Positions 1 through 41,136 of a stretch of 41,136 nucleotides of DNA are shown here, in pieces. The translations under genes were made by a program, and so were the position numbers. The notes below the pieces were generated by a model. It was not told where the DNA came from and made no database searches. It saw only the letters and a list, made by a program, of their open reading frames with translations. Every line of letters begins with the position of its first letter. The first letter of the stretch is position 1. Source of the DNA: Candidatus Chisholmbacteria bacterium RIFCSPLOWO2_01_FULL_49_14 (GTDB taxonomy: Bacteria > Patescibacteriota > Microgenomatia > UBA1400 > Chisholmbacteraceae); the NCBI GenBank assembly GCA_001816915.1, contig MHCL01000002.1, positions 5,009-46,144 of the forward strand. The letters run 5' to 3'.

Positions 1-24
1 GCCTCCTCCTAGATCACACTGCTC

Positions 25-210
25 ATGTCCGAGGAAGCGCGCACGTGTGAAGTTTCCCGCTCCGTTTTTGAACGCTACCGCAGGCAGCTTTACCTGCAAG
101 CTGGATATAAACCATTCATCATCGCGACGATGATCCTCCTTACGAAATTTGAGAAGCCGGTGCACATTATTCGCGCTGTCTTGCGGAAAAACAAAAAGAG
201 GAATATTTAA
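25..210 (+). CDS. Small hypothetical protein
   Basis: A 61-residue ORF opens with ATG 15 bases after an in-frame stop. It is basic at both ends (the tail is KNKKRNI) with a short hydrophobic stretch around residues 31-40. I do not recognise a family. It may be the C-terminal tail of a larger gene that lies left of the window and lost its frame, because the ORF has no visible promoter or ribosome binding site. Its stop is followed by AT-rich low-complexity DNA, which fits a gene end. Confidence 0.3.
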   Translation: MSEEARTCEVSRSVFERYRRQLYLQAGYKPFIIATMILLTKFEKPVHIIRAVLRKNKKRNI

Positions 211-277
211 GATTCAAGGTTTAAGATTTAATGTTTAAAGATAAAGAATATAAGACTACAGAGAATAGGGAGAAGAT
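211..277. repeat. AT-rich low-complexity spacer
   Basis: This short intergenic stretch, running on past base 277 into the end of the next gene, repeats variants of TTTAAGATT and GATTCAAG several times. It looks like slippage-prone spacer DNA between two gene ends. No hairpin with a T-tract is evident. Confidence 0.4.
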
Positions 278-1564
278 TTAAGATTCACTATTCAATAACT
301 GATGAGTAATGAGTGAAGTGTAGAGGGCGCGAACCTTCGCTTCGATCTTTTTCCATTCATACTTTCCGGCTTCCCGGCAGGCATTGAACCCAAGCTTTTT
401 TCTCAGCACGGGATTTTGAATAAGCGTCTTGATCGCTACCGCCAGCGACCGCGGATCATCAGGTTTGACCAACAATCCGGTTTTACGGTGACTCAGAAGA
501 TACTGCAAACCTCCAACCCTGGCGGCAATGACCGGCGTCCCGCAGGCCATCGATTCGAGCGCCACGAGCCCGAAGGATTCATGGCTTGAGGGAATGATGG
601 TCATATCTGCGGCACAGTAGTAGTTGGGCAGAACCCGCTGATCCCGTGAGCCGAAAAAGCTGGCAACATTGTCCAGCACCAGCTCGGTTGAGAGCGCTTT
701 CACCATGCGCATGTAGCGGTCTTCATGTTCGCCTCCGATGATTGCCAGTTCGAATCTTTTTTCCAGGCCGAATGCTTTTCCTGAAGAAGCTTTGAGGACG
801 GCGATTGCCCTGAGGAGCGTCTCCAGCCCCTTGAGCGGGACGAGACGGCCGACGAAAAGCAACAGATTGCTGTTTTGCCCGATGCCAATCGCCTTTTTGG
901 CTTGGGATTTGGGGATTGGGCGGAAACGCCGAGTGTCAACGCCGGGAGGGATCACAGAGATGTGATCCGGCCGGGCGCCATAGAGTTCGATGAGATTCTT
1001 TCTCTCTTCGCCGGTCGAGGCCGTGAGGTGGTCCGCTTGCCTCACGAGCTTTTCTTCCGCAAGTAAGCGATCGCGCGGCTCGCGATTACCGGGGATAAAA
1101 CGGTTTTTTACTTTCCCCAAGGTATGAAAGGATTGGAGGACCGGTACCTTCCAGTACTTACGCAAATCCAGTGCGACAAGACCTGATAGCCAGTAGTGCG
1201 CGTGAATGAGCTGGTAGTGTGTTCCCATTTTTTCCGAAAAGCGGAGGACGTTCTGCGTAAATTCCTGAAGATAGGGATAGATCTCAAGTGGTGTCAGGGT
1301 TTTCTCCGGGCCGGAAGCAATGTGGATGACCTTGACGTTTTTTCCCAATCGCTTGATATCGTCCGAGTCTTTGGATTCACAACGGGTGAAGATGTCGACT
1401 TTTATTCCCCGGATTCCCAGCTGACGACTCAGCTCACGGATATACACATTCATACCTCCCGTTTTTTTACCGCCCAAGGCGGCAAACGGACAGGTATGCA
1501 CGGAGAGCATTGCCACAGACGAGAGTTTGTTCGGCATCCCTCCGATTATATCCTTCAACTTCAA
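278..1564 (-). CDS. GT4-family glycosyltransferase (MshA/sucrose-phosphate-synthase-like)
   Basis: Retaining GT-B glycosyltransferase of family GT4, about 428 residues, the usual length. The N-terminal half has the acceptor-domain signature GGKKTGGMNVYIRELS and HAHYWLSG. The C-terminal half has FVGRLVPLKG and the nucleotide-sugar motif ESFGLVALESMACGTPVIA. These are typical of the MshA/SPS subgroup, which transfers a sugar from an NDP donor to an inositol-phosphate or sugar-phosphate acceptor. The exact substrate cannot be read. The track start is a TTG; an ATG ten codons in (MPNKLSS) has GGAGG only one base upstream, too close for a normal ribosome binding site, so the start is uncertain. 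It is probably cytoplasmic and involved in glycoconjugate or compatible-solute synthesis. No neighbour clarifies the pathway. Confidence 0.88.
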   Translation of the reverse strand: MKLKDIIGGMPNKLSSVAMLSVHTCPFAALGGKKTGGMNVYIRELSRQLGIRGIKVDIFTRCESKDSDDIKRLGKNVKVIHIASGPEKTLTPLEIYPYLQEFTQNVLRFSEKMGTHYQLIHAHYWLSGLVALDLRKYWKVPVLQSFHTLGKVKNRFIPGNREPRDRLLAEEKLVRQADHLTASTGEERKNLIELYGARPDHISVIPPGVDTRRFRPIPKSQAKKAIGIGQNSNLLLFVGRLVPLKGLETLLRAIAVLKASSGKAFGLEKRFELAIIGGEHEDRYMRMVKALSTELVLDNVASFFGSRDQRVLPNYYCAADMTIIPSSHESFGLVALESMACGTPVIAARVGGLQYLLSHRKTGLLVKPDDPRSLAVAIKTLIQNPVLRKKLGFNACREAGKYEWKKIEAKVRALYTSLITHQLLNSES

Positions 1565-1652
1565 AGAGATATATCAGGATTATCATCACTGAAACCGACA
1601 GAAGCCTACGCTTGCAGAGGCTGATATCCTGAAGTTTCGCGATCAATCTTAG

Positions 1653-1889
1653 TTATGTTGATGAAGAATCGGACGGACTTTTAAATTGTGCGCTGATCTG
1701 CCTGGCACGAGCCAAAACCGCTTCCGCACAATGGCTGTCAAGCGGAATATATTTCAGAAGCGTCATGTATTCATTTCCCCGGTCGCGCGCGTCGCGTGTC
1801 TGTCCATCCTGGGAATAGCTGTACCCGTTTGGGCTTCCGAAAACATCTTTCCTCCTTTTTTGATGCCTTTCTTCTGTATTAATGGGCAT
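1653..1889 (-). CDS. Small hydrophilic hypothetical protein
   Basis: A 78-residue ORF rich in charged and polar residues, with a helix-like central part (NEYMTLLKYIPLDSHCAEAVLARAR) and a Ser-rich tail. No family is recognised. The opposite-strand ORF here is less convincing because it is rich in Cys and Phe without any pattern. A TAAAAT box and the palindrome TGTAACTGTTACA lie just upstream and suggest a real promoter for the minus strand. Confidence 0.4.
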   Translation of the reverse strand: MPINTEERHQKRRKDVFGSPNGYSYSQDGQTRDARDRGNEYMTLLKYIPLDSHCAEAVLARARQISAQFKSPSDSSST

Positions 1890-1897
1890 CAGTTATG

Positions 1898-1910
1898 TGT
1901 AACTGTTACA
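1898..1910. promoter_or_regulatory. Palindrome upstream of the small minus-strand ORF
   Basis: TGTAACTGTTACA is a perfect inverted repeat (TGTAAC, one base, GTTACA) about 9 bases upstream of the minus-strand start at 1889. Its position next to a TAAAAT box would suit an operator. The assignment is inference only. Confidence 0.3.
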
Positions 1911-1953
1911 TATTTTACCATACTGCGCAATACTATGGGGTTTTGATCAGGTG

Positions 1954-1983
1954 TTGACAGGGGGCTTGCCGGGAACGTACACT
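1954..1983 (+). promoter_or_regulatory. Sigma-70-type promoter, near-leaderless
   Basis: TTGACA at 1954-1959 and TACACT at 1978-1983 are separated by 18 bases. The ATG of the next ORF is at 1994, so transcription would start within about five bases of the start codon. Confidence 0.6.
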
Positions 1984-1993
1984 ATTTATATAT

Positions 1994-2179
1994 ATGCCGA
2001 ATACGAAACTGGCAAAAAAACTCAAAGGAAACCCCGTGCTTTTGTTTTTCTATTTTCTGATTGCAATGGTCGTTGTTGCCAATATCTTTATCTCCGGCTA
2101 TTGGTTCGGACGCACCCGCCAAGTGCTTGATAATTCCCGGTTGCAAAGTTCGGCGTCCGTTCCCGCCAATCAACCCTAG
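1994..2179 (+). CDS. Small single-pass membrane protein
   Basis: A 61-residue protein with a basic N-terminus (KLAKKLKG), one strong membrane helix at about residues 14-37, and a short polar tail ending SSASVPANQP. The positive-inside rule predicts a cytoplasmic N-terminus and an extracytoplasmic tail. It has its own strong promoter and an almost leaderless start. I do not recognise a family. It could be a small anchor or regulatory peptide. Confidence 0.55.
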   Translation: MPNTKLAKKLKGNPVLLFFYFLIAMVVVANIFISGYWFGRTRQVLDNSRLQSSASVPANQP

Positions 2180-2266
2180 CTGTTGCTGTTTCTTCCTCTG
2201 ACTTCACTTTTCTGAGATCTTAATCATACTGATTCCGGTTTTCCTCGTGAGGTACAATAGCCATAT

Positions 2267-3133
2267 ATGGCAAAAGACAAATATACTGCCGTTTGGGTGT
2301 CGCATTCTTCAATCAGCGATTTTTTGGCCTGTCCGCGGGCGTACTTCCTCAATAACGTCTATCGTGATCCACACAGCGGACACAAGATCACGCTGATGAG
2401 CCCGCCGCTGGCACTGGGACAAGCGGTGCATGAGGTGATCGAATCGCTCTCCACCGTACCGACCGAGAAGCGCTTTCACGAGCCATTGGCCTCCAAACTT
2501 GAAGAGGTATGGAAGAAAGTGAGCGGAAAACGAGGAGGCTTTTTTGATCCTGACACTGAGGAAACCTATCTTCAGCGCGGGAAAGAGATGCTTGCCCGCG
2601 TTCTCAATCATCCCGGTCCCCTGACGAACCTGGCCGTTAAAATCAAGATGGAGCTGCCCTACTTTTGGCTGTCGGAAGACGATAACATCATCCTCTGCGG
2701 GAAAATCGACTGGCTCGAGTATTTACCGGAAACCAAGAGCGTTCATATCATCGACTTTAAAACCGGCAAGACCGAAGAGGACCCGACTTCCCTGCAGCTG
2801 CCGATTTACCACCTCTTGGCGAGCCGCTGTCAACAACACCCCGTTTCGAAAGTCAGCTACTGGTACCTGATGCGCAGTGATGCGCCGGCTCAACAGAAAC
2901 TCCCGGACATGGAGGAGGCTCAGAAGAAAGTGCTTTCGATCGCCAAGAAAATCAAGCTCGCACGGCAACTGCGACGGTTCAAATGCAAACGTGCAACCGG
3001 CTGCCGTGTTTGCCGGCCGCTTGAGGCGGTCATTGCCGGAGATGCGGAATTCGTCGGTATCGACGAGTACCATCAGGATGTGTACATTCTGCCCCGTCCA
3101 AGTGATGATGACCGGGCAAGCACCATCCTTTGA
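2267..3133 (+). CDS. PD-(D/E)XK nuclease, RecB/Cas4-like, with four-Cys Fe-S signature
   Basis: The 288-residue protein carries the RecB-family nuclease core: a conserved His in GQAVHEVIESL, Asp in GKIDWLEY, the DFKTGK active-site strand and the QLPIYHLL motif. One Cys near the N-terminus (C22 in ACPRAYFL) and three near the C-terminus (C240, C246, C249 in CKRATGCRVC) match the one-plus-three arrangement that binds a 4Fe-4S cluster in AddB and Cas4. It probably acts as a standalone DNA exonuclease or repair nuclease. No helicase or cas gene is adjacent. A TACAAT box at 2253-2258 sits 8 bases before the ATG, so the mRNA is probably leaderless. Confidence 0.8.
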   Translation: MAKDKYTAVWVSHSSISDFLACPRAYFLNNVYRDPHSGHKITLMSPPLALGQAVHEVIESLSTVPTEKRFHEPLASKLEEVWKKVSGKRGGFFDPDTEETYLQRGKEMLARVLNHPGPLTNLAVKIKMELPYFWLSEDDNIILCGKIDWLEYLPETKSVHIIDFKTGKTEEDPTSLQLPIYHLLASRCQQHPVSKVSYWYLMRSDAPAQQKLPDMEEAQKKVLSIAKKIKLARQLRRFKCKRATGCRVCRPLEAVIAGDAEFVGIDEYHQDVYILPRPSDDDRASTIL

Positions 3134-3211
3134 TTTGAGAACCCAAACATTCCCCCTTCTTTTCGAGCTACAATCTGGACATCCCCCATTTTTCCCACTA
3201 CACTTGAGTCT

Positions 3212-4033
3212 ATGCCCTCGCCGTTTCTGGAAACGTTCTGGCAATATTCTCTGGCGATTATCCCTTGGTTTCTCATCGGATCGCTCATCGCTTACTTCCT
3301 GGAACTTCGCCTTCACAAGCAGGCGCTTTCCAAGCATCTGCAAACCCTACGCCTTCGCAATATTCTCTCGGCCCAGGCCTTGGGAATGATCTCCCCGTTA
3401 AGCGTCATGTCTGCCCTGCCGGTTGCCGGAGAATTCATCGATCTCGGAGCCAACGCCACGCTTCTGCTTACCTTTTTGGTCGCGGAGCGATCCTATGACC
3501 TGCAGTCATTGTTTATCCTTTCTTCACTCTTCGGCGTTCGTTTTGCCGTCCTCAATATGCTGGCAATTTTCCTCTCACTCACCGCAGCCTCGCTCGTCCT
3601 GAGCCTGCATCCCATTACTTTTACTCAAAAACGGGACGGAAAGGCGTCCGGGTTTTGGACGAGACAGTTGAGAACTTTCCTGGTTGTGCTCGTCGGCATC
3701 GGGGTCGGGGCGCTCCTCCATACTCTGGTGCCGCCGCAGGTATTCCAACACTACGCGCACACAACTTTCGGCGGAATCCTTTCCGGAACGCTCTTCGGAT
3801 TCGTGCTCTATTTCGGAACGATTTTAGGAAATTATCCGGTTGCCAAAGCTTTCTCTGATTTGGGGATGTCTTCTGCCGGCGTGTTTGCCTTCCTCACCGT
3901 TTCTCCGGTTTTTAATTTGGTGATCATTTTCCTCTTTACTTCGGTCATTAAAGCCCGGATCATCCTCAAAATGTTTGCCGTCTACGCGGTGACGGCGTTA
4001 CTATTAAGCTTCCTTTTTCCGGCGTTTTTGTAA
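3212..4033 (+). CDS. Predicted permease, ArsP/DUF318-like
   Basis: An integral membrane protein of 273 residues with about eight hydrophobic segments. Two internally similar regions, SPLSVMSALPVAGEF...LTFLVAERS and GNYPVAKAFSDLG...FAFLTVSPVF, correspond to the duplicated half-repeats of the ArsP/DUF318 permease family. The cysteines usual in the first repeat of ArsP are missing, so arsenic export should not be assumed. The substrate is unknown. TACACT at 3199-3204 lies 8 bases before the ATG, again predicting a leaderless transcript. Confidence 0.6.
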   Translation: MPSPFLETFWQYSLAIIPWFLIGSLIAYFLELRLHKQALSKHLQTLRLRNILSAQALGMISPLSVMSALPVAGEFIDLGANATLLLTFLVAERSYDLQSLFILSSLFGVRFAVLNMLAIFLSLTAASLVLSLHPITFTQKRDGKASGFWTRQLRTFLVVLVGIGVGALLHTLVPPQVFQHYAHTTFGGILSGTLFGFVLYFGTILGNYPVAKAFSDLGMSSAGVFAFLTVSPVFNLVIIFLFTSVIKARIILKMFAVYAVTALLLSFLFPAFL

Positions 4034-4051
4034 CGGTGTTTCGTCGAAGCT

Positions 4052-4378
4052 TCAATCGTGAGCGTAATTCGTGAGCGGGAAGCATTGAAGGATAAACGCC
4101 TGGGCGACAGCGTACTTGCGGAGTTTGGCATTGGCCAGAAGATAATGTGAAGCAAAACTCAGCTTCTCGGCCCCCTGGCCTTTCCGCGGATACTTTTTCT
4201 CCGCCAGTTCGATGGCTTTGAAAGCGATTTCCGTTTGCCGGGTCAATAGCTTGGTTTTCCGGTCGCCATTCATGCGGTCAAAAATCTCATTGGTGATATA
4301 GCCGGCGCCGTAGAGAACCAGCGCAGCCAAGAGCTCAATCGGAAGGGCAGATGAAATTGAAGACATGACGTCCGACAT
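4052..4378 (-). CDS. Small membrane protein, possibly LL-H-holin-like
   Basis: A 108-residue protein with one N-terminal membrane helix (about residues 12-30) followed by a soluble helical part that includes AFKAIELAEKKYPRKGQGAE. This layout resembles the LL-H type phage-holin superfamily, where a TM segment is followed by a helix and a G-x-EK turn. No other phage gene is nearby, so lysis is not implied. It may be a domesticated or unrelated small membrane protein. It converges on the permease gene with an 18-base gap. Confidence 0.45.
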   Translation of the reverse strand: MSDVMSSISSALPIELLAALVLYGAGYITNEIFDRMNGDRKTKLLTRQTEIAFKAIELAEKKYPRKGQGAEKLSFASHYLLANAKLRKYAVAQAFILQCFPLTNYAHD

Positions 4379-4906
4379 AACGCACGAAGTTTATCATATC
4401 GCCCGATCGTTTTCCGGGAAAGATCCGACTCCCTCTTGCCTTTCCTTTCCCTCTTGTGAAACAATATCTGTATATGGATGATGTTTCAGCGGAAAAATTC
4501 AACAGATATTCGCCTGATACTCGCGTAAGGCCGCCCAGTGAGCGAGTACACCGACACTCCAGAGGAGAAAAGCAGGGGCATCCAAAAAATCCGGTAGCGG
4601 TTGTAAGAGACGCACGGCTAAGGGAACAGCATGAACAGCACGCTGTTAGAGAAGAAATTGAGGAAGCTTTTGTTGGCGATCATGCGGTAGGGCAGTCTGA
4701 CGGACGAGATATTCACATTGATTCTCAGGCGAGGAGAGAAGCCCAACGCGCCGCACGAGGTGACGACGGGAATCAAGATGGGCGGGGTACCGCTCCTCTT
4801 TCCGGGGAGGCATTGAGACAAGCGAAAGCCGAAGCGCGCAGGGAAAGGACGATGAAATTTTTCGGGCGGGAGAGAAGAAAAGTGAAGCTTTGAGTTTTCC
4901 CCATAC
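4379..4906. other. Stretch without a confident gene, possibly a decayed membrane protein on the minus strand
   Basis: The plus-strand ORF (GTG 4456 or ATG 4474 to 4893) gives an extreme Arg/Glu/His-rich product that looks like the shadow of hydrophobic sequence. On the minus strand two overlapping frames give plausible membrane-protein pieces, one with SFLNFFSNSVLFMLFP and, one frame over, FLDAPAFLLWSVGVLAHWAA. This suggests a small two-helix membrane protein broken by at least one frameshift. An AACAAT box just before ATG 4474 leaves a small chance that the plus ORF is expressed. Confidence 0.3.
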
Positions 4907-5926
4907 TTACTTCAAAGCATAGTAGCTGGATTTGGTGGTGCCTTGGCGCTCGAGAAAGCCTTTATTGACGAGGGCGCTCAAGAGATTGTGCGCCTGCTGG
5001 CGGGATACCTTGAGCTTGCGGGCGAGTTCGGTGGAGGTCATTTCCGGCTGTTCCTGAAAGAGGTCCAAGACTTGGTTTTCCTTTTTTGAAGGGCGATCTT
5101 TGACGGCCAGCGTCCTTGCCGCTTTTTTGGCCCGATCCAAGGCGCCCATGAGCGAATACTTTACCCCGTCGGAAAAGTACTCCAGCCACTCGGTCTTATC
5201 CCCGTCATCGGCGGTGTGCAGCATGTCGGAATAGAGGATTTTATCGATGTCGTAGTAGTCATCCAAAACAAAGTATTGGTTGATGCGGTACCCGTCTTTG
5301 ACAAAGAGAAGCGCGGTGAGCATGCGGCAGACGCGGCCGTTCCCGTCTTCAAAGGGGTGGATAAATACGAACTCGTGATGAAAGATGCCGGCTTTGATGA
5401 TCGTGGGAAGGTTTTTCGTGGCGACAATCCAGGAAATGAGCTGGCGCAGGTCGGCTTCTATCTCATCCCGCTTGTGATGGGGCGGATTGTGCTTGACTTT
5501 GAGGGTCATCGGAGCCGCGCCGCCCTCATATTTGCCGACGACCACCGGCCGGTTGCGGATCTGCCCGGCCGATTCATCGACCCCTTTCATGATCCTGGCG
5601 TGGTTCTCTTTGATGAATTCCAGGGTGATTTCCCGGTCCTTGAACTTCGGCAGTTCGGAGAGGAGCGCAAAGTAATTGACGACTTCTTTCTCATCGCGGT
5701 TGACCGGCACCCGTTCGTCCAAGAGGAGGTTGGTTACTTCCGGCAGGGTCAGCGGATTGCCTTCTATCCGGTTTGAGGCGTAGGTGGATTTTATGAGGTT
5801 GTCGCGCTTGAGGTTTAACTCGAGTTTGCGGGGCAGCCGCAGCCCCTCGATCTGCCCGTAGAGCCGCTCAATCTCGGCAATATTGGTTATGAGCTTATCC
5901 GTGCGTTTGTAGCTTGGCTCGATCAT
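4907..5926 (-). CDS. Fic-domain AMP-transferase with C-terminal winged helix
   Basis: The 339-residue protein has the Fic catalytic motif HPFEDGNGRVCR at residues 190-201, all key residues present. The N-terminal helix SNRIEGN (residues 51-57) matches the (S/T)xxxE(G/N) inhibitory motif, so this is a self-inhibited class II Fic enzyme that would AMPylate a protein hydroxyl when relieved. The C-terminus (about residue 280 onward) is a winged helix with TSTELARKLKVSRQQAHNLLSAL, implying DNA binding or autoregulation. The start is supported by AAAGGAGG a few bases upstream, one of the few strong ribosome binding sites in the window. Five spaced TTGACA copies lie just upstream. Confidence 0.9.
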   Translation of the reverse strand: MIEPSYKRTDKLITNIAEIERLYGQIEGLRLPRKLELNLKRDNLIKSTYASNRIEGNPLTLPEVTNLLLDERVPVNRDEKEVVNYFALLSELPKFKDREITLEFIKENHARIMKGVDESAGQIRNRPVVVGKYEGGAAPMTLKVKHNPPHHKRDEIEADLRQLISWIVATKNLPTIIKAGIFHHEFVFIHPFEDGNGRVCRMLTALLFVKDGYRINQYFVLDDYYDIDKILYSDMLHTADDGDKTEWLEYFSDGVKYSLMGALDRAKKAARTLAVKDRPSKKENQVLDLFQEQPEMTSTELARKLKVSRQQAHNLLSALVNKGFLERQGTTKSSYYALK

Positions 5927-5951
5927 CTTTCCTCCTTTGAGTTTAAAGAAT

Positions 5952-6027
5952 TGTCAATCTATTTGTCAAGTTTTATGTCAAATACTACCAAATTAATTGT
6001 CAATATAATTGTAAACCTTATTGTCAA
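5952..6027 (-). repeat. Five TTGACA direct repeats upstream of the fic gene
   Basis: On the minus strand TTGACA occurs at 5952-5957, 5964-5969, 5976-5981, 5998-6003 and 6022-6027. The steps are 12, 12, 22 and 24 bases, close to one or two helical turns. They may be -35 boxes, but their number and phasing look more like an iterated protein-binding site. The winged helix of the Fic protein is a natural candidate to bind here. Confidence 0.55.
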
Positions 6028-6034
6028 GTTATTC

Positions 6035-6100
6035 CAGGTCAGATCGAGTCAAACTCGATTGCCCTGTCGGACCGCGTCGCCGGATGGACTCGACGCCGGC
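6035..6100 (+). repeat. Dispersed palindromic repeat copy, short form
   Basis: The stretch starts with CAGGTC, contains the perfect palindrome ATCGAGTCAAACTCGAT (6043-6059), then CCTGTCGGACC and a GCCGG...CCGGC hairpin. The same ATCGAGT palindrome recurs at about 18.2, 28.3 and 32.9 kb. It lies directly upstream of the ABC exporter genes. Confidence 0.75.
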
Positions 6101-6128
6101 TGTCTAAGAGGAGTATCATGGAGAGTTT

Positions 6129-6947
6129 ATGAAGAAAACGACGGCAAACGACCAACCCATCATCCGTGTTGAAGGATTGGTCAAACGCTTCGGGACGTTT
6201 ACCGCGGTTGACAACATTTCGTTTTCCGTCCGGCGCGGCGAAATCTTTGCTTTTTTGGGACCCAACGGCGCCGGAAAGACGACCACCATCAACATGCTGA
6301 CGACGCTTTTGGTCCCGACTGCAGGGACCGTCCGCATCAACGGCTATGATCCCGTGTCGCAAAAACATCTGGTGCGCAAATCTTTCGGGATTGTCTTTCA
6401 GGACCCGTCTCTGGATGAGGAGCTGACCGCGCAGGAAAACATGGAATTCCACGGGGTGCTCTATGGCGTTCCCAAAGAAACCAGGAAAAAGCGCATCGAA
6501 GAGCTGTTAACCATCGTTGACCTCTGGGATAGGAAAAACGATTTGGTGAAGACATTCTCCGGCGGGATGCGGCGGCGGCTGGAGATTGCCCGCGGGCTCC
6601 TGCATCACCCCCAGCTGTTTTTCCTCGATGAACCGACCTTGGGGCTTGATCCGCAGACGCGCAATACGATTTGGACCTACATCAAACGCCTGAACCGCAA
6701 GGAGGGAGTCACCGTCTTTTTCACCACCCACTATATGGAAGAGGCTGAACGCATGGCGCAGCGGATCGCCGTCATTGACCACGGACACATCATTGCCCTG
6801 GGGACTTCCGAGGCGTTGGAGAAACAGACGAAAACCTCAAACCTTGAGGACGCGTTTTTGAAGCTCACCGGAAAACACATCCGCGAAGAAGAGGCAACCG
6901 GCATGGAACGCATGCGCATGATCCATAGAAACCGGATGATGAAGTAA
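6129..6947 (+). CDS. ABC exporter ATPase, DrrA-like
   Basis: The ATP-binding subunit of an ABC-2 type exporter, 272 residues, of the daunorubicin-resistance DrrA/NodI group. Visible motifs are Walker A GPNGAGKTT (44-52), Q-loop FQDPSLDEE, signature SGGMRRR (145-151), Walker B FFLDEPT (164-170) and H-loop TTHYMEEAE. It hydrolyses ATP to power export through the membrane partner encoded 4 bases downstream. GGAG lies 5 bases before the chosen ATG; an earlier ATG at 6118 opens only a four-codon reading frame. The cargo may be a drug, lipid or glycan and cannot be deduced. Confidence 0.93.
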   Translation: MKKTTANDQPIIRVEGLVKRFGTFTAVDNISFSVRRGEIFAFLGPNGAGKTTTINMLTTLLVPTAGTVRINGYDPVSQKHLVRKSFGIVFQDPSLDEELTAQENMEFHGVLYGVPKETRKKRIEELLTIVDLWDRKNDLVKTFSGGMRRRLEIARGLLHHPQLFFLDEPTLGLDPQTRNTIWTYIKRLNRKEGVTVFFTTHYMEEAERMAQRIAVIDHGHIIALGTSEALEKQTKTSNLEDAFLKLTGKHIREEEATGMERMRMIHRNRMMK

Positions 6948-6951
6948 ACCT

Positions 6952-7698
6952 ATGCATACCATCTATATACTCTGGCTGCGGCAACTCAAACGCTACTGGC
7001 GATCAAAATCCCGCATCATCGGGTCGTTGGGCCAACCGCTCCTGTTCCTGGTGGCTTTGGGGTTCGGATTGGGGCCTATCTTTGAGCGGGCCGGAGGCGG
7101 TAACTACATCCGTTTTCTGTCTCCCGGGATTATCGGGCAAGGGATCCTTTTCATGGCCATTTTTTCCGGAATTGAGCTCATCTGGGACCGACAGTTCGGA
7201 TTTCTTAAAGAGACGCTGGTGGCCCCGGTTTCACGATTTGAAATCATGATCGGACGGACGTTGGGCGGGGCTACCATTGCCCTCGTTCAGGGAGTGATTG
7301 TCTTCCTGCTCACCTTGGCCGTCGGATTCCGCCCTCAACAATGGATCCTCATTCCCATGGCGATTTTTCTCATGCTACTCATCTCATTGTTTTATACCGC
7401 GCTCGGCACGGCGATTGCTTCGACCATGCGGGATTTCCATGGGTTTCAACTGATCATGAATTTTTTGGTCATGCCGACGTTCTTTCTTTCCGGAGCACTC
7501 TTTCCCCTGGATCAAACCCCGGCTTTCATCCGAACCCTCTCAAGCTTTAATCCGTTGACTTACGGCGTCGATGGTCTGCGCAGCACATTGGTCGGCGTGA
7601 GCCACTTCGGATTGGGTGTTGATATCCTGGTCCTCTCGTTTGTTTCGCTTACGGCCCTCATGATCGGAAGCTACCTTTTTTCCAGAATCACCGTGTGA
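6952..7698 (+). CDS. ABC-2 type exporter permease, DrrB-like
   Basis: A 248-residue integral membrane protein with six predicted helices and the ABC-2 family pattern. The N-terminal cytoplasmic amphipathic part (ILWLRQLKRYWRSKSR) contacts the ATPase, and the late motif LSGALFPLDQTPAFIRTLSSFNPLTYGVDGLR is characteristic of DrrB and NodJ. It forms the transport channel with the upstream ATPase, and the 4-base spacing implies one transcript. Confidence 0.92.
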   Translation: MHTIYILWLRQLKRYWRSKSRIIGSLGQPLLFLVALGFGLGPIFERAGGGNYIRFLSPGIIGQGILFMAIFSGIELIWDRQFGFLKETLVAPVSRFEIMIGRTLGGATIALVQGVIVFLLTLAVGFRPQQWILIPMAIFLMLLISLFYTALGTAIASTMRDFHGFQLIMNFLVMPTFFLSGALFPLDQTPAFIRTLSSFNPLTYGVDGLRSTLVGVSHFGLGVDILVLSFVSLTALMIGSYLFSRITV

Positions 7699-7738
7699 TT
7701 TTCTACACTGCAGATCGGAGCTCCAATGCAGAAGCGGA

Positions 7739-8743
7739 TTACTCCTGTTTTTGGAAGGCGAGGAAGTGAGTCGGTTCTTCGAGGCGCATCTCTTTCAATG
7801 ACTTCCAGGTATTGTACTGCGGCGTCGGAGAGCCGTCCTGGTTGGTGAATGAGAAATCCTGAAACGGGCCCGTGTGCGCGGCAAAGACAAAGGGCGTGAC
7901 GGCCTTGATTCGAGCATCGTTCCAAACTTCATCAAGCGCGTAGGTCAAATAGCGGCCCAATTTTTCGGCGTTTTGGGGAGTTTTTTTCCAACCGGTTTCG
8001 GTGATATAGATATCAAATGATCTCTGCGTAAACTGCGAGAGGAGGCGGGTTTCATCCACGAAGCCGTTGATGCTGCTCTTTCCCGACAGATAGGGAGAGG
8101 CGGTAAACCCCGGATTGGGGTAGGCGTGGGAGACCCAGCCGTCAATCTCCTCAGCGAGTTGCGGCTGGTAAGCAAGCATCCTGCGGATGAAGGTAAAGCT
8201 GTCCATGGTCGCCGACCCGTCGGGAGCGGCGGCATCCAGGCCGGCGGGAAGTACCTTGTACTGTTTGGCCTCGGTGTGGAACCAGTTTACGGAAAACTCA
8301 AGCACATGGGCGTAGTGTTCCGGATCTATCGTCCCGCCCCATTCCGCGGCATGATTGGGCTCGTTGAAGGCAACCACCAAGAGTGAATCCCCCGGCCAGT
8401 CGAGGCCGGAGAGGAAGGAGGCGTGGTCGATGACGTCTTTGCGGGTCGGCCGGCGCCAACCGTCCGGCGCCATCTCGGTCGCCAGGCGGATGATGGGGAT
8501 GACATTGTTTTCTTTGGTCAAATCGAGAAAATGCTGCCATTTCTCTTTTTTCCTATCGTCGGCCCGAAGAACGACTGTCACGGAACCGGGATGCTCCGGT
8601 TTGCCGGCGATGAGATCGACCGCCTGGGATAGTTCATCGGGGTCCAAAAGATGGATACCCAACGCCGGTTGAGATGCTTGTGCCGGCCGCGTATGCATCA
8701 GCCCGACGACGGCCAAGGCAAGGATGATAAGAAACTTTTTCAT
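7739..8743 (-). CDS. Secreted clan GH-A-like glycoside hydrolase
   Basis: A 334-residue protein with a clear signal peptide (MKKFLIILALAVVGLM, cut near AQA-SQ). The mature part looks like a TIM barrel with the two clan GH-A glutamates: E128 in VVAFNEPNH (acid/base) and E249 in IYITETGW (nucleophile). It probably cleaves a beta-glycan or decorates surface polysaccharide outside the cell; the specificity is not readable. TATGAT (minus strand, 8751-8756) lies 7 bases before the ATG, predicting a leaderless mRNA. Confidence 0.8.
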   Translation of the reverse strand: MKKFLIILALAVVGLMHTRPAQASQPALGIHLLDPDELSQAVDLIAGKPEHPGSVTVVLRADDRKKEKWQHFLDLTKENNVIPIIRLATEMAPDGWRRPTRKDVIDHASFLSGLDWPGDSLLVVAFNEPNHAAEWGGTIDPEHYAHVLEFSVNWFHTEAKQYKVLPAGLDAAAPDGSATMDSFTFIRRMLAYQPQLAEEIDGWVSHAYPNPGFTASPYLSGKSSINGFVDETRLLSQFTQRSFDIYITETGWKKTPQNAEKLGRYLTYALDEVWNDARIKAVTPFVFAAHTGPFQDFSFTNQDGSPTPQYNTWKSLKEMRLEEPTHFLAFQKQE

Positions 8744-8838
8744 GAGCGACTATCATACCAGGTTTTTTAAAATCTTACCTGAAATTGACATCAACCGAGA
8801 ACTTCAGGGAATTTTTTCTTGCGAACGACTTTGAGCAC

Positions 8839-9342
8839 TCAATTCACGATATTGACGCCGCCGAAGATGGCGACGCCTTTGAGGTTGGCTTCAACGGCTT
8901 TCTTCACAGGAGGTTTTGCTTGATTGGTGAAAGCGCCGATCATCCCCACGCCGTCCGATTTGACCGACCAACTTTTGGGCACCCGCATTTTTAAAGCGCC
9001 GAAGATGGCGACACAATCGAGATCAACCGACGGTTGCTTGGTCTTGACCTCACTCAAATCGACATCAGAGGCGCCGAAGATGATGACCAATTCGGCTTTT
9101 TTAAAATCCTGGCTCAATAGTCTGGTATCGAATTTGGAGAAGAGGATTACCCGTTTGAGCACGTCTTCATGCATTCGTGTTTTTGTTTCTACACTCCATT
9201 TGCCCTGATTGCCGGTCAAGACGCGCACCCCGAGCCAAATCACAAAGAGGGAAAAGAGGATCTTCACGAGCGACAAGTCAAAGAGGATGTTGACGCCCAA
9301 TAAGATAATAATGAGTCCGACGATCAGTCTTGCCTGGCTCAT
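8839..9342 (-). CDS. LiaF-like membrane protein
   Basis: A 167-residue protein with two short N-terminal membrane helices (RLIVGLIIILLGVNILF and VKILFSLFVIWLGVRVL), then a beta-rich domain with repeated FGA/FGG turns (VIIFGASDVDLSE, VAIFGALKMRVP, VAIFGGVNIVN). This is the toast-rack-like C-terminal domain of LiaF and related cell-envelope stress proteins. The ORF track starts it far upstream, but the ATG at 9342 overlaps the preceding stop as ATGA with GGAGGTGA just before it, so translation is coupled to the upstream gene. Confidence 0.8.
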   Translation of the reverse strand: MSQARLIVGLIIILLGVNILFDLSLVKILFSLFVIWLGVRVLTGNQGKWSVETKTRMHEDVLKRVILFSKFDTRLLSQDFKKAELVIIFGASDVDLSEVKTKQPSVDLDCVAIFGALKMRVPKSWSVKSDGVGMIGAFTNQAKPPVKKAVEANLKGVAIFGGVNIVN

Positions 9343-9743
9343 CTGCGGATCACCTCCCAAACATTTGCCCACTGCAGCCATTGCCGAGGCAGGCTTTCGA
9401 CCAAGAGCGGTGCTTCCTTGCTTAAGACAAAAAGAAAGATTGTGCCGAAGACGAACAGGGAGATGAGGGTCATGAGTAAACGGGAGAGAAGGCTTTTGCC
9501 GAGCATAATGCGGATGCCCACGAGGATTAAAAGCACCGGCCAGAAATCGATGAGTCGGTTCCAGATTTCCCAAGGAAGCGTGCCGAAGCTGTTGAGGAGA
9601 AGCAGGCTACCGGAAAAAATGAGGAAGACACCCCAAACGCCGCCGCCGTGGTAACGGCGGCTCCCGCCTTCAGCAATTTCTTCACCCATGAGGATGACTT
9701 TGGATTCTTCTTCCGCTTCTTTTCGTTCGCTGCGTCTCGGCAT
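9339..9743 (-). CDS. DUF5668/LiaI-like membrane protein
   Basis: A 134-residue protein with a charged N-terminus (MPRRSERKEAEEES) and three hydrophobic segments, including GVFLIFSGSLLLLNSFG and FWPVLLILVGIRIMLGKSLL. The pattern is that of the LiaI/LiaF transmembrane region (DUF5668). It ends in an ATGA overlap with the LiaF-like gene, so the two are made together and probably form an envelope-stress sensing or buffering complex. Confidence 0.72.
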   Translation of the reverse strand: MPRRSERKEAEEESKVILMGEEIAEGGSRRYHGGGVWGVFLIFSGSLLLLNSFGTLPWEIWNRLIDFWPVLLILVGIRIMLGKSLLSRLLMTLISLFVFGTIFLFVLSKEAPLLVESLPRQWLQWANVWEVIRR

Positions 9744-9840
9744 TCATGCTTATGATATGCAAAATCCATCCGCATTTCAATCTTTCGAGGCTCACATCAA
9801 TCCGGAAAAGAACAAAGGCGGGTATGTTGATCGGCGAAGC

Positions 9841-10191
9841 TTACTCTTCTTCCTGGTGTTCTTCGGGAGGAATCATCTTGAGCGGCAGTACTTCGAGCGG
9901 ATCACCCATGGCTTTGAAATATACATCCTCCAACGTGATTCCGTTTGACATCCCTGCTCCAAAAAAGTAAATTTCTTTGGCATGAATAACCTCATTTTCT
10001 CCAAATGGTCTGTAGCCCTCATCTCCGATGTGAATTTCCGTTCCCGGAGCGTAGCGAACAATCATCGGACCCGAAGGTTGTTCAAGAGATATTTCGACTT
10101 TGACCGTTTGACCTTCGATCTTGGCTTTCATCCGATGCTGCGGCGTACCTTCACCAAACAAACTCTGCGCCCACTCAACGAATTTTGACAT
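9841..10191 (-). CDS. Hypothetical acidic protein
   Basis: A 116-residue soluble protein, apparently beta-rich in the middle (KAKIEGQTVKVEISLEQ, YAPGTEIHIGDEG) and ending in an acidic tail PPEEHQEEE. No family is recognised. A TATAAT box (minus strand, 10198-10203) lies 7 bases before the ATG. The gene diverges from the HlyD-like gene, with both promoters in an 88-base gap. Confidence 0.6.
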   Translation of the reverse strand: MSKFVEWAQSLFGEGTPQHRMKAKIEGQTVKVEISLEQPSGPMIVRYAPGTEIHIGDEGYRPFGENEVIHAKEIYFFGAGMSNGITLEDVYFKAMGDPLEVLPLKMIPPEEHQEEE

Positions 10192-10241
10192 GCGGGGATT
10201 ATACTATCGCCAATTTAGTTAAGCAAATTTCGCACTGGCTG

Positions 10242-10271
10242 TTGAGAAAGTAAGAGATTCTCCTGTACTAT
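10242..10271 (+). promoter_or_regulatory. Promoter of the HlyD-like gene
   Basis: TTGAGA (10242-10247) and TACTAT (10266-10271) are spaced by 18 bases, and the ATG at 10280 lies 9 bases after the -10 box. This predicts an almost leaderless transcript. Confidence 0.6.
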
Positions 10272-10279
10272 ATGTATAT

Positions 10280-10966
10280 ATGGGTAAAACGAGTAAAGAA
10301 CAGCGTTTCAAAGGAACGCTTGCGGCGGAAACAGTTGAAGTGCGATTCGCTTTCTCCGGGAAAGTGGTGCAGGTTGCCAAAAAGCCCGGCGACCGGGTTT
10401 CCCGCGGCACGCTTTTGGCTTCACTGGATACCAAGGTTCTGCAAATGGAACTCGACCGAGAGCTTTCCGACTACGAACGGACTCGGGCGGATTTTGAGAT
10501 TTATGGCATCCGCAGTAAAGACCAGCAGTCTGACCTTACTAAATATGAACAAACGCGCGTGCAGGCACTGCTCAATGCTTCCGTGAAGGCCGTCGAGCTC
10601 GTTAAATACCGGATGGACCAGGCACGGCTTTACTCTCCTGTTGACGGGGTGATCCTTACCGACGGCGGGATGCGGGCGGGACTCTTTGTGACTCCGGGAT
10701 CGTACGGCTTTGAGATTCTTGACCGGGAGACCATCCATCTTGCGCTTGAAATCGAATGGGAGAAAACCGGGAAGTTTACGGAAGGCGCGGAAGTTGCACT
10801 GGATATTGCGGGAAAGGAACCGATGAAAGGCACGATCCTACCCCTCATGCCCCATGCGAAAAAGGATGTTTGCCTGGTGCGCGTCAAACCCCAAGCACCC
10901 GACGGTTTGTGGCCGGGTATGAAGGGCGAGGTATTGATCGGGAGCGATGAGAAGCCTTCGGTTTGA
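10280..10966 (+). CDS. HlyD/RND-adaptor-like protein without membrane anchor
   Basis: A 228-residue protein with the split lipoyl-like domain of periplasmic adaptor proteins: FAFSGKVVQVAKKPGDRVSRG before and ARLYSPVDGVILTDGGMRAGLFV after a helical hairpin (about residues 55-115). Family members usually link an inner-membrane transporter to an outer channel and carry an N-terminal anchor or signal. This one has neither, so it may be cytoplasmic or use an unrecognised anchor. No transporter gene is adjacent. Confidence 0.7.
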   Translation: MGKTSKEQRFKGTLAAETVEVRFAFSGKVVQVAKKPGDRVSRGTLLASLDTKVLQMELDRELSDYERTRADFEIYGIRSKDQQSDLTKYEQTRVQALLNASVKAVELVKYRMDQARLYSPVDGVILTDGGMRAGLFVTPGSYGFEILDRETIHLALEIEWEKTGKFTEGAEVALDIAGKEPMKGTILPLMPHAKKDVCLVRVKPQAPDGLWPGMKGEVLIGSDEKPSV

Positions 10967-11003
10967 TTTTCTTGACTTTGCGTGGTACCCTACGCACCAA
11001 ACT

Positions 11004-11474
11004 ATGGGAACTCAAGAGCTATCTTCAGTATCCAGCAAAGAGATCGCGGCCGCTTTTGATCAAATCTGCAAATTGTATACGGCAATCGGAACGCCGGAAC
11101 ACGAAGCGAAAGATGAGGCAAATTTCAGCACGCGGATTTTACCTCTTCTTGACGGCCACCGGTTTTTAATCTCCCGCAATGCAACTGACGAGATACTCAA
11201 CGTCGAACTGGTTTGGGAGAAAGAAAAAGGCCAGTTCGCTTTCTCCGCTGATAAGCAGGGTTTGCGCACCTTCCGGAATGGTGAGAATTCGATCTATGTT
11301 GGAGCCTTGAGACATTTTCCAGGCGACCAAGAAATCTTTCAACACATCATTGTACCGATGACCGATTGGCTTGATCGGTGTGTCGATCAGGGGGAAGTTC
11401 AAACATTTCCGGAGAACATGCTCTTAAACTTGAGGCAACTCGAACTTCTCGTTGACCGGATACCCGAAGAATAG
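11004..11474 (+). CDS. Hypothetical protein
   Basis: A 156-residue soluble protein beginning MGTQELSS. The ORF track starts it 19 codons earlier inside the HlyD-like gene, but a TTGACT box at 10972-10977 lies in that extension, so the later ATG is preferred. The C-terminal half alternates helix- and strand-like segments (HIIVPMTDWLDRCVD, LLNLRQLELLVDRIPEE). I do not recognise a family. Confidence 0.5.
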   Translation: MGTQELSSVSSKEIAAAFDQICKLYTAIGTPEHEAKDEANFSTRILPLLDGHRFLISRNATDEILNVELVWEKEKGQFAFSADKQGLRTFRNGENSIYVGALRHFPGDQEIFQHIIVPMTDWLDRCVDQGEVQTFPENMLLNLRQLELLVDRIPEE

Positions 11475-11498
11475 AGCCTCATTTTTCCTCAGCTCCTT

Positions 11499-11897
11499 TT
11501 GAGCTCAAGCACTTGTTCATTCCGAGACGGCGAAAATAAAGAGGATATCGTCGCCGCTTTGTCTTCAAGCTCGGAGCGTGCCGGCGCGGATTGGCAGGGA
11601 GAACGAGGACATTTTAATGCCGACATGCTGCAACGTCATGTTCCCGATCGTTCGAATTGCGTGTTTTACCTCTCCGGCCCCAACCGGATGGTGCGTTCGG
11701 CAAAGGTCGTGCTTTTGCAGTTGAAAATTTCCAAGCGGCGGATCAAGACCGATTATTTTTCCGGATTTATTCGTTTGTTTCGTGCTTTTGAAAATTCTGC
11801 ACACGTACTCCATTTGCTTTGGGAATCCGACACTATTGTGTTTCTTCCGTCAACTGCGTCGGTTTTTTTACAAACCTTCTATCTCCAAGTCAGTTAA
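11499..11897 (+). pseudogene. Remnant of a ferredoxin/flavodoxin NAD(P)H oxidoreductase (C-terminal part)
   Basis: Residues from about DGENKEDIVA to DYFSGF match the C-terminal NAD-binding end of FNR-type flavoproteins: GERGHFNADMLQRHVP, then VFYLSGPNRMVRSAK (the usual CGP-MV motif) and a final IKTDYFSGF. The entire FAD domain is absent and an unrelated gene lies directly upstream. The TTG start of the track has no support. This is most likely a decayed gene end, with the useful part at about 11530-11800. Confidence 0.65.
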
Positions 11898-12185
11898 AGA
11901 GAGTGGTATGGGAAGATCATCTTTGTTACTCATGAAACGGGTCCCGTTGTCACGCATGCCTTCGATATATGTACAAACCTTGTGATAACTCTGATACGCA
12001 TTGGTGTGCGCATTGACCGTCGTTTTTGCCACTTGATCACTGAACGGGGCATCTTTCGAGGACTGGTAGATCACTGCGTCGCAGGTAACGCAGAAAACTA
12101 CGATTGAGTACCCCTGCTCTATCGAGCCTACGATTTTCGGAAACTCATCAACAAACGATATCGGCTGAATATTTTCTTCACTCAT
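11868..12185 (-). CDS. Hypothetical protein with CxxC
   Basis: A 105-residue soluble protein starting MSEENIQP, chosen because AGGAG lies 6 bases upstream; the track start 22 codons earlier has no such site. It contains FCVTCDAVIYQ, a CxxC pair that could bind metal or be redox active, and KTTVNAHTNAYQSYHK. No family is recognised. It overlaps the tail of the oxidoreductase remnant on the other strand. Confidence 0.5.
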   Translation of the reverse strand: MSEENIQPISFVDEFPKIVGSIEQGYSIVVFCVTCDAVIYQSSKDAPFSDQVAKTTVNAHTNAYQSYHKVCTYIEGMRDNGTRFMSNKDDLPIPLSLTDLEIEGL

Positions 12186-12263
12186 TGGATCTCCTGATAT
12201 TTGTTTTACACGACTTACCGCAAGGCGAATTAGTTTACCACAGGATGCCAACTTTTCGTTTAG

Positions 12264-12731
12264 TTATTCAACACTCACGATACGATACGTTGCGCTACCC
12301 GCCGGAGCGGAAACGATCACTTTTTCTCCCATCCGTTTTCCCACGATGGCTTTGCCGAGCGGGCTATCGACGGAGAGCTTGTGCTTTGCCGGATCGGATT
12401 CAAACTTACCGACCAGCGTGTAGGTGTGGTTTTTTCCATTGCTTGCCAGCGTGACGTTGTTGCCGAAGCCGATGGTTCCTGACGATGATCCCTCAATAAC
12501 CTCTCCAAAGCGCAAGAGGTAGCGCAATTGGCGAAGCCTTCTGTCGGTCGCGCCCAACTCAAAACGGGCGGCGGTATAGGCGCCGTTTTCGGAGAGATCC
12601 CCCATCTCGCGGGCGGTTTGCAGACGGATGAGAATTTCCTGGCGTCCGACGGTTAAGGCTTTAAATTCCTCTTCCAGCTTCGCGAGGCCTTCTTTGGTAA
12701 ATGGGATTGTTTGCGGGGGGTTGGTTTGCAT
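12264..12731 (-). CDS. greA: Transcription elongation factor GreA
   Basis: The full-length 155-residue factor has the N-terminal coiled-coil hairpin with tip motif GDLSENGAYTAAR, whose acidic residues D45 and E48 reach the RNA polymerase active site to stimulate cleavage of backtracked RNA. The C-terminal FKBP-like domain ends LGKAIVGKRMGEKVIVSAPAG...YRIVSVE. A second, divergent Gre-type gene is present at 23.9-24.4 kb. Confidence 0.95.
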   Translation of the reverse strand: MQTNPPQTIPFTKEGLAKLEEEFKALTVGRQEILIRLQTAREMGDLSENGAYTAARFELGATDRRLRQLRYLLRFGEVIEGSSSGTIGFGNNVTLASNGKNHTYTLVGKFESDPAKHKLSVDSPLGKAIVGKRMGEKVIVSAPAGSATYRIVSVE

Positions 12732-12748
12732 AACTCACAGTTTTCGTT

Positions 12749-13417
12749 TTATTTTACTGCTGCTGCGAGTACATGAACGTTAATCTTTTCCCGAAATGCT
12801 CGCTCGTATATTCTTTCCCGTTGTTGATCAGTGGGAGTAATTTCAATCTGGCACGATTGATCTACCGCAAGAATTAACTCTTTCACCTGTCTTAAGAAGC
12901 GAGTTGAGCTTGGAAATAATCCTCGGCCGCCAATTTCCTGTTTGCCAAATTTCTTTTGAAAGGCTTTACTTCTTTTTGTTTCTCCTCTCATCCAATTCTG
13001 AAGATCAAGATAATCATCCTTGAGGATGAAGTCTACTTTGAGTATTTTATTCGGCAGATTTTCTCTTTGCGGCTGATGCTGCGAGGTTTTTAGAAGGTCA
13101 AGAAACACGATCCACTTATCTATCACCATTGCGAACAACGCCTCTCTCATGAATTCTTGTCTCTCATTCGCTATCCCTTTTTCTCTTTTTTCTTGGGTTT
13201 TCCGAGGTATCTCAACGTTTCCTCGCGTCACCATTACTTTCGATCCTTCCTCGGTTGCCATTTGATAGGCTTTCTCTCCGATAAATGCCCGTAATCCATC
13301 CAGCTGCTTTTGGTCCGGCAGTGTGAAATCACTTTCAAAACCCCTGCCTTTCCCCTCTGCTTTCTGTTCACCAGCAACAACGATTCGCAGGAAATCTTCC
13401 ACTAATCCATCTTCCAT
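12749..13417 (-). CDS. Hypothetical protein
   Basis: A soluble, charged protein of 223 residues with many helices (VIDKWIVFLDLLKTSQHQPQ, DYLDLQNWMRGETKRSKAFQKK). The start at 13417 (MEDGLVED) is preferred over the track start because a TATAAT box (minus strand, 13428-13433) falls inside the extended ORF and lies 11 bases before this ATG. I do not recognise a family. It diverges from the zinc-binding-like gene at 13542. Confidence 0.55.
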   Translation of the reverse strand: MEDGLVEDFLRIVVAGEQKAEGKGRGFESDFTLPDQKQLDGLRAFIGEKAYQMATEEGSKVMVTRGNVEIPRKTQEKREKGIANERQEFMREALFAMVIDKWIVFLDLLKTSQHQPQRENLPNKILKVDFILKDDYLDLQNWMRGETKRSKAFQKKFGKQEIGGRGLFPSSTRFLRQVKELILAVDQSCQIEITPTDQQRERIYERAFREKINVHVLAAAVK

Positions 13418-13541
13418 ATGAACATCATTATATGAAAGCGCCAGTGGGGACACAAGAATAGGCTTGCACCCAAGCACTGAGTTTTGCTGTTCGGAAGCGT
13501 GCAATCGCATTGCGATATCGTTTGGGGGAAAATATGGGTCT

Positions 13542-13817
13542 ATGGCTGAGGCCTTGCGTATTCAGGAAGAAGGACAAACAGAGCCGGTGTTTTTGACGGC
13601 AACCTGCGGAAGCTGTGATTGGTCGGGATATCTCGAGGGTCCTGCGGATTTTGAGCAAGGGAGGGATCGTTTGATCGGCGAGCATCATGATAAGCGGGCC
13701 GGCTGTACGGATATCCCCATGTTTGAAGGGTTTGGGGAAGAAGAGAGGGAAACCGTCCTTGCAAGTTTCAGCCGGGTCGAAATGCACGTAAATCCCGAGA
13801 GTGGTCCGGACATATAG
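13542..13817 (+). CDS. Small putative zinc-binding protein
   Basis: A 91-residue protein starting MAEALRIQ. It has CGSCDW followed by GEHHDKRAGC, a C-x2-C...H-H...C spacing that would suit one zinc ion. No family is recognised. The start is uncertain: ATG 13542 is preferred because the track start lies within the divergent promoter region. Confidence 0.5.
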   Translation: MAEALRIQEEGQTEPVFLTATCGSCDWSGYLEGPADFEQGRDRLIGEHHDKRAGCTDIPMFEGFGEEERETVLASFSRVEMHVNPESGPDI

Positions 13818-13828
13818 CTTTTACCGAT

Positions 13829-14347
13829 ATGGGTGTTGAAGATTCCAGAAAAAGAAGTACACAAGAAGAAGCTGCTGCTTCGCTCTACCTTGAGATTTTA
13901 ACCAAGGTTATGAAAGGTCTTGTCGATTCCGCCAGGGTTCAGCGGTATCGATCTGAATTAGAACCTCTGACACAACTCACGAAGAGCGTTCTGCTTGCCA
14001 GGGCATACCGTGATTTACAGGATCCGCAGGGAAAACTGATCGTGACGACTGCAGAGGGTTCGAAGCAGGATGATTTTGCCATGTTCGGGAAATTCCGGCT
14101 GGAAGGCCAGGATCCCAGTGGTGAACACCTCGTTTTTGACAAACCGGTCATCGGAGTCGTTCTCAATGCAAATGCTCTTTGTTTCAGAAGAGGGAAGCTC
14201 GATTTTGATCTTTCTTCCGAGGACTTTTTCCAAGTATTAGACGCAACCGTACAAGCTTTGGTTGCAATTGAACAGGAGGGCGAGCAGGTAATGACCAGAG
14301 ATGAATATGTAGTTGCGAGGGAACGGATACTCACGCCCCCTCAATAA
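13829..14347 (+). CDS. Hypothetical protein
   Basis: A 172-residue soluble protein, helical at both ends, with a central GKLIVTTAEGSKQDDFAMFG region. It follows the preceding stop by 11 bases, so both genes are probably co-transcribed. I do not recognise a family. Confidence 0.55.
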   Translation: MGVEDSRKRSTQEEAAASLYLEILTKVMKGLVDSARVQRYRSELEPLTQLTKSVLLARAYRDLQDPQGKLIVTTAEGSKQDDFAMFGKFRLEGQDPSGEHLVFDKPVIGVVLNANALCFRRGKLDFDLSSEDFFQVLDATVQALVAIEQEGEQVMTRDEYVVARERILTPPQ

Positions 14348-14368
14348 GATCGTCGGTACCACTTCTTG

Positions 14369-14381
14369 CAGGTCGGACCTG
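14369..14381. repeat. Palindromic repeat core copy
   Basis: CAGGTCGGACCTG, a perfect inverted repeat with a single central base, lies about 20 bases before the TATAAT box of the MFS gene. It is the same core as in the large repeats at 24-35 kb. Confidence 0.8.
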
Positions 14382-14414
14382 TAGGTCGATCGGATTCTCG
14401 TATAATATGCCTTG

Positions 14415-15626
14415 ATGAAGGATTTTTCACTGTCAGCCGAGCGCAGAAACATCTTCCTCTTCTATCTCCTCACCGCGGTCATGAACTTTTGGTTCATCGC
14501 GAGCAACTGGATCTACTTCTGGACCAAATACATGACATATGGACAGTTGGGTTGGGTAGATGCGCTGGGGTTCGGTTTTGCCCTCCTCTTGGAAGTGCCT
14601 TCCGGAGCCGTTGCCGATCTCATCGGAAGAAGAAAGACCATTCTTGTCGGGATGTTGGCCGGAACAGTCGGGGTGGCAATCATCTCCTTTTCAGGCACAT
14701 TGAGCGGAATCTTTATCGGATGGCTCATCACTCAAATTTGCTATTCCTTTTTCTCCGGAGCAGCAGAGGCGCTCGCCTATGATTCACTCGTAGACCTCCA
14801 CGAGGAAGAGCGGTTTGATGCCGTGATCACGCGGAGCAGTGAGATCGAAGGCTATGTTACCGCCATGACGATACTGATCGGCGGATTCCTCTATTCCGTC
14901 CACTTCCGATTGCCGCATATCCTTTGGGGGTCGGGATTTGCCATTGGGGCTTTCGCTTCTTTTTTCCTCTTCGAGCCGCGGGTCGACAGCGAACGATTTT
15001 CTTTTCGGAAGTATTTCAAACAATTATTTGTCGGAATCAAGGAGTTAACGCAAACCGGCCTACGGCAATTTATCGGTTTCTTCTTCATTCTCGTCGGCGT
15101 GTACTATATGTATTCCTGGGGGTTTATCAGACCGGCCCTTGCCACGAGTTTCGGCTTTTTTGCCAAAGAGCAGGGGCTTATCCTTCCGGCATTGATACTT
15201 CTCGGGGCGATTATTGTGCGCAGCGTTCCCTACCTTAAACGTAAGATTTCCGATATCTGGGGTCTGGTCATTCTGTCGATTCTCATGGCTTGCGGATTTT
15301 TCCTGGCGGGACTTCCGATCGGATACTACGGGATTTTCTCGATGATTCTTATCATGATTGCCGGAAGGCTTGCCACCCCTTGGATTTCGATCATTGTCAA
15401 CAAGAGAATCGATTCGAAAAACAGGGCGACCACGCTTTCAACCGTGGCTTTGCTGACCAAGATCCCTTATGTCCTCGTTGCCGTTGCCGCGGGAAAAATG
15501 ATTGAGGAGGGGAAGATAGGACTTTTTGCCCGATCTACCGGGTTGGTGATCTTCGGAGTGATCCTTTTAAGCATGATGATTATTCTGCTGTACAGATCTC
15601 ATTCTAAGCATGCAGAGGCGTTTTAG
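14415..15626 (+). CDS. MFS transporter
   Basis: A 403-residue polytopic protein with about twelve membrane helices and the MFS loop 2-3 signature GAVADLIGRRKTIL (motif A). It is probably a proton-coupled efflux or uptake carrier of unknown substrate. The track begins at TTG 14412, but ATG 14415, nine bases after TATAAT (14401-14406), is the likely start and gives a leaderless or near-leaderless mRNA. Confidence 0.88.
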   Translation: MKDFSLSAERRNIFLFYLLTAVMNFWFIASNWIYFWTKYMTYGQLGWVDALGFGFALLLEVPSGAVADLIGRRKTILVGMLAGTVGVAIISFSGTLSGIFIGWLITQICYSFFSGAAEALAYDSLVDLHEEERFDAVITRSSEIEGYVTAMTILIGGFLYSVHFRLPHILWGSGFAIGAFASFFLFEPRVDSERFSFRKYFKQLFVGIKELTQTGLRQFIGFFFILVGVYYMYSWGFIRPALATSFGFFAKEQGLILPALILLGAIIVRSVPYLKRKISDIWGLVILSILMACGFFLAGLPIGYYGIFSMILIMIAGRLATPWISIIVNKRIDSKNRATTLSTVALLTKIPYVLVAVAAGKMIEEGKIGLFARSTGLVIFGVILLSMMIILLYRSHSKHAEAF

Positions 15627-15645
15627 GGATCAAGCTCATATTTCT

Positions 15646-15660
15646 GCAGGTCGGACCTGC
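15646..15660. repeat. Palindromic repeat core copy
   Basis: GCAGGTCGGACCTGC, a perfect palindrome with one central base, lies between the MFS and DUF3175 genes. It is identical in core to the copy at 14369. Confidence 0.8.
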
Positions 15661-15665
15661 GGTGC

Positions 15666-15995
15666 ATGGGTACGACGGGTGGGATAGAATATGAAGAAGT
15701 TGCGATTGGACGCACTTCAAAGATGGTCAGGAAGAACTGGTCGAAAGACGTGATGCAAAGAAGCAATGCGCTCGATCTTGAAGCGGTCGTGTTTACCTGG
15801 GATGATCCGAAGACCATCGCCGCCTCGCTCAAGCGTTCGGCGCTTACCAGCACGAGGCGGAAGACCGAGCCTTTTGGATCTGCGATGAGCATGCTTAACT
15901 TCTACATCAACCGAGCCGGCAGAAATTTACCGGAAGACAGAAAGCTGATTCTTATACAAGCTAAGAAGGAACTGCGAACATTGTTCGGAAGATAA
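15666..15995 (+). CDS. DUF3175-family protein
   Basis: A 109-residue protein matching the DUF3175 pattern closely: KNWSKDVMQRSNALDLE, then FTWDDPKTIAASLKRSA, PFGSAMSMLNFYINRAG and a C-terminal AKKELRTLFGR. The function of the family is unknown; it is small, basic and soluble. The start may be ATG 15666 or the internal ATG 15723, since the conserved part begins near the latter. A TAGAAT box at 15684-15689 would favour 15723. Confidence 0.8.
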   Translation: MGTTGGIEYEEVAIGRTSKMVRKNWSKDVMQRSNALDLEAVVFTWDDPKTIAASLKRSALTSTRRKTEPFGSAMSMLNFYINRAGRNLPEDRKLILIQAKKELRTLFGR

Positions 15996-15998
15996 ACG

Positions 15999-16463
15999 AT
16001 GACAATCACCGTACGGGTCGCGACGCCGAAGGATTTTGCAGCAATTCAACGAATGAACAACGAGGTGTTTGTCGATAATGCCCCCTATGATGAATACCTG
16101 AATTTGAAGTGGCCGCATTCCGCACAAGGGGAGAAGTATTACCGCAACGCCCTTTCAGATTTGAACTTCCACTGTTTGATTGCCAAAGCTGATGGAGAAC
16201 CCGTCGGCTACCTCATTGGGAAAAAAGGCGGATATGGCTACCGCACAGGAAACGTAGCAGAAATCGACAACATGGGTGTTTCGCCGAGCTTGCGTTCGCA
16301 GGGAATCGGATCACGGCTGGTACGGGAATTCAAAACCTGGTGCAAACAGGAAGGGGTCGAGCGGATTTACGTCAATGTCTACTTCGCCATTACCCGGGCC
16401 ATCAGCTTCTACGAACGCCAGGGTTTAATCCGCATTGACCTGTCTTTGGAAGGGAACATCTAA
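15999..16463 (+). CDS. GNAT-family N-acetyltransferase
   Basis: The 154-residue protein has the acetyl-CoA binding motif A in VSPSLRSQGIGSRLV (R-x-Q-G-I-G), preceded by the strand VAEIDNMGV and followed by ISFYERQGLI, the late motif B. It transfers an acetyl group to an amine on an unknown small molecule or protein. It starts 3 bases after the DUF3175 stop, so the two are likely co-transcribed. Confidence 0.88.
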   Translation: MTITVRVATPKDFAAIQRMNNEVFVDNAPYDEYLNLKWPHSAQGEKYYRNALSDLNFHCLIAKADGEPVGYLIGKKGGYGYRTGNVAEIDNMGVSPSLRSQGIGSRLVREFKTWCKQEGVERIYVNVYFAITRAISFYERQGLIRIDLSLEGNI

Positions 16464-16541
16464 CTCGCGAATCCGGAAATATAGACCAAATCTCTCATGC
16501 TTCTCTCAGTCTTTTCGTGTTACAATTGTCGTTTCTGCCTT

Positions 16542-17395
16542 ATGCCTGAAAAATCCAGATTTCTTTCCGTCAAAGATTCTATTGCCTCATTCCTGAATTA
16601 CGGACTCAAAACCAGACTGCAGGATAGTGAGGATTCTCTGCGCATCTTCGAGCACGATATGGAGATCGCAGGAAAAATCCAACGGAATATTTTACCCGAG
16701 AGCGTGCCGGCTATTGCCGGCTATGACATCGGCGCAGTCTTTAAGCCGGCTAAAGATGTGGGAGGAGATTTTTACGATTTTATTCCGATTCTCTCTCAGC
16801 TACTGACTCAATGGGTATCGTGGTTGCCGATGTCGAGGACAAGGGTTTGCCCGCCGCAATGTACGCGTTGCTTGCCCACGGCATGCTCTATTCCACGCTC
16901 AGTGCCTACAGCAGAGCCACTCCCGTTAAAGCGCTGAGTTTCCTTAATATGGAATTGAGGCACATCGTCCGAGAACAGGTAAGCCTTACGATGTTTTTGG
17001 GCGAGTTGGATCCGAGGAACCACACCTTCAAATACGCGCGGGCCGGACACGAACGGCCGATGGCTTTCGATAGCGCAGGCCATTGGCTTTTAGGAGAAGC
17101 GAGAACTCAAGGCCAGCCACTCAACGTGTTTGACGATCCGGATTTCGATACCGGCTTTTTCTCCTTTCCGCCCGGCGGAACGGTGCTCTTATTTACCGAC
17201 GGAATCGCCGATGAAACCGATCCTGATGATCAAATGTACGGACACGCGAGTATTGCACGAGCGATCATCCAGAATCCCGAGCTTCCGGCGCAAGCGCTTT
17301 GCGATCTCGTCATGGAGGATCTCGAGCTCCATCGAGACGGAACGCCACAGTACGATGACTACACGCTGGTGGCGATCAAAAGAAAAAACCAGTAG
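16542..17395 (+). pseudogene. SpoIIE/RsbU-type PP2C phosphatase, split by a frameshift
   Basis: Two track ORFs together form one PPM/SpoIIE phosphatase of about 284 residues. The first part has IAGKIQRNILPE and the metal-site motif KDVGGDFYDFIP. The second resumes with MGIVVADVEDKGLPAA, FTDGIADETDPDD and ends YDDYTLVAI. The break lies in a TC-repeat (TTCTCTCTCAG, 16789-16799); removing one TC unit restores a single frame. The start is ATG 16542 (MPEKSRF), 16 bases after TACAAT. Such enzymes dephosphorylate anti-sigma-antagonist type proteins. Both halves look intact, so this is a recent mutation, a switchable repeat or an assembly error. Confidence 0.82.
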
Positions 17396-17552
17396 TTCAC
17401 TCTTTCCTCGGTGGGAATATCATGCCGCTTCCGCTTTGGGCCCGATCTGCAGATCAATATAGAATGTCAGAGGCGGCTTCGGATATTCAGCAATGAACGG
17501 ATGCAGGGCTACACTAGAGAATAGTCCTCCCGAAGTGGTACAATTCGCAACT

Positions 17553-18161
17553 GTGAATCTTCACGAACAGCAGCAACTTTCTTCATACCCGCCAATCGCG
17601 GAAGCTTGTGCAGCGCGGCCGTGGATTACGCCACTTTTGCAACAACTGCAGGCAACATATCCCGACGCCTATACCCATTCCCTGCGAGTGGCTCTGCTTG
17701 CCACAAAGCTTGCAGAACGAGAACAACTTTCTGCCGACGATCAACGGCGAATGACCGTAGCCGGGTTAATGCATGACGTCGGGAAAATCGCGCTTGCCCC
17801 GGAAATATTCTCTCAAGAAACATTATCTCCTGAGCAACGCTTGGTCATTCAAACCCACATCCGCCACAGCTATGAACTTGTCAAAGCACATGATGAGACT
17901 ACCGCGCAAATCGTCGTCGGACATCATGAATCTCAACGGAACCCCTATCCACGGGCGCAACAGAGAGCGGACACTCCTTCGCTTTTGCACAAACAGCAAA
18001 AGCTTTTAGCCCTTGCCGATCAGGTTGATTCGCTTCTGTCGGATCAGGCGTACCGGGAAGCTTGGGATCCGGATTCGGTCTTTCAATACCTGACGCAGCA
18101 TTTTACTGATCCGGAATTGATCGACTATGCCATCGGAGTTCGGTCGGAGCTTTCAACATAG
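17553..18161 (+). CDS. HD-GYP-like phosphohydrolase
   Basis: A soluble HD-domain protein of about 202 residues with AGLMHDVGKIALAPEIF (the HD metal pair and the GK), IQTHIRHSYEL and VVGHHESQRNPYPRA, which matches the HD-GYP layout although the GYP triad itself reads NPYP. It may hydrolyse a cyclic dinucleotide or another phosphoester. The track starts at 17493, but GTG 17553 follows a GTGGTACAAT box (TACAAT 17539-17544) by 8 bases, matching the leaderless pattern elsewhere. It lies next to the SpoIIE phosphatase, hinting at a signalling pair. Confidence 0.72.
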   Translation: MNLHEQQQLSSYPPIAEACAARPWITPLLQQLQATYPDAYTHSLRVALLATKLAEREQLSADDQRRMTVAGLMHDVGKIALAPEIFSQETLSPEQRLVIQTHIRHSYELVKAHDETTAQIVVGHHESQRNPYPRAQQRADTPSLLHKQQKLLALADQVDSLLSDQAYREAWDPDSVFQYLTQHFTDPELIDYAIGVRSELST

Positions 18162-18185
18162 TTTTTTCCTTTTTTTGCCTCGCTC

Positions 18186-18225
18186 TTGCAGGTCGGATCG
18201 AGTCAAACTCGATTTTGACCTGCAA
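18186..18225. repeat. Nested palindromic repeat
   Basis: The outer arms TTGCAGGTC and GACCTGCAA (9 bp) enclose the inner palindrome ATCGAGTCAAACTCGAT, giving a hairpin within a hairpin. The arrangement looks as if the ATCGAGT module had been inserted at the centre of the CAGGTC-GACCTG core. It lies just upstream of the NYN gene. Confidence 0.85.
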
Positions 18226-18261
18226 ATACGTCCATCGATGGGAACGTGGTAGAATTTTTCC

Positions 18262-18798
18262 ATGAAGCAACAATCCCGAAGATCGACAAAAAGGGTTTTC
18301 GCATTCATTGACAGTCAAAATCTCAATCTCGGAACAAATAAAGACCTCTCAAAAGGAAAAAAACGCATCTATACAGGATGGAAGCTCGACTTTCGGAAGT
18401 TCAGACAGTATCTCACAGATAAATTTCGTGTCTCAAAAGCATTTCTCTTCATCGGTTATATTTCCCAAAATACGTCACTCTATCAACACCTCAAGTCTTT
18501 CGGGTATACCCTAATCTTTAAGCCGACAACCAAAGATCGATTGGGAAAGCCGAAAGGCAACGTTGACGCCGAACTCGTATTGCATGCCGTCCGCATTGAG
18601 TATGACCATTACGATCAGGCGGTGATTGTTTCCGGAGACGGTGATTTCTATTGCCTTCACGAATATCTTGCAAAACAGGGAAAGCTTCTGCGAATCATTA
18701 TTCCGAATACAAAATCAGAATCCTCTCTGCTCAAGAAATTTCACACCTATAAAACGTTTCTTATTCATGAGAAACATAAGCTTGAATTGAAGCCATAA
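18262..18798 (+). CDS. NYN-domain (LabA/DUF88-like) nuclease
   Basis: A 178-residue protein with the NYN fold, a PIN-like ribonuclease. Visible acidic motifs are VFAFIDSQNLNLG near the N-terminus, KGNVDAELVLHAV in the middle and VIVSGDGDFYCLHEYL, the D-x-D pair of the active site. It probably cleaves RNA; the target is unknown. TAGAAT at 18250-18255 lies 7 bases before the ATG, so the mRNA is probably leaderless. Confidence 0.85.
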   Translation: MKQQSRRSTKRVFAFIDSQNLNLGTNKDLSKGKKRIYTGWKLDFRKFRQYLTDKFRVSKAFLFIGYISQNTSLYQHLKSFGYTLIFKPTTKDRLGKPKGNVDAELVLHAVRIEYDHYDQAVIVSGDGDFYCLHEYLAKQGKLLRIIIPNTKSESSLLKKFHTYKTFLIHEKHKLELKP

Positions 18799-18804
18799 AA
18801 AATG

Positions 18805-18950
18805 GGAGGCGTCGCTCAAAGACACGCAGTCTCTGGTTCGTTTTCTCCCTCGTGATTGCCTTGATTATAACAGCCTCCGTCAATTTTTTCTACACTGAAA
18901 TGCTCCACTCCCAGGCGGAAGAGATTGTCTGGTGCCAGGCCCAGTCTGAC
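18805..18950 (+). pseudogene. Possible truncated single-pass membrane protein
   Basis: One frame reads a basic segment, then FVFSLVIALIITASVNFFYTE, a convincing membrane helix, then HSQAEEIVWC, and runs straight into the repeat at 18933. There is no good start codon (GTG 18852 is within the helix). This may be the N-terminal remnant of a membrane-anchored protein interrupted by the repeat. Support is weak. Confidence 0.25.
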
Positions 18951-18984
18951 TGGGTTGTCGAGTTTGACTCGATCGGCCATGGCA
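18933..18984 (+). repeat. Large nested palindromic repeat with CCCAGTC module
   Basis: TGCCAGG at the left pairs with GGCCATGGCA at the right. Between them are two separate hairpins, CCCAGTCTGACTGGG and CGAGTTTGACTCG. Near-identical copies occur at about 27.5 kb and 35.2 kb. Its right flank leads into the TACAAT box of the protease gene. Confidence 0.85.
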
Positions 18985-19011
18985 GGCACGGTATGGGGTA
19001 CAATATGAAAC

Positions 19012-20289
19012 ATGGCCTTCAGACTTCAGACAATTAAACTCCGCCTGAAAAATAAATTTCACCACGTTTATGCTGATCTCAAGCAATATATCAAGAAGCT
19101 GCTTTTTCCACTTTATCTCTTCCCGATCAAACTTTTGACCTACAGCCTTTACTACGCGGTTCGCTTTGCGATCAGCATGTTTGTTAAAACTATCAAGCTC
19201 GCCGGGCTGTCCCTCATCTGGCCGTTTCGCAGTAAACGGAATTTTGCAAAAACCGCATTCTGGTCACTGATCTTCATCTACTTCGCATTTACGGAAATCC
19301 GCTTTGCTTCGCTGGTTGAACGCTACGGCGGATACGGAAAATTCTTCTGCTCCGAGTGGTTGACGTCAAACAAACTGAAGTCTTCCGTGGTCCGGGTCGT
19401 CGGCGGCTATTCAGAAGGATCGGGGTTCTTCGTCAGCGGAGATCAGGTTCTGACCAGTTTCCACGTCATCGCCGATGAACCGAGCCCTAAAATCGTCTTT
19501 CCTGACGGATCATTTCAAACGCCCCGGCTTATTACCGCGAATAAAGATGCCGATCTCGCGCTCCTCCATCTTTCCGAATCATATCCCCAGATGATCCTGC
19601 GCTTTTTCTCCCCGGAATTCTTGCAGACGAATGAACCGCTGCTCTCCGCCGGTTATCCGCTCGGAACTTCCCTACCCGGTGATGTGACCATCAGCAAAGG
19701 ATTCTTCTCCGGTATGCGTCGCCAGAGAGCAGAAACTGCGGAGTTCTTGGAAACAACGATGAGTTTGGTTGACGGTATGAGCGGAGGACCGACAGTTGAC
19801 CAATGCGGCGGTGTCGTCGGGGTCAATACCATGAGCCTCGCAGGGTTGTCGCTGTTTGTAGCCTCCGATTCTGTACAGCGGTTGTGGGCGACGTTTACTG
19901 ATCAGGATATTGCCAAGATTGTGGTCAATCCCTCCGCATCACCTGAGGAAGCGGTGCGCGCCTTCTATACCTATCTTAAGGCCAGGAAAATGGAAGAAGG
20001 ATTCAACCTTTTGAGCCGGGAGTATCTGCAAAAAACCGATTTTTCCGAGTGGTCGGGGAGGTTTACGGATATCCTGGATGTGCAGATTTTTGTTTCCAAA
20101 CCGGTTGAGGGATCTTCGGACACTGTGTTTGTAAAGTTTTCAACGAAAAATTGGATTGACGGTGAGGCTGAGGGCCACTTCTACGAAGGCACCTGGCAGA
20201 CGGCGCTTGAGGACGGGGTATACAAAATGCGCAGGAGCAATATTCAGGAAGTAGCGGAGCCGGGGTGGGAATGGTTTTATGAGGAATAG
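19012..20289 (+). CDS. Membrane-anchored trypsin-like serine protease (HtrA-like core)
   Basis: The 425-residue protein has two N-terminal hydrophobic segments (about residues 33-57 and 81-97), then a trypsin-like domain with H151 in LTSFHVIAD, D181 in NKDADLALLHL and S257 in DGMSGGP, a full catalytic triad. After it comes an NTF2-like C-terminal domain (about 310-420) instead of PDZ domains. It probably sits on the outside of the membrane and degrades or processes envelope proteins. TACAAT at 18999-19004 is 8 bases before the ATG. Confidence 0.85.
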   Translation: MAFRLQTIKLRLKNKFHHVYADLKQYIKKLLFPLYLFPIKLLTYSLYYAVRFAISMFVKTIKLAGLSLIWPFRSKRNFAKTAFWSLIFIYFAFTEIRFASLVERYGGYGKFFCSEWLTSNKLKSSVVRVVGGYSEGSGFFVSGDQVLTSFHVIADEPSPKIVFPDGSFQTPRLITANKDADLALLHLSESYPQMILRFFSPEFLQTNEPLLSAGYPLGTSLPGDVTISKGFFSGMRRQRAETAEFLETTMSLVDGMSGGPTVDQCGGVVGVNTMSLAGLSLFVASDSVQRLWATFTDQDIAKIVVNPSASPEEAVRAFYTYLKARKMEEGFNLLSREYLQKTDFSEWSGRFTDILDVQIFVSKPVEGSSDTVFVKFSTKNWIDGEAEGHFYEGTWQTALEDGVYKMRRSNIQEVAEPGWEWFYEE

Positions 20290-20299
20290 CGCATTCTTC

Positions 20300-20346
20300 T
20301 GCAGGTCTGCCCTGTAAATCATGTACAACATGTACAGGTTTGCCCT
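20300..20346. repeat. Palindromic repeat copy, variant
   Basis: CTGCAGGTCTGCCCTGTA is followed by the palindrome TGTACAACATGTACA and a further AGGTTTGCCCT. This is a degenerate member of the repeat family, upstream of the ribonucleotide-reductase-like gene. Confidence 0.6.
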
Positions 20347-20359
20347 AAACTACCCATTG

Positions 20360-20436
20360 TTGATTCCCTCAGGAAGTCTTGTATAATCTCCTGATATTTA
20401 TTATATATCTGGCGTGCTGACTTGATATTAGTCAGC
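20360..20436 (+). promoter_or_regulatory. Promoter and leader hairpin of the ribonucleotide-reductase-like operon
   Basis: TTGATT (20360-20365) and TATAAT (20382-20387) are spaced by 16 bases. Unlike most genes here this transcript would have a leader of about 55 bases, containing a hairpin with a perfect 7-bp stem (GCTGACT, 7-base loop, AGTCAGC; 20416-20436). The hairpin may affect mRNA stability or translation. It is too short for a cobalamin riboswitch. Confidence 0.55.
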
Positions 20437-20447
20437 TGTTTCAATCT

Positions 20448-22202
20448 ATGCTGAAACAAGAAATTCAACAGTATATATCACACTTTGTTCCCTCAGATTA
20501 TGCTCATCGCTTGATGGTCGAGGGCAGGATTCTTGCGGAAGGAGAGCTTCCTTCTCAAATGATCTCAAGGGTTGTTGAAGAAATCGCATCTCCAGAAAAG
20601 GATCTCGGACACACCCCGGCTGAAACACAAGCTTTTGCTGATGATCTGCTACTTCAGCTTGACCAGAAACGCTGCATTTTGAGTACACCAATACTCACGA
20701 ATGCTGGAAGGTATCCTGATCGTCCCCTTTCAGCCTGCACGATCCCACCGGTCGATCTTCAGGGAGATTTCACACAAGTCAGAAAGCTTGTCGATACATT
20801 CCATCAACATGGGATGGGGACAGGGTTTAATCTCTCAGAGGTCGAAGACCCAGTGTCTGTGCTCAAGTATTTAAATCAAGTAGCAGTCGAAGGAGCAGCC
20901 AGCGGCAGAGAAGATAGACCCGTTGGAAATATGGGAGTTTTGAGTGTCTACCACCCAAAAGTTCTTGAATTCATTGAAGTAAAAAGTGGTGATAACAGAG
21001 ATGAACGATGGATTTTTAATACGTCAATCGATGTTTCTGAAGAGTTCATGCGTGCTGTCATCACTGACCAGAGTTATCAGCTTGACAATGGAATAATGGT
21101 CTCTGCAAGGAAAATCTTCGAGAATATTTGTACCAGTGCCTTTGATTGTGGGGATCCTGGACTTGTTTCCATCGATCGCATGAACCTGGATAATCCTGTT
21201 CCATTTTTGGGCCAGTATGTTGCAACGGCTCCATGTGCTGAGGTTGGACTGGTTCCCGGTGAATCGTGTCAGTTCGGTTATATTAACTTGGCTGCGTTTT
21301 ACGAGAACGGGGAAATCGACCTACCTCAATTACGATATTCAACTGAAGTGATGGTACGCGCTCTGGATAACGCTTTGGAGCTGAGTATTCCTCGTTATGC
21401 TCATCAGCAGAATAGCTCGATGATGTCAGCGAAACGGAAGATAGGCGTTGGGGTTTGCGGTCTGGCAGATCTGCTTGTGAAGATGGATCTTCCCTATTCA
21501 TCTCCGGAGGCAAGGACTTTGGCATTAGATCTTGTCACTTTTATTAACTATTACTCAAAAGTTGCATCCAGCGATCTTGCACGAACCCGAGGGTCATTTA
21601 CTGCCATGCATACTGTTCTCGGAAATCGATATTATGAATCACCGGGATTTATTGAAAATAAATATGGTGATCTTGAAACACAATTCATTACAAAGTCAGA
21701 TTGGAAACTTTTAGGTGAGACTATTCGCCAAACGGGATTATTGCGAAACGTATCAACCATAGCTCTTCCTCCAACTGGACGGAGCGGTTTGTTGATTGAT
21801 GCTTCAACTGGCGTTGAACCTCACTTTTCTCTAGTACAGCCAAGTGGAAGTTTATATGAGTCATTTGTCAGAACACTAAGGGAATACGATCTGCATCAAG
21901 AAGATATCGTTGAACATGTACTGAACACCGGAAGCGTTCATGATATGAAAAGTATTCCTGAGCATGTGAAAGCGTTATACCAAACGGCATTAGACATCTC
22001 CCCACATGATCATGTACTCATGGTTGCAAGTCTTCAACGAGGTGTTGATGAAGCAATCTCCAAGACTATCAACCTTGCAGCTAATAGTACACCTGAAGAT
22101 GTGAAAGATATTTATCTTCAGGCATATAGACTAGGTTTGAAGGGAATCGCCATTTTTCGTGCCGATAGCCGATCATACCAACCACGTACACTGAGAGCAT
22201 GA
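20448..22202 (+). CDS. Ribonucleotide-reductase-like protein (class II/NrdJ-related), atypical
   Basis: A 584-residue member of the ribonucleotide reductase large-subunit superfamily. It keeps C97 (PLSACTIPP), the radical-site C263 and E265 (APCAEV), C274 (GESCQFGYINLAAF), the glycine loop HGMGTGFNLS, the substrate loop PPTGRSG and the late motif LGLKGIAIFRADSR. Two oddities: the Asn of the canonical NPCxE is Ala261, and the chain stops right after the FRADSR motif with no C-terminal Cys pair. No small subunit is nearby, which suggests adenosylcobalamin (class II) chemistry. It either reduces nucleotides with altered recycling or acts on a modified substrate. It overlaps the next gene as ATGA. 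Confidence 0.85.
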   Translation: MLKQEIQQYISHFVPSDYAHRLMVEGRILAEGELPSQMISRVVEEIASPEKDLGHTPAETQAFADDLLLQLDQKRCILSTPILTNAGRYPDRPLSACTIPPVDLQGDFTQVRKLVDTFHQHGMGTGFNLSEVEDPVSVLKYLNQVAVEGAASGREDRPVGNMGVLSVYHPKVLEFIEVKSGDNRDERWIFNTSIDVSEEFMRAVITDQSYQLDNGIMVSARKIFENICTSAFDCGDPGLVSIDRMNLDNPVPFLGQYVATAPCAEVGLVPGESCQFGYINLAAFYENGEIDLPQLRYSTEVMVRALDNALELSIPRYAHQQNSSMMSAKRKIGVGVCGLADLLVKMDLPYSSPEARTLALDLVTFINYYSKVASSDLARTRGSFTAMHTVLGNRYYESPGFIENKYGDLETQFITKSDWKLLGETIRQTGLLRNVSTIALPPTGRSGLLIDASTGVEPHFSLVQPSGSLYESFVRTLREYDLHQEDIVEHVLNTGSVHDMKSIPEHVKALYQTALDISPHDHVLMVASLQRGVDEAISKTINLAANSTPEDVKDIYLQAYRLGLKGIAIFRADSRSYQPRTLRA

Positions 22203-22855
22203 AATACACTGATATTGGTAGAACCATCTGTCTGATTGGAGAATCCGGCGCAGGAAAATCCACCGTCGCTCAGATTTTGGTAGAAGTCTACGGATATCAA
22301 TGTCTTAGTCTGTCCGACCAAGTACGGGAACATGCTTCAGAGCAGGGGATTTTTAATCCTTCCCGAAAAGATCTACAAATCCTCGCCAACCAAGCACGAA
22401 AGCTTGATGGAACCGACTATTTCGCTCGACGAGGGATGTTACACATGTCTCCGGATGTGGATTTGGTTGTAGAAGGAATTCGTCACCTTCGTGAATATGA
22501 ACATATTTTGAATTCGCGACACGGAAGATTCCTTACAAGCGGAATCTTAGCTTGTCGAGATACTCGTTATGCACGGGTGCTTGAACGAGCTAGACCATCA
22601 GACCCTATCGATTATAAACAATTCGTAGAAAATGATGAGAGAGAATGGGGTGTTGCCAGAACAGAGTTCTCTCAAAACACCGAGGAATTAATGGAAATGG
22701 TTGACGTTATACTCTTCAACGATGTCAGTATTGACGAGTTGAACGAGGCTGTTGGTTCCATGCTTGAAATGTTCGGCTTCACTATTAAGGAAGAAGGTAT
22801 CCATCCAGATCCGGAATCAAAGCGGGAATATAAAAAAGGACCGGAGCGTGAATAA
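22199..22855 (+). CDS. P-loop nucleotide-kinase-like protein (UPF0200/dNMP-kinase-like)
   Basis: A 218-residue P-loop protein with Walker A GESGAGKST near the N-terminus, SLSDQVREHASEQG, DLVVEGIRHLREYEH as the Walker-B-like strand, and RARPSDPIDYKQFVENDERE. The pattern resembles UPF0200 and related adenylate/dNMP kinases, where the RxR...D part is the lid. It may phosphorylate a nucleoside monophosphate. It overlaps the reductase-like gene (ATGA) and is followed by a TAATG overlap with the next kinase, so the three are one operon. Confidence 0.75.
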   Translation: MKYTDIGRTICLIGESGAGKSTVAQILVEVYGYQCLSLSDQVREHASEQGIFNPSRKDLQILANQARKLDGTDYFARRGMLHMSPDVDLVVEGIRHLREYEHILNSRHGRFLTSGILACRDTRYARVLERARPSDPIDYKQFVENDEREWGVARTEFSQNTEELMEMVDVILFNDVSIDELNEAVGSMLEMFGFTIKEEGIHPDPESKREYKKGPERE

Positions 22856-23449
22856 TGGAAAGAAAACCGATTCTCATCCTTAACGGTATCCATGGTGCAG
22901 GAAAAACGACTCATGGGAGAATGCTTAAATCTCTCAGGCCGGGTGAATTCTCATATTTTCCAGAGATAGGAGGTCAGCTTCGGAGTGAGGTTGATTACAA
23001 TATGCTGAAATCCGGAGTTGCTTTTGATATGGAAGTAATGAGGAGAGAACTCGATCGTGATCGAGATTTGCAAACATGTTTAAATATGCCGGTTGTGGAA
23101 ACCTGGCATGTCGGTAACTTAGCATACATTTTAGAGCGCTCGCCTACGCTCGCCCAGCCCGCGAAGGAAACGCTTGAAAAACAACTTGAGATCATTTAAA
23201 CCCTTTGCTATTCTTCTTACAATAACTTGGGATGCCTTCAAACAGCGCGCTACAGAACATATTGATCCGGAAGAAATGGATGATCTCATCAGGCTGTGTG
23301 GTGGGATTTTCTCTAATATTCTCAACATCTATGATGAGTTCGATATCCCCAATTCTCAGATACCCAATGATGTTGATGTGGGTAAAAGTTTTCAACTGAT
23401 TCTGCTGAGTCTCGAGGAACACGGCGTTACGAGCGGGGTTTCAGAATGA
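22855..23449 (+). pseudogene. Thymidylate-kinase-like P-loop protein, frameshifted
   Basis: Two overlapping track ORFs make one kinase-like protein of about 197 residues. The first has Walker A GIHGAGKTT and METWHVGNLAYILERS-type sequence; the second continues FKPFAILLTITWDAFKQRATE, a late strand and lid as in thymidylate-kinase relatives. An extra T in ATTTAAA (23195-23197) breaks the frame; without it the junction reads LEKQLEIIKPFAILLT. A GC-rich 30-base segment (about 23140-23170, encoding RSPTLAQPAKE) looks inserted. Its end overlaps the convergent Nudix gene by 23 bases. Confidence 0.7.
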
Positions 23450-23882
23450 GACGACCGTCTTTTTCAGCGACTTGACTGAATGGTTCTCCGTGTTGAATTT
23501 TTTCCCAAGCATATGTGATGTACTGAATTGTCTTCTTCGGTAGTGTGCTTGCATTGACCCACTTTAGTTGTGCGCACTTAGACGGTTCTTTGTTGACTAT
23601 TTTTCCCTTCCATAGTTTGAAGAGGAAGAAGTAGTCTATATACTCCCTGTCATCCCTCATTCTCAACATAACATGCTTCAAGTTTTTCATGCTCACTTGG
23701 ACGCTGATGCCTATCTCTTCTTTTATCTCTCGCGTCATTGCATCGGTAACGCGCTCTTGAGATTCATTGTGCCCGGCAGGAACACTAAAGTAACCATCCA
23801 TGTATCCAGTTTCTTTTCTCTCCAGAAGAAGGAGTTGATTTTTTTTATTTACGAAGAAACCGTGAACTGCGACGTATTTCAT
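23427..23882 (-). CDS. Nudix hydrolase
   Basis: A 151-residue Nudix protein. The box is complete: a Gly in PAGHNES, the Glu five residues on, and REIKEEIGI. It hydrolyses a nucleoside diphosphate linked to another moiety, perhaps a damaged dNTP. The start MKYVAVHG at 23882 is chosen because it lies one base after the stop of the upstream Gre-like gene; ATG 23897 (MRPND) is an alternative. It faces the nucleotide-kinase operon, so a joint role in nucleotide-pool control is plausible. Confidence 0.88.
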   Translation of the reverse strand: MKYVAVHGFFVNKKNQLLLLERKETGYMDGYFSVPAGHNESQERVTDAMTREIKEEIGISVQVSMKNLKHVMLRMRDDREYIDYFFLFKLWKGKIVNKEPSKCAQLKWVNASTLPKKTIQYITYAWEKIQHGEPFSQVAEKDGRLILKPRS

Positions 23883-23883
23883 A

Positions 23884-24423
23884 TCATTCGGACGCATTCC
23901 TGTTGCCTTCGGTGATATTCGGTGGAGAGAATTGTCCTGGAAGAATTTCGAGAAGCTCAACTTGCATACCGCTTGGTAGCTTGACGACTACCCCTCGACT
24001 TTTCCCAATTAATAATTGCGCTAGCGCTGATTCGCAAGAAATCCAATTTGGTTCCGTATTGCTATCTTCCTTCCCTAATATTGTAAAACTCTCAGGATCT
24101 GATTCTCCCTGATATAATACCTCGACTGTATTTCCGATATCTACATGTTCTGTTTCTATTCTCGGGAGAATATATATTACATCCTTCAGCGCGGCCTCCA
24201 ATTTTTGAACTTTACTCCAAGCGAGTTTCACATCTTGGACTAAGTAATCATAGGCTGGATTATCATGCCAATCCTGAGCGCTTTCTTGTGTTTTCCCTAA
24301 GCTCACTTCCAGCTCACTTGCTTTCTCTTTTGCCCGCTGAAGCTCAGCTTGCAAACGCTTAAAGGTCATCTCTGTCATGAAGTTTGTTTCCGGATTGTTT
24401 CTGTATTGCTCGTATTCAACCAT
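23884..24423 (-). CDS. GreA/GreB-like transcription factor, divergent
   Basis: The 179-residue protein has an N-terminal coiled-coil hairpin (TFKRLQAELQRAKEKASELEV...VQKLEAALKDV) and a C-terminal Gre domain (VDIGNTVEVLYQ...ALAQLLIGKSRGVVVKLPSG). The tip reads DWHDNPAYDYLVQD instead of the canonical GDLSENAEY, so the acidic residues that drive RNA cleavage are rearranged. It may modulate RNA polymerase differently from the true GreA at 12.3 kb, like the Gfh paralogues. The Nudix gene follows directly and is probably co-transcribed. Confidence 0.8.
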   Translation of the reverse strand: MVEYEQYRNNPETNFMTEMTFKRLQAELQRAKEKASELEVSLGKTQESAQDWHDNPAYDYLVQDVKLAWSKVQKLEAALKDVIYILPRIETEHVDIGNTVEVLYQGESDPESFTILGKEDSNTEPNWISCESALAQLLIGKSRGVVVKLPSGMQVELLEILPGQFSPPNITEGNRNASE

Positions 24424-24489
24424 ATAGATAATAAATTATATTTTTCGAGTTGTGATTATACTGCATTTCCGCTTCATTTCAAAAATATC

Positions 24490-24556
24490 TTGCAGGTCGG
24501 AGCTGCACGTCATCTGCAAGCCGCGGAACGCATGGCGCGGGGGAAAGTGGTAATCA
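24490..24556 (+). repeat. Array repeat A (short form)
   Basis: TGCAGGTCGGAGCTGCA is followed by the downstream module AGCCGCGGAACGCATGGCG, a G-run and AAGTGGTAAT. The internal modules found in longer copies are missing. It is the first copy of the array and lies just before the first toxin-antitoxin unit. Confidence 0.75.
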
Positions 24557-24569
24557 TTTGAATCAGTAC

Positions 24570-24610
24570 TTGACATCATACATCTACTAACTATACTAGT
24601 TAGTATAGTT
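24570..24610 (+). promoter_or_regulatory. Promoter with palindromic operator of Phd/PIN unit 1
   Basis: TTGACA (24570-24575) and TATACT (24592-24597) are 16 bases apart. A palindrome with 10-bp arms (AACTATACTA, two bases, then its exact complement) spans 24589-24610 and covers the -10 box, as expected for autorepression by the antitoxin. Confidence 0.75.
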
Positions 24611-24627
24611 ATCATATAGGAGATTCT

Positions 24628-24900
24628 ATGTTACAAAGTATCAATATGTTAGACCTGCGAAGAAAGATCGGTGAAATTATTGATCAGACGCTTTATCGCA
24701 AGGAACGCTTTCTCGTCAAGAGAAAAAATAAGCCGGTCGCAGTTTTAGTGCCGCTTGAGGACTATGAACTCTTCATGGCCAACGATGAGGATATCGAATT
24801 GTACTCCGACAAGCGCATCTCAGCATTCGCTCATCAAGATCGGTTATCGAAAGAGGAACAACAACTCACCGTTCGTCTGCTTCGGAAATCCAAGACATGA
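24628..24900 (+). CDS. Type II antitoxin, Phd/YefM-like
   Basis: A 90-residue antitoxin. The N-terminal half (MLDLRRKIGEIIDQTLYRKERFLVKRKNKPVAVLVPLEDYE) is the Phd/YefM DNA-binding fold; the C-terminal half is the flexible toxin-binding tail. It would neutralise the PIN toxin encoded immediately downstream and, with it, bind the palindromic operator overlapping the promoter. AGGAG lies 5 bases before the ATG. Its stop overlaps the toxin start as ATGA. Confidence 0.85.
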   Translation: MLQSINMLDLRRKIGEIIDQTLYRKERFLVKRKNKPVAVLVPLEDYELFMANDEDIELYSDKRISAFAHQDRLSKEEQQLTVRLLRKSKT

Positions 24901-25328
24901 TCCGCATTTTCCTTGATGCAAACGTCTATTTTTCGGCATCCCGATCGAAAAGCGGTGCCTCGGCCGCAATCCTTGAGCTTGCCAAGTCAAAGCAGCTTTG
25001 CGTTTTTGCAACGAGTACCGTTCTACGCGAGGCTGAACGGAATATCCGACTGAAAGAGCCGCAGAATACTCGCCTCCGTTTCTATGAAATCGTCAAGGAA
25101 TGCAAAGCGAAACTCATCACCATAGATAAACGGCAAGCCGAAAAACGTTATCTTAAGCTTATTAATCGAAAAGATACGTATGTGCTGGAAGGAGCGCGTA
25201 AAGCGAACGTGGGCTATCTTCTTACGCTCGATAAGAAACACTTCATGAATACGAAAATAAAAACTGCCGTATTTCCTTTCAAGATCTTGGGTCCGGGACA
25301 GCTCATTCGGACTCTTGCTTCGAAGTAG
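24897..25328 (+). CDS. PIN-domain toxin (VapC-like)
   Basis: The 143-residue PIN nuclease has IFLDANVYFSASRS with the first catalytic Asp, TSTVLREAERNI with the Glu, and LLTLDKKHF with a later Asp. It would cleave cellular RNA when the Phd-type partner is lost. It starts inside the antitoxin stop codon (ATGA). Confidence 0.88.
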   Translation: MIRIFLDANVYFSASRSKSGASAAILELAKSKQLCVFATSTVLREAERNIRLKEPQNTRLRFYEIVKECKAKLITIDKRQAEKRYLKLINRKDTYVLEGARKANVGYLLTLDKKHFMNTKIKTAVFPFKILGPGQLIRTLASK

Positions 25329-25339
25329 ATTCAGTAAAA

Positions 25340-25408
25340 GCAGGTCGGACCTGGCAGGCGTATGAACCAGATATAATCTGGTTTTTGCCTGGGGGAAGTG
25401 GTAAAATT
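25340..25408 (+). repeat. Array repeat B
   Basis: GCAGGTCGGACCTGGCAGGCG, a second hairpin ACCAGAT-ATA-ATCTGGT (25366-25382), then GCCTGGGGGAAGTGGTAAAAT. The same hairpin type after GGCAGRCGTATGAA recurs in repeat D. Confidence 0.8.
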
Positions 25409-25449
25409 TAACGCGATTTCTACTCTTGTTGTGTTACAATAGTTCAACA

Positions 25450-25689
25450 ATGAAACCGAAAGATTGGACACACCTTCATCCGCAATATGCCGGGAAATGG
25501 GTGGCGTTTGCCGAAGATCGTGAGTCCGTTGTTGCAGATGCTAAAACCCTAAAAACCCTCATGAAAAGAGCTTCAAAAAAGGGGTTCAAGAATCCTATCG
25601 TCTTCAAGGTTCCACAAGAAATGGTCCCGTATGTCGGTCAAGTGAATCATCGATTTCCAATATACTCTCCTTCAGTTTCCAGCATTTAA
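25450..25689 (+). CDS. DUF5678-family protein
   Basis: A 79-residue protein that fits DUF5678: HPQYAGKWVAFAEDRESVV, then DAKTLKTLMKRASKKGFKNPIVFKVP. Function unknown; DUF5678 proteins often sit beside toxin-antitoxin or prophage-like genes. The track ORF begins upstream with TTG, but TACAAT (25435-25440) lies 9 bases before this ATG. It has no visible partner and is followed by a separate Phd/PIN unit. Confidence 0.75.
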   Translation: MKPKDWTHLHPQYAGKWVAFAEDRESVVADAKTLKTLMKRASKKGFKNPIVFKVPQEMVPYVGQVNHRFPIYSPSVSSI

Positions 25690-25697
25690 CTCTGTCC

Positions 25698-25726
25698 TTG
25701 ACAGAAAGATAATCTCTAGATAAACT
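25698..25726 (+). promoter_or_regulatory. Promoter of Phd/PIN unit 2, leaderless
   Basis: TTGACA (25698-25703), a 17-base spacer and TAAACT (25721-25726). The antitoxin ATG at 25733 is 6 bases after the -10 box, so the mRNA would start at or beside the start codon. Confidence 0.7.
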
Positions 25727-25732
25727 TGTATC

Positions 25733-25984
25733 ATGAAGGTTCAAACCATTTCCACCAAAGAGCTCCGTGAAGATTTTTCCAAGCTGAAGTCTGCAATGGA
25801 GGAAGGAAAATCGCTCCTCTTACTGTATCGCTCCCGGCCGCTTGCGGAAATCAAACCGGTGAAACAGCAAACGCAGAAACTGCGATCGTTTTCCCTGCGC
25901 GAGATGAAGCAATGGATTGCTGATGATCAACTCACGGAAAAACAACAGAGGCGCATCGAGGCGATCATTAACCGTCTTCCTTGA
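25733..25984 (+). CDS. Type II antitoxin, Phd-like
   Basis: An 83-residue protein with ISTKELREDFSKLKSAMEEGKSLLLLYRSRPLAEIKPV, the Phd/YefM core, and a helical C-terminus that should bind the toxin. It is the predicted antidote and autoregulator of the overlapping PIN gene. Confidence 0.8.
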   Translation: MKVQTISTKELREDFSKLKSAMEEGKSLLLLYRSRPLAEIKPVKQQTQKLRSFSLREMKQWIADDQLTEKQQRRIEAIINRLP

Positions 25985-26396
25985 TTCCTCGGTCATCCTT
26001 TCAGCTCTTGCCTCTCCCAGCGGTGGCTCGAGAAAGATTCTGTACGCCGGAACAAAAGGTAAACTTCGTCTACTCACTTCTCCGTTTGTCATCGAAGAAG
26101 TCGCAAAGCATCTTCATAAGTTAGGTGTGAAGCCCAATGAACTTGAAATTCTTCTGAAGAAGAAAGTGATTCGTGTGATCTCCGATGCTCCTCAACACAT
26201 CATTAAGAAGTTCCACAGCGTGATCGTAGATCCAGATGATGCTCCCATTCTTGCAGGAGCTGTACTATCCGGATCTCATGTCCTTCTTTCTCTTGATAAA
26301 GGCCATATCCTCACAGATCGGGTAAGGAAGGCTCTCAAGCCCCTCCTCGTTTTTTCCCCAAAAGAATTCTGGGAATGGGTAGAAAAGCATCGATAG
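25923..26396 (+). CDS. PIN-domain toxin
   Basis: A PIN nuclease of about 157 residues: VFLDSSVILSALAS with the first Asp, SPFVIEEVAKHL with the Glu, VDPDDAPILAGAV with the Asp pair, and LLSLDKGHI. The start is uncertain; ATG 25923 lies 62 bases inside the antitoxin gene, an overlap longer than usual, and no later ATG precedes the catalytic Asp. Confidence 0.82.
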   Translation: MINSRKNNRGASRRSLTVFLDSSVILSALASPSGGSRKILYAGTKGKLRLLTSPFVIEEVAKHLHKLGVKPNELEILLKKKVIRVISDAPQHIIKKFHSVIVDPDDAPILAGAVLSGSHVLLSLDKGHILTDRVRKALKPLLVFSPKEFWEWVEKHR

Positions 26397-26440
26397 AAGT
26401 CAAAATGTTTGTCGCGCAAAAAACCGAACTGTTTTCTAAA

Positions 26441-26631
26441 TTGCAGGTCGGACCTGCAATAACTATCGGCCGTGTACAGGTCCTATCGAGTCGAACTCGA
26501 TTGTGGCCAAGTCAAACTTGGCTGGCTGGCCTGTACGGGAAATCCGGAGGGATTCCCAGTGGCGTAGAATCCTCCACGGGGTAAGCTTGAGTATTCCACT
26601 CCTGGAGTCCCTGCCTGCGCAGGCAGGGATG
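26441..26631 (+). repeat. Array repeat C
   Basis: TTGCAGGTCGGACCTGCAA, then AACTATCGGCCGTGTACAGG with the palindrome ATCGAGTCGAACTCGAT and a second AAGTCAAACTT hairpin inserted into the GTACAGG...CCTGTAC stem, followed by CGGGAAATCC. It ends with the palindrome CCCTGCCTGCGCAGGCAGGG. The remaining bases to 26761 hold nothing recognisable. Confidence 0.78.
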
Positions 26632-26761
26632 AATATTGAATTTTTCCTTTCTCCTTCTTCCAATGAGATAGGATTACGCGCATCTCAGGGGTTAAAAATA
26701 TCCAGATCCCCGATGAGATAGGCAAGCCATCTCATGGGGCAAACTGATATAATCCATCTCC

Positions 26762-26790
26762 TTGACAAGAATATACAAAGTTTGTATAGT
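26762..26790 (+). promoter_or_regulatory. Promoter and operator of the RHH/PIN unit
   Basis: TTGACA (26762-26767) and TATAGT (26785-26790) are 17 bases apart. The palindrome TATACAAAGTTTGTATA (26772-26788) fills the spacer and overlaps the -10 box. The track ORF uses the TTG of the -35 box as its start, which cannot be right. Confidence 0.8.
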
Positions 26791-26797
26791 AGAAGAT

Positions 26798-27022
26798 ATG
26801 ATCAAAACCCTGAATATTTCTCTTCCACAAGCGTTAATACAAGAGATCGATCTTCTTGCTCGAAGGCAGGCAAGTTCACGAAGCGAGCTTATCCGCGATT
26901 CGCTGCGGGCGTACATTGTAAGAGCGAAGATGCTAGAAAAAACTTTCGCGATTGGCAATGAAACCGCAAAGAAGTATGGCCTAAAAACGGAGGGGGATGT
27001 TTATCGCTTCCTCGAACGGTAA
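26798..27022 (+). CDS. Ribbon-helix-helix antitoxin
   Basis: A 74-residue CopG-type protein: MIKTLNISLPQALIQEIDLLARRQASSRSELIRDSLRAYI is a complete ribbon-helix-helix. It should bind the palindrome in its own promoter and neutralise the downstream PIN toxin. The ATG at 26798 is 8 bases after the -10 box (leaderless). Its stop overlaps the toxin start as TAATG. Confidence 0.87.
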   Translation: MIKTLNISLPQALIQEIDLLARRQASSRSELIRDSLRAYIVRAKMLEKTFAIGNETAKKYGLKTEGDVYRFLER

Positions 27023-27441
27023 TGGGGAAGCCTTCCCGGGTTGTTTTCGATACTAACGTTGTCATTTCCGGTTTTTTGACTCCTGGAAGTTCAAGAAACA
27101 TTTTAGCATTTGCTGCTCAACGAGTCATATTTGTCTTTTCTTCTCCTCTTCTGGAGCAGGAATTAGCGGACATTTTGAGAGGCAAGTTTAAACACGATAG
27201 AAAAACCGTCACCCACGAGTTGGCTACCTATCGGGAACTTGTTCATCGTTTCGTTTATCCGAACCAGAAGCTGAACATCATCAAGGTTGATCCTGCTGAT
27301 AATCGGATACTCGAAGCGGCGGTTGAGGCGGATGTAGAGTTCATTATCACCGGCGATAAACACCTCCTTGCTTTGGGAAAATACAAAACCATCAAAATCG
27401 TACATCCTTCAGATTTTCTGTTTCAACACTTTGGTAAGTGA
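27022..27441 (+). CDS. PIN-domain toxin (PIN_3/COG1569-like)
   Basis: A 139-residue PIN nuclease with VVFDTNVVISGFLTPGSSR, FSSPLLEQELADIL, DPADNRILEAAVEADVEFIITGDKHLL. All four acidic positions are present. This is the putative tRNA asparagine-linked type of PIN toxin family often paired with RHH antitoxins. Start codon overlaps the antitoxin stop. Confidence 0.88.
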   Translation: MGKPSRVVFDTNVVISGFLTPGSSRNILAFAAQRVIFVFSSPLLEQELADILRGKFKHDRKTVTHELATYRELVHRFVYPNQKLNIIKVDPADNRILEAAVEADVEFIITGDKHLLALGKYKTIKIVHPSDFLFQHFGK

Positions 27442-27487
27442 CGCCACCTTTTCCTGTCTGCCTTTCAACTTCAGGAGTGAAAGAAGT

Positions 27488-27634
27488 GCCAGGCCCAGTC
27501 TGACTGGGTTGTCGAGGTTGACTCGATCCGACCTGGCAGACGTATGAATCAGATCATATCTGGTTTTAATACTTCAGCTACGTGCAGTACGCGCGCTCAT
27601 TCAACTATGCTTCGCCTGGGGGAAGTGGTAAAAT
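27488..27634 (+). repeat. Array repeat D
   Basis: TGCCAGG with CCCAGTCTGACTGGG and CGAGGTTGACTCG modules, then CGACCTGGCAGACGTATGAA and CAGATCATATCTGG, finishing with GCCTGGGGGAAGTGGTAAAAT. It combines the CCCAGTC module of the copy at 18933 with the trailing part of repeat B. Confidence 0.8.
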
Positions 27635-27666
27635 ACGCTCTGAATTTTCGTTGGCTATATCAAATT

Positions 27667-28263
27667 ATGCTACCACCCGAATTAGTTTCAAGACGCACAG
27701 TTGAGCGAAGGGGGATATCGGCAACTTCGATTGAAGAGGCACTTCCGCTTTCTCATTACGACGAGTTGCATATTAAGGGGTATCACGAACTCGGGTATCA
27801 AGGTTTCCCCTGTATCGTTCTCGGATTCCGTCTGGATGGCCACAGACGGACTATTCCTCGACCTGTTATTCGAATTGGTGACGATATCCTGCCTGGCAAA
27901 GTAGATCTGAACTTGGAATTGTATTTCACCTACGATGCAAGGCCAATTCCTGGGCCGAGATCTTTCACTCTCATTACTGAACATACGTCGAGACACATTC
28001 TTCATAGAGTGAGAGGAGAAGGTCGGATGGGGTACCATGGTCCTGAACTTACTGATTTGTCGGTGACTGTCGGTGAGGTGAAGTATACACTCGAGAGACA
28101 ACCTTCCCAAGAGAATCATCAAGCATTCGCTCTCACCAGAACCGATCCTGATGGCTTTCAATGCTCTCACCTCATGCTCACGTTTCGTGAATTGGATCGA
28201 GAGGGCGTTCGATTGCTTCCCCACTCCTGGGAAGTTACAGAGAGTAATCTTCTTTCCGAATAA
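27667..28263 (+). CDS. Hypothetical protein in array
   Basis: A 198-residue soluble protein starting MLPPELVSRR; the track ORF extends back into repeat D and should be shortened. The middle appears beta-rich (VDLNLELYFTYDARPIPG, LSVTVGEVKYTLERQ). No family is recognised. The TAAAAT at the end of repeat D lies 32 bases upstream and may be its -10 box. Confidence 0.55.
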   Translation: MLPPELVSRRTVERRGISATSIEEALPLSHYDELHIKGYHELGYQGFPCIVLGFRLDGHRRTIPRPVIRIGDDILPGKVDLNLELYFTYDARPIPGPRSFTLITEHTSRHILHRVRGEGRMGYHGPELTDLSVTVGEVKYTLERQPSQENHQAFALTRTDPDGFQCSHLMLTFRELDREGVRLLPHSWEVTESNLLSE

Positions 28264-28295
28264 AAAACGTGGAAGATCCCAAGACTTTTTGTAAA

Positions 28296-28575
28296 TTGCA
28301 GGTCGGATCGAGTCAAACTCGATTGCCCTTTCGGATCGAGTCGAACTCGACTTTTTCCTGCAGGAATACCCGATTTGTCTAGAGAATACCAAACCCCTGC
28401 CCGCCAATCGCTGCGCTCAAGGCGCTGGCAGGCGGGTGGTTTGGAAGGGCATACAAGTTCGACCTGTACGAAATACCCAAGGTGTGGTCAAGAGTGCACC
28501 TCTAAGGTGAAAGACCGCAACATATCCCTATATCCCTAGGTGTCAAGGCTATTCCACCTCCCAGGTGGAAGACAC
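28296..28575 (+). repeat. Array repeat E
   Basis: TTGCAGGTCGG with two ATCGAGT palindromes in a row, a long CCTGCCCGCCA...TGGCAGGCGGG hairpin, then a decayed TGTACGAAATACCC module, TGCACCTCTAAGGTG, AAAGACCGCAACATATCCC and CCACCTCCCAGGTGG. It reads in the plus direction although the next gene is on the minus strand. Confidence 0.8.
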
Positions 28576-28594
28576 CGATGGAAGAAACTGAGAT

Positions 28595-29464
28595 TTATTG
28601 AGCCTTCCCGGCTAAGAAGTTTAATACACCTGCGGAGCTTAACATTTCCGTAACATGAGACGCGCTTTCTCCTGATGGACGAGCATACATATTAAAATCA
28701 ATTCTTTTGAGAGGATTGCGATCTCTTGACTGATCCAAGTAATCTGTTGCTCCTTTGAAAAATCCCGCCATACTTTCTTCTAGGCTAAGGCCAACTCCGG
28801 CATCAGCGGCAAATCCGGTCCCGACCGCTGGAACAGTCAAAGAATCTGCTCCCGTCATATTTGCTGCGATAGAGGCGCTGAAAGTAAACTGCGCCATATC
28901 CTCAACGGTCATGCGATCTCCTGGCGGAGTTACATTGGTCAGGATTACGACTCGTATACCTTTTTCGGCTAAATTTCCGGAAGGTGCTGGCATCGACCCG
29001 CCGGAGCATATTGCAACGTGCTCGCCGACTATTTCTAAATCTTGCATTGTAGTCGCAACAAGCGTGTCGTCTCGTATTTCTTGGGGTGTTTTTCCTATTT
29101 TCATTCCAGTTTCTTCTGTTAGAAATTGAGAGAACTGAGCTGCGGCTTCAAGTGCTTCCTTTGTATTCTCCGATCTCATTCTTGTTAACAGTTGTATAAC
29201 TTTCTTGTTGTAGGTGCCGAATAGTTTGTCACCAGCTACCGAGGCAATTCTCCTTTCAACCGCACCGCCACCGAGCCTTAACCAAGGAGTAGTCGGACAC
29301 ATGATGGCTTCCGTGGGAGCAGCAGCGATATCACCCAAGTTCACTCCGATCAAGCTGCCCCGATATGGGTATTCCCAAACGCGCTGGCTTTCGCCGACCC
29401 CAAATCTTGGTTCTCTGGGTTGTAAGCCTTCTCTAAAAGGTAAGGACATCGGATATTCACTCAT
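28595..29464 (-). CDS. Macro-domain protein with internal insertion
   Basis: A 289-residue protein with macro-domain motifs at both ends: VNLGDIAAAPTEAIMCPTT and LRLGGGAVERRIASVAGDKL for the ADP-ribose pocket, and TVPAVGTGFAADAGVGLSLEESM for the later loop. Between them about 90 residues are inserted. It may remove or bind ADP-ribose on proteins or nucleic acids. No ADP-ribosyltransferase partner is adjacent. TATAAT (minus strand, 29476-29481) lies 11 bases before the ATG. Confidence 0.75.
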   Translation of the reverse strand: MSEYPMSLPFREGLQPREPRFGVGESQRVWEYPYRGSLIGVNLGDIAAAPTEAIMCPTTPWLRLGGGAVERRIASVAGDKLFGTYNKKVIQLLTRMRSENTKEALEAAAQFSQFLTEETGMKIGKTPQEIRDDTLVATTMQDLEIVGEHVAICSGGSMPAPSGNLAEKGIRVVILTNVTPPGDRMTVEDMAQFTFSASIAANMTGADSLTVPAVGTGFAADAGVGLSLEESMAGFFKGATDYLDQSRDRNPLKRIDFNMYARPSGESASHVTEMLSSAGVLNFLAGKAQ

Positions 29465-29525
29465 GATAGGAGAGGATTATACCAGACTAAAATTAGAAAT
29501 CAATGTTATGGGATATTATTGCGGT

Positions 29526-29804
29526 TGTGCCAGGTCCGGCCTGTACGGGAAATCCCGAGGTGTCAAGGCATTTCCACCCCCGGAGTGGAGGAATTTCCCT
29601 AGGTGTCCCTCCAAAGGCGGGCAGGCTTGAGGTTACCACCTCCCAGGTGGAAGATGTGCCAGGTCCGACCTGGCAGGCGGGATCTGGAAGGCGGATTAGG
29701 GACAGGACGGAGGGGTACGACCCGCCTGCGTTGAAACTACGGCGAGGTAAACAGTATTAACAAATATTCTCTGGAACTGGGCTGGGGGGGAAAAAGTGGT
29801 TTTA
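29526..29804 (+). repeat. Array repeat F
   Basis: GTGCCAGGTCCGGCCTGTACGGG-type start with GGGAAATCCCGAGGTGT, the CCCTAGGTGTCCCTCC module, CCACCTCCCAGGTGG, a second CCAGGTCCGACCTGG, then GGGACAGGACGGA, TTGAAACTACGGCGAGGTAA, ATTCTCTGGAACTGG and a G-run. It lies between two minus-strand genes but keeps the plus polarity. Confidence 0.82.
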
Positions 29805-29829
29805 CAGCTCTACTGATGAACTATTGAAA

Positions 29830-30111
29830 TTACTGCACGAAGCGGATTTCTAATTTTTTTCCCAATGCCGAAGCAATTTTTTGCAAGAGCCTTACAGAAG
29901 GACTCACCGACATGTTCTCGATGCGTGAAATTACCGCTTGAGTAGTATTCGCTTTTCTTGCGAGCGTCCTTTGAGAAACGTGTTTGTCAAGCCTGGCTTT
30001 GATGAGTTCTCTTGTGATTTGATATTGGGCTTCGCTTTCATCCCAAGCTTTTTTAAACTTCGGATCTTTAAGCCTTTCCTTGAGATAGTTGTTGAGTGTT
30101 GTATTACTCAT
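29830..30111 (-). CDS. XRE-family antitoxin (HigA-like)
   Basis: A 93-residue protein with a Cro/C1 helix-turn-helix: KHVSQRTLARKANTTQAVISRIENMSVSPSVRLLQKIASAL. It is the second gene of a toxin-first (HigBA-type) pair and has its own promoter with an 18-bp palindrome in the 83-base gap, so it can repress its own synthesis. TGGAG lies 8 bases before the ATG. Confidence 0.87.
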   Translation of the reverse strand: MSNTTLNNYLKERLKDPKFKKAWDESEAQYQITRELIKARLDKHVSQRTLARKANTTQAVISRIENMSVSPSVRLLQKIASALGKKLEIRFVQ

Positions 30112-30140
30112 GTTTCAACTCCATTTGAATAGTGGTAACT

Positions 30141-30169
30141 ATGATATCTAATTAGATATCAATTGTCAA
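30141..30169 (-). promoter_or_regulatory. Promoter and operator of the HigA-like gene
   Basis: On the minus strand TTGACA (30164-30169) and TATCAT (30141-30146) are 17 bases apart, and the perfect palindrome GATATCTAATTAGATATC (30143-30160) lies in the spacer and reaches the -10 box. This suits direct repression by the XRE protein. Confidence 0.8.
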
Positions 30170-30194
30170 GTCGTTTAATATTCTGTCTCTCAAA

Positions 30195-30533
30195 TCATTG
30201 ATTCACTTCTTCCTGATAACGTCTTCGAGCAAGTGTGAGCTCTCTTTTTGAAGTCTTCATTTTCTTTTTAATAAAGATCTGAAGAACCAGAATCACATCT
30301 TTGCGGATTGGAGCGCAAAGGATTCTTACATTATCTCTTCCCAGAATTCTTAATTCCCACAGTGGTGTTCCCTGCACTTTCTTGAGATTGGGAATCGCTG
30401 GAGTCAGGCCGAATTCTTGAATATATTGAAGTTGTCGGATAATCTTCGTTTCCTGAGCCGGTGTGCAGGTCTTTAAGAATTTTTCGACCGGCTTTTTCCC
30501 GTCCGGAGAAGTATAGTATTCCACTCTTGCCAT
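30195..30533 (-). CDS. Gp49/RelE-type toxin (HigB-like)
   Basis: A 112-residue RelE-superfamily protein: RVEYYTSPDGKKPVEKFLK, KKVQGTPLWELRI, DNVRILCAPIRKDVILVLQIFIKKKMKT, the pattern of phage Gp49-like (DUF891) mRNA interferases. It precedes the XRE antitoxin gene. TATACT (minus strand, 30541-30546) is 7 bases before the ATG, so the toxin message may be leaderless. Confidence 0.87.
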   Translation of the reverse strand: MARVEYYTSPDGKKPVEKFLKTCTPAQETKIIRQLQYIQEFGLTPAIPNLKKVQGTPLWELRILGRDNVRILCAPIRKDVILVLQIFIKKKMKTSKRELTLARRRYQEEVNQ

Positions 30534-30576
30534 ATTCCCTAGTATACGATTACTTCACACATCACTTGCACACTGC

Positions 30577-30755
30577 GTACAGGTCGGATCTGCAAGAACT
30601 ATCGGTCGTGTACAGGTCCGACCTGTACGGGAAATCCCGAGGTGTTCTCAAGATTGCACCTCTAAGGTGAAAGACCGCACAATGCTCAAGCGAGCACTAC
30701 GACAAGCTCAGTGTGAACAAGCCGCGAAACGCATGGCGAGGGGGGAGTTGTAATA
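30577..30755 (+). repeat. Array repeat G
   Basis: GTACAGGTCGGATCTGCAAGAACTATCGG, then TGTACAGGTCCGACCTGTAC, GGGAAATCCCGAGGTGT, TGCACCTCTAAGGTG-type hairpin, and after a gap AAGCCGCGAAACGCATGGCGA with a G-run and AGTTGTAAT. Plus polarity between two minus-strand units. Confidence 0.82.
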
Positions 30756-30787
30756 GGGGTCTAGGAAAATCGGAAATGAGAAGCCTA

Positions 30788-31018
30788 TCAGAGTTGACGG
30801 AGAATGTTGAGATAATCGTCAACTGACATGCCCAGTGTGCGGAGATTATTGCGAATGATAAATACGGGAACTTCAGCGTCGGCAGTGATTACCACCGGTC
30901 GCTTTAATCCGGGTCTGTCGAAAATCAGATGATCCCCTTTCTGCCGTTTCAATCTGCATCCGATCATCCGTAGGAAAAGTTCGAATATTTTTCGTTTTAT
31001 CGGAGTAAGGGCGGGCAT
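30788..31018 (-). CDS. HicA-type toxin
   Basis: A 76-residue HicA/YcfA double-stranded RNA-binding toxin: FLRMIGCRLKRQKGDHLIFDRPG with the catalytic His in GDHLIF, then a C-terminal LRTLGMSVDDYLNIL. ATG 31018 is preferred to the TTG of the track and lies 5 bases after the antitoxin stop, so it is the second gene of a hicBA pair. Confidence 0.82.
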   Translation of the reverse strand: MPALTPIKRKIFELFLRMIGCRLKRQKGDHLIFDRPGLKRPVVITADAEVPVFIIRNNLRTLGMSVDDYLNILRQL

Positions 31019-31023
31019 GCAAC

Positions 31024-31311
31024 TCAATTACTCAGGGGAACAGTGATATCCGTTAATTCATGGAATACCTGCATCGGGGGAGCCCATTGGCGCTGCACAC
31101 GCCTCCATCCCAATCCAGTTAAGACTTCGTTGAGTGTTCCCCGTTCAAGAAGATCGTCAAAGAAGAGCTGCACCACCTCGTTAAAACGACGCTGCACGAT
31201 CTTAAAACTCTTTGCTGAGGTCGAGAGATCTAAGACTGGAGAATAGGCAACAAAAGTCTTGCCTTCCTTAAAGATAGAAACTGGTATTTTTAAATTCATT
31301 GCCGTCTTCAT
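31024..31311 (-). CDS. HicB-type antitoxin
   Basis: A 95-residue protein with the HicB partial RNase-H-like fold (KIPVSIFKEGKTFVAYSPVLDLSTSAKSF), lacking a recognisable DNA-binding tail. The track ATG at 31320 sits inside a TATAAT box (minus strand, 31319-31324); the ATG at 31311, 7 bases after that box, is therefore the likely leaderless start. It neutralises the HicA protein encoded next. Confidence 0.8.
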   Translation of the reverse strand: MKTAMNLKIPVSIFKEGKTFVAYSPVLDLSTSAKSFKIVQRRFNEVVQLFFDDLLERGTLNEVLTGLGWRRVQRQWAPPMQVFHELTDITVPLSN

Positions 31312-31346
31312 GTGACGCATTATATCACGATTTTATTATTCATCGT

Positions 31347-31825
31347 TTGCAGGTCGGACCTGCAAAGGCGTAAATCCAGAGGTAAACTGGAAAAGCAGGT
31401 CGGACCTGCAATAACTATCGGGTCGTGTACAGGTCCGGCCTGTACGGGAAATCCCGAGGTGTTCTCAAGGCTGCACCTCTAAGGTGCAAGAGGGAAGAGC
31501 GTATCATCCTCGAACGTCAAGGCTTTACCGTTCCCGGAACGTCTAGGCGTAACCCGGAACGTCAGGGCGAAAACTCCCTAGGTGTCCCTCCAGAGGCGGG
31601 CAGGCAAGGCTATTCCACCTCCCAGGTGGAAGACGGGGCTACGAAGGGACAGGGTGGAAGAGGTGCGGCGCGCCTGCGTTGAAACTACGGCGAGGTAAGC
31701 AGTACTAACGCATATTCTCTGGAACTGGCCTGCCTGCCCGCTTGAGTTTCCGGCTGCGAAAACGGCTAGACAGCAGTTTTGAGCAAGCCGCGAAACGCAT
31801 GGCGTGGGGGGGGAAGTGGTAAAAT
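31347..31825 (+). repeat. Array repeat H (most complete copy)
   Basis: The longest copy, with every module in order: two CAGGTCGGACCTG palindromes, GTGTACAGGTCCGGCCTGTAC, GGGAAATCCCGAGGTGT, TGCACCTCTAAGGTGCA, several GGAACGTCWAGGC units, CCCTAGGTGTCCCTCC, CCACCTCCCAGGTGG, GGGACAGGG, TTGAAACTACGGCGAGGTAA, GCAGTACTAAC, ATTCTCTGGAACTGG, AAGCCGCGAAACGCATGGCG, a G-run and GAAGTGGTAAAAT. The last element is the -10 box of the following gene. Confidence 0.85.
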
Positions 31826-31834
31826 TTGGGCGAA

Positions 31835-32638
31835 ATGTCTGAGGAAGAACATCCACCGCAGCCAATTCGAGATAAGCTCAAAGAGGTAAAAGGACGACTT
31901 ACCCAAGATGTTATCGAACAAGTTTTGGGGAGTATCGGAGAAAGATTCAGGAGCGTATATCTTAAACACCAGCAAGACAAAGCGCTGTATTTTGAATCTT
32001 CGGTTCTGCATTCCATTCCCGTAAGACCTCTCGTTTATCTGAATGTACTTGAACGCGCTTCTTTTGTCGCATCAAATGTTCTCAGTGGGGACGAATTTAC
32101 CGATCAGATTGAGGTAAAGCCGCAGGAGAATGCAAGCCATCATGAACGGAAAATTCAAATTCCTTTGCGAAAGGATCAGCTCATGAATGGTGGATATGCC
32201 GTAATGGTCTTGCCCACCGATTATCGATGTTCTAATCCGGATACCGTTTCTCAGATAAAGGCGGGAGCCGGTCAGGATTTTCAAGAAGTTTTTGACGGTA
32301 ACCCATGGAGAGCAATGATGGGAAGAAGTCCTGAGTTATATAAAAGAGATGAGTGGTCAGCAAAAGCAAATGATTTTATCGTCATGCATCGATTAGGAAG
32401 CTCACTCTACCTAAGAAGAATTCGACCTTTTCAGGATGAGATTGAACCTCTTGAGCGAAGGAAATTTGGAGAAGATGGCGAAGATGCAGTCATTCTTCAA
32501 CGACGGATATTTCTGGAATCAGAAACAGAAGTACCCGCCGAGTTGAATATGATGCGAAATTCTGCTCGACTTTACCGACTTCATGAGGTCGATAACTCCT
32601 CGGAGTTGGTAGGCTCGCACTTCGGTCCGGATAAGTAA
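31835..32638 (+). CDS. Hypothetical protein in array
   Basis: A 267-residue soluble protein starting MSEEEHPPQP. The N-terminal part is helical (DKLKEVKGRLTQDVIEQVLG); the rest seems mixed. No family is recognised. TAAAAT at 31820-31825, the last element of repeat H, lies 9 bases before the ATG, so the repeat apparently supplies the promoter and the message is near-leaderless. Confidence 0.6.
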   Translation: MSEEEHPPQPIRDKLKEVKGRLTQDVIEQVLGSIGERFRSVYLKHQQDKALYFESSVLHSIPVRPLVYLNVLERASFVASNVLSGDEFTDQIEVKPQENASHHERKIQIPLRKDQLMNGGYAVMVLPTDYRCSNPDTVSQIKAGAGQDFQEVFDGNPWRAMMGRSPELYKRDEWSAKANDFIVMHRLGSSLYLRRIRPFQDEIEPLERRKFGEDGEDAVILQRRIFLESETEVPAELNMMRNSARLYRLHEVDNSSELVGSHFGPDK

Positions 32639-32683
32639 ATGATCCTCAAACGTCAAGAAAATTCCGTTCTCGGAACGTACTGA

Positions 32684-32931
32684 TGTGCCAGGTCGGACCT
32701 GCAAGAACTGCGTGTACAGGTCCGACCTTTACGGGAAATCCCGAGGTGTTCTCAAGATTGCACCTCTAAGGTGAAAGACCGCAACATATCCCTAGGTCTC
32801 AAGGCTATACCACCTCCAAGGTGGAAGACACTCTCCCCAATTTTTCAGAGAATTTGAACAATCAGAATCCTTTGCAGGTCGGACCTGCAAGAACTATCGG
32901 TCGTGTACAGGTTCTATCGAGTCAAACTCGA
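32684..32931 (+). repeat. Array repeat I
   Basis: TGCCAGGTCGGACCTGCA, TGTACAGGTCCGACC, GGGAAATCCCGAGGTGT, CACCTCTAAGGTG, AAAGACCGCAACATATCCC, CCACCTCCAAGGTGG, then a second TGCAGGTCGGACCTGCA-AGAACTATCGG with the ATCGAGTCAAACTCGAT palindrome. It appears to be two partial copies joined. Confidence 0.82.
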
Positions 32932-32937
32932 TATTCT

Positions 32938-33234
32938 TCATTTACCGTGCCTGAAGTTCTCTATCGCTCGAAGGAGAAAGAAAAGTAATAGATAAATAAC
33001 AATAAAGAAAAAAAACCAATCAATAATCAAATATAATGTGTTCGTCTGAAAAATTTGAAACGCACCTCCAGTAGAGGTTGTATATTCCAGTGGCCACCCG
33101 CCGCTCGGCGTCTCATAACAATCTACAATATTTGGAGAGCAAATTGGTTTTTCTAATGTTAGAGGTAGAATGACTCTGGCAAGCACTATTGATGCTATCG
33201 CCACTTTCAAGTGAAATGTTTTTCTATCCTTCAT
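32938..33234 (-). CDS. Small membrane protein in array
   Basis: A 98-residue protein with two hydrophobic helices (VAIASIVLARVILPLTL and TLYLIIDWFFFFIVIYLLLFFLL) and a loop containing two cysteines (PICSPNIVDCYE) that would face outside. The sequence is AT-rich compared with region 1. No family is recognised and no ribosome binding site is obvious. Confidence 0.6.
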   Translation of the reverse strand: MKDRKTFHLKVAIASIVLARVILPLTLEKPICSPNIVDCYETPSGGWPLEYTTSTGGAFQIFQTNTLYLIIDWFFFFIVIYLLLFFLLRAIENFRHGK

Positions 33235-33284
33235 TTGAAGTCAGTCTACATTTTCACCGATACGGGAGCAAGGAGGGCGATTAA

Positions 33285-33526
33285 CGTGCCAGGTCCGACC
33301 TGGCAGTCGCCTGGCAGGCGGAATCTAGAGAGCGCATGCAGGGACAGGACGGAAGGGCGGGGCCCCACTTCTCCGCCAGTGGGCGGATACGCTGGGGGCA
33401 CCGCAGTACTAACGTATATTCTCTGGAACTGGCCTGCCTGCCCGCTTGAGTTTCCGGCTGCGAAAACGGCTAAATAGCAGTCTTGAGCATGCAGCGAAAC
33501 GCATGGCTGGGAGGAAGTGGTAATAT
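33285..33526 (+). repeat. Array repeat J
   Basis: GTGCCAGGTCCGACCTGGCAG, GGGACAGGACGGAAGGGCGG, GCAGTACTAACGTATATTCTCTGG, the CTTGAGTTTCCGGCTGCG module, GCGAAACGCATGGCTGG and GAAGTGGTAATATT. Its second half is nearly identical to that of repeat H over about 110 bases. Confidence 0.83.
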
Positions 33527-33551
33527 TTTGAATAAAGATGAAAGATCTCTC

Positions 33552-33580
33552 TTGACTTTATGATAATATTGTCATATACT
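33552..33580 (+). promoter_or_regulatory. Promoter and operator of the second RelE/XRE unit
   Basis: TTGACT (33552-33557) and TATACT (33575-33580) are 17 bases apart. The imperfect palindrome ATGATAATATTGTCAT (33560-33575, one mismatch) lies in the spacer. The ATG at 33583 is very close to the -10 box, closer than usual even for leaderless genes. Confidence 0.65.
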
Positions 33581-33582
33581 CT

Positions 33583-33879
33583 ATGAAGGTCTTTTACTTA
33601 ACACAAGTCGTTAAGTCTCTTGAGCACTTACGAGCTCAGGATCGAGCTCGACTGGAACGAACGCGTACATTCTTTGAAGAATACGGTTTCCGTATTGGCC
33701 AGAAATATATCAAGAAAATCAGTCCACCGAATATTTGGGAGTTGAGGGCGGGCCAGATTCGACTCTTTTTGTGTCTCAAGAGAGAAAAAGCATTCGGTGT
33801 CCATCTCTTGTATAAAAAGACTCAAAAATTACCTAAAGCTGATCTGGAATTAGCTAGAGAACGGTGTAAAAAGATATGA
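33583..33879 (+). CDS. RelE/Gp49-type toxin
   Basis: A 98-residue RelE-superfamily protein: FYLTQVVKSLEHLRAQDRARLERT, KKISPPNIWELRAGQIRLFLCLKREKAFGVHLLYKKTQK. It is shorter than, and only loosely similar to, the toxin at 30.2 kb, so it is an independent unit. Its stop overlaps the antitoxin start as ATGA. Confidence 0.82.
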   Translation: MKVFYLTQVVKSLEHLRAQDRARLERTRTFFEEYGFRIGQKYIKKISPPNIWELRAGQIRLFLCLKREKAFGVHLLYKKTQKLPKADLELARERCKKI

Positions 33880-34172
33880 AAAGCAGAAAAAACAAATCAT
33901 TTATTAGCGCGGAGAGCCTGCATCAAAGGTGGATGAAGGATCCGGACTATCGACGTGAGTATACAAAACTTGAGCCGGAGTTTCAGATCGCGCGGCAAAT
34001 CATCGGCGCCCGGATCAAACAGAAGATGACGCAGGAAGAGTTGGCGGAAAAGGTTGGCACCGGCCAGGCTGTCATTTCCCGACTTGAAGGGATGAACGCG
34101 AAGCCATCCATTTCACTTCTCCAACGCGTCGCCAGGGCTTTGGAGACGAAGATCAAAGTCACCATTGGTTAG
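33876..34172 (+). CDS. XRE-family antitoxin
   Basis: The 98-residue protein has an N-terminal toxin-binding part (SLHQRWMKDPDYRREYTKLEPEFQIAR) and a Cro/C1 helix-turn-helix (MTQEELAEKVGTGQAVISRLEGMNAKPSISLLQRVARAL). It shares the overall plan of the XRE antitoxin at 29.8 kb. The palindrome before the toxin gene is its likely operator. Confidence 0.87.
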   Translation: MKSRKNKSFISAESLHQRWMKDPDYRREYTKLEPEFQIARQIIGARIKQKMTQEELAEKVGTGQAVISRLEGMNAKPSISLLQRVARALETKIKVTIG

Positions 34173-34250
34173 TCTTTGATTCAATATCCCTCATCATTCA
34201 CTTTTTCAACCTCTCACATTTCTCCATTGAATAAGAGCATAACTGCGCAA

Positions 34251-34297
34251 TTGCAGGTCGGACCTGCTACCTCGAGTTCAGGTCGGACCTGTACGTC
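34251..34297. repeat. Array repeat K (minimal copy)
   Basis: Two CAGGTCGGACCTG palindromes 13 bases apart, with no further modules. The copy shows that the core can exist alone, as in region 1. Confidence 0.8.
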
Positions 34298-34356
34298 ACC
34301 ACTTTATTGTACCTTCCCTGAATTTCCATATCCTATAATATGGTATAATTCCGGCC

Positions 34357-35007
34357 GTGTCAAAAGAAAAAAGAAGCGGTAGATTCTTTGATCCCGTGAT
34401 TCGATATCTACTCTACGAATTCGCAAAAGAAAGGCGTCTTGAGATTGCACTCGATCCGGAAGTCTTTCGACCTTTGCGGGAAATCCTCTCGCGTCCCAAT
34501 CCGAAACTCAAAGAATATCCGTTTCTCGGACTGGGTACGCCGGATGCGGTTGATCAATTCCTCCTTCTCGAGGGAGAAAGTTCATCCAGGGGACTTTATT
34601 TCGTTAACAAGTACGTTGCCCGATCAGATGTTGAACAAGCAGAGAGCGCAGAACTCTTCAACATGGTACAGGAGCGAGGCAGACTAGACGATATTGTCAT
34701 GCTGGGTCATACGCATCCCTCTGGTTCATTCCGCTCGCAACACGGTGTCGACGTTGATTTATCTCCCAGTGCCCTGCTCCTGAGTCCATCAATGGGAACC
34801 GGAGATGGAGGACCACAATCCGGAGGAGATCTTGCATACTATCGTTACTTTCGTGAGTACAATCCTCATCTTCAGATCCCATATGCCGGCATCGCGGCGA
34901 ATACGCCGGAAGGACCAAAACTGAGAGTCTATCTTATCGACGAACTTCTGACCATACAAAGATATCGACATATCGATAGCGTTCCTCAGGCGACATTTTT
35001 ACTTTAA
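34357..35007 (+). CDS. JAB/MPN-like putative metalloprotease
   Basis: A 216-residue soluble protein with IVMLGHTHPSGSFRSQHGVD, close to the JAMM motif H-x-H-P-x-G...S-x(n)-D, and an upstream Glu in LLEGES that could act as the general base. The S-to-D spacing is a little longer than in RadC or JAB proteins, so the assignment is moderate. No ubiquitin-like or E1-like gene is near. The start is GTG 34357, 8 bases after a TATAAT box (34344-34349). Confidence 0.55.
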   Translation: MSKEKRSGRFFDPVIRYLLYEFAKERRLEIALDPEVFRPLREILSRPNPKLKEYPFLGLGTPDAVDQFLLLEGESSSRGLYFVNKYVARSDVEQAESAELFNMVQERGRLDDIVMLGHTHPSGSFRSQHGVDVDLSPSALLLSPSMGTGDGGPQSGGDLAYYRYFREYNPHLQIPYAGIAANTPEGPKLRVYLIDELLTIQRYRHIDSVPQATFLL

Positions 35008-35073
35008 ACCGGAGAGCTCGATTGGGCACCACTATCTCAGAGTTTGGTGGACTTGGAACATTATATCCAAAGG

Positions 35074-35422
35074 CGTACAGGTTCGACCTGTACGGGAAAT
35101 CCCGAGGTGTCTAGAGAAAGCCACCCCCGGAGTGGAAGAAATTCCCTAGGTGTCCCTCCAGAGGCGGGCAGGCAAGGCTCTTCCACCTCCCAGGTGGAAG
35201 ACGTGCCAGGCCCAGTCTGACTGGGTTGTCGAGGTTGACTCGATCCGACCTGGCAGGCGTGGATACGGCGAGGCGAGGCCCGCCTTCGTTGAAACTATGG
35301 CGAGGCGATGCCCGCCTTCGCCGAGGCTCCGGCGGGCGAGGCCATCCTCCGTCAAGACTACGGAATGGTACAACAGTACTAACACAAATTCTCTGGAACT
35401 AGCCTGGGGGAAGTGGTAAAAT
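35074..35422 (+). repeat. Array repeat L
   Basis: CGTACAGGTTCGACCTGTACGGG, then GGGAAATCCCGAGGTGT, CCCTAGGTGTCCCTCC, CCACCTCCCAGGTGG, the CCCAGTCTGACTGGG module with CGAGGTTGACTCG, TTGAAACTATGGCGAGGC, an extra CCTTCGCCGAGGCTCCGG palindromic segment, CAGTACTAAC, ATTCTCTGGAACT, and AGCCTGGGGGAAGTGGTAAAAT. It is the last copy, between the JAB gene and the restriction-modification operon. Confidence 0.84.
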
Positions 35423-35461
35423 TACTCTGGAAGAGCTGAATATTGGTTGCATTATTGCAAC

Positions 35462-35490
35462 TTGACTTTTTAGTTCCTATAGTGTACAAT
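35462..35490 (+). promoter_or_regulatory. Promoter of the type I restriction-modification operon
   Basis: TTGACT (35462-35467), a 17-base spacer and TACAAT (35485-35490). The ATG at 35503 follows after 12 bases. The track start of hsdM lies upstream of this promoter and is therefore wrong. Confidence 0.75.
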
Positions 35491-35502
35491 ATTGAGATTA
35501 AT

Positions 35503-37320
35503 ATGACTGGAGACTATATCACCTATAACGATATTGCTCGACTTTTGGGTATATCTCGCCAAGCAATTCAAAAGCAGCTCAAAGGCAAGATAGCTGCTGG
35601 TAAGGTGAAGGTTAAAGCACAAGGCAGGACAGAACAAATCCTCTATTCATCCCTTCCTATAAAAATGAGAAAGCGGATTACTGCAGTTAAAGAGAAGGTG
35701 GCGGAAAAAGCCAAGAAAATGGTTTCAGTACCCAAAAAAGACATCAATTTCGAAAAAGAGCTCTGGGCGGCTGCGGATAGGCTACGCGGGAATGTTGACC
35801 CTTCAGAATACAAATACATTGTCCTTGGGCTTATCTTCCTCAAGTATGTCTCTGATTCCTTCTATCAACAAAGAACAAAGCTTCAACAGTGGCTGAATGA
35901 TCCATCAAACAAGAAGTATTACATCCGCGATGAAAAGTCCAGAGAAAAAATGCTTGAAGATAAGGAAATGTATAAGCGAGAGAGCATCTTCTATATCCCA
36001 GAAGTCGCTCGATGGGAGTTTCTGAGAAACAAAGCATCGCTTGCAAACATTGCCGAATACATCGAGAAAGCAATGGAAGCTATTGAACGAGATAATCCAG
36101 AGCAACTCAGTGGAGTTCTTCCTAAAAACTTTGTCCGCCTACCTCTTGAACCACACGTAATTGGAGAGTTGGTCAATATTTTCTCACGCATCACATTTGA
36201 TCATACCAAGGAGAAAGAAAAAGACATGCTGGGGAGAGTCTATGAATACTTCATTGGTCAATTCGCTGATGCTGAAGGTAAACGCGGTGGTGCTTTCTTT
36301 ACCCCAAGACCAATCGTCAAGCTCCTGGTCGAGATCCTTGAACCGTTTGAAAACAGCAGGGTTTTTGATCCCTGTGCCGGAAGCGGAGGGATGTTCGTTC
36401 AGTCAAGTAATTTCTTGAAAGAACATCATAAGAACCCCAACAAAATCTCACTCTTTGGACAAGAAAGTAACCGAACGACTCTCCAACTGTGCAAAATGAA
36501 TTTGGCAATCCGCGGAGTATTCGGAAAGATCGAATTTGGGAACTCGTATTATGAGGACAAGTTTTCCGATTTGAAGGCCGATTTTGTACTTGCGAATCCC
36601 CCATTTAATGCTGAATGGGATCCGGATCGCATTACTGAAAAAGATCCACGAATTGCTTATGGTACACCACCCGCAAGCAACGCCAACTTCATGTGGATCC
36701 AACATTTTATCCAACACCTTACACCAAATGGAATGGCCGGGTTTGTGATGGCCAATGGTGACTTGGCTATTGGAGGTAAAGAAGGAAAGATTCGCGAAAA
36801 GATCATCAAAGACGACCTCATCGACGTCGTGATCGCCTGCCCCCCAAAACTCTTTTTCAATGTTTCCCTCCCCGTTTCACTTTGGTTTATCACCAAGAAC
36901 AAAGAGTCCGGAAGGTTTCGAAAGCGCAATGGAGAAACGCTGTTTATTGATGCTCGAGACACATTTGAGCAAATCTCAAGAAAACAGGTCGTCTTTAACG
37001 AAGAACAGATCCAAAAAATCGCCAATACAGTCCGAGCATGGAGAGGGCAATCTTCCTTCGCAGAGGCTACGGAAGGACAAGGAAAGAAGCTGAAGTACGA
37101 AGATATCCCCGGATTTTGCAAGGCCGTAAAACTGGAAGAGATCGAAAAAAACGGTTTCGTCCTCACCCCCGGCCGCTATGTGGGAATCCCCGAGGAAGAA
37201 GACGATGGGGTACCGTTTGAAGAGAAGGTGAAGGCGCTGAAGAAGGATTTGAAAGGCTATTTCAAAGAAAGCGAGAAGGTGGAAAAAGAAATTTTGAAGA
37301 ATTTGAAGAAAATACAATGA
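35503..37320 (+). CDS. hsdM: Type I restriction-modification methyltransferase HsdM with N-terminal HTH
   Basis: A 605-residue N6-adenine methyltransferase. An extra domain (residues 1-60) with ITYNDIARLLGISRQAIQKQL and a Mu-transposase-like YSSLPIKMRKRI tail precedes the usual HsdM N-domain (FEKELWAAADRLRGNVDP). SAM-binding motif I is VFDPCAGSGGMF (about 287-298) and catalytic motif IV is NPPF (365-368). Near residue 518 a palindrome-encoded insertion reads SSFAEATEGQ. The coiled C-terminus should contact HsdS. Its stop overlaps the next gene as ATGA. It methylates the site that HsdS selects, protecting self DNA. Confidence 0.93.
   Translation: MTGDYITYNDIARLLGISRQAIQKQLKGKIAAGKVKVKAQGRTEQILYSSLPIKMRKRITAVKEKVAEKAKKMVSVPKKDINFEKELWAAADRLRGNVDPSEYKYIVLGLIFLKYVSDSFYQQRTKLQQWLNDPSNKKYYIRDEKSREKMLEDKEMYKRESIFYIPEVARWEFLRNKASLANIAEYIEKAMEAIERDNPEQLSGVLPKNFVRLPLEPHVIGELVNIFSRITFDHTKEKEKDMLGRVYEYFIGQFADAEGKRGGAFFTPRPIVKLLVEILEPFENSRVFDPCAGSGGMFVQSSNFLKEHHKNPNKISLFGQESNRTTLQLCKMNLAIRGVFGKIEFGNSYYEDKFSDLKADFVLANPPFNAEWDPDRITEKDPRIAYGTPPASNANFMWIQHFIQHLTPNGMAGFVMANGDLAIGGKEGKIREKIIKDDLIDVVIACPPKLFFNVSLPVSLWFITKNKESGRFRKRNGETLFIDARDTFEQISRKQVVFNEEQIQKIANTVRAWRGQSSFAEATEGQGKKLKYEDIPGFCKAVKLEEIEKNGFVLTPGRYVGIPEEEDDGVPFEEKVKALKKDLKGYFKESEKVEKEILKNLKKIQ
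37054..37077. repeat. In-frame palindromic insertion in hsdM
   Basis: TCCTTCG, nine bases, then CGGAAGGA forms an imperfect hairpin inside the coding frame and encodes SSFAEATEG. A similar CCTTCGCCGAGGCTCCGG occurs in repeat L. It sits between the catalytic and C-terminal parts, where an insertion would be tolerated. Confidence 0.6.
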
Positions 37321-37970
37321 CTAGCAAAATCGAGCATACAAATGATGAGGTTCGGCATAAGATAATACACTTCTTAGCCCAACAGCGACAGGCTGCGCGA
37401 GGAGTCAGTGGTCTTTCTGCAAGTATTTCAGAGATAAATAAGGCGTTAAAGAAAGAAAATGTCGGCCGAAATGAGGTTGCGAGAAACTTGGATTACCTCA
37501 TTCAACATGGGTGGGTTCTCGAAGATGTAATCAACCGTCCATACACAACACCAAAGGGGTTTCAGGTGCCATCGGAGAAACGCCTCTATAAATTATCTGA
37601 TGTTGGCCTTAGATATGCTGAGGGCGAATCATCATTTGATCGCACCAGCGTTTTTTCAGGAATCAACATCACTAGCATCGGCGGTATTACAGTGGTTGGC
37701 AACAATAATATAGTTCGTAATGAGTTCATGGATTCACTTCGTGCTTTTAATCAGCTTGAAGGTGCGGCTAAGGTGTCTGATCAGTTAACTGAGGAGCAAA
37801 AGCTTAACATCCAAGCTGACATCCAAACCATCAAGAACCAGCTTTCAAAAGCACAACCGAATAAGAGTATTCTCAAGAGCGCAATGGAGGGCATTGCGTT
37901 TATCGGATCTCTTCCAGGTTTTGCAGAAGTCTTTCAAGTGGCGGCTGCTGCAATCGGAAATATTTTATGA
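37317..37970 (+). CDS. Winged-helix-like accessory protein embedded in the hsd operon
   Basis: A 217-residue protein of unknown family. Residues 1-105 look like a winged helix (SEINKALKKENVGRNEVARNLDYLIQHGWV, then a beta wing to LYKLSDVGLRYAEG). Next comes the beta-like segment VFSGINITSIGGITVVGNNN, then a helical part and a hydrophobic end (GIAFIGSLPGFAEVFQVAAAA). It overlaps hsdM by ATGA, so its expression is tied to the methyltransferase. It may sense the state of the complex or DNA, or be an effector. The VFS-GINI-VGN segment is shared with the next protein. Confidence 0.6.
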   Translation: MTSKIEHTNDEVRHKIIHFLAQQRQAARGVSGLSASISEINKALKKENVGRNEVARNLDYLIQHGWVLEDVINRPYTTPKGFQVPSEKRLYKLSDVGLRYAEGESSFDRTSVFSGINITSIGGITVVGNNNIVRNEFMDSLRAFNQLEGAAKVSDQLTEEQKLNIQADIQTIKNQLSKAQPNKSILKSAMEGIAFIGSLPGFAEVFQVAAAAIGNIL

Positions 37971-38067
37971 CTGGGACTACCGAAGATTTAAGTACTCGGC
38001 GGTGACTGAAGGTAAAGAAAGATCGGACTTAAAATAATAATCAAATATTGAAAGAGACAAATCATAT

Positions 38068-38523
38068 ATGACTACATTAATTATGCAGTGCAAAAATTGT
38101 CTAAGAGTTTTTTCTTCAGGGATAAATATTGGTTCTGGCGCGACAGTAACATTAGTAGGTAATACATCCCAATGTCCTTTCTGTGGCTCTTTCGAGAATA
38201 TTCCAGATGGCACGTTTAGAGGAACGGTTGAGGGCATTGTTCAAGTCTTGGAGCAGTCAGAGAATCCATTAAAAAGAGCGGGAGAATTACTTGATGCGTT
38301 GGAGAGAGTAAAAAGCCAAGAGGATTTGAAAAGAATTAAGAGCTCTCCGAAATGGAGCGCATTCAAAAAGTGGTTACCCGATTCTCCAGAGAAAATTGCC
38401 GCTTATATAGCAATTATTTATACCATTGTTCAACTACTAACTAAGGAACCGAAAATGAGTATTCAATACAATATTTTTATCGAACAATATAACCAAGTGG
38501 TCAATATCAAGAACGGGAAGTAG
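38068..38523 (+). CDS. Zinc-ribbon membrane-associated accessory protein
   Basis: A 151-residue protein with C8-x2-C11 and C36-x2-C39, a zinc ribbon in which the knuckles enclose VFSSGINIGSGATVTLVGN, strongly reminiscent of the preceding protein. A helical region (KRAGELLDALERVKSQEDLKRI) follows, then a likely membrane helix (KIAAYIAIIYTIVQLL, about 110-127) and the tail YNIFIEQYNQVVNI. Family unknown. It starts 97 bases after its upstream neighbour and ends one base before hsdS. Confidence 0.6.
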   Translation: MTTLIMQCKNCLRVFSSGINIGSGATVTLVGNTSQCPFCGSFENIPDGTFRGTVEGIVQVLEQSENPLKRAGELLDALERVKSQEDLKRIKSSPKWSAFKKWLPDSPEKIAAYIAIIYTIVQLLTKEPKMSIQYNIFIEQYNQVVNIKNGK

Positions 38524-38524
38524 T

Positions 38525-39754
38525 ATGCAAAATCAATTTCCAAAAAACTGGCGAAAAGTGAAGTTGGGAGAAGTTGTTGATATTAACCCTCGCCAAATAA
38601 ACAAAGATAATTTTCATAAAGAAATTGAATATGTGGACATATCCGCTGTGGGTACGGCAACACTAGAGTCGACTACAACTCATTTGCTATCAGAAGCTCC
38701 AGGAAGAGCCAGAAGGCTTGTCAAAAATGGGGATACAATTATTTCTACTGTCCGCCCAAATCGAAGATCATTTTACTACTTCAAAAACCCAACGGATAAC
38801 TTAGTTGTTTCTACTGGTTTTGCTGTGCTTTCATCTAAACTCAAAATCACAGATTCAAGATTTATATACTATCTCGTTACTCAAAAATCGTTTACACATT
38901 ATTTAACGTCTAATGTAAAAGGCTCCGCATACCCTGCTATTACTACTGATGTTATTGAGAATGCCGAAGTTCTAATACCCGCTTATGAAGAACAAAATCA
39001 AATAGCTTCCATTCTCTCTTCTTTTGATGACAAGATTGAGGTAAATATCAAAATTGCAAAAACACTTGAGGAAACGGCACAGGTGATTTTTAAGGAGTGG
39101 TTTAAAAAATTCAAATTTCCCGGACATGAAAAAGTAAAAATGATTGATTCGGAATTAGGAAAAATTCCGGAAGGGTGGGAAATTAAGAAACTAAGCGATT
39201 TAGTATCCACACAATATGGGTACACAGAATCGGCGTCGGAAAAAGAAATTGGACCGAGGTTTTTACGAGTAATGGATATCAATAAATCTGATTGGATAGA
39301 TTGGTCAAGTGTCCCTTATTGCAAGATAAACGATAAAGACTTATTAAAATATCGGTTAAGTGCTGGGGATGTCGTAATCGCTCGTATGGCAGATCCAGGG
39401 AAGGTAGCAATTATTGAGGAAAATGTAAATGCTGTTTTTGCATCATATTTAATTAGACTAAAACCATTGAATAAAAGTGTAGGAAATTACTTTCTTTACT
39501 TTTATCTAACATCGTCGCAATACCAAGGTTTCATTTTTGGTTCCAGCACAGGCACAACGAGACAAAGCGCTAATGCAAGGGTAATTACTGATTGTTATTT
39601 GGCAGTGCCAAAAGACGAAATTATCAAAGAATTTGAAACCATTGCAAACCTTCTTAGAAAAATGATTCAAACAAAAGTAAAAGAAAACCAAAAACTTGCA
39701 GAAATGCGAGATTTGCTTTTGCCGAAGTTGATGAGAGGAGAGTTAAGAGTATGA
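38525..39754 (+). CDS. hsdS: Type I restriction-modification specificity subunit HsdS
   Basis: A 409-residue protein with two target-recognition domains and two helical spacers. The first half begins NWRKVKLGEVVDINPR and ends YEEQNQIASILSSFDDKIE; the second begins IPEGWEIKKLSDLVSTQYG and ends KLAEMRDLLLPKLMRGELRV. Each TRD recognises one half of a bipartite DNA target, and the helices set the spacing and bind HsdM. It overlaps the next gene as ATGA. Confidence 0.93.
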   Translation: MQNQFPKNWRKVKLGEVVDINPRQINKDNFHKEIEYVDISAVGTATLESTTTHLLSEAPGRARRLVKNGDTIISTVRPNRRSFYYFKNPTDNLVVSTGFAVLSSKLKITDSRFIYYLVTQKSFTHYLTSNVKGSAYPAITTDVIENAEVLIPAYEEQNQIASILSSFDDKIEVNIKIAKTLEETAQVIFKEWFKKFKFPGHEKVKMIDSELGKIPEGWEIKKLSDLVSTQYGYTESASEKEIGPRFLRVMDINKSDWIDWSSVPYCKINDKDLLKYRLSAGDVVIARMADPGKVAIIEENVNAVFASYLIRLKPLNKSVGNYFLYFYLTSSQYQGFIFGSSTGTTRQSANARVITDCYLAVPKDEIIKEFETIANLLRKMIQTKVKENQKLAEMRDLLLPKLMRGELRV

Positions 39755-40815
39755 AGTATATTTTTATAGATTCAAACCAATATAGACATATATTTTCTTT
39801 ATCGGAAGGCTTTTCTGATAGCGTACATGATTTGTTAATAAGGCTTATCGATTCTAATCATGCAAAACTTCTATTACCCCAACAAACAAGGGAAGAGGTA
39901 GAGCGAAACCGCTATAGACAGTGGCCGGAAAACGAAATAAAAAACATTGAATCAAAAATAACAAATTTAAAAGACTTGCTTGAAAAAAGAGAAAAAGATT
40001 TAGGGTCTTTTAAGGTTTATAAAGACCTTGTTGAAGAGGTAAATTCAGAAATAAATAAGTTAGAGAAAGAAAAAGAAAAGATTATTAGCACCTTTACTAA
40101 TAACAGGAGTAAGGCCAATCAGAAGTTAAAAAAACTATTTGGAAAGGCCGTCACAATAGACGAAACCTCAAAAATTAGGCAACTCGCCGATATAAGATTT
40201 AAGAAGAAAAATCCACCCTATGGAGATAATGTTGGTGATTCTCTAATCTGGGAAAGCCTTCTTTCATTTTTTGAAAATATCAGGACAGTTTATTTAATTT
40301 TTGTTGCTAATGATAAACAGGCTTGGGGAAAGTATGGTTTCGACAGAATTCTACAGGATAAGTTTAAGAAGCAGATAACGGGTCGGAGAATTAAATATAT
40401 AAACAAGCTTTCTGACATTCCTGAAATAACTGTTGAGGAACAAGAAAAAATAAAAGCTGAAGAACAAGATAATTCTAAGAGGAATGCTGTGATTGATTTT
40501 GTAAACAGCCAGAGTTTTATTGACGCAGGAGAGAAAGCAAATAAGTTGCTGTTGTTTAAAAATCTCCTTACAACCGATGACTATCAAGATATTCTACGAG
40601 CAAGTTTATCCAATCATGAAATATACCAATCATTCTTTACTGCGATCCCTCTTAGTAAGTTGGTAATAGGTGATGATGACTATGTCATTAAGGAAATCGA
40701 ATCCATTGATGCTGAATTATGGAATCGTTTTGCAAAAAAGTATGAAGTTTCGTTAAAAAGACAATCGGATCAACAAAATGAGGCAAAAGAAGACGAAGAT
40801 GATATTCCATTTTAG
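39751..40815 (+). CDS. Large PIN-domain nuclease (DUF4935-like) embedded in the hsd operon
   Basis: A 354-residue protein with a PIN fold split by a coiled coil. FIDSNQYRHIF supplies the first Asp (D7), LLLPQQTREEVERNR the Glu, NPPYGDNVGDSLIWE (D159, D163) and FVANDKQAWGK (D188) the rest. Residues about 60-128 are a long charged coiled coil. The pattern matches PIN_12/DUF4935, putative RNases. Its position between hsdS and hsdR resembles how the PrrC anticodon nuclease is held within a type I operon. It probably cleaves RNA when restriction is blocked; this role is inference. The gene is AT-rich and translationally coupled to hsdS. Confidence 0.75.
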   Translation: MKYIFIDSNQYRHIFSLSEGFSDSVHDLLIRLIDSNHAKLLLPQQTREEVERNRYRQWPENEIKNIESKITNLKDLLEKREKDLGSFKVYKDLVEEVNSEINKLEKEKEKIISTFTNNRSKANQKLKKLFGKAVTIDETSKIRQLADIRFKKKNPPYGDNVGDSLIWESLLSFFENIRTVYLIFVANDKQAWGKYGFDRILQDKFKKQITGRRIKYINKLSDIPEITVEEQEKIKAEEQDNSKRNAVIDFVNSQSFIDAGEKANKLLLFKNLLTTDDYQDILRASLSNHEIYQSFFTAIPLSKLVIGDDDYVIKEIESIDAELWNRFAKKYEVSLKRQSDQQNEAKEDEDDIPF

Positions 40816-40826
40816 CTTTTACAAAT

Positions 40827-41136
40827 ATGCCAATAATTAACGAAAATACACTAGCAGAACAACCAGTTATCGAGTGGTTGAGAGAACTTGGTTATGAGGT
40901 CCTTTTTAGCCCGGATTTGGCGCCGGGTGGGGCTTTTATGGATAGAAATGATTATCGTGAGGTCGTTTTGGAGGGAAGGCTCAAGCGATCATTGAAACGA
41001 ATCAACCCGAACATTCCAGATTATGCCTTGGATGAGGTGGCTAAGAAGATTATCAAATATGAACATCAAGATATTGAGCTTGGGAATAAAGAAATGTATG
41101 AAATGTTTACCCGTGGAGTAGTTGTTGATGTGAAAG
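40827..41136 (+). CDS. hsdR: Type I restriction endonuclease HsdR, N-terminal part (cut by window end)
   Basis: The open frame from ATG 40827 is absent from the ORF track because it runs off the window. The first 103 residues read as HsdR: TLAEQPVIEWLRELGYEVLF, DYREVVLEGRLKRSLKRINP, and YEMFTRGVVVDVK, the typical start of the nuclease domain. The catalytic PD-(D/E)XK and helicase motifs lie beyond the window. It completes the M-S-R set, and it begins 11 bases after the PIN gene. Confidence 0.9.
   Translation, partial: MPIINENTLAEQPVIEWLRELGYEVLFSPDLAPGGAFMDRNDYREVVLEGRLKRSLKRINPNIPDYALDEVAKKIIKYEHQDIELGNKEMYEMFTRGVVVDVK

Follow-up and report, generated by a model that had tools for sequence, protein, structure and literature searches.

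The window analysed here is the whole 41,136-nucleotide stretch (G000:C2:5009-46144) from a Patescibacterium whose 1.21-Mb genome (G000) is held in 29 contigs. Toxin–antitoxin genes are dense between positions 24628 and 34172. Repeat H lies among them at 31347-31825, and between 24.4 and 35.4 kb almost every intergenic space contains a partial copy of it. The gene units between these composites are mostly toxin–antitoxin genes, including three PIN toxins with Phd/YefM- or RHH-type partners, two Gp49/HTH pairs and one HicA toxin, and the ORF sequences suggest that a type I restriction system follows them. The composites are always in the + orientation, and several adjoining genes lie on the minus strand. 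Outside the island, P-type hairpins, single or split, are found at 6031, 14369, 15647, 18185, 18934 and 20302, right after or between genes.

Modules of repeat H and its sister copies

H reads from left to right as P, (A), P, P-g, b, c, T/U/d, Y, X, S, N, E, all on the + strand. Its left end is a REPIN-like doublet, P-A-P (31347-31411), in which two TTGCAGGTCGGACCTGCAA-type hairpins surround a short hairpin; the doublet recurs at 80% identity at G000:C6:25046-25110. It is followed by P-g (31424-31457), a GTACAGGTCCGGCCTGTAC hairpin and then a CGGGAAATCCCG hairpin, and by the type-1, REP-like module b (31458-31490), with the leader CTCAAGGC and the hairpin GCACCTCTAAGGTGC. As a 73-nt block, P-g-b shows 99% identity between the copies at 30607 and 32711 and 90% identity in H. 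Module c (CGAACGTCAAGGCTTTACCGTTCCCGGAACG and onward, 31506-31566) is also REP-like, and T/U/d (31576-31635) is a CCCTAGGTGT / CAAGGC..CCACCTCCCAGGTGG hairpin split by U (CCCTCCAGAGGCGGGCAGG). Module Y (CGCCTGCGTTGAAACTACGGCGAGG, 31671-31695; copies at 29723 and 35281) forms no clear hairpin, and module X (AGCAGTACTAACGCATATTCTCTGGAACTGGCCTG, 31698-31732; copies at 29752, 33404 and 35374) occurs only in this array. Next come S (31736-31808), a 73-nt covarying hairpin with CYTG at its 5' foot (covariance model R1), and E (GGGGGAAGTGGTAAAAT, 31809-31825), the right end of the composite.

The sequence-only reading had described H as about ten modules, nearly all self-complementary, and as free of ORFs. 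There are indeed about ten modules and most are hairpins, the exceptions being Y, X and E, none of which is a clear palindrome. H is in fact overlapped by open frames of 85-103 aa; the two that were tested have no Pfam match.

The U motif (CCTCCAGAGGCGGGCAGGC) also recurs at scattered sites in other families of the order (G021, G010, G007, G015 and G002; loci L025-L031); at several of these loci it sits within a different palindrome, such as ATTCCGGA..TCCGGAAT. A sequence at 30680-30720 of the window, CACTACGACAAGCTCAGTG, resembles the CTTCGACAAGCTCAG palindrome, which is present also in locus L008.

The other composites, about 11 in number and likewise intergenic and on the + strand, carry subsets of these modules. 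The copy at 24.5 kb (24490-24556) reads P-N-E, and that at 25.3 kb (25339-25407) reads P-A-E. At 26.4 kb (26440-26550) the composite is P-a-(two hairpins inside P)-g, at 27.5 kb (27486-27634) it is a P split by two hairpins, A and E, and at 28.3 kb (28295-28581) it is a split P, P, b and d. The copy at 29.5 kb (29526-29806) is P-g-e-T-U-d-P-Y-X with a degenerate E, and the one at 30.6 kb (30577-30756) is P-a-P-g-b-N, also with a degenerate E. Downstream of H, c-P-P-g-b-d lies at 32.6 kb (32645-32831), P-a and a half P with a second hairpin at 32.9 kb (32870-32931), P-X-S-N-E at 33.3 kb (33286-33526), and P-g-e-T-U-d-(split P)-Y-X-E at 35.1 kb (35072-35422). A repeat search and a search of the organism's own genome both recover these copies, and the best E-values of H elsewhere on the contig are 1.6e-45 and 8.5e-34.

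That the copies are subsets in one order, as had been proposed, is borne out when module order is compared among them. Across the twelve composites, with only the first P of each counted in the module lists, 3 order conflicts out of 176 were found, against a mean of 48 and a minimum of 24 in 20,000 shuffles, none of which was as good. Conflicts fall to 0 of 102 when H is left out, and random junctions were not seen. H also folds better than its dinucleotide shuffles, with z-scores of -6.9 as DNA and -6.0 as RNA. With conflicts far below the shuffled values and strong folding, the observation on H is confirmed.

Hairpin families beside RAYT-like transposase genes

The genome encodes four Y1_Tnp genes, and on inspection each of the four has a palindrome family of its own on both sides, as do three Y1_Tnp genes of related genera. 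A shared word of at least 12 bases links 8 of 9 flank pairs of these RAYT-like genes, compared with 3 of 300 control ORFs. The encoded proteins exceed the Pfam Y1_Tnp cut-off, and their HUH and Y motifs are invariant. Their sole NCBIfam match is NF047646, REP-associated tyrosine transposase, at 38-51 bits, below the cut-off of 80. Among PDB structures, the RAYT profile matches E. coli TnpA-REP best (4er8, E 0.009), with the alignment running through the H-x-H and YIxxNP motifs.

Several of the flanking families recur as modules in H or in its sister copies. The family at the Y1 transposase gene on contig C4 (L052:3714-4403), GTCAAGGC..ACCGTTCCCGGAACGGT, is module c. The family at the C6 gene, CCCGAGGTGTCAAGGCATTTCCACCCCCGGAGTGGA, is module e, which lies at 29550 and 35097 in two sister copies; the upstream copy of this family is a 44-nt match at 95%. 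The C16 family, TTGACAGGGTCCGACCCTGTCA, has the same form as the P hairpins of H. Type-2 palindromes of the P-A-P form flank the C16 gene and two RAYT genes of G001, a genome of the same family as G000, and the C16 and G001 hairpins are of the same type as the CAGGTCSGACCTG units of H. The G001 flank families are GTACAGGTGCGACCTGTAC and ACCTTGAAAGGTCTGACCTTTCAAGGT, and P-g is near-identical to GTACAGGTGCGACCTGTACG, which flanks one of the G001 RAYT genes (L064). A CCCTAGGTGTCAAGG..CACTCCCGGGGTG hairpin similar to module d flanks the RAYT gene of genome G002 (L065). The remaining families are CCACATTTAATGTGG at the C7 gene, which is absent from H, and CCTGCAGGGCCAGGCCCTGCAGG at the RAYT gene of genome G012.

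H is thus probably a composite spacer, a mosaic of several REP-like hairpin families with RAYT-like transposases as the likely mobilisers. It does not appear to be one element because the hairpin families have their own, independent distributions. The earlier suggestion of a non-coding mobile element was right in kind, in that modules of H match the palindromes flanking Y1/HUH transposase genes. Such transposases, encoded elsewhere in the genome, may move these hairpins by acting on folded single-stranded DNA.

Some findings count against this interpretation. No mobiliser is known for modules Y, X and E, and the RAYT scores under the NCBIfam cut-off also weigh against it, as do the low copy numbers: per genome there are 18 copies of CAGGTCSGACCTG, about 12 type-1 hairpins and 12-15 copies of S, short of a high-copy REP family. 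REPs usually exceed 100 copies per genome. Of the two tetranucleotides typical of the REP 5' foot, GTAG and CGTC, GTAG was not seen; the type-1 hairpins have CGTC/TGTC and then AAGGC, several bases ahead of the stem, and S has CYTG at the foot. Because of the low copy number and the differing tag, these families are REP-like and the canonical REP label is withheld.

Nested hairpins, a cassette joint and array growth

Three hairpins of the island are found in two forms, one empty and one interrupted by other hairpins. The GTGCCAGG/TCCGACCTGGCAG hairpin is empty at 29656 and 33286 and filled at 27486 and 35203. The GTGTACAGGTCC/GGCCTGTACGGG hairpin of P-g is empty at 31424 and filled at 26474, where two other hairpins split it (26474-26540). 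The CCCTAGGTGT/CAAGGCTATTCCACC hairpin is empty at 28534 and 32790 and filled by U at 29597, 31576 and 35144. At none of the three was a target-site duplication found. Insertion would be a simpler reading of these pairs than deletion, since exact restoration of a palindrome by deletion is unlikely. Nesting of REPs has precedents in Anabaena variabilis and Thermomicrobium (PMC3733652), and Stenotrophomonas has hybrid mosaics of two RAYT families (PMC2817692).

These pairs bear on the proposal that H is a single ancestral element of about 500 bp, mobile and non-coding, and the other copies its deletion derivatives. The consistent module order agrees with such descent, as does the fact that H carries most of the modules while X and E are confined to the island. 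Modules nevertheless stand alone at RAYT flanks and on other contigs, and some copies carry modules that are absent from H (e, and nested hairpins 1, 2 and 3). Palindromes are also intact where the nested module is absent, as expected before an insertion and not after a deletion. Descent by deletion from a single element is therefore unlikely. The proposal was only partly right: the ordered subsets stand, but several independent hairpin families are involved and some copies appear to differ by insertion of one hairpin into another.

Under the mosaic interpretation, new hairpins would enter intergenic sites and the loops of resident hairpins without target duplication, as the empty and filled pairs suggest. 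One ancestral composite may also have been copied along the 11-kb island with its toxin–antitoxin and defence genes, probably through recombination between the composite's own repeats, and each copy would since have gained and lost hairpins. Spread by recombination would explain the fixed order most economically, and recombination has been proposed for the spread of neisserial mosaics (PMC3898611).

A comparison with G001 gives a view of one joint. In that genome, a VapBC cassette (88% nucleotide identity) is joined directly to the 28.3-kb array, of which 28461-28571 is 97% identical in G001, and 1.85 kb present here is omitted. The joint lies at the P hairpin TGCAGGTCGGA. This joint at P, together with about 12 short gene units, many of them toxin–antitoxin, recalls an integron-like array in which the composites are attC-like recombination sites for cassettes. 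The hairpin sites between units share one orientation even though several genes face the other way, and P at the left end and E at the right end are recurrent. However, no TIGR02249 integrase scores over the cut-off in the genome or in 19 relatives, where only Xer-like partial matches occur, and RYYYAAC/GTTRRRY core boxes were not recognised by eye at the composite ends. Site size also varies from 65 to 480 bp, and the G001 VapBC unit has no E at its left boundary. With neither an integrase over the cut-off nor attC boxes recognised on reading the sequence, the integron was rejected as a very unlikely explanation. An integrase-free cassette system, in which hairpin composites mobilised by RAYT-type enzymes at the replication fork would serve as exchange sites and collect toxin–antitoxin and defence genes and S would be a new single-stranded DNA class of the order, is distinctly unlikely, if not quite to the same degree.

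The right-end module E resembles an extended -10 element (TGnTAAAAT). Exact copies lie at 25391, 27618, 31809 and 35406, in each case ahead of a + strand gene. E is degenerate ahead of minus-strand genes (29.8 and 30.7 kb) and ahead of genes with their own promoter match (24.5 and 33.5 kb); the gene after the E at 35406 also has its own promoter match. This small, post hoc pattern would fit a candidate promoter. For E, GGGRAAGTGGTAA has five exact matches in this contig and none without mismatch elsewhere in the genome. As mismatch-free copies do not occur outside the island, E was rejected as a genome-wide promoter motif.

The S hairpin and related systems

The S family was searched for with a covariance model built from nine copies. 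Of 88 genomes of the order, 10 contain it, with 12-15 copies here and 13 in G001; among 281 genomes drawn from the class there were none outside the order, the only matches falling in three genomes of this order. An exact 32-base pattern of S has no match in IMG/VR and, in species genomes, matches only Ca. Chisholmbacteria (MHCJ01000003.1) and one Patescibacteria MAG.

Compensatory changes, for which the sequence-only reading had suggested a test, were found in S. Among 31 distinct sequences, double changes are present at 21 of the 27 pairs, in an alignment fitted to the structure; the first, unfitted alignment also shows 8 double-change pairs. Paired cells make up 86.5%, against 31-41% in slid controls, and the outer stems differ in sequence. 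The CYTG 5' foot is present in 17 of 28 copies, against a background of 0.9%. Where |skew|>0.08, 29 of 31 S copies are on the C-rich (lagging) strand, and where |skew|>0.05, 30 of 34 are; GC skew stands in here for fork direction, and the copies are partly non-independent because some lie close together or at tRNA-Ser ends. The local skew of the window is too weak for H itself to be assigned to a replication strand.

These data can be set against the view that the spacers encode a structured RNA, such as a terminator, a cis-regulatory element or a small RNA. The strong RNA folding of H and the compensatory changes in S agree with an RNA, and hairpins do lie just after stop codons at 14369, 15647 and 20302. 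Yet neither the window, which also lacks tRNAs, nor the S copies at other loci gave any Rfam match, the composites keep the + orientation beside minus-strand genes, and few of the module hairpins have a T-tract. The orientation of S tracks strand skew and not the coding direction on the same contigs. An RNA is accordingly very improbable as the general explanation, and of the earlier idea of an RNA with conserved folding it is the folding that holds, for S, single-stranded DNA accounting for it better.

For S, strand-linked orientation combined with covariation favours a single-stranded DNA element over an RNA. IS200/IS605 elements insert into the lagging-strand template (PMC6006769), and this parallel supports the view that S behaves like a single-strand element. 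Their subterminal hairpins are also like S in having a conserved tetranucleotide 5' of the hairpin and a lagging-strand preference (PMC6006769), but no transposase gene was found adjoining S. The absence of S beside every RAYT examined counts against the mosaic interpretation.

Several S copies have unusual surroundings or forms. S abuts the 3' end of a tRNA-Ser gene in four genomes of the order (L081, L082, L083 and L085; match near 599-1574), and the copy at L086:1501-1573 lies close to the anticodon loop in an apparently incomplete tRNA-Arg sequence. Another copy is next to the group I intron at L055:2234-2454 (G000:C16, about 50.2 kb), which may lie inside a tRNA-like gene. Variants in L096 and L095 have about 52 extra apex bases or a missing apex.

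The closest known counterparts of the array are the REP/RAYT (TnpA-REP) REPtrons and BIMEs, which share short intergenic palindromes, a family of its own flanking each Y1/HUH gene, doublets, hybrid mosaics of different RAYT families and a single-stranded DNA logic (PMC2817692, PMC6006769, PMC8266576). The present families differ from these in their low copy number, in the lack of a visible GTAG, in RAYTs under the NCBIfam cut-off and in being nested in one another. Palindromic repeats within other palindromes are also seen in the GTAG-15 REPs of A. variabilis and the GTAG-23 REPs of T. roseum (PMC3733652); here, in contrast, both the host hairpins and their guests resemble families linked to RAYTs, and empty forms coexist with filled ones within 11 kb. 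Neisserial intergenic mosaic elements (dRS3/RS) likewise combine a small palindrome with other repeats beside exchangeable genes, and their arrays have been proposed as recombination sites (PMC3898611, PMC3733652). This likeness is one of layout, and numbers differ, with about 700 dRS3 per genome against some 12 fixed-order composites in one island here.

The tnpA-REP genes have been reported to favour larger genomes (PMC6006769), whereas the host here is a Patescibacterium of 1.2 Mb, and no paper linking REP/RAYT to Patescibacteria was found in searches of an open-access library. The mosaic interpretation would extend REP/RAYT-type mobile DNA from larger genomes to a reduced Patescibacterium. 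Several RAYT–hairpin pairs, together with empty and filled nested hairpins in so small a genome, provide testable substrates for single-stranded DNA insertion, and S provides a new searchable family with a replication-strand bias. Hairpin mosaics tied to toxin–antitoxin and defence units suggest how reduced genomes may exchange such genes.
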